The notes below the pieces were generated by a model. That model did no database searches, was not told the DNA's origin, and worked only from the letters and a program-made list of their open reading frames with translations. Below are positions 1 to 45,885 of a stretch of DNA of 45,885 nt, in pieces; position 1 is the first letter of the stretch; each line of letters starts with the position of its first letter. The stretch lies in contig JACPBO010000021.1 in NCBI GenBank assembly GCA_016180285.1, positions 1 to 45,885 on the forward strand, written 5' to 3'. Both the position numbers and the translations under genes were made by a program. This stretch comes from Candidatus Woesearchaeota archaeon (GTDB taxonomy: Archaea > Nanobdellota > Nanobdellia > Woesearchaeales > JACPBO01).

Positions 1-1
1 G

Positions 2-2665
2 ATAAAAAAAATAACAGAAGAAGTTGAAAAGCGCGGCTATAAGGATTCTCTTGATTCAGAAATACAGCAGCTTAAAGTGGACACAGCAGCTAACAAGACT
101 AAAATGGAAAGCTTTGAAGCTGAGATTTCAAGGATAATGCAGAGAAAAGAGGGGCTGCAAAGCAGCCTTTCACAGACTGAGGAAAAGATTGAGTCCTTGA
201 ATAATGAAAAGCTTGGCTTAGAAGAAGAAAAGTCAGGAAAGCTGAAAGAGATAGCCGATCTTAGCAAAAAACTGGATGAATTCAAAAAGAAAAACAGGAT
301 TGGAAAGGATGTTGAGGATATTGAAAAAGAAGTTGAGGCAATTGACAAATATCTTGAAGAAAAACAGAACAAGATACAGCAGTTAAGAGCAGAGCAGCAG
401 GAGCTTTTAAGAAGAAAAGATATGCTCGAGTTCAGCGTAAAATCAATAGACGAGTCAATCAAAAAAGTTGAGGAAATCGAAAAAGAGCACAAAAAAGACA
501 TTCAGGATTTGAAGAGAAAGAAAGAAGAGCTTAAGAAGGCATCGAATGAGCTAAGCCAGCTGCTGAATGAAGATTCTTCACTTGCATTGCAGCTGTCAAA
601 CTCGAGGGATAAATTAACAAAATTAGTTGAGGAGCTGTCCAAGCTGGAAGCGAGAAGCGTTGGCAGCCAGGAAAGGTTTTTCAGCAATATTGCTGTCAAA
701 AAAGTGCTTGAAAATAAAAGCAAGCTCGGCGGGATATACGGCACTGTAGGCCAGCTTGGAAAAGTGAATTCAAAATACGCCCTTGCATTGGAAATTGCTG
801 CGGGTCCGAAAATAGATGCTGTTGTTGTGGAAGACGACAAAACAGCTGCAAAATGCATAAAATACCTCAAGGAAAACAAGCTCGGAGTAGCAGCATTTTT
901 TCCCCTGAACAAAATAAAGCCCGCCCCTGTAAGGCCTGAAGTTGAGAAATTAAAGTCAAGCAATGGCGTGCATGATCTTGCTGTTAACCTTGTTTCTTAT
1001 GAATCTAAATTCAAGGATATTTTTTCGCATGTTTTCGCCAATACCCTTATTGTTGATGACATTGATGTTGCAAGAAGAATCGGCATCGGAACATCAAAGA
1101 TGGTGACAATTGACGGTGATTCTGCGGAATTAAGCGGAGCAATGCATGGCGGCTTTAGGCACAGGACAAAAGGCATTGGATTCGAGGAAGAGGACATAGC
1201 CAAAAATATTGAAGGCAAAAATGAAGAGGCTGTCGAGCTAAAAACTCTTGTTTCCGCTCTTGAAAAAAGAAGGAAGGAAGTTGACGATAAGATAGTTTCT
1301 TTGAGGACATTCAAGGCAAACCTTGAAGGGGATGTGATAAAAATTGAAAAAGGGCTTCACCTTGAAGATTCAGATCTTGACGCCAGCAGAAGAAAGAAAG
1401 AATCATTATCAGCTGAAATCAAAGATGCAGATAAGAAGAAGGATAAGCTTGAAGATGACATCTCTGCCCTGAACAATGAGCTGGCCCAGAACAAAACAAA
1501 AAAACAGGATTTAAAAAACAAAATAAATGACTTGAAAAACCCCAAAATACTGGCTGAGCTGAATGCTTTTGAAGAAACTAAAAAGAATCTTGATGCTGAT
1601 GTCATAAAGAGGGGGCTCAGTATAAAGAATATCGATGACCAGGTACAATCAATACATCTCAGGGACAAGGAAAATACAATAAAAATCCTTAAGCAGGCTG
1701 ACAAGGAAATTGAAAGCTTTAAAAAGCAGATTGTTGATTTGAAAGACAGGATAAAAAACCAGCATTCTGTTTTAAATGAAAAAGAGGATAAGCAAAAGGA
1801 ATTTTACTCCAGATTTGAAGCTCTTTACAAAAAAAGAAACAAGATGAATGACGAGATTTCAGATTCCAATAAAAAGATCGAGTCTTTTGCAGCAAGATTA
1901 AAAGAAAATGAAACCCTGATAAATGGGCTTTCTATCGACGAAGCCGCAGTAAAAGCAAAGCTTGCCGGCCTGGAAGAGGAGTTCCAGCAGTATGCCGGCG
2001 TTAAGCTTGCTTCCCACAAGTCTGAAGAGGACTTGAAAAAGGAAATAAATGAATTTGAAAAGATGAGGGATAATATAGGAAGCGTGAATATGAGGGCATT
2101 GGATATTTATGAGGCTGTTGAGAAAGAATTTAATGCGCTTATCGAGAAAAAAGAAAAGCTCGGCATAGAGAAAAAAGATGTGCTCGGCATGATGGCTGAG
2201 ATTGAGGGCAAGAAGAAAGAGCTGTTTATGGGCACAATGTCTACAGTAAATGACCATTTCAAAAAAATATTCAGCTTGCTCTCAAACAAAGGCGACGCAT
2301 TCCTTGAGCTTGAAAATGAGCAGAATCCATTTGAAGGCGGAGTCAGGATAAAAGTGAGGATTATCGGAAACAAATTTTTGGATATCAGGAGCCTGTCTGG
2401 CGGTGAAAAAACACTTACAGCGCTTGCGTTTATTTTCTCAATACAGGAGCATCAGCCGGCATCATTCTATGTTCTCGACGAGGTTGATGCTGCCCTTGAC
2501 AAGCACAATTCAGAAAAATTTGCAAAGCTGATAGGCCAGTATTCTGAAAAGGCGCAGTATCTGATGATCAGCCACAATGACCATGTTATTTCAGAAGCAG
2601 ATACTTTATATGGAATAACAATGGATGAAAACAAGATAAGCAAGGTTGTCAGCATGAAAATATGA
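2..2665 (+). CDS. smc: SMC chromosome-segregation ATPase, 5' end outside window
   Basis: The reading frame is open to the left edge, so the N-terminal ATPase half with Walker A is missing. Visible in order: a long Lys/Glu-rich coiled coil, a hinge domain beginning near RFFSNIAVKKVLE (about nt 680-1160, with GGIYGTVGQL and a GAMHGGF end), a second coiled coil, then the C-terminal head. The head has the ABC signature LSGGEKTLTALAF (about nt 2393-2430) and a Walker B FYVLDEVDAALD followed by a SHND switch region. SMC dimers compact and segregate chromosomes and normally work with ScpA/ScpB, which are not seen here. Hinge plus signature plus Walker B separates SMC from Rad50, whose hook is a CxxC. 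The identification is firm. Confidence 0.96.
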   Translation: MKKITEEVEKRGYKDSLDSEIQQLKVDTAANKTKMESFEAEISRIMQRKEGLQSSLSQTEEKIESLNNEKLGLEEEKSGKLKEIADLSKKLDEFKKKNRIGKDVEDIEKEVEAIDKYLEEKQNKIQQLRAEQQELLRRKDMLEFSVKSIDESIKKVEEIEKEHKKDIQDLKRKKEELKKASNELSQLLNEDSSLALQLSNSRDKLTKLVEELSKLEARSVGSQERFFSNIAVKKVLENKSKLGGIYGTVGQLGKVNSKYALALEIAAGPKIDAVVVEDDKTAAKCIKYLKENKLGVAAFFPLNKIKPAPVRPEVEKLKSSNGVHDLAVNLVSYESKFKDIFSHVFANTLIVDDIDVARRIGIGTSKMVTIDGDSAELSGAMHGGFRHRTKGIGFEEEDIAKNIEGKNEEAVELKTLVSALEKRRKEVDDKIVSLRTFKANLEGDVIKIEKGLHLEDSDLDASRRKKESLSAEIKDADKKKDKLEDDISALNNELAQNKTKKQDLKNKINDLKNPKILAELNAFEETKKNLDADVIKRGLSIKNIDDQVQSIHLRDKENTIKILKQADKEIESFKKQIVDLKDRIKNQHSVLNEKEDKQKEFYSRFEALYKKRNKMNDEISDSNKKIESFAARLKENETLINGLSIDEAAVKAKLAGLEEEFQQYAGVKLASHKSEEDLKKEINEFEKMRDNIGSVNMRALDIYEAVEKEFNALIEKKEKLGIEKKDVLGMMAEIEGKKKELFMGTMSTVNDHFKKIFSLLSNKGDAFLELENEQNPFEGGVRIKVRIIGNKFLDIRSLSGGEKTLTALAFIFSIQEHQPASFYVLDEVDAALDKHNSEKFAKLIGQYSEKAQYLMISHNDHVISEADTLYGITMDENKISKVVSMKI

Positions 2666-2671
2666 TTCATA

Positions 2672-2683
2672 AGCTATATAAAA
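2672..2683 (+). promoter_or_regulatory. TATA box of the ferredoxin gene
   Basis: gctatataaaat lies about 25 nt upstream of the ATG at 2704, the distance expected for a leaderless archaeal transcript. It directly follows the smc stop codon. Confidence 0.6.
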
Positions 2684-2703
2684 TGCAGTAAAAGCTTAAT
2701 TTT

Positions 2704-2898
2704 ATGGCAAAAGTAAAAATAATATATGATAAGGAAGCATGCATCGGCTGCGGAAGCTGCGAAGCTGTATGCCCTGAAAACTGGAAATTAGAAGGCGATA
2801 AGGCAATTCCTAAGAAGCTTGAGCTTAATGATGTTGGCTGCAACCAAGAAGCAGCAGACAGCTGCCCGGTTTCAGCAATAAAGATAGTTAAAAAATGA
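2704..2898 (+). CDS. Single-cluster [4Fe-4S] ferredoxin
   Basis: A 64-residue cytosolic electron carrier. The motif CIGCGSCEAVCP gives C13, C16 and C19 as cluster ligands, and C54 in DSCPVSAI is the fourth. The extra pair C23/C46 sits where Thermotoga/Thermococcus-type ferredoxins can form a disulfide, so one cluster is expected rather than two. A TATA box lies 25 nt upstream and no Shine-Dalgarno is needed. The stop overlaps the ribosome-binding sequence of the next gene, so the two are probably co-transcribed. The redox partner cannot be deduced from the sequence; the downstream CxxC protein is a candidate. Confidence 0.93.
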   Translation: MAKVKIIYDKEACIGCGSCEAVCPENWKLEGDKAIPKKLELNDVGCNQEAADSCPVSAIKIVKK

Positions 2899-2907
2899 GG
2901 TAAGAAA

Positions 2908-3165
2908 ATGAAAGGTAAAACAATAAAAACTAACAAAATAAAAAAATCAAAGGAAATAATAGGCAAAATTACAAAAAACATGCCGATCGGAGAAGTTGTT
3001 CTAAAATACCCGGATACCATAGCTGTTTTCATGCAGCATGGCCTGCACTGCATCGGCTGCGGAATTGCCCAATTTGAGAGCATAGAGCAGGGAGCAGCTG
3101 CGCACGGCATAAACCTGGATAAATTAATTAATGACCTTAATAAAGCAGCATCTAAGAAGGGTTAA
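2908..3165 (+). CDS. DUF1858-type small CxxC redox protein
   Basis: An 85-residue protein with a basic N-terminal 25 residues followed by a compact helical domain of the DUF1858 / hybrid-cluster-associated disulfide type: MPIGEVVLKYPDTIAVF, then GLHCIGCG with a CxxC pair, then a helical tail. The family is thought to be redox active or to bind a metal or disulfide; its reaction is not established. A GAGGT Shine-Dalgarno overlaps the ferredoxin stop, so this is the second gene of a two-gene unit. It ends just before the convergent glycosyltransferase gene. Confidence 0.85.
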   Translation: MKGKTIKTNKIKKSKEIIGKITKNMPIGEVVLKYPDTIAVFMQHGLHCIGCGIAQFESIEQGAAAHGINLDKLINDLNKAASKKG

Positions 3166-3170
3166 AAAAC

Positions 3171-4304
3171 TCAGCTGTACAGCTCCAGCACTCTTTTTAT
3201 CTTGTAAACAGTTTTCTCCCATGAGAATTTCTCAACTATTGTTCTCCTTGCTTCTTCGCCAAGCGCTGACCTCATTTCAGGATTCTTAATAAGAAACTCT
3301 AATTTTTTAGATAAGACATATGAATTCTGCTTTGGAAACAAAAGCCCGTTTTTTCCGTCCCGTATGTATTCTTTTACAACTCCCACCGGAGTGCATACAA
3401 CCGGCAGGCACGTTGACATCGCTTCCATTGTTGACAGCGAGCTTGTCTCTGTCAAAGAAGGCAGGACATAAATGTCCATTGCCTGCAGATATGGCACAAC
3501 ATTATTCACTGCTCCGCTTAAAATAATGCTTTTCCTTCTCCCGAATAATTCTTTCAATTCCTTTCTTCCTTCTCCTACAATAAACAGCCTTATATTCTGG
3601 TAAGTTCTTTCAAGCCTTATGAACGCCCTGTATAATGTAAGCAGGTCTTTTTCAAATCCAATTCTTCCGACAAATCCTATGACAATGCCGTCTTCAGCCA
3701 ATCCTAAATTCTTCTTGGATTGTTTTTTATTTGTTGACGGAATGAATTTATGGACATCAACTCCCAGCTGCACAACTGTCTTTTTTGTCTTTATTCCCTG
3801 CCATGTCAGCAATTCAGCTGTCTGCAAAGAAGGAACCATTATTATGTCGCATTTATTATAAAGGAACCATGCAATTATCTTGACAATTAAGTGCGTCCAC
3901 CATCCAATAAGCCTGTTTCTTGAAATGCTTTTGCTTACAAGCTCCCATTCTATTGAGTGCATGTATGCTATTGTTGTCTTTTTCAGCCTTTTTGCAATAA
4001 AAATAGTGGCTGCGCCGATTGGCCCTATTGTCTGCGTCCAGACTAAATCAGCGTCTTTTACAAACTGATTTATGCTCTTATATACAATTCTCGGCGGGTT
4101 ATAATCGCCAATCCTGAATTCATGCACTCTTAGCCTTATTACTTTCACGTTTTCTATTTCTTTGTACTCTCCTTTAAAATCAGGCGCAAGCACTGTAATG
4201 TCATAACTGTCCTTTATGGCCGGCAGTATCTCTGACAGAAATCTTGAAACACCATCCCACCTTGGCAAAAACGAGTCTGTTGCAATCAAAAGTTTCGGCT
4301 TCAT
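3171..4304 (-). CDS. GT4-family glycosyltransferase
   Basis: A 377-residue GT-B retaining glycosyltransferase, probably acting at the cytoplasmic membrane face on glycolipid or cell-surface glycan. The N-terminal Rossmann domain starts MKPKLLIATDSFLPRWDGVS with the usual glycine region. The C-terminal domain has VGRIGFEKD and the E-x7-E motif in TETSSLSTMEAM, followed by PVVCTPVGV. The start at 4304 is chosen because GGAAAGGT precedes it; the frame could extend 11 codons into the upstream gene but loses that site. It follows the PIG-L-like deacetylase by 4 nt, the pairing expected for GlcNAc-transfer then de-N-acetylation (as in phosphatidylinositol or mycothiol-type pathways). Sugar donor and acceptor are unknown. 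Confidence 0.92.
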   Translation of the reverse strand: MKPKLLIATDSFLPRWDGVSRFLSEILPAIKDSYDITVLAPDFKGEYKEIENVKVIRLRVHEFRIGDYNPPRIVYKSINQFVKDADLVWTQTIGPIGAATIFIAKRLKKTTIAYMHSIEWELVSKSISRNRLIGWWTHLIVKIIAWFLYNKCDIIMVPSLQTAELLTWQGIKTKKTVVQLGVDVHKFIPSTNKKQSKKNLGLAEDGIVIGFVGRIGFEKDLLTLYRAFIRLERTYQNIRLFIVGEGRKELKELFGRRKSIILSGAVNNVVPYLQAMDIYVLPSLTETSSLSTMEAMSTCLPVVCTPVGVVKEYIRDGKNGLLFPKQNSYVLSKKLEFLIKNPEMRSALGEEARRTIVEKFSWEKTVYKIKRVLELYS

Positions 4305-4308
4305 CTTG

Positions 4309-4956
4309 TTACCTTTCCTTCCAAAACACCTCTGCAAATCTGCATTTGTTTTTCAGGCCGTTAACTATTGCCTTTAAATAAACGCTCCACAAAAGGAATA
4401 ATAGAGAAAGCTTCTGGCTTTCAAAACAGTTAAGCGCATTAATCTTTGTCTCAAATGTATCTGAAATATCAACAACAAGCTTTGGAAGGTTCCTTCTTCC
4501 TATCTTCAATATATTCCAGATTGCAAAGCTGTAAACATGCCCTTTGTATTGCAGCTCATCAACAGCTTCAAGAACAAGTTGATGCGCCGCCCTGTGGTCC
4601 GGCAGCGGGTCATCCGACATATGCGTGAATATCTTTGAAGGCCTTAATTTTTTAATCATTTTTTTAATGTTTTCTTTTGCATTTTTTTCTTCTGCTTCTA
4701 ATTTAAATTTTCCTTCCTCTAATCCGAGAAAAACAACCCCTTTGCCGCCGATAACATCATCTGCCTTTTTAGCCTCTTCTACTCTTGTTTCAACCGCCAC
4801 CTTCCTCTGAAAATGAGGGTGGCTTTTTTCTCCATAGGACAGTATGATTGTATAAACTTCCTTGCCCTCTTTCGCGTATTTTGCCAATGTGCCTCCTGGC
4901 CCAAGTATCTGGTCATCTGAATGCGAGCATATTACAACTATTGATTCTTTTGGCAT
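4309..4956 (-). CDS. PIG-L/LmbE-family zinc de-N-acetylase
   Basis: A 215-residue protein of the PIG-L (LmbE) fold that hydrolyses N-acetyl groups from GlcNAc-containing substrates. The family motif HPDDE appears as SHSDDQ at residues 11-16, keeping the metal-binding His and Asp pair but replacing Pro by Ser and Glu by Gln. The second motif is HMSDDPLPDHRAAH with the downstream metal His. It is the first gene of a two-gene operon with the GT4 transferase. The HSDDQ variant occurs in other archaeal members as far as I recall and is not by itself evidence of inactivity. Confidence 0.88.
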   Translation of the reverse strand: MPKESIVVICSHSDDQILGPGGTLAKYAKEGKEVYTIILSYGEKSHPHFQRKVAVETRVEEAKKADDVIGGKGVVFLGLEEGKFKLEAEEKNAKENIKKMIKKLRPSKIFTHMSDDPLPDHRAAHQLVLEAVDELQYKGHVYSFAIWNILKIGRRNLPKLVVDISDTFETKINALNCFESQKLSLLFLLWSVYLKAIVNGLKNKCRFAEVFWKER

Positions 4957-5019
4957 AAGCCTTGTTTTGGCTGAAGTTGTTAATTAATCTTTCTAAATTC
5001 AACCTTGAAAATAAAAAGA

Positions 5020-5029
5020 TTTATAAAGG
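5020..5029 (+). promoter_or_regulatory. TATA-like element upstream of tfe
   Basis: tttataaagg lies about 60 nt upstream of the chosen ATG at 5086, implying a leader of roughly 35 nt. It also argues against starting the protein at 5005, which would place the promoter inside the coding region. Confidence 0.45.
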
Positions 5030-5085
5030 GAAAATACTGGTTTACATATGGCCATAAATCCTGTTTAGGGCTTCTAAAAAAGAAA

Positions 5086-5592
5086 ATGAAACTTTCAAAC
5101 AGCATAATTGAAAATGTAGTCAAAGAAGTCGCTGGCGAAGACACGATTCCTTTAGTCAGGTATCTGAAGAACAAGAAGAACGTATCTGAATTCAAAATAG
5201 CAGAAGCTGTAAAGCGTGAAATAAACGAAACACGAAACATGCTGTACAGGCTCTATAACGCAAATCTGGTCTCTTTTAACAGGAAAAAAGACAAGAAAAA
5301 GGGGTGGTACATCTATTACTGGACTTTCAACAGTAAAATGGTCAAATATCTCTTTTTTGACCTGAAAAAGAAGAGAATAGAGAAGCTTAAAGAGAGGCTC
5401 ATAAGGGAAAAAAGCGGCATTTTTTTCATCTGCAAAAACAAGTGTATCCGCCTTATTTTTGAGCAGGCTGTTGACTTCAGCTACAAATGCCCTGAATGCG
5501 GACAGCTCCTTGAGCAGGAAAACAACAGCAAAACAATAGAAGATATAGAGAAAGAAATAAGAGATCTGGAAAAAGAGCTGGCTAAACGCTGA
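5086..5592 (+). CDS. tfe: Transcription initiation factor TFE (TFIIE-alpha type)
   Basis: A 168-residue basal transcription factor that helps open promoter DNA with TBP, TFB and RNA polymerase. The N-terminal winged helix (about residues 1-85) runs from MKLSNSIIENVVKEVAG through VSEFKIAEAVKREINETRNMLY, then a basic linker, then a zinc ribbon CKNKC...CPECG near residues 120-145. The first half of the ribbon is CxxxC rather than the usual CxxC. The C-terminus is an acidic-basic helix. The start at 5086 is chosen because family members begin at this helix and the TATA element lies upstream. It stands alone and is convergent with the next small gene. Confidence 0.9.
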   Translation: MKLSNSIIENVVKEVAGEDTIPLVRYLKNKKNVSEFKIAEAVKREINETRNMLYRLYNANLVSFNRKKDKKKGWYIYYWTFNSKMVKYLFFDLKKKRIEKLKERLIREKSGIFFICKNKCIRLIFEQAVDFSYKCPECGQLLEQENNSKTIEDIEKEIRDLEKELAKR

Positions 5593-5802
5593 TTATCTTT
5601 TTTTGCCTTTCACTGCCTTTTCTATCCTGTATTCCTCTTTGACTATCTTGTTGGCCATGTTTTCTATATGCATCTCTACCCTTGCTATTCTCCTTTCCAT
5701 AAGAACGAGCACACGCAAGCTGTAGACTATTGCAGCCAATGTCCCTATTATAATCGCCAATGTTATCCTTATTACAGCATCTGTTCCTGCCAAAGCAACC
5801 AT
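5593..5802 (-). CDS. Small single-pass membrane protein, unknown
   Basis: A 69-residue protein with one hydrophobic helix near the N-terminus (AVIRITLAIIIGTLAAIVY) followed by a charged amphipathic helix rich in Glu, Arg and Lys that could form a coiled coil. The ATG at 5802 has a good Shine-Dalgarno (AGAGGTGAG); a GTG three codons upstream lies inside that site and is less likely. No family recognised. It is divergent from the OB-fold gene and shares an AT-rich promoter region with it. Confidence 0.7.
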   Translation of the reverse strand: MVALAGTDAVIRITLAIIIGTLAAIVYSLRVLVLMERRIARVEMHIENMANKIVKEEYRIEKAVKGKKR

Positions 5803-5887
5803 CAAGCTCACCTCTTTTATATAATGATGAATAGCTATAAAAATCCATAGTATATAAATTTTTGGTTTTTTTAAATGAGAACAAATA

Positions 5888-5897
5888 ACTTTATAAA
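5888..5897 (+). promoter_or_regulatory. TATA box of the OB-fold gene
   Basis: ctttataaac is centred about 27 nt before the ATG at 5920, fitting a leaderless transcript. Confidence 0.6.
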
Positions 5898-5919
5898 CTG
5901 ATTATAATTTCTAGCTGCT

Positions 5920-6318
5920 ATGAACGTAAAAGACCTGGAACCAAAACAAGGCAATGTTGACATTGTGCTTGACGTAGTAGAGGTCTCTCCTCCCAGAGAG
6001 TTCAGCAAGTTCGGAAGATCTGGTAAAGTGGCAAATGCAACTGCAAAGGACCATCTCGGGGATGAGATAAAGATAACTCTGTGGAATGACCAGATCGAAA
6101 CAGTTAAGGCAGGTGACAAGGTTCACATTAAAAACGGCTATGTGAATGAATGGCAGGGTGAAAAGCAGCTTACAACTGGAAAGTTCGGAACATTAGAGGT
6201 TGTCAGCTCTTCTGCGCCAAGCGAGAATAAAGAATCAGGGGAAGATAAAGAGATTTTTTCAAATATAGCAAAGGAAAGTGAAGGGGAAGATATTGATTTT
6301 GATGAAGAAGAAATTTGA
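5920..6318 (+). CDS. OB-fold single-stranded DNA-binding protein (SSB/RPA-like)
   Basis: A 132-residue protein. Residues 1-95 form one OB fold of the archaeal RPA/SSB type: GNVDIVLDVVEVSPPREF, then TAKDHLGDEIKITLWNDQ and AGDKVHIKNGYV. A Ser/Glu-rich linker and a very acidic tail ending DIDFDEEEI follow. In SSB proteins such tails recruit repair and replication partners. Size and layout match crenarchaeal-type SSB with a single OB fold rather than multi-domain euryarchaeal RPA. It probably protects single-stranded DNA. It has its own promoter and is monocistronic, followed by tRNA-Phe. Confidence 0.85.
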   Translation: MNVKDLEPKQGNVDIVLDVVEVSPPREFSKFGRSGKVANATAKDHLGDEIKITLWNDQIETVKAGDKVHIKNGYVNEWQGEKQLTTGKFGTLEVVSSSAPSENKESGEDKEIFSNIAKESEGEDIDFDEEEI

Positions 6319-6393
6319 TCCTGTTATTGAATTCTATTTTTTTCTGAAAAAAGCGAAAACCATATAAACAATCATAAAATTTAATTCTATAAT

Positions 6394-6497
6394 GGGACGG
6401 TAGCTCAGCCTGGGAGAGCACACGGCTGAAGACCGTGGAATCAGGAAGCAATGCTTTTTGATGCGGACTGTCACGGATTCAAATTCCGTCCGTCCCA
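6394..6497 (+). tRNA. tRNA-Phe(GAA) with a 30-nt intron in the variable loop
   Basis: Acceptor GGGACGG pairs with CCGTCCC and the discriminator is A at 6497; no CCA is encoded. D-arm GCTC/GAGC; anticodon arm CACGG-CTGAAGA-CCGTG gives anticodon GAA; T-arm ACGGA-TTCAAAT-TCCGT. Between nt 43 and T-stem nt 49 lie 35 nt instead of 5. Folding shows a bulge-helix-bulge: central helix CCGT (6433-6436)/GCGG (6463-6466), 5' bulge GGA, 3' bulge ACT, and an inner 10-bp hairpin (6440-6449 with 6453-6462). Cutting inside the bulges removes 6439-6468 and leaves variable loop GTGTC. A long variable arm is the alternative, but would be abnormal for tRNA-Phe. Confidence 0.88.
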
Positions 6498-6534
6498 CTT
6501 TTATTTCTTGCTTTTTTCCCTTAATGAAATGGTC

Positions 6535-8682
6535 TTATATTCCTGCAGGCCCCAGTGTAGCTAGTATCTTCCCGGAGATCAGATTGAATATTATTGTAAT
6601 TATTCCTGCAATTACGCAGTAAAGCACAAGGCTTTTCATCATGTTATTTCCAAGAAGATACTTTTCATTTAAAGAGTCAGATCCGTTCTCTATCCCGTTT
6701 TCAAGCACAGTCAGCAGATAAATTATCTGTACAATGTAAATTCCGACAACAAGCTGAAAGTAATAAGGAGGAATCCCTGGATTGCCGAAAATGTCCGGAA
6801 CTTTCCCCCCTTCTGTGCTCACTGCCTGCATTCTAGTCCCAATTGCGCCAAGTATTGATGTTATCATTGACGTTATTCCTATTACAATGCCCGATATCAC
6901 CGGTGTCAGAAAATTTATCTGTGATTTCATCGAAGAGATTATATCTGCCATCAGGTCTTTCAGCCTTTCATCAACTTTATGTATCTCCTTTATGTAACGG
7001 GAAATATTTGTCAGAGATTGGGCTGCAATCCTTGCTCCCTTTTTGGAGCTTTCAACCAGCACTTTCATCGAGCTTTCAATTATGTTCGAGGGGAAATCCA
7101 TCAATGCGCCGTATTTCTGGTCAAAGATTGACTGCTGAACGCTCATGCCAAGCCTCCTTATATTTTGGTCAACTTTCTGGAAAAAGCTTCCTGAAACCGT
7201 GCCTTGCATATCGTCAGCAACCTTGCCAAATGCAATTTCCGCAGGCAAGCCATCTCCAAGTCGGGAGCCAAGCGCAAATAAGGCAGAAGCAAATTCCGTC
7301 TCCAGTCTTTTCGAATCCTCTCTTATTTTCATCAAATGGTCTGATCTCAGCTTGAAATAAATTCCAATTGCAAGCCCCAGGCCCAGAGGCAATAAAAGGC
7401 TGAACAATGCTGCTATGGGGCTGAACGGACCAATCTTTGTTACATTGTCTTTTGCAAGCCTGTAATCAAGCACTTTCATCTCGCCAAAATCGCCCAATTG
7501 TATTGCCGGGTCAATATTTGGCTGAATAATGTGAAGTATAATCGGGCTTAATCCAATAATGAATAAAACTGATGCAATAATAACTGATGCAATAATGGGG
7601 CTGAGCAGAATTTCCGATTTTCCAATTTTTATAACTATGTTTTTATATCTCCTTAACTGCGGATTGAACTCAGATATGTCAGTATCGCCATAGCCCGTCG
7701 GCCTTTGTGACAGCACATTTTTTCCTAAATAAAAAACAGCTATTGGCAATGCAATATTATAAAGAGCCGCTAAATGAAACCACTTTACGCCCTCCATAAA
7801 GCTAACAACTAATGGCAGTATGACCAATCCGAGTATCGGCAAAATAATGCCCAGCATGTGCAGCATTGTAATTGGTGATTTAAGATTATGGGCGTAATGA
7901 AGCATCTTTTCATAAGTTTCCTCGAGAATAACTGACAATGACTTATCCAGCAAGCCCAGTCTTCTTGCCTCATCTCCCTCATACAGCGATGATTCAATTA
8001 AATGCATTGCTTCTATAAACTCCATATTCCACTTTCTCCACGATTCAAGATATGCCTCTAGAGAATCTTTTATTGACTTGTACTTTTCAGTTTCAACATC
8101 CCACAAAACCTTTTTCAGGTCCAGAGAAAGCGGCGGAGTAAGGTGATTTGATGCAAATTCAATTGCAAGCTCCAAATTCGATGTATGCCTCATATAAGTT
8201 ACAATATAGAATGTGCACAGCACCATTTGATTGGACGCCTTCATCCTCCAGCTGTTGGCAAGGTATTCTGGAATTTTTTGAAGCGGCAAAATCATTATCA
8301 GGCCAGCCATTACAAAAAACATTACAAAAAACAATCCGCCAGTCAGCACAAATCCGAATACAGACCCAAGCAGTGCAACAACAAACGGCATCAGCAGCGA
8401 AAAGCTTTGAACGCCGGCAGGAGTTACTTCAAGATGCGCGATTTTTATTGATTCTTCAATTGAAGGAAGAGCTTTCTTGCTCGGCTGCATCTTGAGAATT
8501 TTCTCGCTAATGTTGCAGAGCTGCTCATAAATCGTATATTGCCTCGGCATCAGCTCTTTTTTGAATGTTTTATATTCGCGGGAAAGCACTTTTGGCGTGC
8601 CTGCTTCCTGCTTTCCTTCTATGGCCAGCTTTATCTTATCTTCGTACCTTTTTTTCAAATCGTCAAATCCCAGATTATCCAT
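6535..8682 (-). CDS. tadC: TadC/GspF-like polytopic membrane protein of a type IV filament or secretion system
   Basis: A 715-residue inner-membrane platform protein with about seven or more hydrophobic stretches (near residues 90-135, 270-315, 355-385, 410-440, 595-625, 650-672, 690-712). Two cytoplasmic helical T2SSF-type domains can be inferred: one around MRHTSNLELAIEFASNHL and SLYEGDEARRLGLL, a second around ALGSRLGDGLPAEIAFGKV and SSKKGARIAAQSL. It follows the ATPase gene by 1 nt, the usual ATPase-TadC/ArlJ pair that assembles archaeal pili, archaella or secretion filaments. No pilin gene is visible nearby, so whether it builds pili or secretes is open. Confidence 0.87.
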   Translation of the reverse strand: MDNLGFDDLKKRYEDKIKLAIEGKQEAGTPKVLSREYKTFKKELMPRQYTIYEQLCNISEKILKMQPSKKALPSIEESIKIAHLEVTPAGVQSFSLLMPFVVALLGSVFGFVLTGGLFFVMFFVMAGLIMILPLQKIPEYLANSWRMKASNQMVLCTFYIVTYMRHTSNLELAIEFASNHLTPPLSLDLKKVLWDVETEKYKSIKDSLEAYLESWRKWNMEFIEAMHLIESSLYEGDEARRLGLLDKSLSVILEETYEKMLHYAHNLKSPITMLHMLGIILPILGLVILPLVVSFMEGVKWFHLAALYNIALPIAVFYLGKNVLSQRPTGYGDTDISEFNPQLRRYKNIVIKIGKSEILLSPIIASVIIASVLFIIGLSPIILHIIQPNIDPAIQLGDFGEMKVLDYRLAKDNVTKIGPFSPIAALFSLLLPLGLGLAIGIYFKLRSDHLMKIREDSKRLETEFASALFALGSRLGDGLPAEIAFGKVADDMQGTVSGSFFQKVDQNIRRLGMSVQQSIFDQKYGALMDFPSNIIESSMKVLVESSKKGARIAAQSLTNISRYIKEIHKVDERLKDLMADIISSMKSQINFLTPVISGIVIGITSMITSILGAIGTRMQAVSTEGGKVPDIFGNPGIPPYYFQLVVGIYIVQIIYLLTVLENGIENGSDSLNEKYLLGNNMMKSLVLYCVIAGIITIIFNLISGKILATLGPAGI

Positions 8683-8683
8683 T

Positions 8684-11600
8684 TTAGCTTTGCCTAGCTG
8701 ACCTCTTCAGCCATTCATTCCAGTCAAAAAATATTCTTTTCGAATCCAAGAATCCAACTTCTTCTTTTACGGCATCGGATATTTTATGAAATTCATCATT
8801 TGCTAAAACAACAAACTTTGCTTCAAGCAAATCAGGCATTTTTGACTTATCAGCTGCATCAACTATTGCCTCTTTTATTTTAGCCCTTAGCAGTATGTTG
8901 TCCCACACAGCATCCCAGTTGCCTGCCCATTCCTTGACATTGCCTGCTATTGCTTTTAATATATCAGAATCTCCGTTTACCAAATCCTTGCTTGCTTCCA
9001 AGCTGTCTGTTTTTGAGTTGTACTTCATTAAATCTACAAAGCCGCCTTCAGCCAGAGGATCATCTTCCCAGAATTTCCTTACTTCAGTTATTTGTGTAAC
9101 TCTCCTCCATCTGTGCAGCCCGTCTGCCGATCTTATTGGATTTGCAACAACTATAATATCGGTTGCCTTGAAGCTTGTTCTTGGCACTCCTAAATCATTG
9201 ACAACCCTGTCAAATACGCCGTAAGGAGAATCGCCATGTATTGTTCCTGCAACAACATTTGCCAATGCACCCACCCTCATTGCCTCATAGAGTGATTTTG
9301 CTTCCATCGAACGAACTTCTCCGACAACTAATGCAGAATCCCCTAATCTAAGCGTTGACCTTATTCCTTCATCCGCAGAAACTTCAGTTGTTCCTTTAGT
9401 TAAAGCGCTCGCAACTTTCATTGACTGGATGTTATAGCCTAAATCTCTGAGAGCAGATACTGGCAATTCTAAAGTGTTATGGGCAACCATATTCTCGCAA
9501 ACAAAGCTCTCGCATTCTGGTACAGAAATGTCGTACACAAAATCTTCAAAATCTTGGAGTACATCTATTGCCTTAACTTCATCCCAGAATATGTCTGAAG
9601 TCGCAAGATTTGTTAGATTGGCTTTTAGTTTGCTCTCTTGCATTAATTCAACAATTTGAGCAAGCTTGGTTTTGCCAATATTGTTATCTCTCTTTATATA
9701 ATCGTGATAATTTAGTTGTTTATATTCCGTCCAAAGCGACCTTTTAGCTTCTAAACTAAGAGGCACAATATCAGAACTGTCGTGAGTGCTGAGTTTAGAG
9801 CATAATTTTCTTAGCTTTGCTATTTTATATTCTTGCAAAAAGCCTATATTTTCATAAAACTTAATGAAATCTTTCAATGTGCTGATTGCCGCATTATAAG
9901 TGCCATCTTTTCTAATAGTTCCAATCCTAAGATTGATGCCAAAGACAGAAAGCAAGAATTGCAGATCTTTTAAAAGATTCATGGACGAAAGCGGGATAAC
10001 GAGTTCCTTATCTGAAGCACAACCATCCCCTGAAAAAATTCCCTTTAAAACAAAGGCTATTTGCTCTTTCGAAAGACTATAAACCCATTCGGGGATTCTT
10101 TTTGTGTATGCATCGCCTTCTAAACTTAGGCATTCCTTCATCAATACCTTTAATGGCTTTGAATTCATCATGTAAGAACTCCCATCAGAATGCAGCTTTC
10201 TTTTAATGCCAAACATTTGCGCTGTGTCATCAAACACTTTTCTATCTCCTGCATCATTGCATGATACTATTACTGAATTTCTATCATAGCATCCATCAGC
10301 TATCCAAAGGCCGATAAAAGTTAGAAATTCTTCCGTAAGCTCAATGTTTGTTGGAAGTTTCGTAATACTGTTATTATAGGAGAAATATGCTTCGCTTCCT
10401 GCTTTTAACCCTAAGGCAATTAAAGAGGATAATATTGTTTGAGGTAAAAATCCTTTCTTAAGCCAGTTTTTAATTGCTGATTTTCCATATCCTGCTTCTT
10501 TTCCAAGATGCTTAATCTCTTTTTCATATTCTAATATTGCCTTTTTAATGGATTCGCCGCAGAAAAAGGATTTTGGAATTTTGACTAATTGCTCAAGCAA
10601 ATCAAACTTTTGAATTAATTTATTATTGATGTTAATAACCCTTGGCACAGCTATATGGCTTCCTACTTTGAGGTCGTTCGCCTTAACATCTGTTATGTTT
10701 GCTTTATCATCAAGCCCAAAAAGCGAGTGATCGCCCGTTACCTTTATAGTCCTTCCAGTTCTCGTGGTTATTTTATAGACTGGTTTCTTTACTTTATGGC
10801 GAATGAATTTGCTTGCATTTGCAAGCTTTATCCTTCCTTGTTTATCCATTGCAAAAACTTTTATATTTTCCGGATTCCCTGTAACTTCATGTTCAGTCAA
10901 GCTATACCATGCGCCATACTTATTAAACAAATCATCAATTAATGCCCCCATAGTTGTTCTTTCTACCCTTCCATTTCTATAAATGCATAAACTGGAGTCG
11001 CTTGTAACACTATCTTCTATGGTTATTATTCTATATTTCCTCATTATGTCAACCATTACTGCCCCCAGCAATGATGTTTTTCCTGCTGATCTTGTTCCTG
11101 CAACAAGCATTGTTCTCGATCCATCTATAATGAAACTGAGAATTCCGGCTGCAAGCGGATTCATCATTCCATTCTTTATGAACAATGGCAAAGTCCAGGG
11201 CTTATCCCTGTGCCTCCTGAATGCATATGCCAGTCCAGTCGGATTAAGGGGAGATGAAATAACACCCACTCTTGCCCTTGCTCCGGGTATGTGAATTTCT
11301 GTATCAAGAATGGGATTTGCTTCATCCAATGGCCTTCCGGAAAGCAGCCTTAACTTTGATGCCCACGACTCAGCTTCTGTGCTTGTCGGAATGATGTTGG
11401 TCATGCAGTCCCCAAAATCCTGGTGCACAATAAACATTGGAGTCTTGCCCATTGGGCTGTTGATTGTAACATCCTGCACTTTTTCATCTTTCAATAAAAC
11501 TTCAATAAGCCCGAATCCAATTGTATATCTGACCAAAATGCTTGCCAGTTCGCTGACCTCCTTTTCCCTTAGCTTCATATTTTTGTAAGATGCCAGTTCC

Positions 11601-12481
11601 TCTATCAAATCCCTCCCTACATTGAAGAAAACATCTCTCATTCTTTCTGGATCTGTAAACTCTGCCTTTGTCGGCTTATGCTCAGCCATTATCTTTCTTG
11701 CAGCATCCAATACGTCATACTTTTCCTCGCTTAGCTTGAATTCAGGCGGAGTCATATGATAGAGATATTGCACAGTGTTAGGAACCCCGAATATCATGAC
11801 TTCGGTGCCTTCAACATCGTAATTATCCAGCTCTTCTCCATTTTCAGGATAAGCAGCCATTAATTTGGTAAACATAAAATCCGGCTTTATGATCGGGTTG
11901 AATATCTTTCTGTAAACAGCCCTGTCCCCGCTTTTGTATCCTGCAAGATAAGGCTGCGCAAGTGTAATCATTTTCGTTTTGCTTAAAAGCTTCAGCACAT
12001 AATTCAATATTGAAAGGTATTTTTTAGAGCACGGAACATAACGCTCATCAATGGTTTTCTCCAGGATTATTTTTTCATGCCGGATTAATCGCTTAATTTC
12101 AATATATGCGTCTATCGGGTCAGACTTCAGCATTTTAAAAACAATATTCTGCGTATCAGCATACCATTTGTCCGCATAAGCCCTGCAGTAAGGGTCTGCT
12201 GCGAGATTTTCATAGCCAAAAACATCGCGCTGCTTCGTCATATGCTTGTAAAGCCTTGCTATTTCTGCCAACAGCTGAGTTTGCGCGTAATCATACTCAT
12301 AATCCCTTTTCTGCGAGAACACTATCTTCGTGATATTGCCTATCTCAGTCAGTACATCTACTGCGCGGGACATGCATGCAGAGGAATCCTCCAGAGAAGG
12401 GGCGAAATCCCAGTTCTCGGCGTTGAATTTAAGCACAGTATCTTCGCCTTCCCTCAATACATCATAGTCTTCTTCCGGCAT
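8684..12481 (-). CDS. tadA: VirB11/TadA-type secretion ATPase interrupted by an intein
   Basis: A 1265-residue precursor; the spliced host protein would be 753 residues. A long N-terminal region (to about residue 290) precedes the hexameric AAA-like ATPase core: SILVRYTIGFGLIEVLL, then the Walker A GTRSAGKTSLL, then IITIED, where the intein interrupts. After it the host continues TLELPVSALRDLGYN, RLGDSALVVGEVRSMEAKSLYEAM and AGTIHGDSPYGVFDRVV (Walker B and His box). The enzyme powers filament assembly or secretion with the downstream TadC-like protein. The ATG at 12481 has AAGAGGAAGG upstream and follows the small RHH gene by 10 nt. ArlI/PilT-type relatives are alternatives; the long N-terminus favours a pilus or Tad-like ATPase. 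Confidence 0.93.
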   Translation of the reverse strand: MPEEDYDVLREGEDTVLKFNAENWDFAPSLEDSSACMSRAVDVLTEIGNITKIVFSQKRDYEYDYAQTQLLAEIARLYKHMTKQRDVFGYENLAADPYCRAYADKWYADTQNIVFKMLKSDPIDAYIEIKRLIRHEKIILEKTIDERYVPCSKKYLSILNYVLKLLSKTKMITLAQPYLAGYKSGDRAVYRKIFNPIIKPDFMFTKLMAAYPENGEELDNYDVEGTEVMIFGVPNTVQYLYHMTPPEFKLSEEKYDVLDAARKIMAEHKPTKAEFTDPERMRDVFFNVGRDLIEELASYKNMKLREKEVSELASILVRYTIGFGLIEVLLKDEKVQDVTINSPMGKTPMFIVHQDFGDCMTNIIPTSTEAESWASKLRLLSGRPLDEANPILDTEIHIPGARARVGVISSPLNPTGLAYAFRRHRDKPWTLPLFIKNGMMNPLAAGILSFIIDGSRTMLVAGTRSAGKTSLLGAVMVDIMRKYRIITIEDSVTSDSSLCIYRNGRVERTTMGALIDDLFNKYGAWYSLTEHEVTGNPENIKVFAMDKQGRIKLANASKFIRHKVKKPVYKITTRTGRTIKVTGDHSLFGLDDKANITDVKANDLKVGSHIAVPRVININNKLIQKFDLLEQLVKIPKSFFCGESIKKAILEYEKEIKHLGKEAGYGKSAIKNWLKKGFLPQTILSSLIALGLKAGSEAYFSYNNSITKLPTNIELTEEFLTFIGLWIADGCYDRNSVIVSCNDAGDRKVFDDTAQMFGIKRKLHSDGSSYMMNSKPLKVLMKECLSLEGDAYTKRIPEWVYSLSKEQIAFVLKGIFSGDGCASDKELVIPLSSMNLLKDLQFLLSVFGINLRIGTIRKDGTYNAAISTLKDFIKFYENIGFLQEYKIAKLRKLCSKLSTHDSSDIVPLSLEAKRSLWTEYKQLNYHDYIKRDNNIGKTKLAQIVELMQESKLKANLTNLATSDIFWDEVKAIDVLQDFEDFVYDISVPECESFVCENMVAHNTLELPVSALRDLGYNIQSMKVASALTKGTTEVSADEGIRSTLRLGDSALVVGEVRSMEAKSLYEAMRVGALANVVAGTIHGDSPYGVFDRVVNDLGVPRTSFKATDIIVVANPIRSADGLHRWRRVTQITEVRKFWEDDPLAEGGFVDLMKYNSKTDSLEASKDLVNGDSDILKAIAGNVKEWAGNWDAVWDNILLRAKIKEAIVDAADKSKMPDLLEAKFVVLANDEFHKISDAVKEEVGFLDSKRIFFDWNEWLKRSARQS
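9476..11011 (-). mobile_element. Intein with LAGLIDADG homing endonuclease, residues 491-1002 of the ATPase
   Basis: A 512-residue in-frame insertion. It begins with Ser (SVTSDSSLCIYRNGRVE, block A), has block B with a TxxH (VTGDHSLFG), two dodecapeptide motifs of a DOD endonuclease (FIGLWIADGC near nt 10285-10315 and GIFSGDGC near 10015-10040), block F (FVYDISVPECESFVCEN) and block G ending VAHN. The first downstream host residue is Thr. Removing it joins IITIED to TLELP, the exact uninterrupted sequence of this ATPase family. Ser1, penultimate His, terminal Asn and Thr+1 are all present, so splicing should be competent. The site is the conserved catalytic core, typical of inteins. Confidence 0.94.
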
Positions 12482-12491
12482 GCCTTCCTCT

Positions 12492-12635
12492 TTATTTTTC
12501 CTTCTTATTTTTTAATAACTCAAGAGCAATCTCAATCAGATGCGACTTATTCCTGTATTTTGTCCTGTCTTTTAATTCAGAATCAATCCATTCGATCAGG
12601 TCTTCCTCAATTGTCGCGCTTATTGGCTTTTTCAT
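12492..12635 (-). CDS. Short ribbon-helix-helix (CopG-like) DNA-binding protein
   Basis: A 47-residue ORF: MKKPISATIEEDLIEWIDSE, then a Lys/Arg-rich turn (LKDRTKYRNKS) and a second helix HLIEIALELLKN. This is the beta-strand, helix, turn, helix pattern of RHH repressors, which act as dimers. It sits directly upstream of the ATPase start and probably heads the operon. AT-rich palindromic DNA upstream of its promoter could be its own operator. RHH proteins often serve as antitoxins, but no toxin gene is adjacent; the ATPase operon is the likelier target. Confidence 0.75.
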   Translation of the reverse strand: MKKPISATIEEDLIEWIDSELKDRTKYRNKSHLIEIALELLKNKKEK

Positions 12636-12683
12636 GGCATTTCACAGCATTATCTTGCAGGGCGCATAATGCACATATATTAT

Positions 12684-12695
12684 AAAATATATTTT
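12684..12695. promoter_or_regulatory. AT-rich palindrome upstream of the RHH-ATPase-TadC operon
   Basis: The perfect palindrome aaaatatatttt lies about 50 nt upstream of the RHH start, within the AT-rich promoter region. It is a candidate promoter element or RHH operator; such short AT palindromes also occur by chance in this base composition. Confidence 0.3.
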
Positions 12696-12783
12696 ACATT
12701 ATTTTATTTATTTTATAACATACTTGAAAGAAAGAGTATTTAAGGGTTGCGGTTTTTTGAGATTTTCTAAGAAGATGGTTAAA

Positions 12784-12899
12784 TGCACCGGCCGGGATTT
12801 GAACCCGAATAAACGGCTCTCTTCTCATAAATGGAAGGCCGTTGTCATTTAATGCAACTGTTACAAGCGTAACCAGTTATGCCATTAGACCACCGGTGC
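12784..12899 (-). tRNA. tRNA-Gly(UCC) with two introns (D-loop and anticodon loop)
   Basis: Acceptor GCACCGG/CCGGTGC, discriminator A, no encoded CCA; T-arm TCGGG-TTCAAAT-CCCGG. Intron 1 (12849-12880, 32 nt) lies between about nt 20 and 21. The D-stem GTC/GAC and helix TAATG/CATTA flank 3-nt bulges, and the intron carries a hairpin (GTTAC/GTAAC). Removing it restores D-arm GTC-TAATGGCAT-GAC. Intron 2 (12819-12831, 13 nt) is at 37/38: anticodon stem ACGGC/GCCGT, 3' bulge AGA, central helix CTTC/GAAG, 5' bulge CAT. It leaves loop CTTCCAA with anticodon UCC. The mature RNA is 71 nt. Junction 1 could shift by one base. Confidence 0.87.
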
Positions 12900-12962
12900 A
12901 CAGCTTGTAAAGATTATCCTCATTTTATAAAACTTTTCATATTGGCGCAAAAAAAACAAAAT

Positions 12963-12972
12963 CTTTTTATAC
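12963..12972 (+). promoter_or_regulatory. TATA box of the small membrane protein gene
   Basis: ctttttatac lies about 26 nt upstream of the ATG at 12994, a leaderless spacing. Confidence 0.5.
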
Positions 12973-12993
12973 TTCCTTATCTAAAACACCCTC

Positions 12994-13194
12994 ATGGCGG
13001 AAAGAGATATAAGATCCCTTCAAAGGGAAAGAAGAAGGCTTGGCAGAACAATAAGGTCGCTTAAAAGAGAGAATATATCGAAAAGGGATGAAGCTGTAAG
13101 GGGCAAAAAAAGAGGCGGCTTTGGATTTGTCCTGCTGCTCATGCTGATCGCAGTCCTTATTTTATGGTATTGGTTCTTTTATTTGAAAAAGTGA
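12994..13194 (+). CDS. Small basic membrane protein, unknown
   Basis: A 66-residue protein. Residues 1-42 are strongly basic (many Arg and Lys, with an RSLQRERRRLGRTIRSLKR helix), followed by a single hydrophobic helix FGFVLLLMLIAVLILWYWFF and a Lys-Lys end. Charge distribution predicts the basic part in the cytoplasm, where it could touch nucleic acid or acidic lipid. No family recognised. The promoter sits 25 nt upstream and the gene is monocistronic, between tRNA-Gly and an unknown gene. Confidence 0.7.
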   Translation: MAERDIRSLQRERRRLGRTIRSLKRENISKRDEAVRGKKRGGFGFVLLLMLIAVLILWYWFFYLKK

Positions 13195-13290
13195 TTGCAG
13201 GCGCAGGATTAATTTTGATTAGCGGAATATTCAAAACATAAGAAAACTTTATATATCCTGCTCACAATTGTATATTTGGGTTTAAAGAAC

Positions 13291-14007
13291 ATGGCAATTG
13301 ATGAAAGATTATTAGCTGAGTTTATTCCTTCTGAAGAAAAATTAACGGAATTAGAGACGCAACCCGGTTTTCCCCTTCCTATCGACACAACAATTATACT
13401 TGTGGGTGAAAGTTGGCCGTTTTTAAAAAAACTAATAAGGCAATCTTATAATATCATAAAAGATGTTTTTGAAGGAACTTCTTTGGAATATAAGCTAAGC
13501 CTTTATAAGGAATCTATGCCTGCTGAAGAAGAAGCAGCTATGGATTTTTTAAAGAGAAATCGTCAAAAATTTGGAATAAAGGGAGATTACGACGATTTGA
13601 TGGGGGGAATAACTAATGCGCCTTTTATAATGAAAGAAGGCAGAAAAATAACATTGGAATCAATAAATAGATTTTCGGCAAGGATGTATACCGGAGAAAA
13701 GCCAACTATGATAGATAGTTATAATAAAAAAGAAGTTGGTTTTGAAAAAGAAAAAATCAAGAGGTATGATGACCGTACAAGAAAAGTTTTTTTGCAAGAA
13801 AAATATGAAATTGAGTTTGAAGTGGGCTTTAAGCAGGATGGTGATGGAAAAAAACTATGGTTCTATTCATTTGGCTATAGAACCACGGAGTTCAGTCAAT
13901 TATATGAAAAGCTCTATAAGTCAATCGTCAGATCTGAAGATTTGCTATGCTTCAAGAAAGATAGGGTAGAGCATGAAAAATTTGGGATTATTAGATTTTT
14001 AACTTAA
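13291..14007 (+). CDS. Unknown soluble protein, 238 residues
   Basis: No family recognised. The sequence is charged and mixed alpha/beta with no membrane segment: an N-terminal LLAEFIPSEEKLTELET, a hydrophobic strand TTIILVGESW, helical middle, and a C-terminal half with strand-like alternation (FLQEKYEIEFEVGF, KLWFYSFGYRT). Start is taken at the ATG 13291; a TTG five codons upstream is less likely, and a tttatata element lies about 40 nt before the ATG. It ends one base before the convergent DHH gene. Codon use looks more AT-rich than its neighbours, which could mean transfer. Confidence 0.7.
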   Translation: MAIDERLLAEFIPSEEKLTELETQPGFPLPIDTTIILVGESWPFLKKLIRQSYNIIKDVFEGTSLEYKLSLYKESMPAEEEAAMDFLKRNRQKFGIKGDYDDLMGGITNAPFIMKEGRKITLESINRFSARMYTGEKPTMIDSYNKKEVGFEKEKIKRYDDRTRKVFLQEKYEIEFEVGFKQDGDGKKLWFYSFGYRTTEFSQLYEKLYKSIVRSEDLLCFKKDRVEHEKFGIIRFLT

Positions 14008-14008
14008 T

Positions 14009-15019
14009 TTATCTTAAGCATCTTTCAAAGTTCTCCATAAACCTTTCAAAATCCTTTTTCTTTATGTTTGCTCCGCACGCCATCTCATGCCCGCCGCCAT
14101 AGCCCTCTATCCCGACAAGCGCCTTTTGAAGAACATCTCTCACATTTATTTTTGATGCCCTGAAGCTCAGCTTGACCTCATCAAACCTCTCCCGCCCTAT
14201 AACTATGATTTTATCAGGATATTTGTGAAGGAAATAATTTGACAGCTCTTTTGTAAAGCTGATCTTGACATCTTTGTATATATACATGAAAGTCTTGCCT
14301 TCGGTTTTTGTTTTTAAGGCCTCTTTCAGCAGTGATTCATACTCCTTGTTTATCTTCTCATATTGCTGATAGATGAATTTTCCCTGCGGCGTAGTCTGGT
14401 CTAAGATCTCATAAGGCTCGTTTATTCTCGTCAATATCTTTATGCATTTATTGGCAGTATCTGTGTCGCCCTTAACAACAAAAGAAAAGATTTTCATCAG
14501 CTCTCCAAGCCTTGTTTCAAACATCATCTTTTCAGGGTCTTTTATATTCTCAGGCAATAAATCAGGGTATTTTTTAGAAAATTCTTCAGCATATTCAGGA
14601 TAGAACCAGTCTGCTGCTGCCCCTAATGTTGCAAGCCACAGATCGCCGCCTGCAACTTTATAACAAATATATGTCACTGGAACATTCTTACCCTCAAGCC
14701 TTGGGTTAAAATAAAGGATTTTTTTCTTTTCCAAAAGTTCATGATGGTCTATCATAACTATCTTTGTCTTTACAGCATCAATGAATTCGTCATCAATCAT
14801 CGCAATATCCAGCACAAAGATCTTATCCGGCTGGTATTCCTCAGCTTTTCTTATGAACTTGCTGTCAATCCTGGGTGTGGCTTTGACAATAATGCCTTTC
14901 CCTTCCTTTATAAACTTATAAAACAGCAGAAATGAGCATACGCCGTCTGCATCATCATGAAAGAAAAACAGCGGCTTAGTGCAGGTTTCAAGCTCTTCTC
15001 TGATCTTATTGTAATCCAT
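14009..15019 (-). CDS. DHH-family phosphoesterase
   Basis: A 336-residue cytosolic phosphoesterase or nuclease of the DHH/DHHA1 superfamily (RecJ, NrnA, archaeal GAN relatives). Motif I is FFHDDADGVCS, motif II VLDIAM, motif III MIDHHE, and a motif-IV Asp in GAAADWFYP. The C-terminal DHHA1 domain has GYGGGHEMACGANI, the substrate-binding glycine loop. Mn2+-dependent cleavage of single-stranded nucleic acid or nanoRNA is the family activity; which substrate applies here cannot be told. A TATA-like TATTTAAATAAA lies about 30 nt upstream in the divergent region shared with nreA, consistent with but not proof of a repair role. Confidence 0.88.
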   Translation of the reverse strand: MDYNKIREELETCTKPLFFFHDDADGVCSFLLFYKFIKEGKGIIVKATPRIDSKFIRKAEEYQPDKIFVLDIAMIDDEFIDAVKTKIVMIDHHELLEKKKILYFNPRLEGKNVPVTYICYKVAGGDLWLATLGAAADWFYPEYAEEFSKKYPDLLPENIKDPEKMMFETRLGELMKIFSFVVKGDTDTANKCIKILTRINEPYEILDQTTPQGKFIYQQYEKINKEYESLLKEALKTKTEGKTFMYIYKDVKISFTKELSNYFLHKYPDKIIVIGRERFDEVKLSFRASKINVRDVLQKALVGIEGYGGGHEMACGANIKKKDFERFMENFERCLR

Positions 15020-15086
15020 AGCATCATGGAATAGAGGGTTTATTTAAATATTTACCTTGTTCCACTGGACATCTCTGCTGCTTAAC

Positions 15087-15096
15087 TTTATAAACC
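15087..15096 (+). promoter_or_regulatory. TATA box of nreA
   Basis: ctttataaac is centred about 25 nt upstream of the ATG at 15116, so the transcript is probably leaderless. Confidence 0.6.
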
Positions 15097-15115
15097 CCAA
15101 AAGCATTCTCTCCTT

Positions 15116-16369
15116 ATGAACATCCCGTGCATCAAGTGCAAAGGAGCTGATCCTCTAAATGCCTGCGGAAGGTCATTCTGCCCAATAATAGCCAAGTCTG
15201 AAGCAATGTTTAAGGTAAAGGAAACAATAGCCACAGACAGCTTTTTCGGCAGCTCTCCAGCGCCTTTTGTAGGCAGAGTAGGCTATCCTTTTGTCAATAT
15301 CGGGGTATTAAGCCCGCCTGAGCAGAGAGAGGATGCGTGGCTTTTCGACGCCCCGAGATACTGGGCAAATGAAAACTTCAACATTCCTGAAATAATAGAT
15401 TTCCGCTCTGCTTTGATCAACTCAAGGTTTACAGCAAATGTAAAAGACAGAAGCAAATTACTTGAAATAAGCCGCGAAGTTGGAATGGCTTCTAAGCCAG
15501 TTGACATTGAAGTCAAGCTTAAAGATAAGCCAAGGTTCAGATTAAACACAGACCCTTATGTTGCGCCAATGGGCCCAAATGCTGCACTGAAGAAGCTTGA
15601 AATTACAGAAAACCCGAAGATTGACTTTAAAGTTGAAAAAGTCGTAGCTGACTCTGACCTAAAGGCAGGCGATGCCTTGATTTACCTTTACAGGCATGAT
15701 TTTGATGAGAATTTTTTAAGCAAATTGCTGAGCGTTGGAACTCTAGGATTAAAAACGGACAGGAAATTGGTGCCGACTAGATGGTCAATAACAGCAACAG
15801 ACGATAATATCGGAAAATTCTTAATAAATAAAATAAAAGCATACAATCGGGCGGATTATTGCGCATATTTCGGAGGTTATCTTGGTAATTATTATCTCAT
15901 ACTTTTATTTCCAGAAGTATGGAGTTATGAATTGTTTGAAACTTATCTGCCAAGGGCATCATGGAACATAAATAGCAATGAAATATCTTATATGACTGAT
16001 TTTGAAACATATAATGGAAGAAAGAATTATGCCGAGAACACGTCAGGAGGATATTATGCAGCAAGGATTGGAATATTGGAAAGACTGCATAACCTAAAAA
16101 GACAGGCAAGTGTTCTCTGCCTTAGATTTATTACAGGCGAATATGCTGTTCCGCTTGGTGTGTGGGTTTGTCGCGAGAGTGTAAGGAAGGCAATGCATGC
16201 AAAGCCGATTAATTTTGCATCCAAGGAATTAATGCTGAAATATGCCGAATCTCTTGTAGAGAAGAAATTCGGATATGATCTGAAGAATATTCTGAAAAAC
16301 AGCATTTTACTGGGAAACTTAAAGAAACAAACTAAATTAAACATGTTCATAACTGCACAACATTTATAA
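15116..16369 (+). CDS. nreA: NreA-family DNA repair protein
   Basis: A 417-residue archaeal Nre protein, a family implicated in repair after mitomycin-type damage and in binding PCNA. The N-terminus is a cysteine cluster (CIKCKGADPLNACGRSFC), followed by conserved stretches PAPFVGRVGYPFVNIG, DAPRYWANENF and DFRSALINSRFTANV. The middle contains RWSITATDDNIG and the C-terminal half an AARIGILERL helix. Near the C-terminus QTKLNMFI fits a PCNA-interacting peptide (Qxx-aliphatic-xx-aromatic). It has its own TATA box and is followed 22 nt later by a radical SAM gene with a separate promoter. Confidence 0.9.
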   Translation: MNIPCIKCKGADPLNACGRSFCPIIAKSEAMFKVKETIATDSFFGSSPAPFVGRVGYPFVNIGVLSPPEQREDAWLFDAPRYWANENFNIPEIIDFRSALINSRFTANVKDRSKLLEISREVGMASKPVDIEVKLKDKPRFRLNTDPYVAPMGPNAALKKLEITENPKIDFKVEKVVADSDLKAGDALIYLYRHDFDENFLSKLLSVGTLGLKTDRKLVPTRWSITATDDNIGKFLINKIKAYNRADYCAYFGGYLGNYYLILLFPEVWSYELFETYLPRASWNINSNEISYMTDFETYNGRKNYAENTSGGYYAARIGILERLHNLKRQASVLCLRFITGEYAVPLGVWVCRESVRKAMHAKPINFASKELMLKYAESLVEKKFGYDLKNILKNSILLGNLKKQTKLNMFITAQHL

Positions 16370-16371
16370 AA
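16362..16371 (+). promoter_or_regulatory. TATA box of the radical SAM gene, overlapping the nreA stop
   Basis: atttataaaa overlaps the last codons of nreA and sits 25 nt before the ATG at 16392, suggesting independent leaderless expression. Confidence 0.5.
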
Positions 16372-16391
16372 ACATCAGAATTATTCTCCTT

Positions 16392-17594
16392 ATGGCAGCT
16401 TTAACATTTGAAAACCTTGAATTCCTTGAAAAAGAAAACGAAATAGTTGTTAATTTCATGAAATATTTTTATTTTAAGATTGAAAAAGAAGAGCTTGAAA
16501 GAATAGCCGATTTTAAGATAAGCAAAAACAGCATTTATTTTGAAAATATATCAGAGAAATCCGCATCAAACAAATTCAATATTCTCCTTTCAAAAAAAAT
16601 AACAGGCTTAAAAAGCAAAATATCAGGAAACAGAACAATCTACATCCATAAAAACTCAGGCATTCCTTTGATTGGCTCAAACAGCTTCGGCCTGGTTGAC
16701 CGCGGAACATCATTAATAGAAATTAAGCCAATTACAGGCTGCAACTTGGGCTGCATATTCTGCAGCGTAAATGAAGGCATAGGCACGAACAAGGCTGTTG
16801 ATTTTGTCGTAGAGAAAGACTACATTGTTGAGGAATTCAGGAAATTGGCTGCCTTCAAGGGCATCGGAGATATTGAAGCCCATATAAATGCGCAGGGCGA
16901 GCCATTGCTTTATTCCAATCTTGCAGATTTAATCAAGGATTTAAGAAAAATAAAAGAAGTCGGCGTTATTTCAATAGACACAAATGGTGTTTTATTGAAT
17001 AAAAAGTTGGTAGATGAATTAGCGGATGCTGGATTAACCAGATTTAATCTTTCCCTCGTGGCATTAGATAAGGAACTGGCAAAAAAGCTTGCAGGAACCA
17101 TTTATGATGTTGAAAAAATAAAGGAAATCGCCCGCTACATAGCTAAGAAATCAAGTTTGCTCATTGCTCCTGTTTTAGTGCCAGGCATAAATGACGATGA
17201 GATTGCAAAATTAATAGGATTCTGCAAGGAAATAAATTCAAAAATAGGCCTGCAGAACTTCCTTAATTATCGGTATGGAAGAAATCCTGTAAAAGCAATT
17301 CCAATGGATATTTTCAGAAAAAAACTGATGGAGTTGGAGTCAGAATACAGCATAAGGCTTCTTTTAACCAAAGATGACTTTAACATAAGGGAAACAAAAA
17401 AGCTTCCAAAGCCGTTTAAAAAAGGCCAGATAATAAAAGCAAAAATAATGTGCGAAAGCAGGCGGAAGAGCGAAAAGATCGCTGTTGCAGATGAAAGGTG
17501 CATTACAGTTCCAAACTGCAGCCAGGAGAGCGGCATTGTAAAGCTGAGGATAACAAGAGACAAGGACAATGTGTTCTATGGTGAACAAGTTTAA
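16392..17594 (+). CDS. Radical SAM protein with C-terminal TRAM-like domain
   Basis: A 400-residue radical S-adenosylmethionine enzyme. The cluster motif is CNLGCIFC (CxxxCxxC) around residue 118, followed by the SAM-binding glycine region INAQGEPLLYSN and strand VISIDTNGVLL. After the barrel (to about residue 315) comes a small beta-rich tail (KKGQIIKAKIMCESRRKSEKI, GIVKLRITRDKDN) that looks like a TRAM/OB domain for RNA binding. That combination suggests an RNA- or tRNA-modifying enzyme, but the reaction is not identifiable here. The N-terminal 110 residues have no family I recognise. Confidence 0.85.
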   Translation: MAALTFENLEFLEKENEIVVNFMKYFYFKIEKEELERIADFKISKNSIYFENISEKSASNKFNILLSKKITGLKSKISGNRTIYIHKNSGIPLIGSNSFGLVDRGTSLIEIKPITGCNLGCIFCSVNEGIGTNKAVDFVVEKDYIVEEFRKLAAFKGIGDIEAHINAQGEPLLYSNLADLIKDLRKIKEVGVISIDTNGVLLNKKLVDELADAGLTRFNLSLVALDKELAKKLAGTIYDVEKIKEIARYIAKKSSLLIAPVLVPGINDDEIAKLIGFCKEINSKIGLQNFLNYRYGRNPVKAIPMDIFRKKLMELESEYSIRLLLTKDDFNIRETKKLPKPFKKGQIIKAKIMCESRRKSEKIAVADERCITVPNCSQESGIVKLRITRDKDNVFYGEQV

Positions 17595-17694
17595 CACAAC
17601 ATAGTAGTGAAAAACAAAAGATTTTTAAATAAAGCCATAAATCTGCTTCTATTGGGATTTTTTCTATTTGAAGAAATTCTGGGGTTTTTGAAAA

Positions 17695-18420
17695 ATGAAA
17701 ACAATACATGAAGAATATATAAGATTGACTGGCGAAGAGAATGTTCCAAAAGTGATGGTTTTGGATAGTCCAGCTCATAAGGAAGCGATGGATGCTCACG
17801 TAGAAGAGCATTTTGATATTTCCGTTCCTATAACAAATGGCACAATAGAAGAATTTCTGGACATACACAAAACTACAGAAGGACTGGAATGCGAGGTTTT
17901 GGTGAGAGATAATAAAAAGGGCATTTACTTTGAATTAAAAGGCATTAACGATAGCGAGGTTCGGGAAGCATTAAGAGTCCTTCCTATTGGCGGTGAAATG
18001 CATTTACATTTAATGGGAAAAGATAGAAAGGAATTGGCAAGACAGTTAACAGCTTACGTTGCTACAAGAACAGCAGAGCCAATCAAAAAAATATATGAAA
18101 TAGGGGAAAAATACAGGCAAGATGGACATCAATATGTAAATATAATGATCAAAAATGAACATGGTTTGCATATCAGGCCAGCAGCATTATTTGCTGCAGA
18201 AGCTAATAAGTACAAAGCAGATATTTATGCAATCAAAGACGAAAACGAAGTATCTGCAAAAAGCATTATGGGAATAATGACGCTTGCTGCAGAGAAGGGA
18301 TCGATAATCACGCTTAAAGCAAAAGGGGAAAATGCTGAAAAAGCTTTAGATGGGCTATATGAGTTATGCAATAATGGGTTTTGCGAATACAAAACTAAAA
18401 CAGGAACATCTTTATTGTAA
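17695..18420 (+). CDS. HPr-domain phosphocarrier-like protein with extra N-terminal region
   Basis: A 241-residue protein. Residues about 146-236 are a full HPr domain: NEHGLHIRPAALF carries the phosphorylatable active-site His159, and SAKSIMGIM carries Ser190 at the position of the regulatory Ser46. Residues about 65-122 resemble a second, degenerate HPr-like unit (GIYFELKGINDSEVREAL, then GGEMHLHLMGKDRKEL) without an active His. HPr normally accepts phosphate from PEP through enzyme I. No enzyme I or sugar-specific PTS component is seen, but four swivel-domain proteins of the same chemistry lie 6-13 kb away. Upstream is a TATA-like tttttaaataaag. Confidence 0.85.
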   Translation: MKTIHEEYIRLTGEENVPKVMVLDSPAHKEAMDAHVEEHFDISVPITNGTIEEFLDIHKTTEGLECEVLVRDNKKGIYFELKGINDSEVREALRVLPIGGEMHLHLMGKDRKELARQLTAYVATRTAEPIKKIYEIGEKYRQDGHQYVNIMIKNEHGLHIRPAALFAAEANKYKADIYAIKDENEVSAKSIMGIMTLAAEKGSIITLKAKGENAEKALDGLYELCNNGFCEYKTKTGTSLL

Positions 18421-18448
18421 AAAATCTGCATAGAATAATAGTTTTTTT

Positions 18449-18529
18449 CAAGTTCTCATCAAAAATTAAAAGAAAAAAGGTAAAACCTTTTTATTGCGCA
18501 GCTGCTACAGTTACTTGCTCCATTGTGCA
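18449..18529 (-). pseudogene. Remnant of an S-layer gene 3' end with its terminator
   Basis: 65 bases (18449-18513) repeat 19410-19483, the terminator and last codons of the S-layer gene, with a 9-nt deletion in the A-run. The remnant still encodes VTVAAAQ-stop on the minus strand and keeps the terminator hairpin (18474-18492). It then breaks, with a short match resembling the more upstream sequence at 19541-19550. It is best read as debris of a duplicated or rearranged S-layer locus. Confidence 0.65.
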
Positions 18530-18643
18530 ATGTTTTATGGCGAAGTAATTTATGGTACAGGTGTTACTAATAAAGGCAGGTATAAATTATATCGTTTGAC
18601 AGAATATGATAAGAGGATAACGAAGAGTATTGCTAAGCCCTAG
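18530..18643 (+). pseudogene. Possible C-terminal fragment of a winged-helix regulator
   Basis: A 37-codon open stretch ending in TAG encodes GTGVTNKGRYKLYRLTEYDK, similar in character to the wing and C-terminal part of archaeal winged-helix proteins such as the KLFRLN segment of the gene at 19000. It has no visible promoter or start context and abuts the S-layer remnant, so it may be a leftover of a lost regulator. Weakly supported. Confidence 0.3.
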
Positions 18644-18894
18644 TCAATTAGCTCTTCAATCTCCCTTATTTTCTTAGGATTCAGGCTGACTTCCAGGCCA
18701 TAATGGGTGGGTTTGGATAAAAGTATCTGCTCACTAAGAAGCTCTTCTATTGCTTTTTTAACCTCTCTGGAAACCCTTAATTCATTGGATAACCCTTTTG
18801 GAAGATTATTGATGTTTGTATGCTTATGAAGCCACATCCTTTTTCTGTATAATTTCCTAACAATGAACTTTTTTATAACCAGCCTTTCATCCAT
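18640..18894 (-). CDS. Small winged-helix-like protein, type A (paralogue of 22809-23087)
   Basis: An 84-residue protein, basic at the N-terminus (VIKKFIVRKLYRKRM) with a helix-turn-helix-like middle (NLPKGLSNELRVSREVKKAIEEL) and a hairpin-like KPTHYGLEVSLNPKKIREIE. The last segment matches KPAQYGLQVSLNKEKLKEIE of the protein at 22809-23087, so the two are clear paralogues. It is divergent from a winged-helix gene (19000) and shares a 105-nt intergenic region with it. Probably a DNA-binding regulator; no named family recognised. Confidence 0.7.
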   Translation of the reverse strand: MDERLVIKKFIVRKLYRKRMWLHKHTNINNLPKGLSNELRVSREVKKAIEELLSEQILLSKPTHYGLEVSLNPKKIREIEELID

Positions 18895-18958
18895 GCAAAC
18901 CTATGAAAAGGAGCACTCGTATTTATAGTTTTCGTTTTGTAAACCATGGTTATTAAAA

Positions 18959-18976
18959 TAGAAACATTTAAATATG
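18959..18976 (+). promoter_or_regulatory. Extended promoter box shared with the second regulator module
   Basis: tagaaacatttaaatatg is identical over 18 bases to 22770-22787. It contains a GAAAC BRE-like part and a tttaaata TATA part, placed about 25-30 nt before the ATG at 19000. Confidence 0.6.
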
Positions 18977-18999
18977 TGCTTTATTTTCTATTGCTTACG

Positions 19000-19320
19000 A
19001 TGGAAGAGAAAAGCGTATTTGCAGAATACTTCGGGGATTACCCGTTGATCAGAGTACTGGATTTCTTAATTTTAGGCAGGGATATGGATTACAGCATGAC
19101 GGATATATGCGACAATTCAGGTGTCGGCTGGACAGCCTTTTCCGAAATATGGCCGCGTTTGGTTGAAAAAGGGATAGTAATCTTCACGAGAAAAATAGGA
19201 AATGCAAAATTGTTCAGATTAAACGTAAAAAATCCTTGGGTAAAAGAACTGGTAAGAATGGACAGGGTTATTACAAAATTGGAAACAGAAAAATTTATTT
19301 CTACAGAAGTTACAATTTAG
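19000..19320 (+). CDS. Winged-helix transcription regulator, type B (paralogue of 22371-22676)
   Basis: A 106-residue wHTH protein: PLIRVLDFLILGRDMDYSMT, recognition region ICDNSGVGWTAFSEIWPRL, wing VIFTRKIGNAKLFRLN, C-terminal helix. It aligns end to end with the protein encoded at 22371-22676 (PLIKVLDFLI, KSGVGYSTLQTFWDKL, RVGKSDLYKLN). The start at 19000 is preferred to an upstream in-frame codon because the promoter box lies between them and the paralogue begins at the same residue (MENET versus MEEKS). It is divergent from the type A gene. Likely regulator of the neighbouring S-layer genes or of itself. Confidence 0.8.
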   Translation: MEEKSVFAEYFGDYPLIRVLDFLILGRDMDYSMTDICDNSGVGWTAFSEIWPRLVEKGIVIFTRKIGNAKLFRLNVKNPWVKELVRMDRVITKLETEKFISTEVTI

Positions 19321-19423
19321 CCATATAACAAATTTTCTTCAATAATCATAAAAGGCAGTGTGCACCACTAAAAAGCAGTTCACTCAACTAATCATCAATA
19401 TACTTTTCTCAAGTGCTCATCAA

Positions 19424-19462
19424 AAATTAAAAGAAAAAAAAGAAAAAAGGTAAAACCTTTTT
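19424..19462 (-). terminator. Intrinsic-type terminator of the S-layer gene
   Basis: On the minus strand an 8-bp hairpin (19444-19462, AAAAAGGT paired with ACCTTTTT) overlaps the stop codon. It is followed by a T-rich tract, a strong terminator for a highly expressed gene. Confidence 0.7.
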
Positions 19463-21416
19463 ATTGCGCAGCTGCTACAGTTATGTCTGTCAAGCTTGTG
19501 CCGGTTACAGTTACTTCTGCTCCCTTCATGCTTGACGCATACTTGCTCCACTGCGAAGCTACTCTGCTGGCTCTCCTTGTGTCTTCAGCATTGTATCCAG
19601 CAACTAGCATTGCAACTTTGTCTGCATTACTATACAGCTTTACCATTGCTTTGCCTTCTGTGAAATCTTTGCCGCATGGGCTCGGACTTCCCATTATTGC
19701 TGCTGCTGCTGTGTTTGCGCAAGGTCCGCCTACAATTATGGCGTTCTGAGCTTTGATGTCAGCAACTTCGCTGTCTAGCTTGGCAGTTCCAACATTCCAA
19801 ACATTGACTGTCTGTGTCTTTGTTCCGCCAGTTGTGGTTGTTGTTGCTGTTGCAGGTCCAAAGTACACATCATAGCTTGCAGCTGCAGACGGATAATACA
19901 AGTTTATCTTGTTGCTTCCGCTTGAGCTGGTGTAGTCCATATACGTTCCGTACTTGGATACTCCTTTGCTATCGTATGTGTTCGAGACACTCGTCATTGT
20001 AGCACCGCCACCTAATGGTGAGGAAAGTATTGTATCCCACTGCGCTGAACTCGACAGATACGTTACTGACGTATTAATAGTCATATTACCTAATGTTTCT
20101 TGAACGTTGTTCGTGTAGGTGCCGTCGTTGTACGCTGTCTCTTCTGTGAAGTTGACTATGTTGCCATTAGATGCATTACCTCCTGTCAAAGGCAAGTCAA
20201 TCCTCATTCCTCCTTTCGTAGTAATTTTGTTTGTCAATCCTGTAACGTTCAGCCCGGTTAGTGTTGCGTTGTTTTCCATAGTGAATGTATAGACGTTTCC
20301 GTCATATCTCATTTCACCAGTTAGATCAGTTCCACCGCTTTCATTATAGCTCCACTCAGTTGTCTCTCCGCCAGATGCAGCTTCCTTAACCTTGATTTTA
20401 TTCGGGTTTGTGCTGATTTTCTTCAACTGCAGTATGTGCGAATAACCATTGGTGTCAATAATGAAGTAGTCGTTTTCTCTTATTGTACCGGATCTTGCTG
20501 TAAGTGCAGGACCGCCAGTTGTGTTAGCTCCGTTGTGTGTAATCAAAGCATTGCCATCAACTGCAAGTGAAGTTCCTCGATTTACATCATCGCTTGTGTT
20601 GATTACATTCAATGCATAACTCTGCCCAGCTTTGTTGGTGAACTCAAGCTTTACCTTTTGCTCTCCGCTTGGGTAGATCTTTATAACATCTCTTGACGAA
20701 GCCTTCAAGTCAGGTATAATGCCTGTGAATGACATCTTCAGCAATCCAAATACTGGCTCTGTCAAAGAGTCTCCAACTTTCAGGTATTTCCTGTCCACAT
20801 CAAAGCTGTACGGCTTTATATCAATCCTCAATGTTGACAATAGTGTTTTTCCGCTTGTCATTGAGCAAGACATATCAACCAATGTACCGCTGATGCTTGT
20901 TGAAGCTAACTTCACTTCATTTGCACTGATCAACGTCATCTTGTCTGTTCCAATGAACAATCTTACAGCACCGCTTGTTACTGGTGTTGTATAAGCAAAT
21001 ATGTCTCTGACATATGTTCTTATTCCGCCTAGCACAACAGTGTCGCCTGCTGATACTGAAGCAGATTCTCCATTGACCTTGATTGTTGCAGTTGCTGTTG
21101 TTGTTCCTGTGTTAACACCAGTTACTTCAACTGGAATGTCTTTTCCGCCAACTGTTACAGTTATAGCTTCTCCTGCGGTGAATATCTGGTCTTTTCCTCC
21201 ACCATACAGCACAAGCCCGTTTGTTGTATCAGAGCAGTTCAATTCTCCGCCTGTTCCACCAATGCCTGAGCTAGCCCCAGATGCAACTGTGCCAGAGAAT
21301 GTGTACTCTTTGCCCATTATTGTCAGCAGCTTGTTTCTTAATCTTTGTGTGTTGACTGCTGTTGGGAAGCTGACTTCATAAGAGAAGTTAGCTGTGCTCG
21401 GCAGATCAACATACAC
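19461..21416 (-). CDS. S-layer protein, main and C-terminal part (downstream of a frameshift)
   Basis: A 651-residue reading frame of the cell-surface S-layer lattice protein. It is Thr/Ser/Gly-rich and beta-rich, with many NxS/T sites for N-glycosylation. The C-terminal 100 residues (NAIIVGGPCANTAAAAIMG, then a second Cys in SPCGKDF, then KVAMLVAGYNAEDTRRAS) match the archaeal S_layer_C domain. No secretion signal is present because the N-terminus lies in the frame 21436-21873. The frame continues back to 21440 as PDSLNDPV before meeting stops, and the listed start is only the first GTG. The intact protein would be about 803 residues. It ends at a strong terminator. Confidence 0.88.
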   Translation of the reverse strand: MYVDLPSTANFSYEVSFPTAVNTQRLRNKLLTIMGKEYTFSGTVASGASSGIGGTGGELNCSDTTNGLVLYGGGKDQIFTAGEAITVTVGGKDIPVEVTGVNTGTTTATATIKVNGESASVSAGDTVVLGGIRTYVRDIFAYTTPVTSGAVRLFIGTDKMTLISANEVKLASTSISGTLVDMSCSMTSGKTLLSTLRIDIKPYSFDVDRKYLKVGDSLTEPVFGLLKMSFTGIIPDLKASSRDVIKIYPSGEQKVKLEFTNKAGQSYALNVINTSDDVNRGTSLAVDGNALITHNGANTTGGPALTARSGTIRENDYFIIDTNGYSHILQLKKISTNPNKIKVKEAASGGETTEWSYNESGGTDLTGEMRYDGNVYTFTMENNATLTGLNVTGLTNKITTKGGMRIDLPLTGGNASNGNIVNFTEETAYNDGTYTNNVQETLGNMTINTSVTYLSSSAQWDTILSSPLGGGATMTSVSNTYDSKGVSKYGTYMDYTSSSGSNKINLYYPSAAASYDVYFGPATATTTTTGGTKTQTVNVWNVGTAKLDSEVADIKAQNAIIVGGPCANTAAAAIMGSPSPCGKDFTEGKAMVKLYSNADKVAMLVAGYNAEDTRRASRVASQWSKYASSMKGAEVTVTGTSLTDITVAAAQ

Positions 21417-21435
21417 TACTGGATCATTTAAGCTG

Positions 21436-21447
21436 TCAGGTTATTAT
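21436..21447 (-). other. Probable single-base frameshift inside the S-layer gene
   Basis: The minus strand reads ATA ATA ACC TGA. Skipping one A after ATA ATA gives CCT GAC AGC and runs into the long downstream frame, joining YKQII to PDSLNDPVVYVDLP. This could be a sequencing error in the AATAATAA run, a real mutation, or a +1 slippage site. The two halves are otherwise complementary. Confidence 0.75.
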
Positions 21448-21873
21448 TTGCTTGTATGTGAACTCTGTGCCGTCTTCATCAGTTATTTTGCCGTCTTTCA
21501 AGAAAGTCGCCAATTCAGTTGATGTAAGAGACACTTTTGTTGTGTTCATAGAATCTCCAAAATACAACTTCTGTCCAGATGTTTCTACCTTTGCACCACC
21601 TTCCAAAACTGTTGTTGTTGCTCCTGTTGTTGTTGTTGTAACAGATGCTGCTTGCAATGCTGTTGCAATGTCAATAGCACCTATTATGTCTTCTGATGCT
21701 GCAGCTTTGCCAACTACAAGTACGGCATTGAACTTTCCATCAGTCCCAATAAACAATGGGCTCGGGTACTGACTCAAGTCAGCTGCTGCTACTGCGCCTA
21801 GGATTGTAGCGCCTAACATTGCTGCGCCTGTTCCTATTGCAGCGATCCTCTTTATTGCTTTTTTCACGTTCAT
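21436..21873 (-). CDS. S-layer protein, N-terminal part with signal peptide
   Basis: A 145-residue frame: a basic N-terminus (MNVKKAIKRIAAIGTG), a hydrophobic signal sequence (AAMLGATILGAVAAADL) and then YPSPLFIGTDGKFNAVLVVG and SEDIIGAIDIATAL, the archaeal S_layer_N pattern. It ends at a TGA at the frameshift. The ATG at 21873 has a strong Shine-Dalgarno (GGAGGTG) presented in a hairpin loop, and the promoter lies about 130 nt upstream, so the leader is about 100 nt, unlike most genes in the window. As it stands only a short exported peptide would be made. Confidence 0.85.
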   Translation of the reverse strand: MNVKKAIKRIAAIGTGAAMLGATILGAVAAADLSQYPSPLFIGTDGKFNAVLVVGKAAASEDIIGAIDIATALQAASVTTTTTGATTTVLEGGAKVETSGQKLYFGDSMNTTKVSLTSTELATFLKDGKITDEDGTEFTYKQIIT

Positions 21874-21877
21874 GCTT

Positions 21878-21893
21878 AAACACCTCCGTGTTT
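21878..21893 (-). promoter_or_regulatory. Shine-Dalgarno hairpin of the S-layer mRNA
   Basis: On the minus strand AAACAC-GGAG-GTGTTT is a perfect 6-bp stem with the SD core in its tetraloop, 4 nt before the ATG. A stem of this kind could hold translation in check or stabilise the 5' region. Confidence 0.5.
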
Positions 21894-21988
21894 TCTTAGC
21901 ATTATTCCAAAAGGGAACATCGTTCCTCTTTTTTCCACAAACTTAGATGGCTGTAGGAAGCTTGCTCTTCTGCAAACTATTCCTATTT

Positions 21989-22016
21989 CTAAGTTTGCTA
22001 TAAGCGTTAAACTTAG
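21989..22016 (-). promoter_or_regulatory. S-layer promoter with TATA element inside an inverted repeat
   Basis: Arms ctaagttt (21989-21996) and aaacttag (22009-22016) form a perfect 8-bp inverted repeat around gctataagcgtt, whose minus strand contains CTTATAG. A third aaacttag lies at 21939-21946 in the presumed leader. The arrangement is that of a repressor or activator operator over a TATA box. The factor is unknown; the adjacent wHTH proteins are candidates. Confidence 0.5.
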
Positions 22017-22166
22017 TTATAAGGCCTATCTAGCCAAAATTTTAAGTTTTCAGATAGTTGTTACCTACAAATAGAGAATCTAAAAAATATCTAAAAAACG
22101 TCGTTTTCAACTCCATTTTAGACCTCAGACAGTACCGATATTATGTATATCAGTATACAAAAAATA

Positions 22167-22324
22167 TGCGGAGTGCAGGACTTTCAGTTGCTCTGCAACA
22201 TTCGAACCTGCGTAGGGACTGACCCAATAGGTGTCTTAATATCATTGGAAGTTGCTTCCTCATTACACCTAAGCTTGGACAATCTTTCGATCTCTATCCC
22301 GTTTGGCCACTCCGGCAACTCCGC
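22167..22324 (-). tRNA. tRNA-Leu(UAG) with three introns (30/31, 37/38, 59/60)
   Basis: Acceptor GCGGAGT/ACTCCGC, discriminator A, no CCA. Intron A, 22275-22293 (19 nt), is in the anticodon stem: central helix GGAT/GTCC, bulges AGA and AAG. Intron B, 22233-22267 (35 nt), is at the canonical 37/38: stem ATAGG/CCTAT, central helix CTTA/TAAG, bulges GGT and ACA. Intron C, 22181-22200 (20 nt), is in the T-loop: T-stem GCAGG/CCTGC, central helix TTCG/TGAA, bulges AAT and AGT, inner hairpin GTTGC/GCAAC. Splicing all three leaves an 84-nt class II tRNA with D-arm CCG/CGG, anticodon loop CTTAGGA, T-loop TTCGAAT and a 15-nt variable arm. Confidence 0.88.
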
Positions 22325-22370
22325 ATAAGCAATCAGAAATCGCGCTATTATATATATTTAACGCAAAAAT

Positions 22371-22676
22371 CTAAACTAAACATTCTTGCTCTACGCCTTT
22401 AATTAAATTCCAATCAAGCTTCATTAATTGCTGAACAGCAGGGTTTGATGTGTTTAACTTATATAGGTCTGATTTTCCTACACGCCTTGTTTTAATAACA
22501 ATGCAGTTCCTTTCTAATTTATCCCAAAAGGTCTGCAATGTTGAGTAGCCGACCCCTGATTTTTTGGCTATTTCTGTTAATGGGTAATCAAAAAGCTGAT
22601 AAGTTATTAGAAAATCCAGTACCTTTATAAGAGGGGTTTTTCCAAAGACTTTCACAAATATTGTTTCGTTTTCCAT
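22371..22676 (-). CDS. Winged-helix transcription regulator, type B' (paralogue of 19000-19320)
   Basis: A 101-residue wHTH protein: PLIKVLDFLITYQLFDYPLT, recognition helix region AKKSGVGYSTLQTFWDKLE, wing CIVIKTRRVGKSDLYKLN and a C-terminal helix. It is collinear with the type B protein at 19000-19320. It is divergent from the type A' gene, and the intergenic DNA holds a 7-bp inverted repeat and a 10-bp direct repeat. Function is inferred: DNA-binding regulator, possibly of the S-layer promoter about 300 nt away. Confidence 0.8.
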   Translation of the reverse strand: MENETIFVKVFGKTPLIKVLDFLITYQLFDYPLTEIAKKSGVGYSTLQTFWDKLERNCIVIKTRRVGKSDLYKLNTSNPAVQQLMKLDWNLIKGVEQECLV

Positions 22677-22694
22677 TTTCTTTGCCTCACCTAA

Positions 22695-22729
22695 TAGTTA
22701 TACTTTTATTTATACTTTTAGCATAACTA
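22695..22729. promoter_or_regulatory. Candidate operator between the divergent regulator genes
   Basis: tagttat (22695-22701) and ataacta (22723-22729) are inverted arms, and tatactttta is directly repeated at 22699-22708 and 22711-22720. These overlap the expected promoter region of the minus-strand wHTH gene. Confidence 0.45.
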
Positions 22730-22769
22730 ATATATAAATGTTTCTATTTATGTTTTTAAATTACTAATT

Positions 22770-22787
22770 TAGAAACATTTAAATATG
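22770..22787 (+). promoter_or_regulatory. Second copy of the extended 18-base promoter box
   Basis: tagaaacatttaaatatg is identical to 18959-18976. The TATA part lies about 27 nt before the ATG at 22809, which argues that translation starts there and not at the ATG inside the box. Confidence 0.6.
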
Positions 22788-22808
22788 AGTGAGTTTCGTA
22801 AGAGGCAT

Positions 22809-23087
22809 ATGGAATCCAATGATGAAGAAAAAATTAGAGCGACAATCCTCTATCATCTAAGAAGAAAAAAAGTAATTGGAGGTGTGCATACTTCTTTTGA
22901 TACAATAAAAAAGGGTTTTCCATCTCATCTTGGCAAGGAGGTAGAAAAAACTTGTGAAAAACTAATCAAAGAAAATTTAATTTTACCAAAACCTGCCCAG
23001 TATGGATTGCAGGTTTCTCTAAATAAAGAAAAGTTAAAAGAAATTGAAGTTATTATTGAGAGATGTTTAGGAATCAAATTCAATTGA
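22809..23087 (+). CDS. Small winged-helix-like protein, type A' (paralogue of 18640-18894)
   Basis: A 92-residue protein: helix EEKIRATILYHLRRKK, turn with HTSFDTIKKGFPSHLG, helix EVEKTCEKLIKENLI, then KPAQYGLQVSLNKEKLKEIE. It is paralogous to the type A protein at 18640-18894. The ATG at 22809 is chosen over 22785 because the shared promoter box ends at 22787 and the paralogue starts at the equivalent residue. No named family recognised; probably a regulator partner of the divergent wHTH gene. Confidence 0.72.
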   Translation: MESNDEEKIRATILYHLRRKKVIGGVHTSFDTIKKGFPSHLGKEVEKTCEKLIKENLILPKPAQYGLQVSLNKEKLKEIEVIIERCLGIKFN

Positions 23088-23101
23088 TTTAAATGTAAAA
23101 T

Positions 23102-23224
23102 CTATTTCCCTGCTTTCTTCCAGTTATACTTCCTTAGCCTGGCGCTTGCCCCATAGCCGCATGAGCTGCATTTGTGCTTGCTCATGTGAAATGTCCTTTT
23201 CCCGCATCTGCGGCAGTATATCAT
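23102..23224 (-). CDS. rpl37e: 50S ribosomal protein L37e, N-terminally short
   Basis: A 40-residue zinc-ribbon ribosomal protein starting [20 protein letters not shown], with CxxC...CxxC ligands (CRRC and CSSC) and the conserved end [16 protein letters not shown]. It lies 3 nt after the Lsm stop, the conserved archaeal lsm-rpl37e order, which confirms identity. Most archaeal L37e proteins are around 55-62 residues and carry about 15 extra residues before the first cysteine pair (GTPSxG, Lys-rich). Here an in-frame stop lies just upstream of the ATG, so the missing extension is real in this sequence. Confidence 0.9.
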
Positions 23225-23227
23225 CCA

Positions 23228-23455
23228 TTATGCAGCGCTTATAAGAATTATCGTATCGCCCCTTACAAAGGCTGTTCCGAGCTTCCTTTTAGTTTCCCCG
23301 GCTTCCCTTTCCTCAACTTCATCCAGAACAACATTGATGTGAATGTCAAAAGATCTTATAATGCCGATAAGCTGCTTTCCGTTTTTAAGCTCAACTATTA
23401 CTCTTTTGTCGCGCCACTTGTTCAGCGCATCTAATGGCCTTGATTGCTCAATCAT
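23228..23455 (-). CDS. Lsm/Sm-like archaeal RNA-binding protein (SmAP)
   Basis: A 75-residue Sm-fold protein that forms heptameric RNA-binding rings. Sm1 motif: RVIVELKNGKQLIGIIRSFDIHINVVL; Sm2 motif: GTAFVRGDTIILISA, with the RG-D signature. The ATG at 23455 has a good Shine-Dalgarno (GGAGGT) immediately upstream; the longer in-frame start adds a hydrophobic stretch not typical of the family. It is co-transcribed with rpl37e, as in many archaea, and takes part in RNA metabolism. Confidence 0.93.
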   Translation of the reverse strand: MIEQSRPLDALNKWRDKRVIVELKNGKQLIGIIRSFDIHINVVLDEVEEREAGETKRKLGTAFVRGDTIILISAA

Positions 23456-23531
23456 TTTTACCTCCAAAAAAACAAAATTAATTAAAAGCATGAAATTAGC
23501 AATTCTATTTAAATCTATCGAAAACTGACTG

Positions 23532-24545
23532 TTAAATCCAGGAAAACAGCCTTGCCAGCCACTTAATGAAGGCTCTTTTCTTTGCTGCCCAAAGCAGCAT
23601 ATTCATTTCCAGATCAAATATGCCCGGTATCTTTTTGCCGGTTTCCAGGAGCGCCATCAGGGTTTCCTGCCTTCTCTTCATTCTTAAGATTTCTTCAATG
23701 CCTTTTGGCTCATAGCTTTTGTCTAAAATAAGCGTTGCAGCATCTTCCGCGCTTTTTAATGCAAAATAAATCCCCTGCCCTGTAAAGCCGGAAGCAAACC
23801 CAGCAGCATCTCCTACCAGAAATTTGTTCCCAAACCTGTATCCTCGGTAGTCGAAGTTTATAATTGCGCCTTTCAGCTTTGAGCTGTCTATTTTAACATT
23901 GATTTTTCTGCAGAAATCATAAAAATTCTCCTTCAGGTTTTTTGGGTTAGTTGAGCCGGATCCTATTGACGTATAATTTTTGTGCGGGAATATCCAATGA
24001 TAGCCCAGCCCATTTTCAAAATTTGTATAAGCCGCCAGCCCATTAAATTCATTCTTTGTAGAATATTCCAGCGTAAAATGAAGCTTCTTTGTTTTCAGGC
24101 CAAGATACCTTCTGACAATCGAATTAGAGCCGTCTGCGCCTATAAGATATTTGTAAAAATATTTTTTATTGTTTGCCATTGCAAAATTATCAGTCACTTT
24201 GGAAACCTGTGAATTTTTCAATATCTTTGCGCCATTTTTTATAGCGCTTTCCGCAATAATCCTGCATAATTTCTTTTTGTCCACTGTTATGATGAGCGGT
24301 TTTTTTGTTCCTTTGAACTCATATTTTTTATTTTCATGATTCAGGCATACTTTTCTGAATTTTCTCTCAATTATGCTTTCCGGGATCAGCCTCAGATCAT
24401 ATCTTAAAACTCCTGCTGCGCATGGCTTAATGCAGAAATCATTGTCTTTTTCCAGAACAATGACTTTCTTTTTGCCTTTTGCAAGAACTTCTGCTGCTTT
24501 CAGGCCAGCTAATCCAGCTCCGACAATGACAGCATCATATCTCAT
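23532..24545 (-). CDS. Geranylgeranyl reductase-family flavoprotein
   Basis: A 337-residue FAD-dependent oxidoreductase. The N-terminal dinucleotide motif is DAVIVGAGLAGLKAAEVL with the acidic end of beta2 (VIVLEKD), followed by CAAGVL; the middle has GADGSNSIVRRYLG and the C-terminal FAD motif is FLVGDAAGFASGFTGQGI. Archaeal members hydrogenate the isoprenoid chains of ether lipids; others act on tetrapyrrole side chains. Membrane association through the C-terminal helix WAAKKRAFIKWLARLF is plausible. It lies 55 nt downstream of the swivel-protein operon and may be part of it. Confidence 0.88.
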   Translation of the reverse strand: MRYDAVIVGAGLAGLKAAEVLAKGKKKVIVLEKDNDFCIKPCAAGVLRYDLRLIPESIIERKFRKVCLNHENKKYEFKGTKKPLIITVDKKKLCRIIAESAIKNGAKILKNSQVSKVTDNFAMANNKKYFYKYLIGADGSNSIVRRYLGLKTKKLHFTLEYSTKNEFNGLAAYTNFENGLGYHWIFPHKNYTSIGSGSTNPKNLKENFYDFCRKINVKIDSSKLKGAIINFDYRGYRFGNKFLVGDAAGFASGFTGQGIYFALKSAEDAATLILDKSYEPKGIEEILRMKRRQETLMALLETGKKIPGIFDLEMNMLLWAAKKRAFIKWLARLFSWI

Positions 24546-24600
24546 TTTGAATTCAATGCCTTTCTCAGAGATTGATCTTTATTTGCCATTTGCTTGCATT

Positions 24601-26148
24601 TCACCTTATCTTCCTGATAATCCCCTTTTCCATGTCAATCTCAACAATATCTCCGCTCTTCAGGATATCTGTTGCAATTTTTGTTCCGATTATGCAGGGA
24701 ATTTTTAATTCTCTGCTTATAATTGCAGCGTGTGTTGTTATGCCGCCTTCATTTGTTATGATTGCTTTTGCCTTTTTCATCAAAGGGACAAATTCAGGCC
24801 TTGTCATCCCTGTTACAAGTATCTCCCCGTTGCTGAATGCGTCTTTCACAGGGTCAAAAACAACCCTTGCCTTGCCTTCTATAGTCTTTTCCCCATTGCC
24901 TACTGAAGCAATAAAGCCCTTTATAATGCCTTTCTTTGCTATTTCCTCCCTTTTTTTCTTGAAGAAATCCAGAACATCCAATGCGTCCTTGCCGTACAGC
25001 ATGATGGTTTTTATTTCTTCCCCTTCCAGATATGAAAAGCAGGCAAGATGCTCACGCTTGCTCAGCTCGTCCTTGCTGGCTAATCTGCCGCTTTCTAATG
25101 TGGCCATTACTTCGTTAAATAAATAATTATATAATTCAGATTTCTTAACCTTAATCCTTTTTTCAACTTCATCAAATATCCTGTCAACTGAGAACACCAA
25201 TCTTTGTATGCTTTCTTTTCTGTCATCTTGGAATGTTGAAAAAAACCTGACTAAATCAAAAAACATCTTGGCTTCAGGGCCTGGGTGGTAATTTTTATAC
25301 ACGGCACTTATTTCCTTTCTGGCAGTCTTGCGCTTATTCTCAAATTTGTTTATCTCATTTTTAATTGCTTCAGGGTTTTTTGCTTCAATCAAATCAGATA
25401 TTAAATTTAAAAAATAACTTTCGCTCAAATAAAATGCCTTAAGAAAGCTATTCTGAATCCAGAAATAATTTTTTGTATGCTCCTGAAGTTTTTTAAAAAA
25501 ATCAGGAAATTTTTTAATTTCTTCAATGGAATTGCTCATAACTGCCTTCTTTAAATTTTTGTTTGTGAAAGCAGCCTTGGCAAGCTTCAAAAGAGCCATT
25601 TTTTCCTTTTCCAGAAAGCTTAATTTTTCCGGAGTGCTTAATATTCTGATTGCTTCAGGCGCGTCCTCTTTTTTTACTGCAGGCAGGAGCCTTAAATAAT
25701 CCTGCTCTTCCAGCAGGTCCATTCCTTCCATAACCAAGGAATAGCCGTATTGCTTTTTCATCAGATAGAAAATCCTGGAAAACAGTTTTTTTAGCTGCTT
25801 ATTTGTAAAATTCTGTATGCTCTTGTTTCGCATTATTTTAAAAATTTCTTTAATCTCTTTAAAGACATTTTCAAATTCCTTGTATTTCTTTATGAAATAA
25901 TGCCTGTCTTTTCTATGTGCATCCAATGCCCACTTCAGCATATTTCTTGACTCATCAGCTGAAACCCATTCATAGCCGTAATTATTTGACAGATAATATG
26001 CTGAAAACGTGTAGAGCTTTCTTTTGTAGGCGTATTTGCCTTCCAGATGGCATGTTTTGGCAAGATCCAGTATTATAGGGGAGATCTGGCTTTCTTCCTC
26101 TTTCCATTCACGGCCATTCAATATTCTGAAAATATCTTCTTTGTTCAT
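24601..26148 (-). CDS. PEP-utilising swivel-domain protein, copy 1
   Basis: A 515-residue protein. The last 85-100 residues are the phosphohistidine swivel domain of PEP synthase, PPDK and enzyme I: ILVTGMTRPEFVPLMKKA, then GGITTHAAIISRELKIP, with catalytic His473, then IIGTKIATDILKSG. The first 400 residues are alpha-helical and charged and show neither the PPDK ATP-grasp domain nor the PEP-binding TIM barrel, so phosphate must come from another protein. It overlaps the upstream copy by 4 nt (ATGA) and is the last of the set. Its N-terminal half is homologous in character to copies 2 and 4. Physiological substrate unknown. Confidence 0.85.
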   Translation of the reverse strand: MNKEDIFRILNGREWKEEESQISPIILDLAKTCHLEGKYAYKRKLYTFSAYYLSNNYGYEWVSADESRNMLKWALDAHRKDRHYFIKKYKEFENVFKEIKEIFKIMRNKSIQNFTNKQLKKLFSRIFYLMKKQYGYSLVMEGMDLLEEQDYLRLLPAVKKEDAPEAIRILSTPEKLSFLEKEKMALLKLAKAAFTNKNLKKAVMSNSIEEIKKFPDFFKKLQEHTKNYFWIQNSFLKAFYLSESYFLNLISDLIEAKNPEAIKNEINKFENKRKTARKEISAVYKNYHPGPEAKMFFDLVRFFSTFQDDRKESIQRLVFSVDRIFDEVEKRIKVKKSELYNYLFNEVMATLESGRLASKDELSKREHLACFSYLEGEEIKTIMLYGKDALDVLDFFKKKREEIAKKGIIKGFIASVGNGEKTIEGKARVVFDPVKDAFSNGEILVTGMTRPEFVPLMKKAKAIITNEGGITTHAAIISRELKIPCIIGTKIATDILKSGDIVEIDMEKGIIRKIR

Positions 26149-27575
26149 TTTATTATCTTGATTACGCCTTCATTTGCATCCACTTCAACATAATCGCCGT
26201 CTTTCAACACATTGGTCGCTATTTTAGTTCCGACAATGCATGGAATTTTTAATTCTCTGGAAACAATTGCTGCATGGCAGGTCATGTTGCCCTCATCAGT
26301 AATTATTGCAGCGGCTTTTCTCATTGCAATTATGTAATCGGGGCTCGTCATTGCTGCAACAAGTATGTTCCCTTTCCTCATCTTTTCCAGGTTCCTTAGA
26401 TCTTTGATGATCTTCACCTCTCCAACAACCTTTTTGCCAGAGCTTACGACCATTCCTTTTATCTCTTTTATATCTTCCTCAACTTCCACTTTTATGTATG
26501 GCTCTATGAATTCGTTCGCCTCTTCGCCTTCCATATAGGATATATTGCCCCGTTCATGATAGTATTCTATAAAGCCGCCAAACCTTTGCTTCGCATCCGC
26601 CCTTATGTTTTTTTGCAGCAGCCCGATTATCTCTGCTAGCGTATAGTAGCACAGCTCCTTGAAATCGATATCCTTTCTTTTGCCTATCTCCTGCATGAAA
26701 GCTGTTATTATGTGGTTGGCGATAAAAATGTATTTTTTTCTCATGTCCTGCCACCAGACGCAGTATGAAAGCTTGTGCGCGATTTCTGCCATATCGCTGC
26801 TTATCCTGTATTTTGCAATAATCTTCCTCTTGTTTTCTTTTACACGTTTTGCATAATTGTTTATTTCCTTTGTCTTGTTTTTCGCATTCTTTACGCTTAT
26901 TTTGCCGATCTCTTCTCTGAAATAACTGACATCCAGAATCTTTGTAAAGCCATAATTATTCCTAAGCCAGTAATACCTTTTCTGGTGCTGCCTGAGCATT
27001 TTTTCCTGCATTTTTCTGCTCTTAACAAGCTTTATTTTCATGAATTCCATTTCTTCAATCTGGAAGAATGAGAAGTCTTCGGGCGCGCTTAGCTTTTCGA
27101 ATATTTTTATAAAATCAGAAGGATATGACTCAAGAATCCTCTTTTTCAGCATCTGCTCAGCGCCAAAATTACAGATTTCAGGAAGCAAACCATAAATCCA
27201 GAATCGGTTATACTTATCTATCCACTTGATGAAAAGCTTGTTCAGCTGTTTGCTGCTCAGATTCATAAGCCCTTTGTTTATTCTGTTTTCAAAGCTAATA
27301 AGTTCCTTGACAGCTTTAAGCCAGGTCTTGTACTTGCTATTCAGCTCTTTTTCATCTAGAACGTATTTTTTGAACAGATGCTCCCCGTTATCCCTGAGCT
27401 TTTGGTAATCTGAGATAGCCAGGATAGTATCGTCCTTAAGATATGTAATCATGTCAGGCCAGCTTCCGTCAAAAAAATTTGGAAAATCAACCAGCATGAC
27501 GTTCCATATATCCACATAGATGGGTCTTCCTTCTATAGGTCCCCATTTGAATAATTCTTTTTTTGGATCGATCAT
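26145..27575 (-). CDS. PEP-utilising swivel-domain protein, copy 2
   Basis: A 476-residue protein with the same plan as copy 1: a helical N-terminal region (FKWGPIEGRPIYVDIW, YYWLRNNYGFTKILD) followed by the swivel domain ILVAAMTSPDYIIAM, GNMTCHAAIVSRELKIP (active His434) and IVGTKIATNVLKDG. It overlaps copy 3 upstream and copy 1 downstream by 4 nt each, so translation is coupled. Its swivel coding sequence is very close to that of copy 4, including a 23-base identical run, which suggests recent duplication or gene conversion of this domain. Confidence 0.85.
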   Translation of the reverse strand: MIDPKKELFKWGPIEGRPIYVDIWNVMLVDFPNFFDGSWPDMITYLKDDTILAISDYQKLRDNGEHLFKKYVLDEKELNSKYKTWLKAVKELISFENRINKGLMNLSSKQLNKLFIKWIDKYNRFWIYGLLPEICNFGAEQMLKKRILESYPSDFIKIFEKLSAPEDFSFFQIEEMEFMKIKLVKSRKMQEKMLRQHQKRYYWLRNNYGFTKILDVSYFREEIGKISVKNAKNKTKEINNYAKRVKENKRKIIAKYRISSDMAEIAHKLSYCVWWQDMRKKYIFIANHIITAFMQEIGKRKDIDFKELCYYTLAEIIGLLQKNIRADAKQRFGGFIEYYHERGNISYMEGEEANEFIEPYIKVEVEEDIKEIKGMVVSSGKKVVGEVKIIKDLRNLEKMRKGNILVAAMTSPDYIIAMRKAAAIITDEGNMTCHAAIVSRELKIPCIVGTKIATNVLKDGDYVEVDANEGVIKIIK

Positions 27576-28606
27576 TTTATTATCTTTATCACGCCATGAT
27601 TGGCGTCCACTTCAACCAAGTCGCCGTTTTTCAGGACTTTAGTAGCGATCTTTGTTCCGACAACTGCAGGTATATTGAATTCCCTGGCTAAAATTGCAGC
27701 ATGGCAAAGCATGCCTCCATCATCAGTTATAATCGCGCCAACATTTTTCAAGCAAACATTAAATTGCGGCCGAGTCATTATTGTCACTAAAACATCGCCT
27801 TTATTTGCCTGATCAAGCTTGTTTAAGTCTTTTATTGCCTTTACCCTGCCTTTATAAATGCCGCGGCTGACCGCTATGCCTTTGATTTCTTTGATATTTT
27901 TATCTTTTAATTCGTTCCTTTTCTCTATCAAGGCCTCGATTTCATTAACCTGCGCCTTGTTTAAAATTATTCTTTTCTTATTTAAAAATAAAATTCCAAT
28001 TGGCCACTTTTTAGATTTATTAACATCAATGCTCTCAGCCAGTTCATCACAAAGCAGCTTGCTGACGCCTATGCTCTTAAAATATTTTTCTGCATCGGGC
28101 ACAACTAGTTCATTATATTTATAGGCGGCTTTTAAAATCTCTACCTTTTCTGAAGTTTCTTTTGCAGCAGAAATTTTAGAAGCATAATCCCCTGCCCAAT
28201 AAACAGCCTGGTGATAGGCAAAAAACAAACGATAGCTGTCAATAAATTCTTTTCTTCGCTTTAAAAAGGCAGTTAGGGTGCTATTATTTTTCATAAAATC
28301 ATTAATCCAATTTGTGTATTTGACTAGGGCAGCAGCTAAATGTTTGGAATATGCCATATTATTGGCGATCACTTTTTCTCCCATAAATTTATCGAACTGC
28401 TCATGTTCTGACTGGGAACGATAAAAATTTACTGAATCATCTTTAACTGCCCATAAATTAGAGCTAAAATCATAGCCAAATATTCTCTTGAATGTTTTAT
28501 CGTAAGTTTCGGCAAAAATCGAGGCTGTCAAAGCAGAAAGGTCCCTGACTGTATGCCTCGAATAATCAGCTGGCAGGGATTTAATTATCTTCTTAATATT
28601 GACCAT
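27572..28606 (-). CDS. PEP-utilising swivel-domain protein, short copy 3
   Basis: A 344-residue protein, the shortest of the four. The N-terminal 230 residues are helical (SALTASIFAETYDKTFKRIF, LLCDELAESIDVNKS) and diverge from the other copies. The C-terminal swivel is complete: VLVTIMTRPQFNVCL, GGMLCHAAILAREFNIPAVV with His302, then GTKIATKVLKNG. It starts 1 nt after the histidine phosphatase gene and overlaps copy 2 by 4 nt. The shorter N-terminus may mean a different partner or substrate. Confidence 0.83.
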   Translation of the reverse strand: MVNIKKIIKSLPADYSRHTVRDLSALTASIFAETYDKTFKRIFGYDFSSNLWAVKDDSVNFYRSQSEHEQFDKFMGEKVIANNMAYSKHLAAALVKYTNWINDFMKNNSTLTAFLKRRKEFIDSYRLFFAYHQAVYWAGDYASKISAAKETSEKVEILKAAYKYNELVVPDAEKYFKSIGVSKLLCDELAESIDVNKSKKWPIGILFLNKKRIILNKAQVNEIEALIEKRNELKDKNIKEIKGIAVSRGIYKGRVKAIKDLNKLDQANKGDVLVTIMTRPQFNVCLKNVGAIITDDGGMLCHAAILAREFNIPAVVGTKIATKVLKNGDLVEVDANHGVIKIIK

Positions 28607-28607
28607 A

Positions 28608-29420
28608 TTATTCAGCCCAATTGTTTTCGTATTTTTTTACTAATTTTTTCATCTTATTCAAGTCAAGCTCGTACTTCTTGCTTCTGAAAGACAGCAATGC
28701 CTTGATTTTATTCTCCTTTTTTTCTAATTCAATCTCTAAGCCTGAAATCGGCTCTAAAGTGCCGCCGCTTTTTTCAATAAAACCTTCCCCTTTCAAATCT
28801 CGGTCTTTTTCTACCTGCTTGCCGATTGTAAAATATAAAAACGGCTCCATAACTAAATCATGGCTGATTATTGTTTTAGGCAATTGGCCTATTTTATTTT
28901 TTTCCTTGCCTGAAGCCAGTTCATCTGCTAAACCCAAAATAACACTGGCATAAGATGCCGCTGCTTCTTCTGGTGAAATCGCTTCGCCAAAAGGCTTTTG
29001 TTTCTTAAAATTCAAATACCACTGATTTGCGGCGTTAACTCCTTTTTCTTCTTTTATTTTAAAATAGCTATCTCGGAATTTTTTACTTTTCCAAAATGTT
29101 TCATCCCCTAATCTTTCTGTTTCAAATATTTTACCCGCTCCTATCCCCAAAACTTCCTTGCCTTTTTCCCATTCTGTCTCCTGCATAGCTTCTGCTGTTT
29201 GCCTAGTTCTAGGAATTTTGCTGATATAGACATCACCGGGAGTATAGGGTGGTTTTAAAGCTGTAACGAATCTTCCCTGAGCTTCACCATTTACTGACAA
29301 TCTGGGTTTTTTATCTTTTTCTTCCCCTTCTTCTTTTTCCCCATGTCTGCGGCAATCAACAACGTAGCGGGTCACAATTTGTTCTTTAGCTTTAAATTTT
29401 GGTCGAAGTTCTTTATTCAT
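28608..29420 (-). CDS. Histidine phosphatase superfamily protein
   Basis: A 270-residue protein of the phosphoglycerate-mutase-like fold. The RHG motif is DCRRHGEKEEG with nucleophile His26; LSVNGEAQGRFV matches the LTxxGxxQ segment; ISKIPRTRQTAEAM matches SxxxRxxQTA; the second catalytic His is in TIISHDLVMEP. The enzyme removes phosphate through a phosphohistidine intermediate; substrates range from sugar phosphates to phosphoproteins (SixA acts on phosphohistidine). It lies inside the swivel-protein operon, between copy 4 (4 nt gap) and copy 3 (1 nt gap), which makes a role in resetting that system plausible. Confidence 0.82.
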   Translation of the reverse strand: MNKELRPKFKAKEQIVTRYVVDCRRHGEKEEGEEKDKKPRLSVNGEAQGRFVTALKPPYTPGDVYISKIPRTRQTAEAMQETEWEKGKEVLGIGAGKIFETERLGDETFWKSKKFRDSYFKIKEEKGVNAANQWYLNFKKQKPFGEAISPEEAAASYASVILGLADELASGKEKNKIGQLPKTIISHDLVMEPFLYFTIGKQVEKDRDLKGEGFIEKSGGTLEPISGLEIELEKKENKIKALLSFRSKKYELDLNKMKKLVKKYENNWAE

Positions 29421-29424
29421 AAAT

Positions 29425-30834
29425 TCACCTTAGGATTCTGATGACCCCTTCATCAGCATCAACTTCAACATAATTGCCGTCTTTTAGTACCTTGGTCGCT
29501 ATTTTGGTTCCGACAATGCAGGGTATTTTCATTTCCCTGGAAACAATTGCTGCATGGCATGTTACCCCGCCTTCATCAGTTATGATCGCTGCTGCCTTTT
29601 TTATGGCAGGGACAAACTCAGGCCTTGTCATGCTGGACAAAAGAATTTCACCGGCTTTCATTTTGCCTATATCTTCCACGCCGTGTATTATCCTAATCTT
29701 TCCTTTTGCTTTTCCAAGGGAAACCGACAGCCCTTCAATCTCTTTTATATCCCCCAAGTTAAAATCTGTTTCTTTCTTGAATATGCTTTCTGCCTCTTCA
29801 CCGGCATAATACTTCCATATGCCCTTTTCGGTATCGATATAAAGAAGGGCATTTCCCAGAAGTTTTCTTGCGTATTCCCTGTCCAGCTTCTTGTTATTTT
29901 TTAGTTTAAACAAATCTTCAATCTGAAAAACAGATAATTCTTCTTTGGCATATCCATATCGCCTGGCTATCTCTGCTCTTGCGGTATCCAATGTGTAAAC
30001 AATTCTCAAAAACAGCTCTTTTCTTCTGTCATGCAGCGGAGCAATTATATCTGCTACTTCCAGCAGTTTTTTTGTTTCATCATCAACCGGCTTTTTAGAC
30101 AGAATTCCTTTTTTTATATTTTCCTCATCTTTCCTGAAGTTTTTTAATTTTTTAAGCTCTTTGCCAAGATCCTTTTCTTTTAATTCCTTCAGCCTTTCTT
30201 CAAAATAAGAAAATGGGAGATCCTTTCTGCCCATATGTGCAGACTGCAGCCACCTGTATCTATAGGCGTGCTCTTTCAGAAGTTTTTTCTGGTTTTCATT
30301 TTTTTCTTTGGCAATCCTGATTAATTCCTGAGTTTCCCTGTTGATAAACGTTATATCTGCAATTGCCATCATATCTGCAATCTCAGATGTGTTATAGCCC
30401 TGTTTCATAAGCTTTGATCTTATGAGCAAGGGCATGACAAAATCCATTGGCTCTATTATGAACCCAAAATCAAATATCCTTATATAGAAATCTGTGGTTT
30501 TTTTCAGTATCCCAAACAGCTCATTGCTGCTTAATTTTGAAAATTTTTTTTCATCTAATCTGTTTAATTCTCTGACCACTTTTTTATATAGTATCCCGTA
30601 ATCTTTAACAAATCTGCTAGAAAACCTTTTATTTTTAAAACTTTCAACGAGAAAATTGCCCACTTTCTCATTCTCTTTTTCTAAAGTGCACCAGTGAAAG
30701 ATATGGCCTTTGCAATAGCACATATGCTCTCTGAATTTTATGCCTGTCTCTTTATCCATAGAGCCGCATAAAGATTTAGCTGCTTCAGCAGCTATCCATA
30801 AAACGCCATTCAGCTTATCTACATCCCACTTCAA
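29425..30834 (-). CDS. PEP-utilising swivel-domain protein, copy 4
   Basis: A 469-residue protein. The N-terminal helical region begins MKWDVDKLNGVLWIAAEAAK and includes YRYRWLQSAHMGRKDLPFS; the segment IEDLFKLKNNKKLDREYARK resembles the linker ahead of the swivel in PEP synthases. The swivel domain reads ILLSSMTRPEFVPAI, GGVTCHAAIVSREMKIP with His427, IVGTKIATKVLKDG. It follows the Pta-like gene by 6 nt. No ATP-grasp or TIM barrel is present, as in the other copies. Confidence 0.85.
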   Translation of the reverse strand: MKWDVDKLNGVLWIAAEAAKSLCGSMDKETGIKFREHMCYCKGHIFHWCTLEKENEKVGNFLVESFKNKRFSSRFVKDYGILYKKVVRELNRLDEKKFSKLSSNELFGILKKTTDFYIRIFDFGFIIEPMDFVMPLLIRSKLMKQGYNTSEIADMMAIADITFINRETQELIRIAKEKNENQKKLLKEHAYRYRWLQSAHMGRKDLPFSYFEERLKELKEKDLGKELKKLKNFRKDEENIKKGILSKKPVDDETKKLLEVADIIAPLHDRRKELFLRIVYTLDTARAEIARRYGYAKEELSVFQIEDLFKLKNNKKLDREYARKLLGNALLYIDTEKGIWKYYAGEEAESIFKKETDFNLGDIKEIEGLSVSLGKAKGKIRIIHGVEDIGKMKAGEILLSSMTRPEFVPAIKKAAAIITDEGGVTCHAAIVSREMKIPCIVGTKIATKVLKDGNYVEVDADEGVIRILR

Positions 30835-30840
30835 TTTGCA

Positions 30841-31752
30841 TCACTCTTGGCATTTCGCCAATCCCTTCAGAATGGCAAATTCAAGCTTCATATCAGAAAA
30901 CTGCATTATCCCGTGGGCAAAAATATTTGATGCAGTAAGGTTGGGAAATATGAGCGTATTTGCCTCCCCTTTCAGAGGCGAGTCCGGGCATTTCCTTTCT
31001 GCCCCGAATTTGCTTACTGCTGCATCAACCTGAAGCTCGCCGTCAATTAAAAGGCTTTTATCTTTTTCTTTTGCAATTCTTACTGCATCTTTCACAATCT
31101 GTATTGAAGGATGCTCCCCTCCGCTTCCTTTTGTTGAGAATGACAGCAAAGCAACTTTTGGATCTAATGTGAAATCCCTGGCGCATTCTGCAGCATTAAG
31201 GGCGATTTGCGCAAGCTCTTCTGCATTCGGCTCGATATTAAGGCTGAAATCACTGCCAAAGAGCGTTCTGTCATTTTTAACATCATTCAATATGGATACT
31301 TCTGAAACAAGTGTATCTTTTTTCCTTAATATCTGCAGCGCAGGCCTCATTAATTCTCCTGTGGGGCATATTGCAGAGCCCACTAAAGCATCTGCATAGC
31401 CGCAATAAACATACATGCAGCCAAAATAATTCTCATTCTGGATTAATTTTCTTGCCTCTTCTATTGTCATTCCCTTGTGCTTCCTCAGCTCAGTTAACTT
31501 TTCTGCAAGCTCCTCCTTTAATTCAGAATTTTTGAAATCAATTATCTGTGTCTTGCCTATATCCAGGTTAAACTCTTTAACTTTTTCTTTGATCAGGCCA
31601 GGATCTCCTAAAAGCACGATCTCTGCAAGCTTATTCTTTGCTATGCTCTCAGCTGCCCTTAAGCACCTTTCATCCCATCCCTCGCAAACAACAACCCTGA
31701 CTGGCTTTTTCCTTGCGAGCTTTTCCATGATGCCGATTATATCTAGTTTCAT
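30841..31752 (-). CDS. Phosphate acetyltransferase-like protein with shortened C-terminus
   Basis: A 303-residue member of the PTA/PTB family, which exchanges phosphate and CoA on acyl groups. The N-terminal half has VRVVVCEGWDERCLRAAESI and GMTIEEARKLIQNENYFGCM, then ADALVGSAICPTGELMRPAL. The C-terminal half has VALLSFSTKGSGGEHPS, DGELQVDAAVS and ANTLIFPNLTASNI. The usual end (QRLxGAxxxGPxLxGxxKPVNDLSRG) is replaced by a short IMQFSDMKLEFAILKGLAK tail, so the NDLSRG segment that helps form the active site is absent. It precedes the swivel cassette by 6 nt. Activity as Pta is therefore doubtful. Confidence 0.82.
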   Translation of the reverse strand: MKLDIIGIMEKLARKKPVRVVVCEGWDERCLRAAESIAKNKLAEIVLLGDPGLIKEKVKEFNLDIGKTQIIDFKNSELKEELAEKLTELRKHKGMTIEEARKLIQNENYFGCMYVYCGYADALVGSAICPTGELMRPALQILRKKDTLVSEVSILNDVKNDRTLFGSDFSLNIEPNAEELAQIALNAAECARDFTLDPKVALLSFSTKGSGGEHPSIQIVKDAVRIAKEKDKSLLIDGELQVDAAVSKFGAERKCPDSPLKGEANTLIFPNLTASNIFAHGIMQFSDMKLEFAILKGLAKCQE

Positions 31753-31772
31753 TTAAACCACCCCATAAAATT

Positions 31773-32753
31773 TTATGCTGCCTTTTTGTATTTATATTTG
31801 TCTTTCGTTGAATAACCCACTAATTCTTTTATAAATATTTCATTCATATCTTTATTCGCGCCGCTTGTTCCAAAATGAGTTGAGGATGGATGATCAATTA
31901 CTTTGTGTGTTGTTGCATGGCCGTATACTGTATCACGTGGTGGCACTAATGCATCATATTTACCCGCTATAATATGAACAGGAACCAATGGTTTCCTGAT
32001 TGCCATTTCAGCAGCATTTCTTTTACCCAAAGCAGTTCTGGGATCATCGGCTTTTGAAAGCGACAGAATTGCTCTTTGAGCCATTGTAGGTTTATTAACT
32101 CCATAAGGTACAGGAGCTCTTGCCTGCACATATTTTATGCCATAGTCCACGATCCTCTTATCACCAGCCATATAAATCCCGAGGTCTGCCCCGCTGCTAT
32201 GGCCGCTAATAGAATCGCTTCTTTTATAAGGTTCTTTAAGCTTGACTTCTTCCTGAAATTTTTTTATCTGCTCAAAAGCCTTCTCTGATGATTCTTTGCG
32301 CGGCAAATGATGATATGTCTTTAAATGAAGAGATCTAATGCCTGCTTTTTTCAGTTGGCCTGCAAGAACCCTCTGAGAACCCTTGGGCATGCCAAATCCA
32401 GCCACTAAATATGACAAAGGATCCTTGCTTCCAGGATTTTTCTTAAAATACCTTTTCGTATCATAATCTTGGTATTTTGCTATTACATTGCCGACAGTGC
32501 TGTCAAATGCGGTTCTCGCAATATTCGCAATGTTTTTTACAGCTGCTTTTGTTCTTCCTCCGAAAGATGGGCGAGATGCTTCTGCTCTATAAGGCTCAAC
32601 TGTTTTTTGTAGTGCAGCATATGTTCTTTCAACATTTGTGTCTTTAGAGTTTTTAACGGCAGTTGATTTACCTGAACTATCTGCTTTCTTTACCTTGCCT
32701 TCCAAGTTCAAAAAAAATAATAGCAGTTTAAGCATTTTAATCAATTTCATCAT
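31773..32753 (-). CDS. Alpha/beta hydrolase with N-terminal extension
   Basis: A 326-residue protein. Residues 1-110 are a basic extension with an N-terminal hydrophobic patch (MKLLKMLLLFFL-like) that could anchor it. The hydrolase core starts at SYLVAGFGMPKGSQRVLAGQ, has the nucleophile elbow SGHSSGADLGIYMAG (Ser in GHSSG), the acid in IIAGKYDALVPP and the catalytic His in SSTHFGTSG. Esterase, lipase or thioesterase chemistry is likely. It follows the hexapeptide acyltransferase by 1 nt, so the pair may transfer and remove acyl groups on the same substrate. Confidence 0.78.
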   Translation of the reverse strand: MMKLIKMLKLLLFFLNLEGKVKKADSSGKSTAVKNSKDTNVERTYAALQKTVEPYRAEASRPSFGGRTKAAVKNIANIARTAFDSTVGNVIAKYQDYDTKRYFKKNPGSKDPLSYLVAGFGMPKGSQRVLAGQLKKAGIRSLHLKTYHHLPRKESSEKAFEQIKKFQEEVKLKEPYKRSDSISGHSSGADLGIYMAGDKRIVDYGIKYVQARAPVPYGVNKPTMAQRAILSLSKADDPRTALGKRNAAEMAIRKPLVPVHIIAGKYDALVPPRDTVYGHATTHKVIDHPSSTHFGTSGANKDMNEIFIKELVGYSTKDKYKYKKAA

Positions 32754-32754
32754 T

Positions 32755-33873
32755 TTAAACGGCTTTTTTTACAAATTGAGTTGGGCTTCCTCCCCAAACT
32801 TCATTTGCAGGTATTTCTTTTTGCGCAAAACTATATGGCTCTATGATGCTGTTCTCGCCTATTGTTGTTCCTGTCCTTATTAAAACATGCTCTTTTATTA
32901 CAGCATTCTTTTTTATTAAAACCCTTCCGAAAATAGTTTGTGTTGTGGTATATTCGTGCCCTGCTATTTCGCTATTCTCCCCTATCACCACATTGTCTTC
33001 AACAGTTATTGTATCCGGGTAAATATGGTCAAACGTAACGCCCCTCTTTATTATTACATTTTTGCCTATCTTTGCGCCAGCCATTCTTAACAAAAAGTTC
33101 TTTAATGGCGATGGCCCCATTAACTTCGTGGTTTCTATTATAACGCCGTTATATAATATCCTGAAAACATTTCGCGCCCTCCACCAGTCATCTCCTGCAT
33201 TAAGCCTTTTCCCATTGTAATGGAATTTGATAAAGTTAACCTCTTTGTTTCTTTGGAACTCTCTGACTTTTTTATTAAAATCCGAATAATATTCCCTGCA
33301 CTTCCCGTCGCTTGGCTTGAAATACTTTTCAAGCTCTTCTTCTGTGAATTTTTTAAGTGTTTTTGCCGGCTTGCCCCCCCATAATTCGCCAGATGGCATT
33401 TCTGACTGCAATTCAGAGCCAAGATTAAGTATGCTGTTTTCATTTATAACAGCTCCCGGCCCTAAATAGGAATAGCCTCCCACCAAAACTCTTTTTTCAA
33501 CAACAACCTTTCCAATTGTAAGTTTGCTGTCTTTATATTCGTGAGCCATCAGCTTATTTGGGCCCCCTACCAAGGCCCCATCCTTAACATTGATCAGCTC
33601 CGGAAAATAAGGATCAAAAATAATGTCATTTGGCAGGCAGACATCACGGCCTATCTTCAATCCTGTAAGCCTCACCAGCCAGTTCTTAAATCCTGATGGG
33701 ATGATTTTTCTGGATAATTGTATGATGAGCTTGTTAAATAATATCTTGAATGGATGTATGTTATAGCTCTTTACTGGCATGTCGATAGTAAATTTTTTAT
33801 TTTCAGGGCCAGCTAACAGCTCCCTGACTTTTTCCTTTATTATCTCTTTATAGCTCATTTTCACCTTCATCAT
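32755..33873 (-). CDS. Tandem left-handed beta-helix (hexapeptide) acyltransferase-like protein
   Basis: A 372-residue protein with two copies of the same unit. Each starts with an amphipathic helix (FKNWLVRLTGLKIGRDVCLP and LKNFLLRMAGAKIGKNVIIK), then hexapeptide turns forming a beta-helix with an inserted HEY loop (LMAHEYKDSKL and IAGHEYTTTQT), and ends ELWGGKPAKTLKKF or EVWGGSPTQFVKKA. This is the fold of trimeric acyltransferases such as maltose/galactoside acetyltransferases. Fusion of two units suggests a pseudo-trimeric or hexameric ring. Start alternatives are ATGs one and five codons in. It lies between gatE (8 nt) and the hydrolase. Confidence 0.82.
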   Translation of the reverse strand: MMKVKMSYKEIIKEKVRELLAGPENKKFTIDMPVKSYNIHPFKILFNKLIIQLSRKIIPSGFKNWLVRLTGLKIGRDVCLPNDIIFDPYFPELINVKDGALVGGPNKLMAHEYKDSKLTIGKVVVEKRVLVGGYSYLGPGAVINENSILNLGSELQSEMPSGELWGGKPAKTLKKFTEEELEKYFKPSDGKCREYYSDFNKKVREFQRNKEVNFIKFHYNGKRLNAGDDWWRARNVFRILYNGVIIETTKLMGPSPLKNFLLRMAGAKIGKNVIIKRGVTFDHIYPDTITVEDNVVIGENSEIAGHEYTTTQTIFGRVLIKKNAVIKEHVLIRTGTTIGENSIIEPYSFAQKEIPANEVWGGSPTQFVKKAV

Positions 33874-33881
33874 AGACTGCT

Positions 33882-35300
33882 CTACTTGATAAATTTTTTC
33901 AAAATATCCATAATGCTGTTTCCATCGGCCTTTCCCCTATACTTAGCCATCACAATGCCCATATACGCGCCTGCGCTCAGTCCGGGCTTTTCTTTTATTA
34001 TTTTTTTGATTTCTTCTTCAATCTCTTTGTTATCAGCAGCTTCATACTTCTTGATTATTTCCTTTAACTCCTTTTTGCCAGCAAGCTCAAGCAAAATTTC
34101 ATTTACAGCGGACTTCGGTATTTTTTTATCATTAAATAAACTTAAAACTGCTGCAATCTGCTCCTCGGTCACTTCCTTATTGTAGCGCGCCTTTATGTCT
34201 TTTGGCGTTAAGATTAAAGAAGAAGCAATAAGCCCTGGCTCAATGTTCTTGAATTTTCCAGCATATTTTTCAAAATCAATCTCTTCCTTCACAAGCTGAG
34301 TTGCCAAATCCCTGCTTATCTTGTATTTGCCCTCTAAATTTTTTATTTTGTCCTGTATCAGCTCAGGCAGCTTTATATTTTTAATGCCGCATTTTATAGG
34401 AATTACGTCAGTTTCGGGGTACATTCTTTCTGCTCCCGGCATTGGCCTTAGAAAGGACGTTGTTAAGTTTGGCTCAGCCTTTCTCACTTCTTCATTCAGC
34501 TTTTTTCCTTTTTTAATCTCTTCCAACTGCCTTTTAACTTCGTATTCTATTATCTTCGGAATTGACTTCAGTTCCTGAAATCCCTTTATCTCCACCCTTG
34601 GATGCCCTTTTATTGACGAGTTAATGTCCTGCCTTATTGTTCCGATTCCTCTTTTGCAGCCTCCTGTGCTTCTTAAAAGCATTCCGAGCTTTTCAGCGGT
34701 TTCCTTAACATGCTCCGGGTCTTTCAGTTCAGCTCCGGTTGCAATCTCTATCAATGGAATCCCTAATCTGTCAAGCCTGTATTCTGTGAAATCTTTGCTT
34801 TCTTTTATTTTCTGGGCAGCCTCTTCTTCCAGGCAGATTGTCGGAATGCTGACATTGCCTTTTGAAGTTTCAATAAATCCGTTTCTCGCAATCAGCGCTG
34901 TTCTCTGAAATCCAGATGTGTTGCTGCCGTCAATAACTGTTTTTCTCATAACCTGAATTTCATCAACAACCTTTGCATTCAAAAGCAGTGCAACCTGCAA
35001 AGCTATATATAGTGCATCTTTGTTTATTTGATGCGGAGGTTCATCATCGTATTCTACTAGGCAGGTATCTTCGGAGCTGCTTTCATAAAGAAATTTTTTG
35101 CCTTTTGCCATCTCATACTTTGCAGCTTCATCTATTATGCCCAGCTCGCCAGCAACTGCCCTGAGCTTTCTTTCTACTTTTATATCTGCTTCTTTGCCGG
35201 AGTTCAGTGTCAGGCAGTTGCAGAACAGCTTTTTGCCTTCAAGCTGCTGATGACACTCAAGACCTGCTTTAAAGCCTAATTTTTCATAATCCAATTCCAC
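33882..35300 (-). CDS. gatE: Glutamyl-tRNA(Gln) amidotransferase subunit E lacking the GAD insert
   Basis: A 472-residue kinase/tRNA-recognition subunit of the archaeal GatDE complex that converts Glu-tRNA(Gln) to Gln-tRNA(Gln). The cradle domain has GLECHQQLEGKKLFCNC, SNTSGFQRTALIA, ISIPTICLEEEAAQK-like EEEAA and RLDRLGIPLIEIATG; later IGTIRQDINSSI, RPMPGAERMYPETD and the YqeY-like tail KKIIKEKPGLSAGAYMGIVM. Most GatE proteins are about 620-630 residues because an AspRS-like GAD domain sits before PGAxRMYPETD. Here it is absent, as in GatB. GatD is not in the window. The GTG at 35300 has AGGGGTG upstream; a GTG at 35312 is possible. Confidence 0.88.
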   Translation of the reverse strand: MELDYEKLGFKAGLECHQQLEGKKLFCNCLTLNSGKEADIKVERKLRAVAGELGIIDEAAKYEMAKGKKFLYESSSEDTCLVEYDDEPPHQINKDALYIALQVALLLNAKVVDEIQVMRKTVIDGSNTSGFQRTALIARNGFIETSKGNVSIPTICLEEEAAQKIKESKDFTEYRLDRLGIPLIEIATGAELKDPEHVKETAEKLGMLLRSTGGCKRGIGTIRQDINSSIKGHPRVEIKGFQELKSIPKIIEYEVKRQLEEIKKGKKLNEEVRKAEPNLTTSFLRPMPGAERMYPETDVIPIKCGIKNIKLPELIQDKIKNLEGKYKISRDLATQLVKEEIDFEKYAGKFKNIEPGLIASSLILTPKDIKARYNKEVTEEQIAAVLSLFNDKKIPKSAVNEILLELAGKKELKEIIKKYEAADNKEIEEEIKKIIKEKPGLSAGAYMGIVMAKYRGKADGNSIMDILKKFIK

Positions 35301-36516
35301 TTGTGCATACACCCCTTAAATAGACTATCTTTTTTTGATTAAAAAAATATTTTTTTGTTTTATTGACCAAATCAACCACTTGTTTAGAGTTATATAATCC
35401 TACTTTAAATATATTTTGTTTCTCTGAAAGTGATGGGGCGAATCCTAACTTTCTTAATGCAAATAAACACTCTTTGGCTAAATTTCCATCTTTAACTATA
35501 AACTCGAACCTAGGTAATTTTTTCTTTTTATTTCTAGTATAAGAATACGATAAGCACCCTTCAGTTTGGATAAATGCAGCCATTATCCTTTCGTAGTCAT
35601 CATTGAATAAACCCTCTAAAACCATTGGTTTTAATACGCCACTTTTATAACCAAGAGGAAATTCGTATTTTAAACATAAAAGTTGCTTTAAAGGACTTGA
35701 TGAGATGATTAATCTATCTTCGCCCCTTTTACCAATCGAGAATATTAAATGTTTTTCTTCTAAATTGAATTTCTTCATAATTATTTTCTTTATTTCTTTT
35801 AGACTTTCTATATCTCCTTTTTGATTGATTTCTATGTGGGTGCTTCTTAATTCCACATGCCCTTCTGTTCTCAACCAAATCAGCAAAACCATCAGATCGA
35901 CATCTACGCTATTCGTAGGAATAACCAGCTTGCCCGTCCTATTAGTTTTACTAAATAGGTGATGGCCGCTTAGTAAATTCCAGATGTTTATTTCTAAGAT
36001 TTGGGAGATCTTCAGTAGGGCGAGTAATGGTATTGTTTTTTTGTTATTTGCGATTGCTTTTTTATAACCGCATAAAAACGTAAATTTGTATAGAGGAAGT
36101 TTCATAAATTTACATGCTTCATGTAATAAGTTCTCAATGTTTTTATCTAATTCCAGATAACAAGACGAAAAATTTACTTTTATTCTAAACTCTCTTCCAC
36201 TCGGTTGTCTTCTTTTTAGAATCGTATTGTGCAAACAGAACCACAAATATTGATATTGGGCCGGCACCATTATATCGTCAAGGTTAATATTGCAAGAAGC
36301 TTCAACAATCCATAATGGTATTTCTGACTTTTTATCAAGATACGCGTTTATCATTGAGTGATTTACGCTATACTTTTCTAATAACCCTCTTTTTAGAGCA
36401 CACTCTATTGCGTTTTTTACATTTTCTGAATACTGAACAGAGTAAGGGCTATTTAATGATGTCAATTTCTCATTTTTATTTTCTGCGTCATTAAGTTCCA
36501 TTTTGAAATCACGCAT
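35284..36516 (-). CDS. LAGLIDADG-type protein (homing endonuclease-like), overlapping gatE
   Basis: A 410-residue protein (422 if a TTG at 36552 is used). The C-terminal 200 residues have two LAGLIDADG-like motifs, LMVLLIWLRTEGHVE and RIMAAFIQTEGCLS, with the expected helix ends, and following strands such as IEINQKGDIESLKEI and FEFIVKDGNLAKECLF. The N-terminal 200 residues look helical and may carry HTH-like DNA-binding units. It is free-standing: no intein or intron boundaries are visible. Its 3' end overlaps the gatE start by 17 nt. It may be a mobile endonuclease or a domesticated DNA-binding regulator. Confidence 0.72.
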   Translation of the reverse strand: MRDFKMELNDAENKNEKLTSLNSPYSVQYSENVKNAIECALKRGLLEKYSVNHSMINAYLDKKSEIPLWIVEASCNINLDDIMVPAQYQYLWFCLHNTILKRRQPSGREFRIKVNFSSCYLELDKNIENLLHEACKFMKLPLYKFTFLCGYKKAIANNKKTIPLLALLKISQILEINIWNLLSGHHLFSKTNRTGKLVIPTNSVDVDLMVLLIWLRTEGHVELRSTHIEINQKGDIESLKEIKKIIMKKFNLEEKHLIFSIGKRGEDRLIISSSPLKQLLCLKYEFPLGYKSGVLKPMVLEGLFNDDYERIMAAFIQTEGCLSYSYTRNKKKKLPRFEFIVKDGNLAKECLFALRKLGFAPSLSEKQNIFKVGLYNSKQVVDLVNKTKKYFFNQKKIVYLRGVCTSGIGL

Positions 36517-36530
36517 AAAAAGAAAGAGAT

Positions 36531-36548
36531 CCAACCCTTTCGGGTTGG
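36531..36548 (-). promoter_or_regulatory. GNRA-capped hairpin in the leader of the LAGLIDADG gene
   Basis: On the minus strand CCAACCC-GAAA-GGGTTGG is a perfect 7-bp stem with a GAAA tetraloop, followed by a pyrimidine-rich tract. It sits between the two divergent start regions. Transcribed leftward it could be a leader structure or an attenuator. Confidence 0.55.
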
Positions 36549-36585
36549 ACAAGGTTTCGTTGGAGGCGTTAATAATAGTAAAGTT

Positions 36586-36593
36586 TAAATTAT
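36586..36593 (+). promoter_or_regulatory. TATA box of the LMW-phosphatase-like gene
   Basis: tttaaatt lies about 25 nt before the ATG at 36614, a leaderless spacing, and fixes the start there rather than upstream at 36503. Confidence 0.5.
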
Positions 36594-36613
36594 GTGCTTG
36601 CCATTATCTTATT

Positions 36614-36934
36614 ATGAACGTATTGTTTGTATGCAATCAAAACCAAAACCGGAGCAAGACAGCTGAAAAGATATTTAAAGACAGATTTGAAACTAAATCT
36701 GCTGGCCTCTATAATACCCGGCCTCTTACTGAAAAACAGCTTTCGTGGGCTGATGTGGTTATAGTTATGGAAGACTCCCAAAGGAGTGAAATATCTCAGC
36801 GTTTTCCTAAACAATATATGCAAAAGCGCATTCTTTCTTTGAACATTCCTGACATTTACCATTACAACCAACCTGAGTTAATTGAAAATTTAAAATCCAA
36901 GTTTAATGAATTAATAAAAGGTGCATCATTTTAG
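36614..36934 (+). CDS. Low-molecular-weight protein tyrosine phosphatase-like protein
   Basis: A 106-residue protein. VLFVCNQNQNRSKTAEKIF contains the Cys-x5-Arg phosphatase loop at the N-terminus in the LMW-PTP manner; SAGLYNTRPLT and WADVVIVMEDSQRSEIS follow, and the C-terminus has LNIPDIYHYNQPELIENLK. It matches the short branch of the family in which the usual C-terminal DPxxxxF acid motif is altered to IPDxYxYxxPELI. It would dephosphorylate proteins or small phosphates in the cytosol. Transcribed alone; its end overlaps a small convergent gene by 9 nt. Confidence 0.85.
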   Translation: MNVLFVCNQNQNRSKTAEKIFKDRFETKSAGLYNTRPLTEKQLSWADVVIVMEDSQRSEISQRFPKQYMQKRILSLNIPDIYHYNQPELIENLKSKFNELIKGASF

Positions 36935-37105
36935 CCATTCATCAAATTGTTTCTTTGCTGTTTTCATTGTTCTGAATATCTTGGTTTCTGCTATTGACAT
37001 TCCTGGTATTTTTCTTGTTACCTTGAACATTTTCCCAATATGATTTTGGAGTTCCATTAAAGACACTTCCCATTTCTTAACGGGATGTTTTTTGCTCTGC
37101 TGCAT
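36926..37105 (-). CDS. Small basic protein, unknown, last gene of a three-gene mini-operon
   Basis: A 59-residue protein: MQQSKKHPVKKWEVSLMELQ, then NHIGKMFKVTRKIPGMSIAE and TKIFRTMKTAKKQFDEWLK. It is predicted helical and basic. A purine-rich GGAGAAG lies about 10 nt before the ATG. It is the third of three minus-strand small genes read from a TATA box at 37341. No family recognised. It overlaps the 3' end of the convergent phosphatase gene. Confidence 0.6.
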   Translation of the reverse strand: MQQSKKHPVKKWEVSLMELQNHIGKMFKVTRKIPGMSIAETKIFRTMKTAKKQFDEWLK

Positions 37106-37129
37106 TTTAATAAATCTTCTCCATTCATT

Positions 37130-37183
37130 TTAGTCTTCAACGAAATCTTCAAGTTCATCTTCAGTATAATAGTCATGATTCAT
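37130..37183 (-). CDS. Tiny acidic peptide gene between two small genes
   Basis: A 17-residue ORF, MNHDYYTEDELEDFVED, with a strong Shine-Dalgarno (AGAGGTGG) and an ATGA overlap with the preceding 46-residue gene. These signals favour real translation despite the size. Its net charge is strongly negative, opposite to the downstream 59-residue basic protein. Confidence 0.35.
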   Translation of the reverse strand: MNHDYYTEDELEDFVED

Positions 37184-37320
37184 ATTGACCACCTCTTGCT
37201 TATTTGAAAATCAAGCGCATTTTTCTTTTCAGTACTGCATGTCTTAAATGTAAGATCCTTAATCTGCTGGAAAAACAAGCTTCCTATTGTCGGAAGGCTG
37301 AGATCGATTTTGTTTATCAT
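37180..37320 (-). CDS. Small protein, unknown, first gene of a mini-operon
   Basis: A 46-residue protein: MINKIDLSLPTIGSLFFQQI, then KDLTFKTCSTEKKNALDFQI and SKRWSI. The ATG lies 25 nt after a TATTTAAATA box (37341-37350), a leaderless arrangement. Its TGA overlaps the next ATG as ATGA. No family recognised. The operon logic is the main evidence that it is a gene. Confidence 0.55.
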   Translation of the reverse strand: MINKIDLSLPTIGSLFFQQIKDLTFKTCSTEKKNALDFQISKRWSI

Positions 37321-37340
37321 GATAAGAATACAGATAAACT

Positions 37341-37350
37341 TATTTAAATA
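37341..37350 (-). promoter_or_regulatory. TATA box of the three-gene mini-operon
   Basis: tatttaaata reads as a TATA box on the minus strand, centred about 25 nt upstream of the ATG at 37320. Confidence 0.5.
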
Positions 37351-37414
37351 CTTCATTACCCCATCTGTCCACTGGCTTTTTCTAAAAAGCCTGAGATGCC
37401 TGAATTTTAAAGAG

Positions 37415-37675
37415 TTAGGGCTTTTGTCGTTCTTTTAAGCTTAGATCCATACCCGACATTGTTTTAATTCTTTCACATATGGAAGCATATCGCGCAATAG
37501 GCAGTTGTTCTTCAACAGAACCATCATAAAAAATGTTAACCACTTTTTTCTTTGGTTTCAACTTAATAGAGTTAACTGATGATCTGACAGCATTTAAAAT
37601 ATAAAAAGCGACAACTTTTGTAGGATCTTCTGGTCCTGATTCATCAATAATTTCTAATAGGTTGCTCTCGACCAT
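37415..37675 (-). CDS. Unknown 86-residue protein
   Basis: An acidic N-terminal helix (ESNLLEIIDESGPEDPTKVV), a strand-rich centre (KKKVVNIFYDGSVEEQ) and a C-terminal helix with YASICERIKTMSGMDL. No family recognised. A CTTATAAAG box (37697-37705) lies about 25 nt upstream of the ATG, so expression is probably leaderless and separate from orc1/cdc6. Confidence 0.65.
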   Translation of the reverse strand: MVESNLLEIIDESGPEDPTKVVAFYILNAVRSSVNSIKLKPKKKVVNIFYDGSVEEQLPIARYASICERIKTMSGMDLSLKERQKP

Positions 37676-37696
37676 AATGCAAGTAATGCCCTTGTG

Positions 37697-37705
37697 CTTA
37701 TAAAG
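37697..37705 (-). promoter_or_regulatory. TATA box of the 86-residue protein gene
   Basis: CTTTATAAG on the minus strand lies about 25 nt before the ATG at 37675 and just after the orc1/cdc6 stop region. Confidence 0.5.
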
Positions 37706-37731
37706 TTTATTAAAACAATCTAAGATCTTAC

Positions 37732-38799
37732 TTAAAACTCCGTCAGCTTCTTAGTCGTCTGGTACGTAATTATCGACGTGCTTCCGCCTGATCCTATGAT
37801 CTTCCTGATGCTGACAAACTTGTTCTTTTCAAGATCAGACACTTTCCTCTGGAATGTCTTGTAAGATGCCTGCCCGCTTTTCTTCTGGTAAATGCCAAAC
37901 AAATCCCCTATTTTTTCACCTGAATTCTGCTTTATGATGCTCAGTATAAGTTTCTCATCATCTTCCAATGAATCGCTGCTTTTTATTGAAAAATTTTCAA
38001 GCTTTTTTAATGCTTCTTTTGCATGCTCCATCTTTATCTTCCTGCTGCTTTTGTTTTCAGCGCAGTTTCCTGCTTCTCTCATTAAAAATAGCCCTGTTCT
38101 TATGTCGCCAATCTCTGCTGATTTTTCTGCAATTATTCCGAATGCATCTTCATCCCAGACTCCTGGAACAAACGCATACTCCAGCCTGCGCTTCAAAATT
38201 TCATAAGTTTCTTTTTCATCATAAGGCGGGAATTCAATCAGCTCAGGCAGCAGCCTTGACTTCAGCCTTTCATCAAGCTCGTCAAGCCAGGATTTGTAGT
38301 TTGTCACGATAATCACTGTTTTCCTGTAAATGTTCTCCAGGATGAAATAAATAAAATCAACATCCTCTGCCTTGTCGATTTCATCAAAAACAAAAACAGC
38401 TGATTTTTTATTGATGATTTCCTTTACAATGTCAAACAATTCATCTGTTTTCTTGTTCTGCGTGAACCTGTAATCGAGCTTGCTGCATAACTCCAGCATG
38501 ATTTTGTAGCTGCTGTTCCGCTGCCAGCAGTTTATGTAGATCGGGATAATGTCAGCAGTTTCCTCTTCAAGCTCGTTCACAACATGCCTTGTTGCAACTG
38601 TCTTGCCAACACCGGGCCTGCCGTAGATGAATACATTCTTCCCGTTTCTTTTCTGGAATAAGGGTTTTATGCAGGCTGCGATGAATCGCTGCTCTTTCTC
38701 ACGGAATGGGACAAGCTTCGGAATGTAATCATAGTCAAGGGCAACAGTATCCTGGAATATTGACTCATCTGATCTTAACATGTCTTTGAATAAGGTCAT
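37732..38799 (-). CDS. cdc6: Orc1/Cdc6 replication initiator
   Basis: A 355-residue AAA+ initiator. Walker A is IYGRPGVGKTVATRHV, Walker B is VFVFDEIDKAE, sensor 1 is TVIIVTNYKSW, then the RLLPELIEFPPYDEKET segment and sensor 2 region IGDIRTGLFLMREAG. The C-terminal winged helix (LILSIIKQNSGEKIGDLF to the end) binds origin DNA. It recognises replication origins and loads MCM; archaeal origins are often next to such genes. I saw no clear repeated ORB-like motif in the short flanks. A GGTATATAAATG-like element lies upstream near 38810-38825. Confidence 0.9.
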   Translation of the reverse strand: MTLFKDMLRSDESIFQDTVALDYDYIPKLVPFREKEQRFIAACIKPLFQKRNGKNVFIYGRPGVGKTVATRHVVNELEEETADIIPIYINCWQRNSSYKIMLELCSKLDYRFTQNKKTDELFDIVKEIINKKSAVFVFDEIDKAEDVDFIYFILENIYRKTVIIVTNYKSWLDELDERLKSRLLPELIEFPPYDEKETYEILKRRLEYAFVPGVWDEDAFGIIAEKSAEIGDIRTGLFLMREAGNCAENKSSRKIKMEHAKEALKKLENFSIKSSDSLEDDEKLILSIIKQNSGEKIGDLFGIYQKKSGQASYKTFQRKVSDLEKNKFVSIRKIIGSGGSTSIITYQTTKKLTEF

Positions 38800-38861
38800 A
38801 CATCGGAGTAAAGAAAAACGGTATATAAATGTTGTTAAAACTAATTGGTTTCTGAGAAAAG

Positions 38862-39572
38862 TTAAGGTAACATATTCTTTTCCCGATATTCTTCAATTAA
38901 GTCCTTCATAGTATAATCCACCCACGTATAAGAAGGGATAGTCAGATTAGTCAAACCAAGAGTCGTAAATGACATCCGATATTTTACAATTTCAAAATCA
39001 GGAAAACGACGTATAATGCCTTGAGATGGACAGTTATCACAACTTATTTTGAACGAAATTGATTCATGTTCCATTACATAATATGCCTTATTTGATATAG
39101 TTAGGATATGTAAAGGCTCTAATGAAGATCTGTTAGGAAACAAATCTTTTTCTGTTACATTGAATGCTAATGAATAGAATATTGTTTGACCCGGTCCTAT
39201 GCCTGTTTTATTTATAATATGAGGTGTATGTGGATTGATTTCAAATCTATATAGGTATATGGTCCCCGTGGAACGTAACGGATGTGTATTTGTTACATTT
39301 ATATACCATCTGCCTTCGCTTTCGTTTACCCAATCAACAACTTTTAATGTAACCGGACTTGTAATCCAAGTAGTATAATTTAATGTTTTTTCAGTGTTCT
39401 TTATAGAATCTTGTACACTAAGGGTGTAAAAAAACAACGATGTGAGAACTCCAAAAATAACTCCCCCTATAACATATTTATAGGAATTTTTTTCAGATTT
39501 TCTAAAAGCTTCTCTTAGTTTTTTAAATTCTTTACTAATAATCTCTTTAATTTGTTCTAGTGCAGTTGCCAT
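38862..39572 (-). CDS. Membrane-anchored extracytoplasmic protein, unknown
   Basis: A 236-residue protein. Residues 1-30 form a charged helix (EQIKEIISKEFKKLREAFRK), residues about 35-55 a membrane segment (YVIGGVIFGVLTSLFFYTL), and the rest is a beta-rich external domain with several NxT/NxS sites (NYTTW, NVTNT, NLTIP). The pattern of a cytoplasmic coil plus an outer beta-sandwich suggests surface anchoring. Start 39572 is an ATG; a TTG four codons upstream is less likely. No family recognised. Confidence 0.7.
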   Translation of the reverse strand: MATALEQIKEIISKEFKKLREAFRKSEKNSYKYVIGGVIFGVLTSLFFYTLSVQDSIKNTEKTLNYTTWITSPVTLKVVDWVNESEGRWYINVTNTHPLRSTGTIYLYRFEINPHTPHIINKTGIGPGQTIFYSLAFNVTEKDLFPNRSSLEPLHILTISNKAYYVMEHESISFKISCDNCPSQGIIRRFPDFEIVKYRMSFTTLGLTNLTIPSYTWVDYTMKDLIEEYREKNMLP

Positions 39573-39639
39573 TTTACATGCCAATTATTTTTACTTTTAT
39601 TTATTAGAAATTTACTTAACTATAAATAGTTTTTGCTTA

Positions 39640-40194
39640 TCAAAACATCCACCGAATCATCCCTGAAAACAGCAGCATGCTGCCAAGATCTGCCACAGAC
39701 GTTGTTATCGGGATCAGCATGTCATCAGGATCCTCTTTCCTGTGGTAAACATAAAGCCCGCCGATAATTGAGATCAAAAATATTATCACGACAAGCAAGG
39801 CTGTTGTCAGAGCAACCAGCCCGATTATTTTTAAGAGCAGAATAATATCGAAACTAAAGCCTCTTGCATAAGCAATAAAAACTGACAAAATCGATATGTA
39901 AACAGCAGATATCAATGCAATCGGAATTATTACCCTGTAAAGATGCTTCACGAAATGAGAGCGCCACCACGGCCTTTTAATCTTTCTTTCATACAATGCT
40001 GTTGTGAATTTTGAAGTTATTATCATTCCAAAATCCCCTATCATGTCATTCAGCGAAGGAAGAAGAATAAGCAGGGGAATTATTGCAGCCAGCTTTATCT
40101 GAATAGTCTGCAATCCAAACCCGCCAACAGAGCTTAAGATAGAAGCCAATATCAGCACCTTAAGGCTCTCTTTGATTATCTTGCCGATTATCAT
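39640..40194 (-). CDS. MgtE-type divalent cation transporter half, second gene
   Basis: A 184-residue polytopic protein with about five membrane helices. It shows the MgtE membrane-domain pattern: LSSVGGFGLQ near the start, LLPSLNDMIGDFGMIITSK in the middle, and RKEDPDDMLIPITTSVADLGSMLL at the end, where the DPDD and TTxxAD residues line the ion path. It overlaps the upstream half by 4 nt, so two separate half-transporters probably form a heterodimer. Lacks the cytosolic CBS/N domains of bacterial MgtE. Mg2+ is the likely ion. Confidence 0.85.
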   Translation of the reverse strand: MIIGKIIKESLKVLILASILSSVGGFGLQTIQIKLAAIIPLLILLPSLNDMIGDFGMIITSKFTTALYERKIKRPWWRSHFVKHLYRVIIPIALISAVYISILSVFIAYARGFSFDIILLLKIIGLVALTTALLVVIIFLISIIGGLYVYHRKEDPDDMLIPITTSVADLGSMLLFSGMIRWMF

Positions 40195-40733
40195 GCAGCC
40201 ACCATTATTGCGATCAATATTGAAAACACGCTTATTATATCGCCTGTTGTTGTCAGGTAAGGCCCCATTATATTGTCCGGGTCATATCCGTGCCTGTAGA
40301 GCCAGAAGCAGCTTAGGACAGTCATTGGAATTTCAATGATATTTGAAAGAACAGCTGCGATCACTGCAATATATATTATTGCCGGGTTGTTTATGTTAAA
40401 GATAAAAAAAGTGGCAAAGTACGCAACAACGCCCAGGATAAAAGCAACTAAGACAACAAGCAGTGAAGACGCAGCAATGTTGTCTTTCAGAATAGCATTG
40501 TTTTTAAATTTAAAGGCAGGCTTTAATTTTTTCAGGTGCAAATCAACGCTTAATCTTCCTGCCAATGATCCGCTTATGTTGCCCCGCATCTCAAGGAATC
40601 CCGGAAGCAGGATAAGCAGCCCGGGAATGAGAAATAACTTATTGACAAAAACAGCAAGCATTGTTCCGGCAAATAAGCCGCCTGTTATTGAGATTATCTC
40701 GCTGAAAAAGATTTCCCTGAATTCTTCATCCAT
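40191..40733 (-). CDS. MgtE-type divalent cation transporter half, first gene
   Basis: A 180-residue polytopic protein. After a short cytosolic start come SITGGLFAGTMLAVFVN, LLPGFLEMRGNISGSLAGRL and the terminal signature YDPDNIMGPYLTTTGDIISV. It starts 1 nt after the serS stop and overlaps the second half by 4 nt. This is the archaeal COG1824 layout of two adjacent permease genes. Expression is probably linked to serS. Confidence 0.86.
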   Translation of the reverse strand: MDEEFREIFFSEIISITGGLFAGTMLAVFVNKLFLIPGLLILLPGFLEMRGNISGSLAGRLSVDLHLKKLKPAFKFKNNAILKDNIAASSLLVVLVAFILGVVAYFATFFIFNINNPAIIYIAVIAAVLSNIIEIPMTVLSCFWLYRHGYDPDNIMGPYLTTTGDIISVFSILIAIMVAA

Positions 40734-40734
40734 T

Positions 40735-42015
40735 TTAAATCTTGTCAATCTTCTTTATTCCGTTCATGTAAGGAACTAAAACTTTCGGCACAGTTATTGT
40801 TCCGTCTTTATTTTGGTAATTCTCAAGAATTGCCCTCATTGCCCTTGATGTTGCGATTCCTGTATTGTTCAGCGTATGCAGATACTCTCTTGTCCCATCT
40901 TTTCTCTGCAGTTTTATGTTAAGCCTTGCTGCCTGGTAAGCTGTGCAGTTTGAATTTGAGCCAACTTCAAAATACTGCTTTTCCCTTGGAGACCATGCTT
41001 CAATATCATATTTTTTTGCAGCTATTATCCCAATATCTCCTGTGCACACGCTTACAACCCTGAACGGAATCTCTAATGCTTTGTACATGTCTTCTGAATT
41101 TTTTTGGATTTCCTCGTGCATTTTCCATGATTCCTCTGGCCTGCAGAATACAAACTGCTCTATTTTATTGAACTGGTGCACTCTGAATAACCCCCTTGTA
41201 TCAATGCCATGGCTTCCGATCTCCCTTCTGAAATTCGTGCTAATGCCGCAGAATCTTATTGGAAGGCCTTTCTCATCAAGCACTTCATTGGCATGCATTG
41301 CTCCCATTGGATGCTCTGATGTTGCAATCATGTAAAGGTCTTCATCCTGTATTTTATACATCACTTTTTCAAAAGCTTCGAGCTCGATAACTCCTTCATA
41401 GCTTTTTTTGTTCATCATAAATGGCGGCTCTATCAGCGTAAATCCGCGTTTTATCAGGAAATCAATTGCAAACCTTTGCAATGATAGGTCAAGCAATGCC
41501 AATGCTCCTTTAAGATAGTAGAACCCTGTTCCTGCAATCTTTGCAGCTCTTTTAAAATCCGCAATATTCAGCTCTTCCATTAGCTCGCCATGCGGCTTTA
41601 CTTCAAAATCAAATTTCTTCGGCTTGCCGACTGTCCTGACAACGGCATTTTCAGAAGAATCCTTGCCATAAGGCACAGAATCATGCAGAATATTTGGAAT
41701 CCTCATAAGATAATAATGTATCTTTTCCCTTAGCTCATTCTCTTTTTCTTCAAGTTTTTTTATTTTATCCGGAATTTCCTTTATTTCTTTTATAAGCTTT
41801 GAAATATCCCTGCCCTGTTTTTTTAATTCGTTGATTTCCAAAGAAGCCTTGTTTCTTCTTGCCCTCAGCTCATCAGCTTCCTGCTTTGCATTTCTCCATT
41901 CTTCATCCTTTTTAAGAAGGTCATCCAGCCATGCGATCTTTTCTTCATCATGCCTTTTCTTAAGGTCTTTCTTTACAACAGCCGGGTTTTTCCTTATGAA
42001 GCTTATATCGAGCAT
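40735..42015 (-). CDS. serS: Seryl-tRNA synthetase
   Basis: A 426-residue class II synthetase charging tRNA-Ser. The N-terminal MLDISFIRKNPAVVKKDLKK leads into the two-helix arm that grips the tRNA variable arm. The core has TSEHPMGAMHANE, motif 2 FRREIGSHGIDTRGLFRVHQ and motif 3 GIATSRAMRAILENYQ, preceded by SNSNCTAYQAARLNI. It is of the common type, not the methanogenic rare form. The ATG at 42015 is about 25 nt after CTATATAAAATC (42035-42046); the open frame extends 48 codons upstream but without family similarity. Confidence 0.94.
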   Translation of the reverse strand: MLDISFIRKNPAVVKKDLKKRHDEEKIAWLDDLLKKDEEWRNAKQEADELRARRNKASLEINELKKQGRDISKLIKEIKEIPDKIKKLEEKENELREKIHYYLMRIPNILHDSVPYGKDSSENAVVRTVGKPKKFDFEVKPHGELMEELNIADFKRAAKIAGTGFYYLKGALALLDLSLQRFAIDFLIKRGFTLIEPPFMMNKKSYEGVIELEAFEKVMYKIQDEDLYMIATSEHPMGAMHANEVLDEKGLPIRFCGISTNFRREIGSHGIDTRGLFRVHQFNKIEQFVFCRPEESWKMHEEIQKNSEDMYKALEIPFRVVSVCTGDIGIIAAKKYDIEAWSPREKQYFEVGSNSNCTAYQAARLNIKLQRKDGTREYLHTLNNTGIATSRAMRAILENYQNKDGTITVPKVLVPYMNGIKKIDKI

Positions 42016-42034
42016 TTCAACATCTTTTATACCT

Positions 42035-42046
42035 GATTTTATATAG
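42035..42046 (-). promoter_or_regulatory. TATA box of serS
   Basis: CTATATAAAATC on the minus strand lies about 25 nt upstream of the ATG at 42015 and just past the end of the upstream unknown gene. Confidence 0.6.
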
Positions 42047-42055
42047 TTTTTGTTT

Positions 42056-42355
42056 TTATAAGCCAAGCATGACATAATCTGGCGGGTTGTAAGAAACTTC
42101 GATTTGCCTTCTTTTATAAAGGAATATTTTATTTGGCAAAGATGAATTTCCTCCTGCATAGGTTAAAAGCACTTCAATCCCGCGAATTTCATCGCCATTA
42201 AATTGCGCAATATTCTTTTTAGCCTTCATACTGCATCCTATCAAAACAATATCTGGCTTTTCTTCATCGGACAGCCTATTTGCGATCCGATAAACAAGCT
42301 CTTTAGTTAAAGCAACATTAACATTGCAATTATGATATTTTGTTTCAGTAAGCAT
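42056..42355 (-). CDS. Unknown 99-residue protein
   Basis: A small mixed alpha/beta protein: helix NVALTKELVYRIANRL, strand DIVLIGCSMKAKK, then EIRGIEVLLTYAGGNS and IFLYKRRQIEVSY. No family recognised. The ATG at 42355 has a GGTGATC site upstream; a GTG three codons earlier overlaps that site. It precedes serS by 40 nt. Confidence 0.68.
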   Translation of the reverse strand: MLTETKYHNCNVNVALTKELVYRIANRLSDEEKPDIVLIGCSMKAKKNIAQFNGDEIRGIEVLLTYAGGNSSLPNKIFLYKRRQIEVSYNPPDYVMLGL

Positions 42356-42364
42356 GTTGATCAC

Positions 42365-42619
42365 CTTGTTAATTGATTTTAAAAAACATAAAATTTGATA
42401 AACAATGAAAGCAGCCTAACAGCTGCCAGAAGAACAGGACATCCAGCAAATGATTATTTGATCCATAGGCTGAGGAATATAGGGCAACTATATAAATTTT
42501 TTCAATAACTTTATAAATAATGCCACTTTTCCATTATTTATTACCAAAACTGTGAGGTTATAAAGACGCAGCAAATTCTGCTCTTTTAGGTAATTAAGCT
42601 GAACAGACAGGTGAACAAT
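42365..42619. other. Divergent intergenic region upstream of rps2
   Basis: About 250 nt without a gene. A ctttataaat element near 42505-42514 and aggttataaagac near 42553 are candidate promoters for rps2, implying a leader of 35-80 nt. I see no tRNA or other RNA gene here. Confidence 0.4.
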
Positions 42620-43222
42620 ATGACCAATGAAGAATCGTTTTTAGTTCCGCAGGACATTTATCTGAAGTCCGGAATACACATAGGAACAAAATTCAAGACA
42701 AAGTACATGGAGCAGTTCATCTACAAGACAAGGCCTGATGGATTATCAATCCTGAATCTGCAGAAGATAGATGAAAGAATAGCGGCTGCTGCAAGGTTCC
42801 TTGCCCAGTTCGCCCCTGAAGACATAATTGTTGTTTCAAGAAGAGAGAATGGCTGGAAGCCGGTAAAGCTCTTTGGCGATCTTACAGGAGCAACAGTATT
42901 TGCAGGCAGATATCCTCCGGGAATGCTTACCAATCCGCAGCTGGAAATATACAGAGAGGCAAAAATGCTGTTTGTTACAGATGCATGGCCCGACAGGAAC
43001 GCTGTTATGGACGCCATCAAAATCGGAATCCCTGTTATAGCGCTTTGCGACACAAACAACCAGTCTAATTTTATTGACTTGGTTGTTCCGTGCAACAACA
43101 AGGGAAAGAAAAGCCTTGGATTGCTGTTTTACATCCTTACAAGAGAGTACATGAAACTGAGAGGCATGATAAAAAGCAACGAGGAATTCACAAAAACAGC
43201 AGATGATTTCACAGAAGAATAG
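42620..43222 (+). CDS. rps2: 30S ribosomal protein uS2
   Basis: A 200-residue ribosomal protein of the archaeal/eukaryotic type: FLVPQDIYLKSGIHIGTKFK, ILNLQKIDERIAAAARFLA, VFAGRYPPGMLTNPQL, LFVTDAWPDRNAVMDAIKIG and PVIALCDTNNQSNFIDLVVP. It binds the small-subunit body and mRNA exit side. The ATG at 42620 has AGGTGA 6 nt upstream; a GTG nine bases earlier overlaps that site. Its last codons overlap the convergent radB gene by 14 nt. Confidence 0.96.
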   Translation: MTNEESFLVPQDIYLKSGIHIGTKFKTKYMEQFIYKTRPDGLSILNLQKIDERIAAAARFLAQFAPEDIIVVSRRENGWKPVKLFGDLTGATVFAGRYPPGMLTNPQLEIYREAKMLFVTDAWPDRNAVMDAIKIGIPVIALCDTNNQSNFIDLVVPCNNKGKKSLGLLFYILTREYMKLRGMIKSNEEFTKTADDFTEE

Positions 43223-43892
43223 CAATCCCTTGGTTTTTTATTTCAAAGCATACCTCTTTTCCTTCTTTTATCGAGCGGTGCTTTTGAAGAACTGCCTTTC
43301 TGCCGAAATTGTCTTTTCTTAATTCAATCAGGCATTTGCTCCCGTATTTCATTATGTCTCCGCCAACCATATTTACTTTTGTTTTATCCTCAAAATCCGC
43401 GTAAACCTGGTTCGTTAACAGAACAGGAATATTCTTATCGCGCGCAATCTCGCTGAGAAACGAAATCTGCTGGACAAGCGCATTATTCACATTATATCCG
43501 TTTTCAGATGATGCGAGCTCTAACCTATAAAGCATCGAAATTGTGTCAACAACAACCAGCCCTATTTTTTCGTTTATAATGTCTTTTAATTTTTCAAATA
43601 CTTCCTTCTGCTGGGCAAAATTCATGGGCTTCAAAAAAATTATATTCTTGAGGATAGTCTCATAATCAGATGTTATCTGCTTGAACCTTTCAACAGAAAA
43701 CCCGCCTTCGCTGTCAATAAAAATGACCTTTCTTCCTTCTTTTACTGCATTTATTGCTGCAAGCATGCACGAGCATGTCTTACCCGAGCTTGCCGGCCCG
43801 TACAAGGTTGTTATTATTCCCTTTTCATAGCCTCCTTCAAGAAGAAGATCAAGCGCATCAGAGCCTGTGCTCAGAATGTTTTTCATAAGCAT
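43209..43892 (-). CDS. radB: RadB recombinase
   Basis: A 227-residue RecA/RadA-fold ATPase restricted to archaea. STGSDALDLLLEGGYEKG, Walker A LYGPASSGKTCSCM, IDSEGGFSVERFKQ, Walker B IGLVVVDTISMLY, then IPVLLTNQVYADF and GGDIMKYGSKCLIELRK. It lacks the N-terminal helix-hairpin-helix domain of RadA, matching RadB in size. RadB is a recombination mediator that helps RadA. It lies 12 nt downstream of an unknown gene and may be co-transcribed with the two genes at the right edge. Confidence 0.92.
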   Translation of the reverse strand: MLMKNILSTGSDALDLLLEGGYEKGIITTLYGPASSGKTCSCMLAAINAVKEGRKVIFIDSEGGFSVERFKQITSDYETILKNIIFLKPMNFAQQKEVFEKLKDIINEKIGLVVVDTISMLYRLELASSENGYNVNNALVQQISFLSEIARDKNIPVLLTNQVYADFEDKTKVNMVGGDIMKYGSKCLIELRKDNFGRKAVLQKHRSIKEGKEVCFEIKNQGIAILL

Positions 43893-43904
43893 ATTAATGC
43901 AGCA

Positions 43905-44564
43905 TCATTTATTAATTTTGCCCTTAAATTGCCCAAGGTCTTTAATATTATACTCGAAAATTTGTATAGATGCTTCATCATCAACCGACTCTTCAAATGG
44001 TCGGTATACTGCAATATGGGTCAAACCATTTTCTTTTTTTAGAAAAGCCAATTGGCCAGTCATGATAACCATTCCTTCTCTGCCAAAATTCCATTTATCG
44101 TGCCCTAATTCATCTTGCAAGAATTCTAATTCTTTAAAAACCAGCTTTCCAACTAGCACAGGGCCATCAAGATATAATTCTTCTTTTTGTTTTTGAGGTT
44201 GACCAAAATATCCTATTAATGTTTCTAATGCCCCTCGACTGCTAATGGCATTTTCCCCTCCTACAGTCAAATAATATTTTTTAATGTGGCAATCTTCCGA
44301 CTCCCCGGATGAATTTGAATTTTTATCATCAAACAGAGCGGTATATTCCATTAATGTCGCTAAATCTTTCCTTACTTCACTATGTTTTTTAGATGAATCA
44401 TTTACTTGTTGATCATCTTTAATTACCTCATCAAAATATTGCCTGACTCTTTGATAGGCTTCTTTTACTTTTGTAGTTAACTCGTTTAGTCTTTTCCCTT
44501 GCTCTCCTGCTTCATTCTCAGATTGCTCAACTCCAAGCTTAATTAATAGTTCTTTTACTGCCAT
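43905..44564 (-). CDS. Unknown 219-residue protein paired with the ATP-grasp-like gene
   Basis: The N-terminal 80 residues are helical and charged (KVKEAYQRVRQYFDEVIKDD). A Ser/Asn-rich linker follows, and the C-terminal 120 residues are mixed alpha/beta: KKYYLTVGGENAISSRGALE, LYLDGPVLVGKLVFKE, GREGMVIMTGQLAFLKK, ITHIAVYRPF-like strands. No family recognised. The start is 2 nt after the stop of the upstream PPDK_N-like gene, so the two are probably translationally coupled and may act together. Confidence 0.68.
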   Translation of the reverse strand: MAVKELLIKLGVEQSENEAGEQGKRLNELTTKVKEAYQRVRQYFDEVIKDDQQVNDSSKKHSEVRKDLATLMEYTALFDDKNSNSSGESEDCHIKKYYLTVGGENAISSRGALETLIGYFGQPQKQKEELYLDGPVLVGKLVFKELEFLQDELGHDKWNFGREGMVIMTGQLAFLKKENGLTHIAVYRPFEESVDDEASIQIFEYNIKDLGQFKGKINK

Positions 44565-44566
44565 TT

Positions 44567-45877
44567 TTACCCCTCATATAATTTTATTTCGTCAACCTTT
44601 CTTAAATCTAGCACACCTTTTTTAGCATTTTCATCAACAGCCATATAGATTTCTCCTTTCCCTGCGATTAAAGCAGAAGCTGATTTATCAACAAAATTCT
44701 CCTTCAGTTTTAAATAATGTTCTGTTGGTTCGCCTGACAAAAATAATTGGTCTATACACCTTATAAAATTGGCAAAATGTGTTGCTCCTGCAGAAGGGGA
44801 GTGTGTACCCTCAGATTCGTGGACTTCTACAATACCACCTGCATTGTAGGTATTGGTGAACTTGTATGTTCCATTTGGTGATTTAGTATTCCCAATCAAA
44901 ATATGCTTAGGAAGAATAAAAAGCAAATAATCATGATGTGATTCGTTATATTTAGTAAAATTGTATTCATAAGGGCATGCCAATGCGCCATTTTTATGAT
45001 CTTTTTTTGGTGGAGGCATAAACACGAAATTTGTAAAAGTTTTTGACCCAACTCCAATATATCCCCCTGGTTTTATTAGAGGTGATTCTGCAACTTCAAT
45101 AGCTACTGTTCCCTTCTTAACTGGCAATGGAGCATTTTGAATTGAATAAACAACTAATTTGTCTAAAGAAGGGATTGCAAATTCAAAATTCAAACCGAAT
45201 CCTTCAGGAAATTGTAGTTTTTGTTCGAATTTTAACGCGTTTTCTACAAAATGCTTAATAAATTCCTCTGAGAGCACCACCTGTCTGTCTATTGGTTTAG
45301 TTACTATTCTTCCATTTTCAAAATAAGTTACTTCTTGTTGAAAAGCACTAGTTGCTTTTACCTCTCCGCTTCTCCTTGAATATTCAAATATATAGTGCGG
45401 TTTGCCATCAACAGCAATAGAACCTAGCCCTTTGCAAAAACCAACAATGACTTTATCAGGAAATGCTGCATTAAGATAGCCGCTCAGATCAGGGTAGAAT
45501 TTTTCAAGTCCTAATAATTGATTAACAAACTCATCTCCTTGCACCCTTCCAACAACATCCTGAGCAAGCAAACCCAAGCCATCCTTCATTTGCTTTCTTG
45601 ACCTAAATGCTACTTTATCTGAATCGAGGTAATCTGCGCAAATATCAGCAACAGCATTTAGCAAGTAAAACAAATATTTTGCTTCATCAACATTCCCTAC
45701 AAATTTCGTTGTATAAAAACCAGGAAGTCTATTCTTTAAAGAATCCTCATTGATGTCGGAAGAGCGCAAAACAGTCCTTTTTGGAAACTTTTCAATAATC
45801 ATTTCTATAAATGGTTTAAAATCTGAAGACAATATTTCAATGATTTTGTCCTTCTTCCTCCAACTCTCATATGCCAT
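44567..45877 (-). CDS. PEP-synthase/PPDK N-terminal (ATP-grasp)-like protein, possibly cut at the window edge
   Basis: A 436-residue frame. VLRSSDINEDSLKNRLPGFY corresponds to the RSSATAEDxxxxxxAGxY motif of the PPDK_N ATP-grasp domain. YPDLSGYLNAAFPDKVIVGF and KGLGSIAVDG resemble the SGVxFTxxP and GLGExVVxG segments. GFGLNFEFAIPSLDKLVVYS resembles PxDIEWAxxxGxLYILQ. The upstream glycine-rich Lys motif (GGKGANL) is missing, so the gene may begin outside the window or the ATG at 45877 may be a shortened start. It would transfer phosphate from ATP to a swivel-domain histidine. A long unmatched C-terminal part (about residues 300-436) follows. Confidence 0.6.
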   Translation of the reverse strand: MAYESWRKKDKIIEILSSDFKPFIEMIIEKFPKRTVLRSSDINEDSLKNRLPGFYTTKFVGNVDEAKYLFYLLNAVADICADYLDSDKVAFRSRKQMKDGLGLLAQDVVGRVQGDEFVNQLLGLEKFYPDLSGYLNAAFPDKVIVGFCKGLGSIAVDGKPHYIFEYSRRSGEVKATSAFQQEVTYFENGRIVTKPIDRQVVLSEEFIKHFVENALKFEQKLQFPEGFGLNFEFAIPSLDKLVVYSIQNAPLPVKKGTVAIEVAESPLIKPGGYIGVGSKTFTNFVFMPPPKKDHKNGALACPYEYNFTKYNESHHDYLLFILPKHILIGNTKSPNGTYKFTNTYNAGGIVEVHESEGTHSPSAGATHFANFIRCIDQLFLSGEPTEHYLKLKENFVDKSASALIAGKGEIYMAVDENAKKGVLDLRKVDEIKLYEG

Positions 45878-45885
45878 TAGTTCTG

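Follow-up and report, generated by a model that had tools for sequence, protein, structure and literature searches.

A tRNA-Leu(UAG) gene with three introns in a Woesearchaeon, the guide-like element of its 37/38 intron and a single loop-free gene for the splicing endonuclease

The tRNA-Leu(UAG) gene and its relatives

The window, which is the whole stretch of 45,885 nt analysed here, belongs to a Woesearchaeal genome of 1.33 Mb that is 96% complete. The region of the predicted gene was analysed with an intron-aware finder, which enumerates bulge-helix-bulge (BHB) junctions, splices at up to three of them and scores the resulting cloverleaf. On the minus strand, at 22324-22167, a 158-nt tRNA-Leu(UAG) gene was found, interrupted by three introns at positions 30/31 (19 nt), 37/38 (35 nt) and 59/60 (20 nt) (Table 1). 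The spliced product is an 84-nt class II cloverleaf with the anticodon UAG and with acceptor, D, anticodon and T stems of 7, 3, 5 and 5 bp, respectively. Each of the three junctions is built of a 4-bp central helix and two 3-nt bulges, with the cut placed after the second bulge nucleotide. Both marks of a BHB intron gene are present, namely the junction geometry and a full cloverleaf with the conserved tRNA bases. The junction of intron 1 is of the HBh' type, with the central helix GGAU/GUCC, the inner helix GAUC/GAUU and an outer helix of 1 bp. Intron 3 forms a full hBHBh' structure, in which the outer and inner helices have 5 bp each.

Table 1. Coordinates of the features of the tRNA-Leu(UAG) locus (positions in the window) and of the EndA gene (G000, the same genome; C2, another of its contigs)
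Feature	Position	Strand	Basis
TATA-like box TAAATATATATAATA, ~22-36 nt upstream of the gene	22346..22360	-	by eye
Exon 1: acceptor 5' strand, D arm, anticodon-stem 27-30, 31 nt	22294..22324	-	finder; identical in the congener G001
Intron 1 at 30/31, 19 nt, AGATCGAAAGATTGTCCAA	22275..22293	-	finder, fold, covariation in 28 genomes
Exon 2: G31 CUUAGG, anticodon UAG at 34-36	22268..22274	-	finder
Intron 2 at 37/38, 35 nt, BHB central helix CUUA/UAAG	22233..22267	-	finder
Guide-like stretch AGGUGU (A35 G36 G37 / U G U), spanning the exon 2/intron 2 junction	22265..22270	-	
D'-like box AUGA, invariant GA, kink-turn-like motif	22260..22263	-	
Hairpin GGAAG-CAA-CUUCC between the D'-like and C'-like boxes	22247..22259	-	
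C'-like box AAUGA (3-nt bulge + GA)	22242..22246	-	
Predicted target stretch AC/ACCU; N+5 partner C39 at 22231	22229..22234	-	
Exon 3: A38, anticodon-stem 3' strand, variable arm, T stem 5' strand, T loop through 59	22201..22232	-	finder
Intron 3 at 59/60 (T loop), 20 nt, TGTTGCAGAGCAACTGAAAG	22181..22200	-	finder, fold
Exon 4: U60, T stem 3' strand, acceptor 3' strand, A73	22167..22180	-	finder
U6 run, terminator-like, just 3' of the gene	22159..22164	-	by eye
EndA	G000:C2 75790-76050 + adjoining N-terminal domain (L063:1267-1848)	-	PF01974, PF02778 searches

The original prediction had read all three junctions from the bare sequence, together with the class II product of 84 nt and the weakness of the outer helix at the first junction, and the finder returned the same gene as its only solution in the region; no other combination of junctions gave a cloverleaf. 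The score of 46.7 was not reached by any of 400 dinucleotide shuffles of the 191-nt region (maximum 28.1) or by any of 200 shuffles restricted to the introns (maximum 22.5). Folding of each junction had been proposed earlier as a check. The minimum-energy fold of the unspliced 158-nt RNA (z = -3.5 against shuffles) shows the acceptor stem, the T stem, the intron-3 hairpin and the central helix of intron 1 with a 3-nt bulge. The fold of the spliced tRNA is likewise better than that of shuffles (z = -3.1), and its minimum-energy form is different from the full cloverleaf. The suspicion that a standard scan could miss the gene was justified: ARAGORN reported no tRNA in the whole window, and the Rfam tRNA model failed to match the gene whether the window, a stretch of 301 nt or the whole genome (up to E = 10) was searched.

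An intact tRNA-Leu(UAG) elsewhere, with the present copy unexpressed, had been named as evidence that would speak against the prediction. A genome-wide nucleotide search with the gene returned only itself and parts of other leucine tRNAs, among them tRNA-Leu(CAA) on contig C2 and tRNA-Leu(GAG) on C5, so the window gene is the only tRNA-Leu(UAG) found in its genome by this search. In the congener G001, all 84 mature nucleotides are identical and the differences are confined to introns 1 and 2. Those in intron 1 keep the pairing, as judged by eye: a G.U pair of the inner helix has become G-C, and a U.G pair of the central helix has become U-A. The TATA-like box is also retained in G001 despite a diverged spacer.

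Among other relatives, tRNA-Leu(UAG) carries either the 37/38 intron alone or the 30/31 and 37/38 introns together, and one gene from another family (L042 of G013) is interrupted at the identical three positions. Intronless genes of the same design occur in further families (L048, L054, L058, L059). The finder fails or mis-splices at nine loci (L034, L039, L041, L043, L045, L047, L055, L057 and L060), and some of the introns at these loci were therefore read by eye. Covariation among the relatives was seen for introns 1 and 2. With a search pattern that left the covarying base free, 28 of 353 genomes were found to have the 30/31 intron; at position 28, the central pair takes the forms C-G (9 genomes), U-G (14) and U-A (5) and is never unpaired. 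The sequence of its inner hairpin varies while the pairing is kept, with a mean of 3.7 bp compared with 0.7 bp in shuffled sequences (0 of 2,000 as high).

A guide-like element in the 37/38 introns of leucine tRNAs

The 37/38 intron contains an element that was not part of the original prediction. The guide-like stretch AGGUGU is complementary to AC/ACCU, which lies across the 3' junction of intron 2. In many families, the 37/38 intron of tRNA-Leu(UAG) follows the consensus GGUGU - 1 nt - ANGA - hairpin - NRUGA - ~6 nt - GAC/ACC. This pattern was present in 17 of 26 tested introns, compared with 12 of 52,000 after shuffling. The shortest introns (17-20 nt) and some others lack the element. Variants that keep the helix were observed, namely GGUAU with AUACC (L055, and by eye L056 and L057) and GGUAA with UUACC (L044). 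In the alignment of the guide helix, 98.6% of the cells pair, 12 cells are changed on both sides, the compensatory pairs GC/AU and UA/AU occur, and the covariation score was matched by none of 500 shuffles. The alignment also shows that GA is invariant in both boxes and that a 3-nt bulge follows a covarying stem. In these features, the boxes, bulge and stem resemble a D'/C'-type kink turn.

The position of the target was derived with the N+5 rule, according to which the nucleotide five upstream of the box faces the methylated nucleotide. The spacing from guide to box is constant across the 37/38 introns. In tRNA-Leu(UAG), N+5 faces C39 uniquely in 14 of the 18 parsed introns, with two more tied, and 5.56 of 6 pairs are formed on average, in a set picked partly by the pattern. 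The 37/38 intron of tRNA-Leu(CAA) has the same layout, and its guide UUGAGU faces C34 uniquely in 5 of 7 parsed introns (one more tied) with 5.0 of 6 pairs, in a set that was not picked by target. The tRNA-Leu(CAA) gene of the present genome (L062; G000:C2, ~82082-82256, minus strand) has 30/31 and 37/38 introns. Its element, UUGAGUG-UUGA-hairpin-CGAUGA, points at C34, and the layout is kept in the Leu(CAA) introns of most relatives. In Pyrococcus tRNA-Leu(CAA), the first anticodon position (C34) is the target of a guide for ribose methylation (PMC7994747).

The element lacks canonical boxes. The D'-like box is ANGA and not CUGA, the C'-like box is NRTGA followed by Y/A and not RUGAUGA, and no terminal C/D motif was seen by eye in the 35-nt intron or in its relatives. 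A search of Rfam with intron 2 alone gave no match above chance. With ANGA in place of CUGA and no visible terminal C/D motif, the element was not assigned to the box C/D RNAs, though it may act in a similar way. Of the six guide bases in the window gene, three (A35, G36 and G37) belong to the exon, and therefore splicing takes this guide apart. The guide helix excludes the BHB of intron 2, so that methylation, if real, would precede the splicing of intron 2.

The closest known counterpart is the intron of Haloferax tRNA-Trp, a box C/D guide for C34 and U39 (PMC7994747, PMC4090602). Like the intron of the H. volcanii gene, the leucine introns lie at 37/38 and place a guide-like stretch beside a kink-turn-like D'/C' motif, and the same positions are faced by N+5, 39 in Leu(UAG) and 34 in Leu(CAA). 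They differ from it in residing in leucine tRNAs, in having a single kink-turn-like motif and a length that can be as low as 35 nt, in the D'-like box ANGA and, for the window gene, in a guide that is partly exonic. Guides nested in introns, like three-intron tRNAs, are already known kinds; a prior report of guide-like introns in two leucine tRNAs was not found in the open-access literature. The intron of tRNA-Trp has been presented as the only one in archaeal tRNAs to guide the modification of the tRNA in which it lies. If the leucine elements act as guides, they would widen this class by two isoacceptors, would give a reason for 37/38 introns to persist and would offer a minimal system for guides that compete with splicing.

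Splicing enzymes and the intron set of the order

The EndA gene encodes an alpha-type protein of 194 aa in which the domains PF02778 and PF01974 each occur once. The proteins most similar to it belong mostly to Candidatus Woesearchaeota. EndA is a single gene in this genome and in the 100%-complete congener G001; no second EndA gene was found in either with PF01974, PF02778 or a lineage profile at E <= 10. In the PDB, the lineage profile recovers the beta chain of N. equitans (3iey_B, 1.4e-16), and the crenarchaeal beta chains of 3p1z, 3ajv and 2zyz were not among its matches, so a beta subunit of the crenarchaeal type could be missed. EndA is present in 134 of 145 sampled Woesearchaeales genomes, nearly always as a single gene, and where there are two, both copies look catalytic. 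The genome also contains one gene for RtcB.

The protein aligns end to end with the subunit of the Methanocaldococcus jannaschii homotetramer (alpha4, PDB 1a79), with which it shares the single gene, the full-length two-domain alpha architecture, the catalytic Tyr/His/Lys and the absence of an inserted loop. The catalytic residues Y130/H140/K171 are present in 48 of 48 Pfam-selected homologues. At the site of the crenarchaeal loop (CSL, 15-18 residues near the active site), 127 of 128 homologues have 8-10 residues; S. tokodaii has 19 there, as opposed to the 8 of M. jannaschii. The enzyme is accordingly not of the (alpha-beta)2 type with a CSL. Its 194 aa also differ from the epsilon2 (ARMAN type) architecture, a fused alphaN-alpha-betaC of ~395 aa. 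Both the CSL and the ASL loop are missing from the EndA of this genome and of nearly every sampled genome of the order. Like the M. jannaschii subunit, the protein retains an acidic C-terminal loop, which is degenerate in the catalytic chains of N. equitans and Sulfolobus. In the M. jannaschii structure, this loop docks the tetramer. A single alpha4-like gene is what was found, with the proviso that a crenarchaeal-type beta could escape the profile, and EndA probably forms a homotetramer.

The best PDB match is the catalytic subunit of N. equitans, whose enzyme is (alpha-beta)2 (PDB 3iey). The residues K/R142, W143, K162 and N163 are nearly invariant in the Woesearchaeal lineage and are common to N. 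equitans (K142, W143, K162, N163), and they are not found in M. jannaschii or S. tokodaii; the conservation of K162/N163 was counted on Pfam-selected proteins only, since the peptide AKNRVA had itself served as pattern in the contig search. The N. equitans enzyme differs in having a second structural subunit, none of which was found here, and a shortened C-terminal loop. Lying near the catalytic residues in sequence, K162-N163 and K/R142-W143 are candidate determinants of relaxed specificity.

Relaxed junctions are frequent in this genome, as opposed to that of M. jannaschii. Those of the HBh' type occur at 30/31 of tRNA-Leu(UAG), at 44/45 of tRNA-Phe and in D loops (D-loop introns were seen in Asn, Gly and Gln tRNAs), and an hBH junction occurs in the 13-nt T-loop intron of tRNA-Asp. 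Further 59/60 introns were found in Asp(GUC), Ala(GGC), Ala(CGC), Cys(GCA) and Ile(UAU), in a census that was drawn from stretches around tRNA matches and is incomplete. A pattern for the 59/60 intron gave 279 matches in 140 Woesearchaeales genomes and 64 for the reversed control. The other orders of the class, represented by 124 genomes, gave 41 and 39, counted by hand. The 59/60 introns are thus enriched in Woesearchaeales and not in the sister orders. In a spot-check of three genomes (G119, G019 and G036), 10 of 17 matches were solvable, and all 10 were tRNAs interrupted at 59/60, including Pro, Ala, Glu, Val, Ser, Gly and Asp.

The original prediction had called for a heteromeric or epsilon-type EndA. 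Its reading of a real, single-copy, three-intron tRNA that scans miss stood up to the searches, whereas this part did not: the inference is unsupported, because there is a single loop-free gene of the alpha type and a second subunit was not detected. In the accepted picture, intron-riddled tRNA genes arise where EndA has gained a second subunit or a special loop. Relaxed BHB introns beside a loop-free, alpha-only EndA are a mismatch that we consider of interest in its own right. Efficient cutting of relaxed BHB has been reported only for (alpha-beta)2 and epsilon2 enzymes (PMC6379350), and alpha4 EndA, which occurs in a related nanoarchaeon, cuts only the canonical BHB (PMC4033280). This view counts against the handling of the present intron set by a loop-free alpha-only enzyme.

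The three-intron gene itself can be compared with tRNA-Pro(UGG) of Pyrobaculum islandicum, a member of the Thermoproteales, in which introns lie at 25/26, 37/38 and 56/57 (PMC4090602). As in the three-intron genes of Thermoproteales, three short BHB introns occupy canonical and non-canonical sites, and standard scans have difficulty with them. The tRNA and the positions are different from those of the P. islandicum gene, and the Woesearchaeal host has one alpha-type EndA gene without an inserted loop, unlike Thermoproteales, which have a heteromeric EndA with the crenarchaeal loop.

Proposed maturation pathway, alternatives and further observations

Taking the gene structure, its conservation and covariation, and the single EndA and RtcB genes as observed, we infer from sequence a likely course of cleavage, ligation, splicing order, EndA assembly and methylation for a working, single-copy tRNA-Leu(UAG). 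The 158-nt precursor would be transcribed from the TATA-like box. All three BHB introns would be cut by the single loop-free alpha-type EndA, probably a homotetramer. Intron 1 would probably be removed before intron 2, because it splits the anticodon stem that is needed for the full outer helix of intron 2; intron 3 would fold and leave independently. On the precursor, before splicing, the intron-2 element most likely recruits L7Ae, Nop5 and fibrillarin for 2'-O-methylation of C39. The exons would be joined by the RtcB-family protein.

Three other readings of the locus were weighed against this pathway. Loss of function is very improbable: the three introns and the 1-bp outer helix of junction 1 could be signs of decay in a relic that is neither spliced nor used any more, but no other tRNA-Leu(UAG) was found in the genome, the exons of the congener are identical while the introns differ, the introns covary in other families, and the TATA-like box and the U run are retained. 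It is unlikely, though clearly less so, that the same gene and introns are served by a heteromeric EndA with a highly diverged beta subunit. The closest PDB match, the catalytic subunit of N. equitans, comes from an alpha-beta enzyme and points in that direction, as does the failure of the lineage profile to recover the crenarchaeal beta chains of 3p1z, 3ajv and 2zyz, which leaves room for a beta of that type. Yet the profile does find 3iey_B, while at E <= 10 it yields only the one EndA gene in each of two near-complete genomes, the Woesearchaeal alpha retains the acidic C-terminal loop of the M. jannaschii homotetramer, and genomes with two EndA genes carry two catalytic-looking copies.

The alternative that deserves the most weight concerns intron 2. 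Its helix with the 3' junction might be a folding or splicing-control element, for example a kink turn bound by L7Ae, and not a methylation guide. We regard this as possible but the less favoured reading. The ANGA box in place of CUGA and the missing terminal C/D motif fit such a role, and a guide helix that excludes the BHB could time splicing. The constant distance between guide and box argues for a guide, and so does the shift of N+5 from C39 in Leu(UAG) to C34 in Leu(CAA) together with the partner tRNA, C34 being the Pyrococcus target (PMC7994747).

Combining the guide with the EndA, a broader claim can be put forward tentatively, as one that falls a little short of an even call. According to it, the 37/38 introns of Woesearchaeal leucine tRNAs would be minimal, new intron-encoded methylation guides, down to 35 nt in length, with a single kink turn and with exon sequence forming part of the guide, and at the same time an alpha-only EndA without CSL or ASL would have acquired relaxed-BHB specificity, perhaps via K162-N163 and K/R142-W143, breaking the rule of co-evolution between loops and introns. 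Woesearchaeales appear to combine intron-rich tRNAs with a plain one-gene EndA, which makes the co-evolution model directly testable with one recombinant protein. No earlier report of order-wide intron-rich tRNAs together with a loop-free alpha-only EndA was found in the open-access literature.

Spread of introns between tRNA genes has been reported in Thermoproteales. In Woesearchaeales, several 59/60 introns of different tRNAs are alike within one genome (L267-L270 in G119, L271-L278 in G019 and L279-L281 in G036). This resemblance suggests that T-loop introns have spread between tRNA genes within Woesearchaeal genomes.

A second three-intron gene is present in the same genome as the window. 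It encodes tRNA-Ile(UAU) (L254; G000:C26, ~3351-3534), with introns of 27 nt at 29/30, 45 nt at 37/38 and 37 nt at 59/60. On C35 (L262), tRNA-Ala(CGC) with a T-loop intron of 105 nt adjoins tRNA-Ala(GGC) with one of 29 nt. Two more interrupted tRNAs lie in the window. The tRNA-Phe(GAA) gene (6394-6497, plus strand) has a 30-nt HBh' intron at 44/45 (6439-6468), and tRNA-Gly(UCC) (12784-12899, minus strand) is interrupted in the D loop (32 nt, HBh') and at 37/38 (13 nt). The latter gene was missed by ARAGORN and fell under the Rfam cut-off. Three-intron-type tRNAs in general slip past common annotation tools.

Serine-like class II tRNAs with a long variable arm, mostly a GCCG start and G73 were observed with the anticodons GAA, UAU, GAU and GAG. 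They were seen on C41 (L260) and C4 (L257) of the same genome, and in G001 (L284, L285), G036 (L279, L280), G006 (L304) and G029 (L290). Usually they have a 59/60 intron; they are kept in the congener and present in several families. These loci are either V-arm tRNAs with unexpected anticodons or mis-parsed.

Elsewhere in the window, on the minus strand, a gene for a type II/IV secretion ATPase (PF00437; 8684-12481) contains an intein with a LAGLIDADG endonuclease inside. Two adjacent ORFs, at 19461-21416 and 21436-21873 on the same strand, both match S-layer families (PF05124; TIGR01564), as if one gene had been split or frame-shifted.
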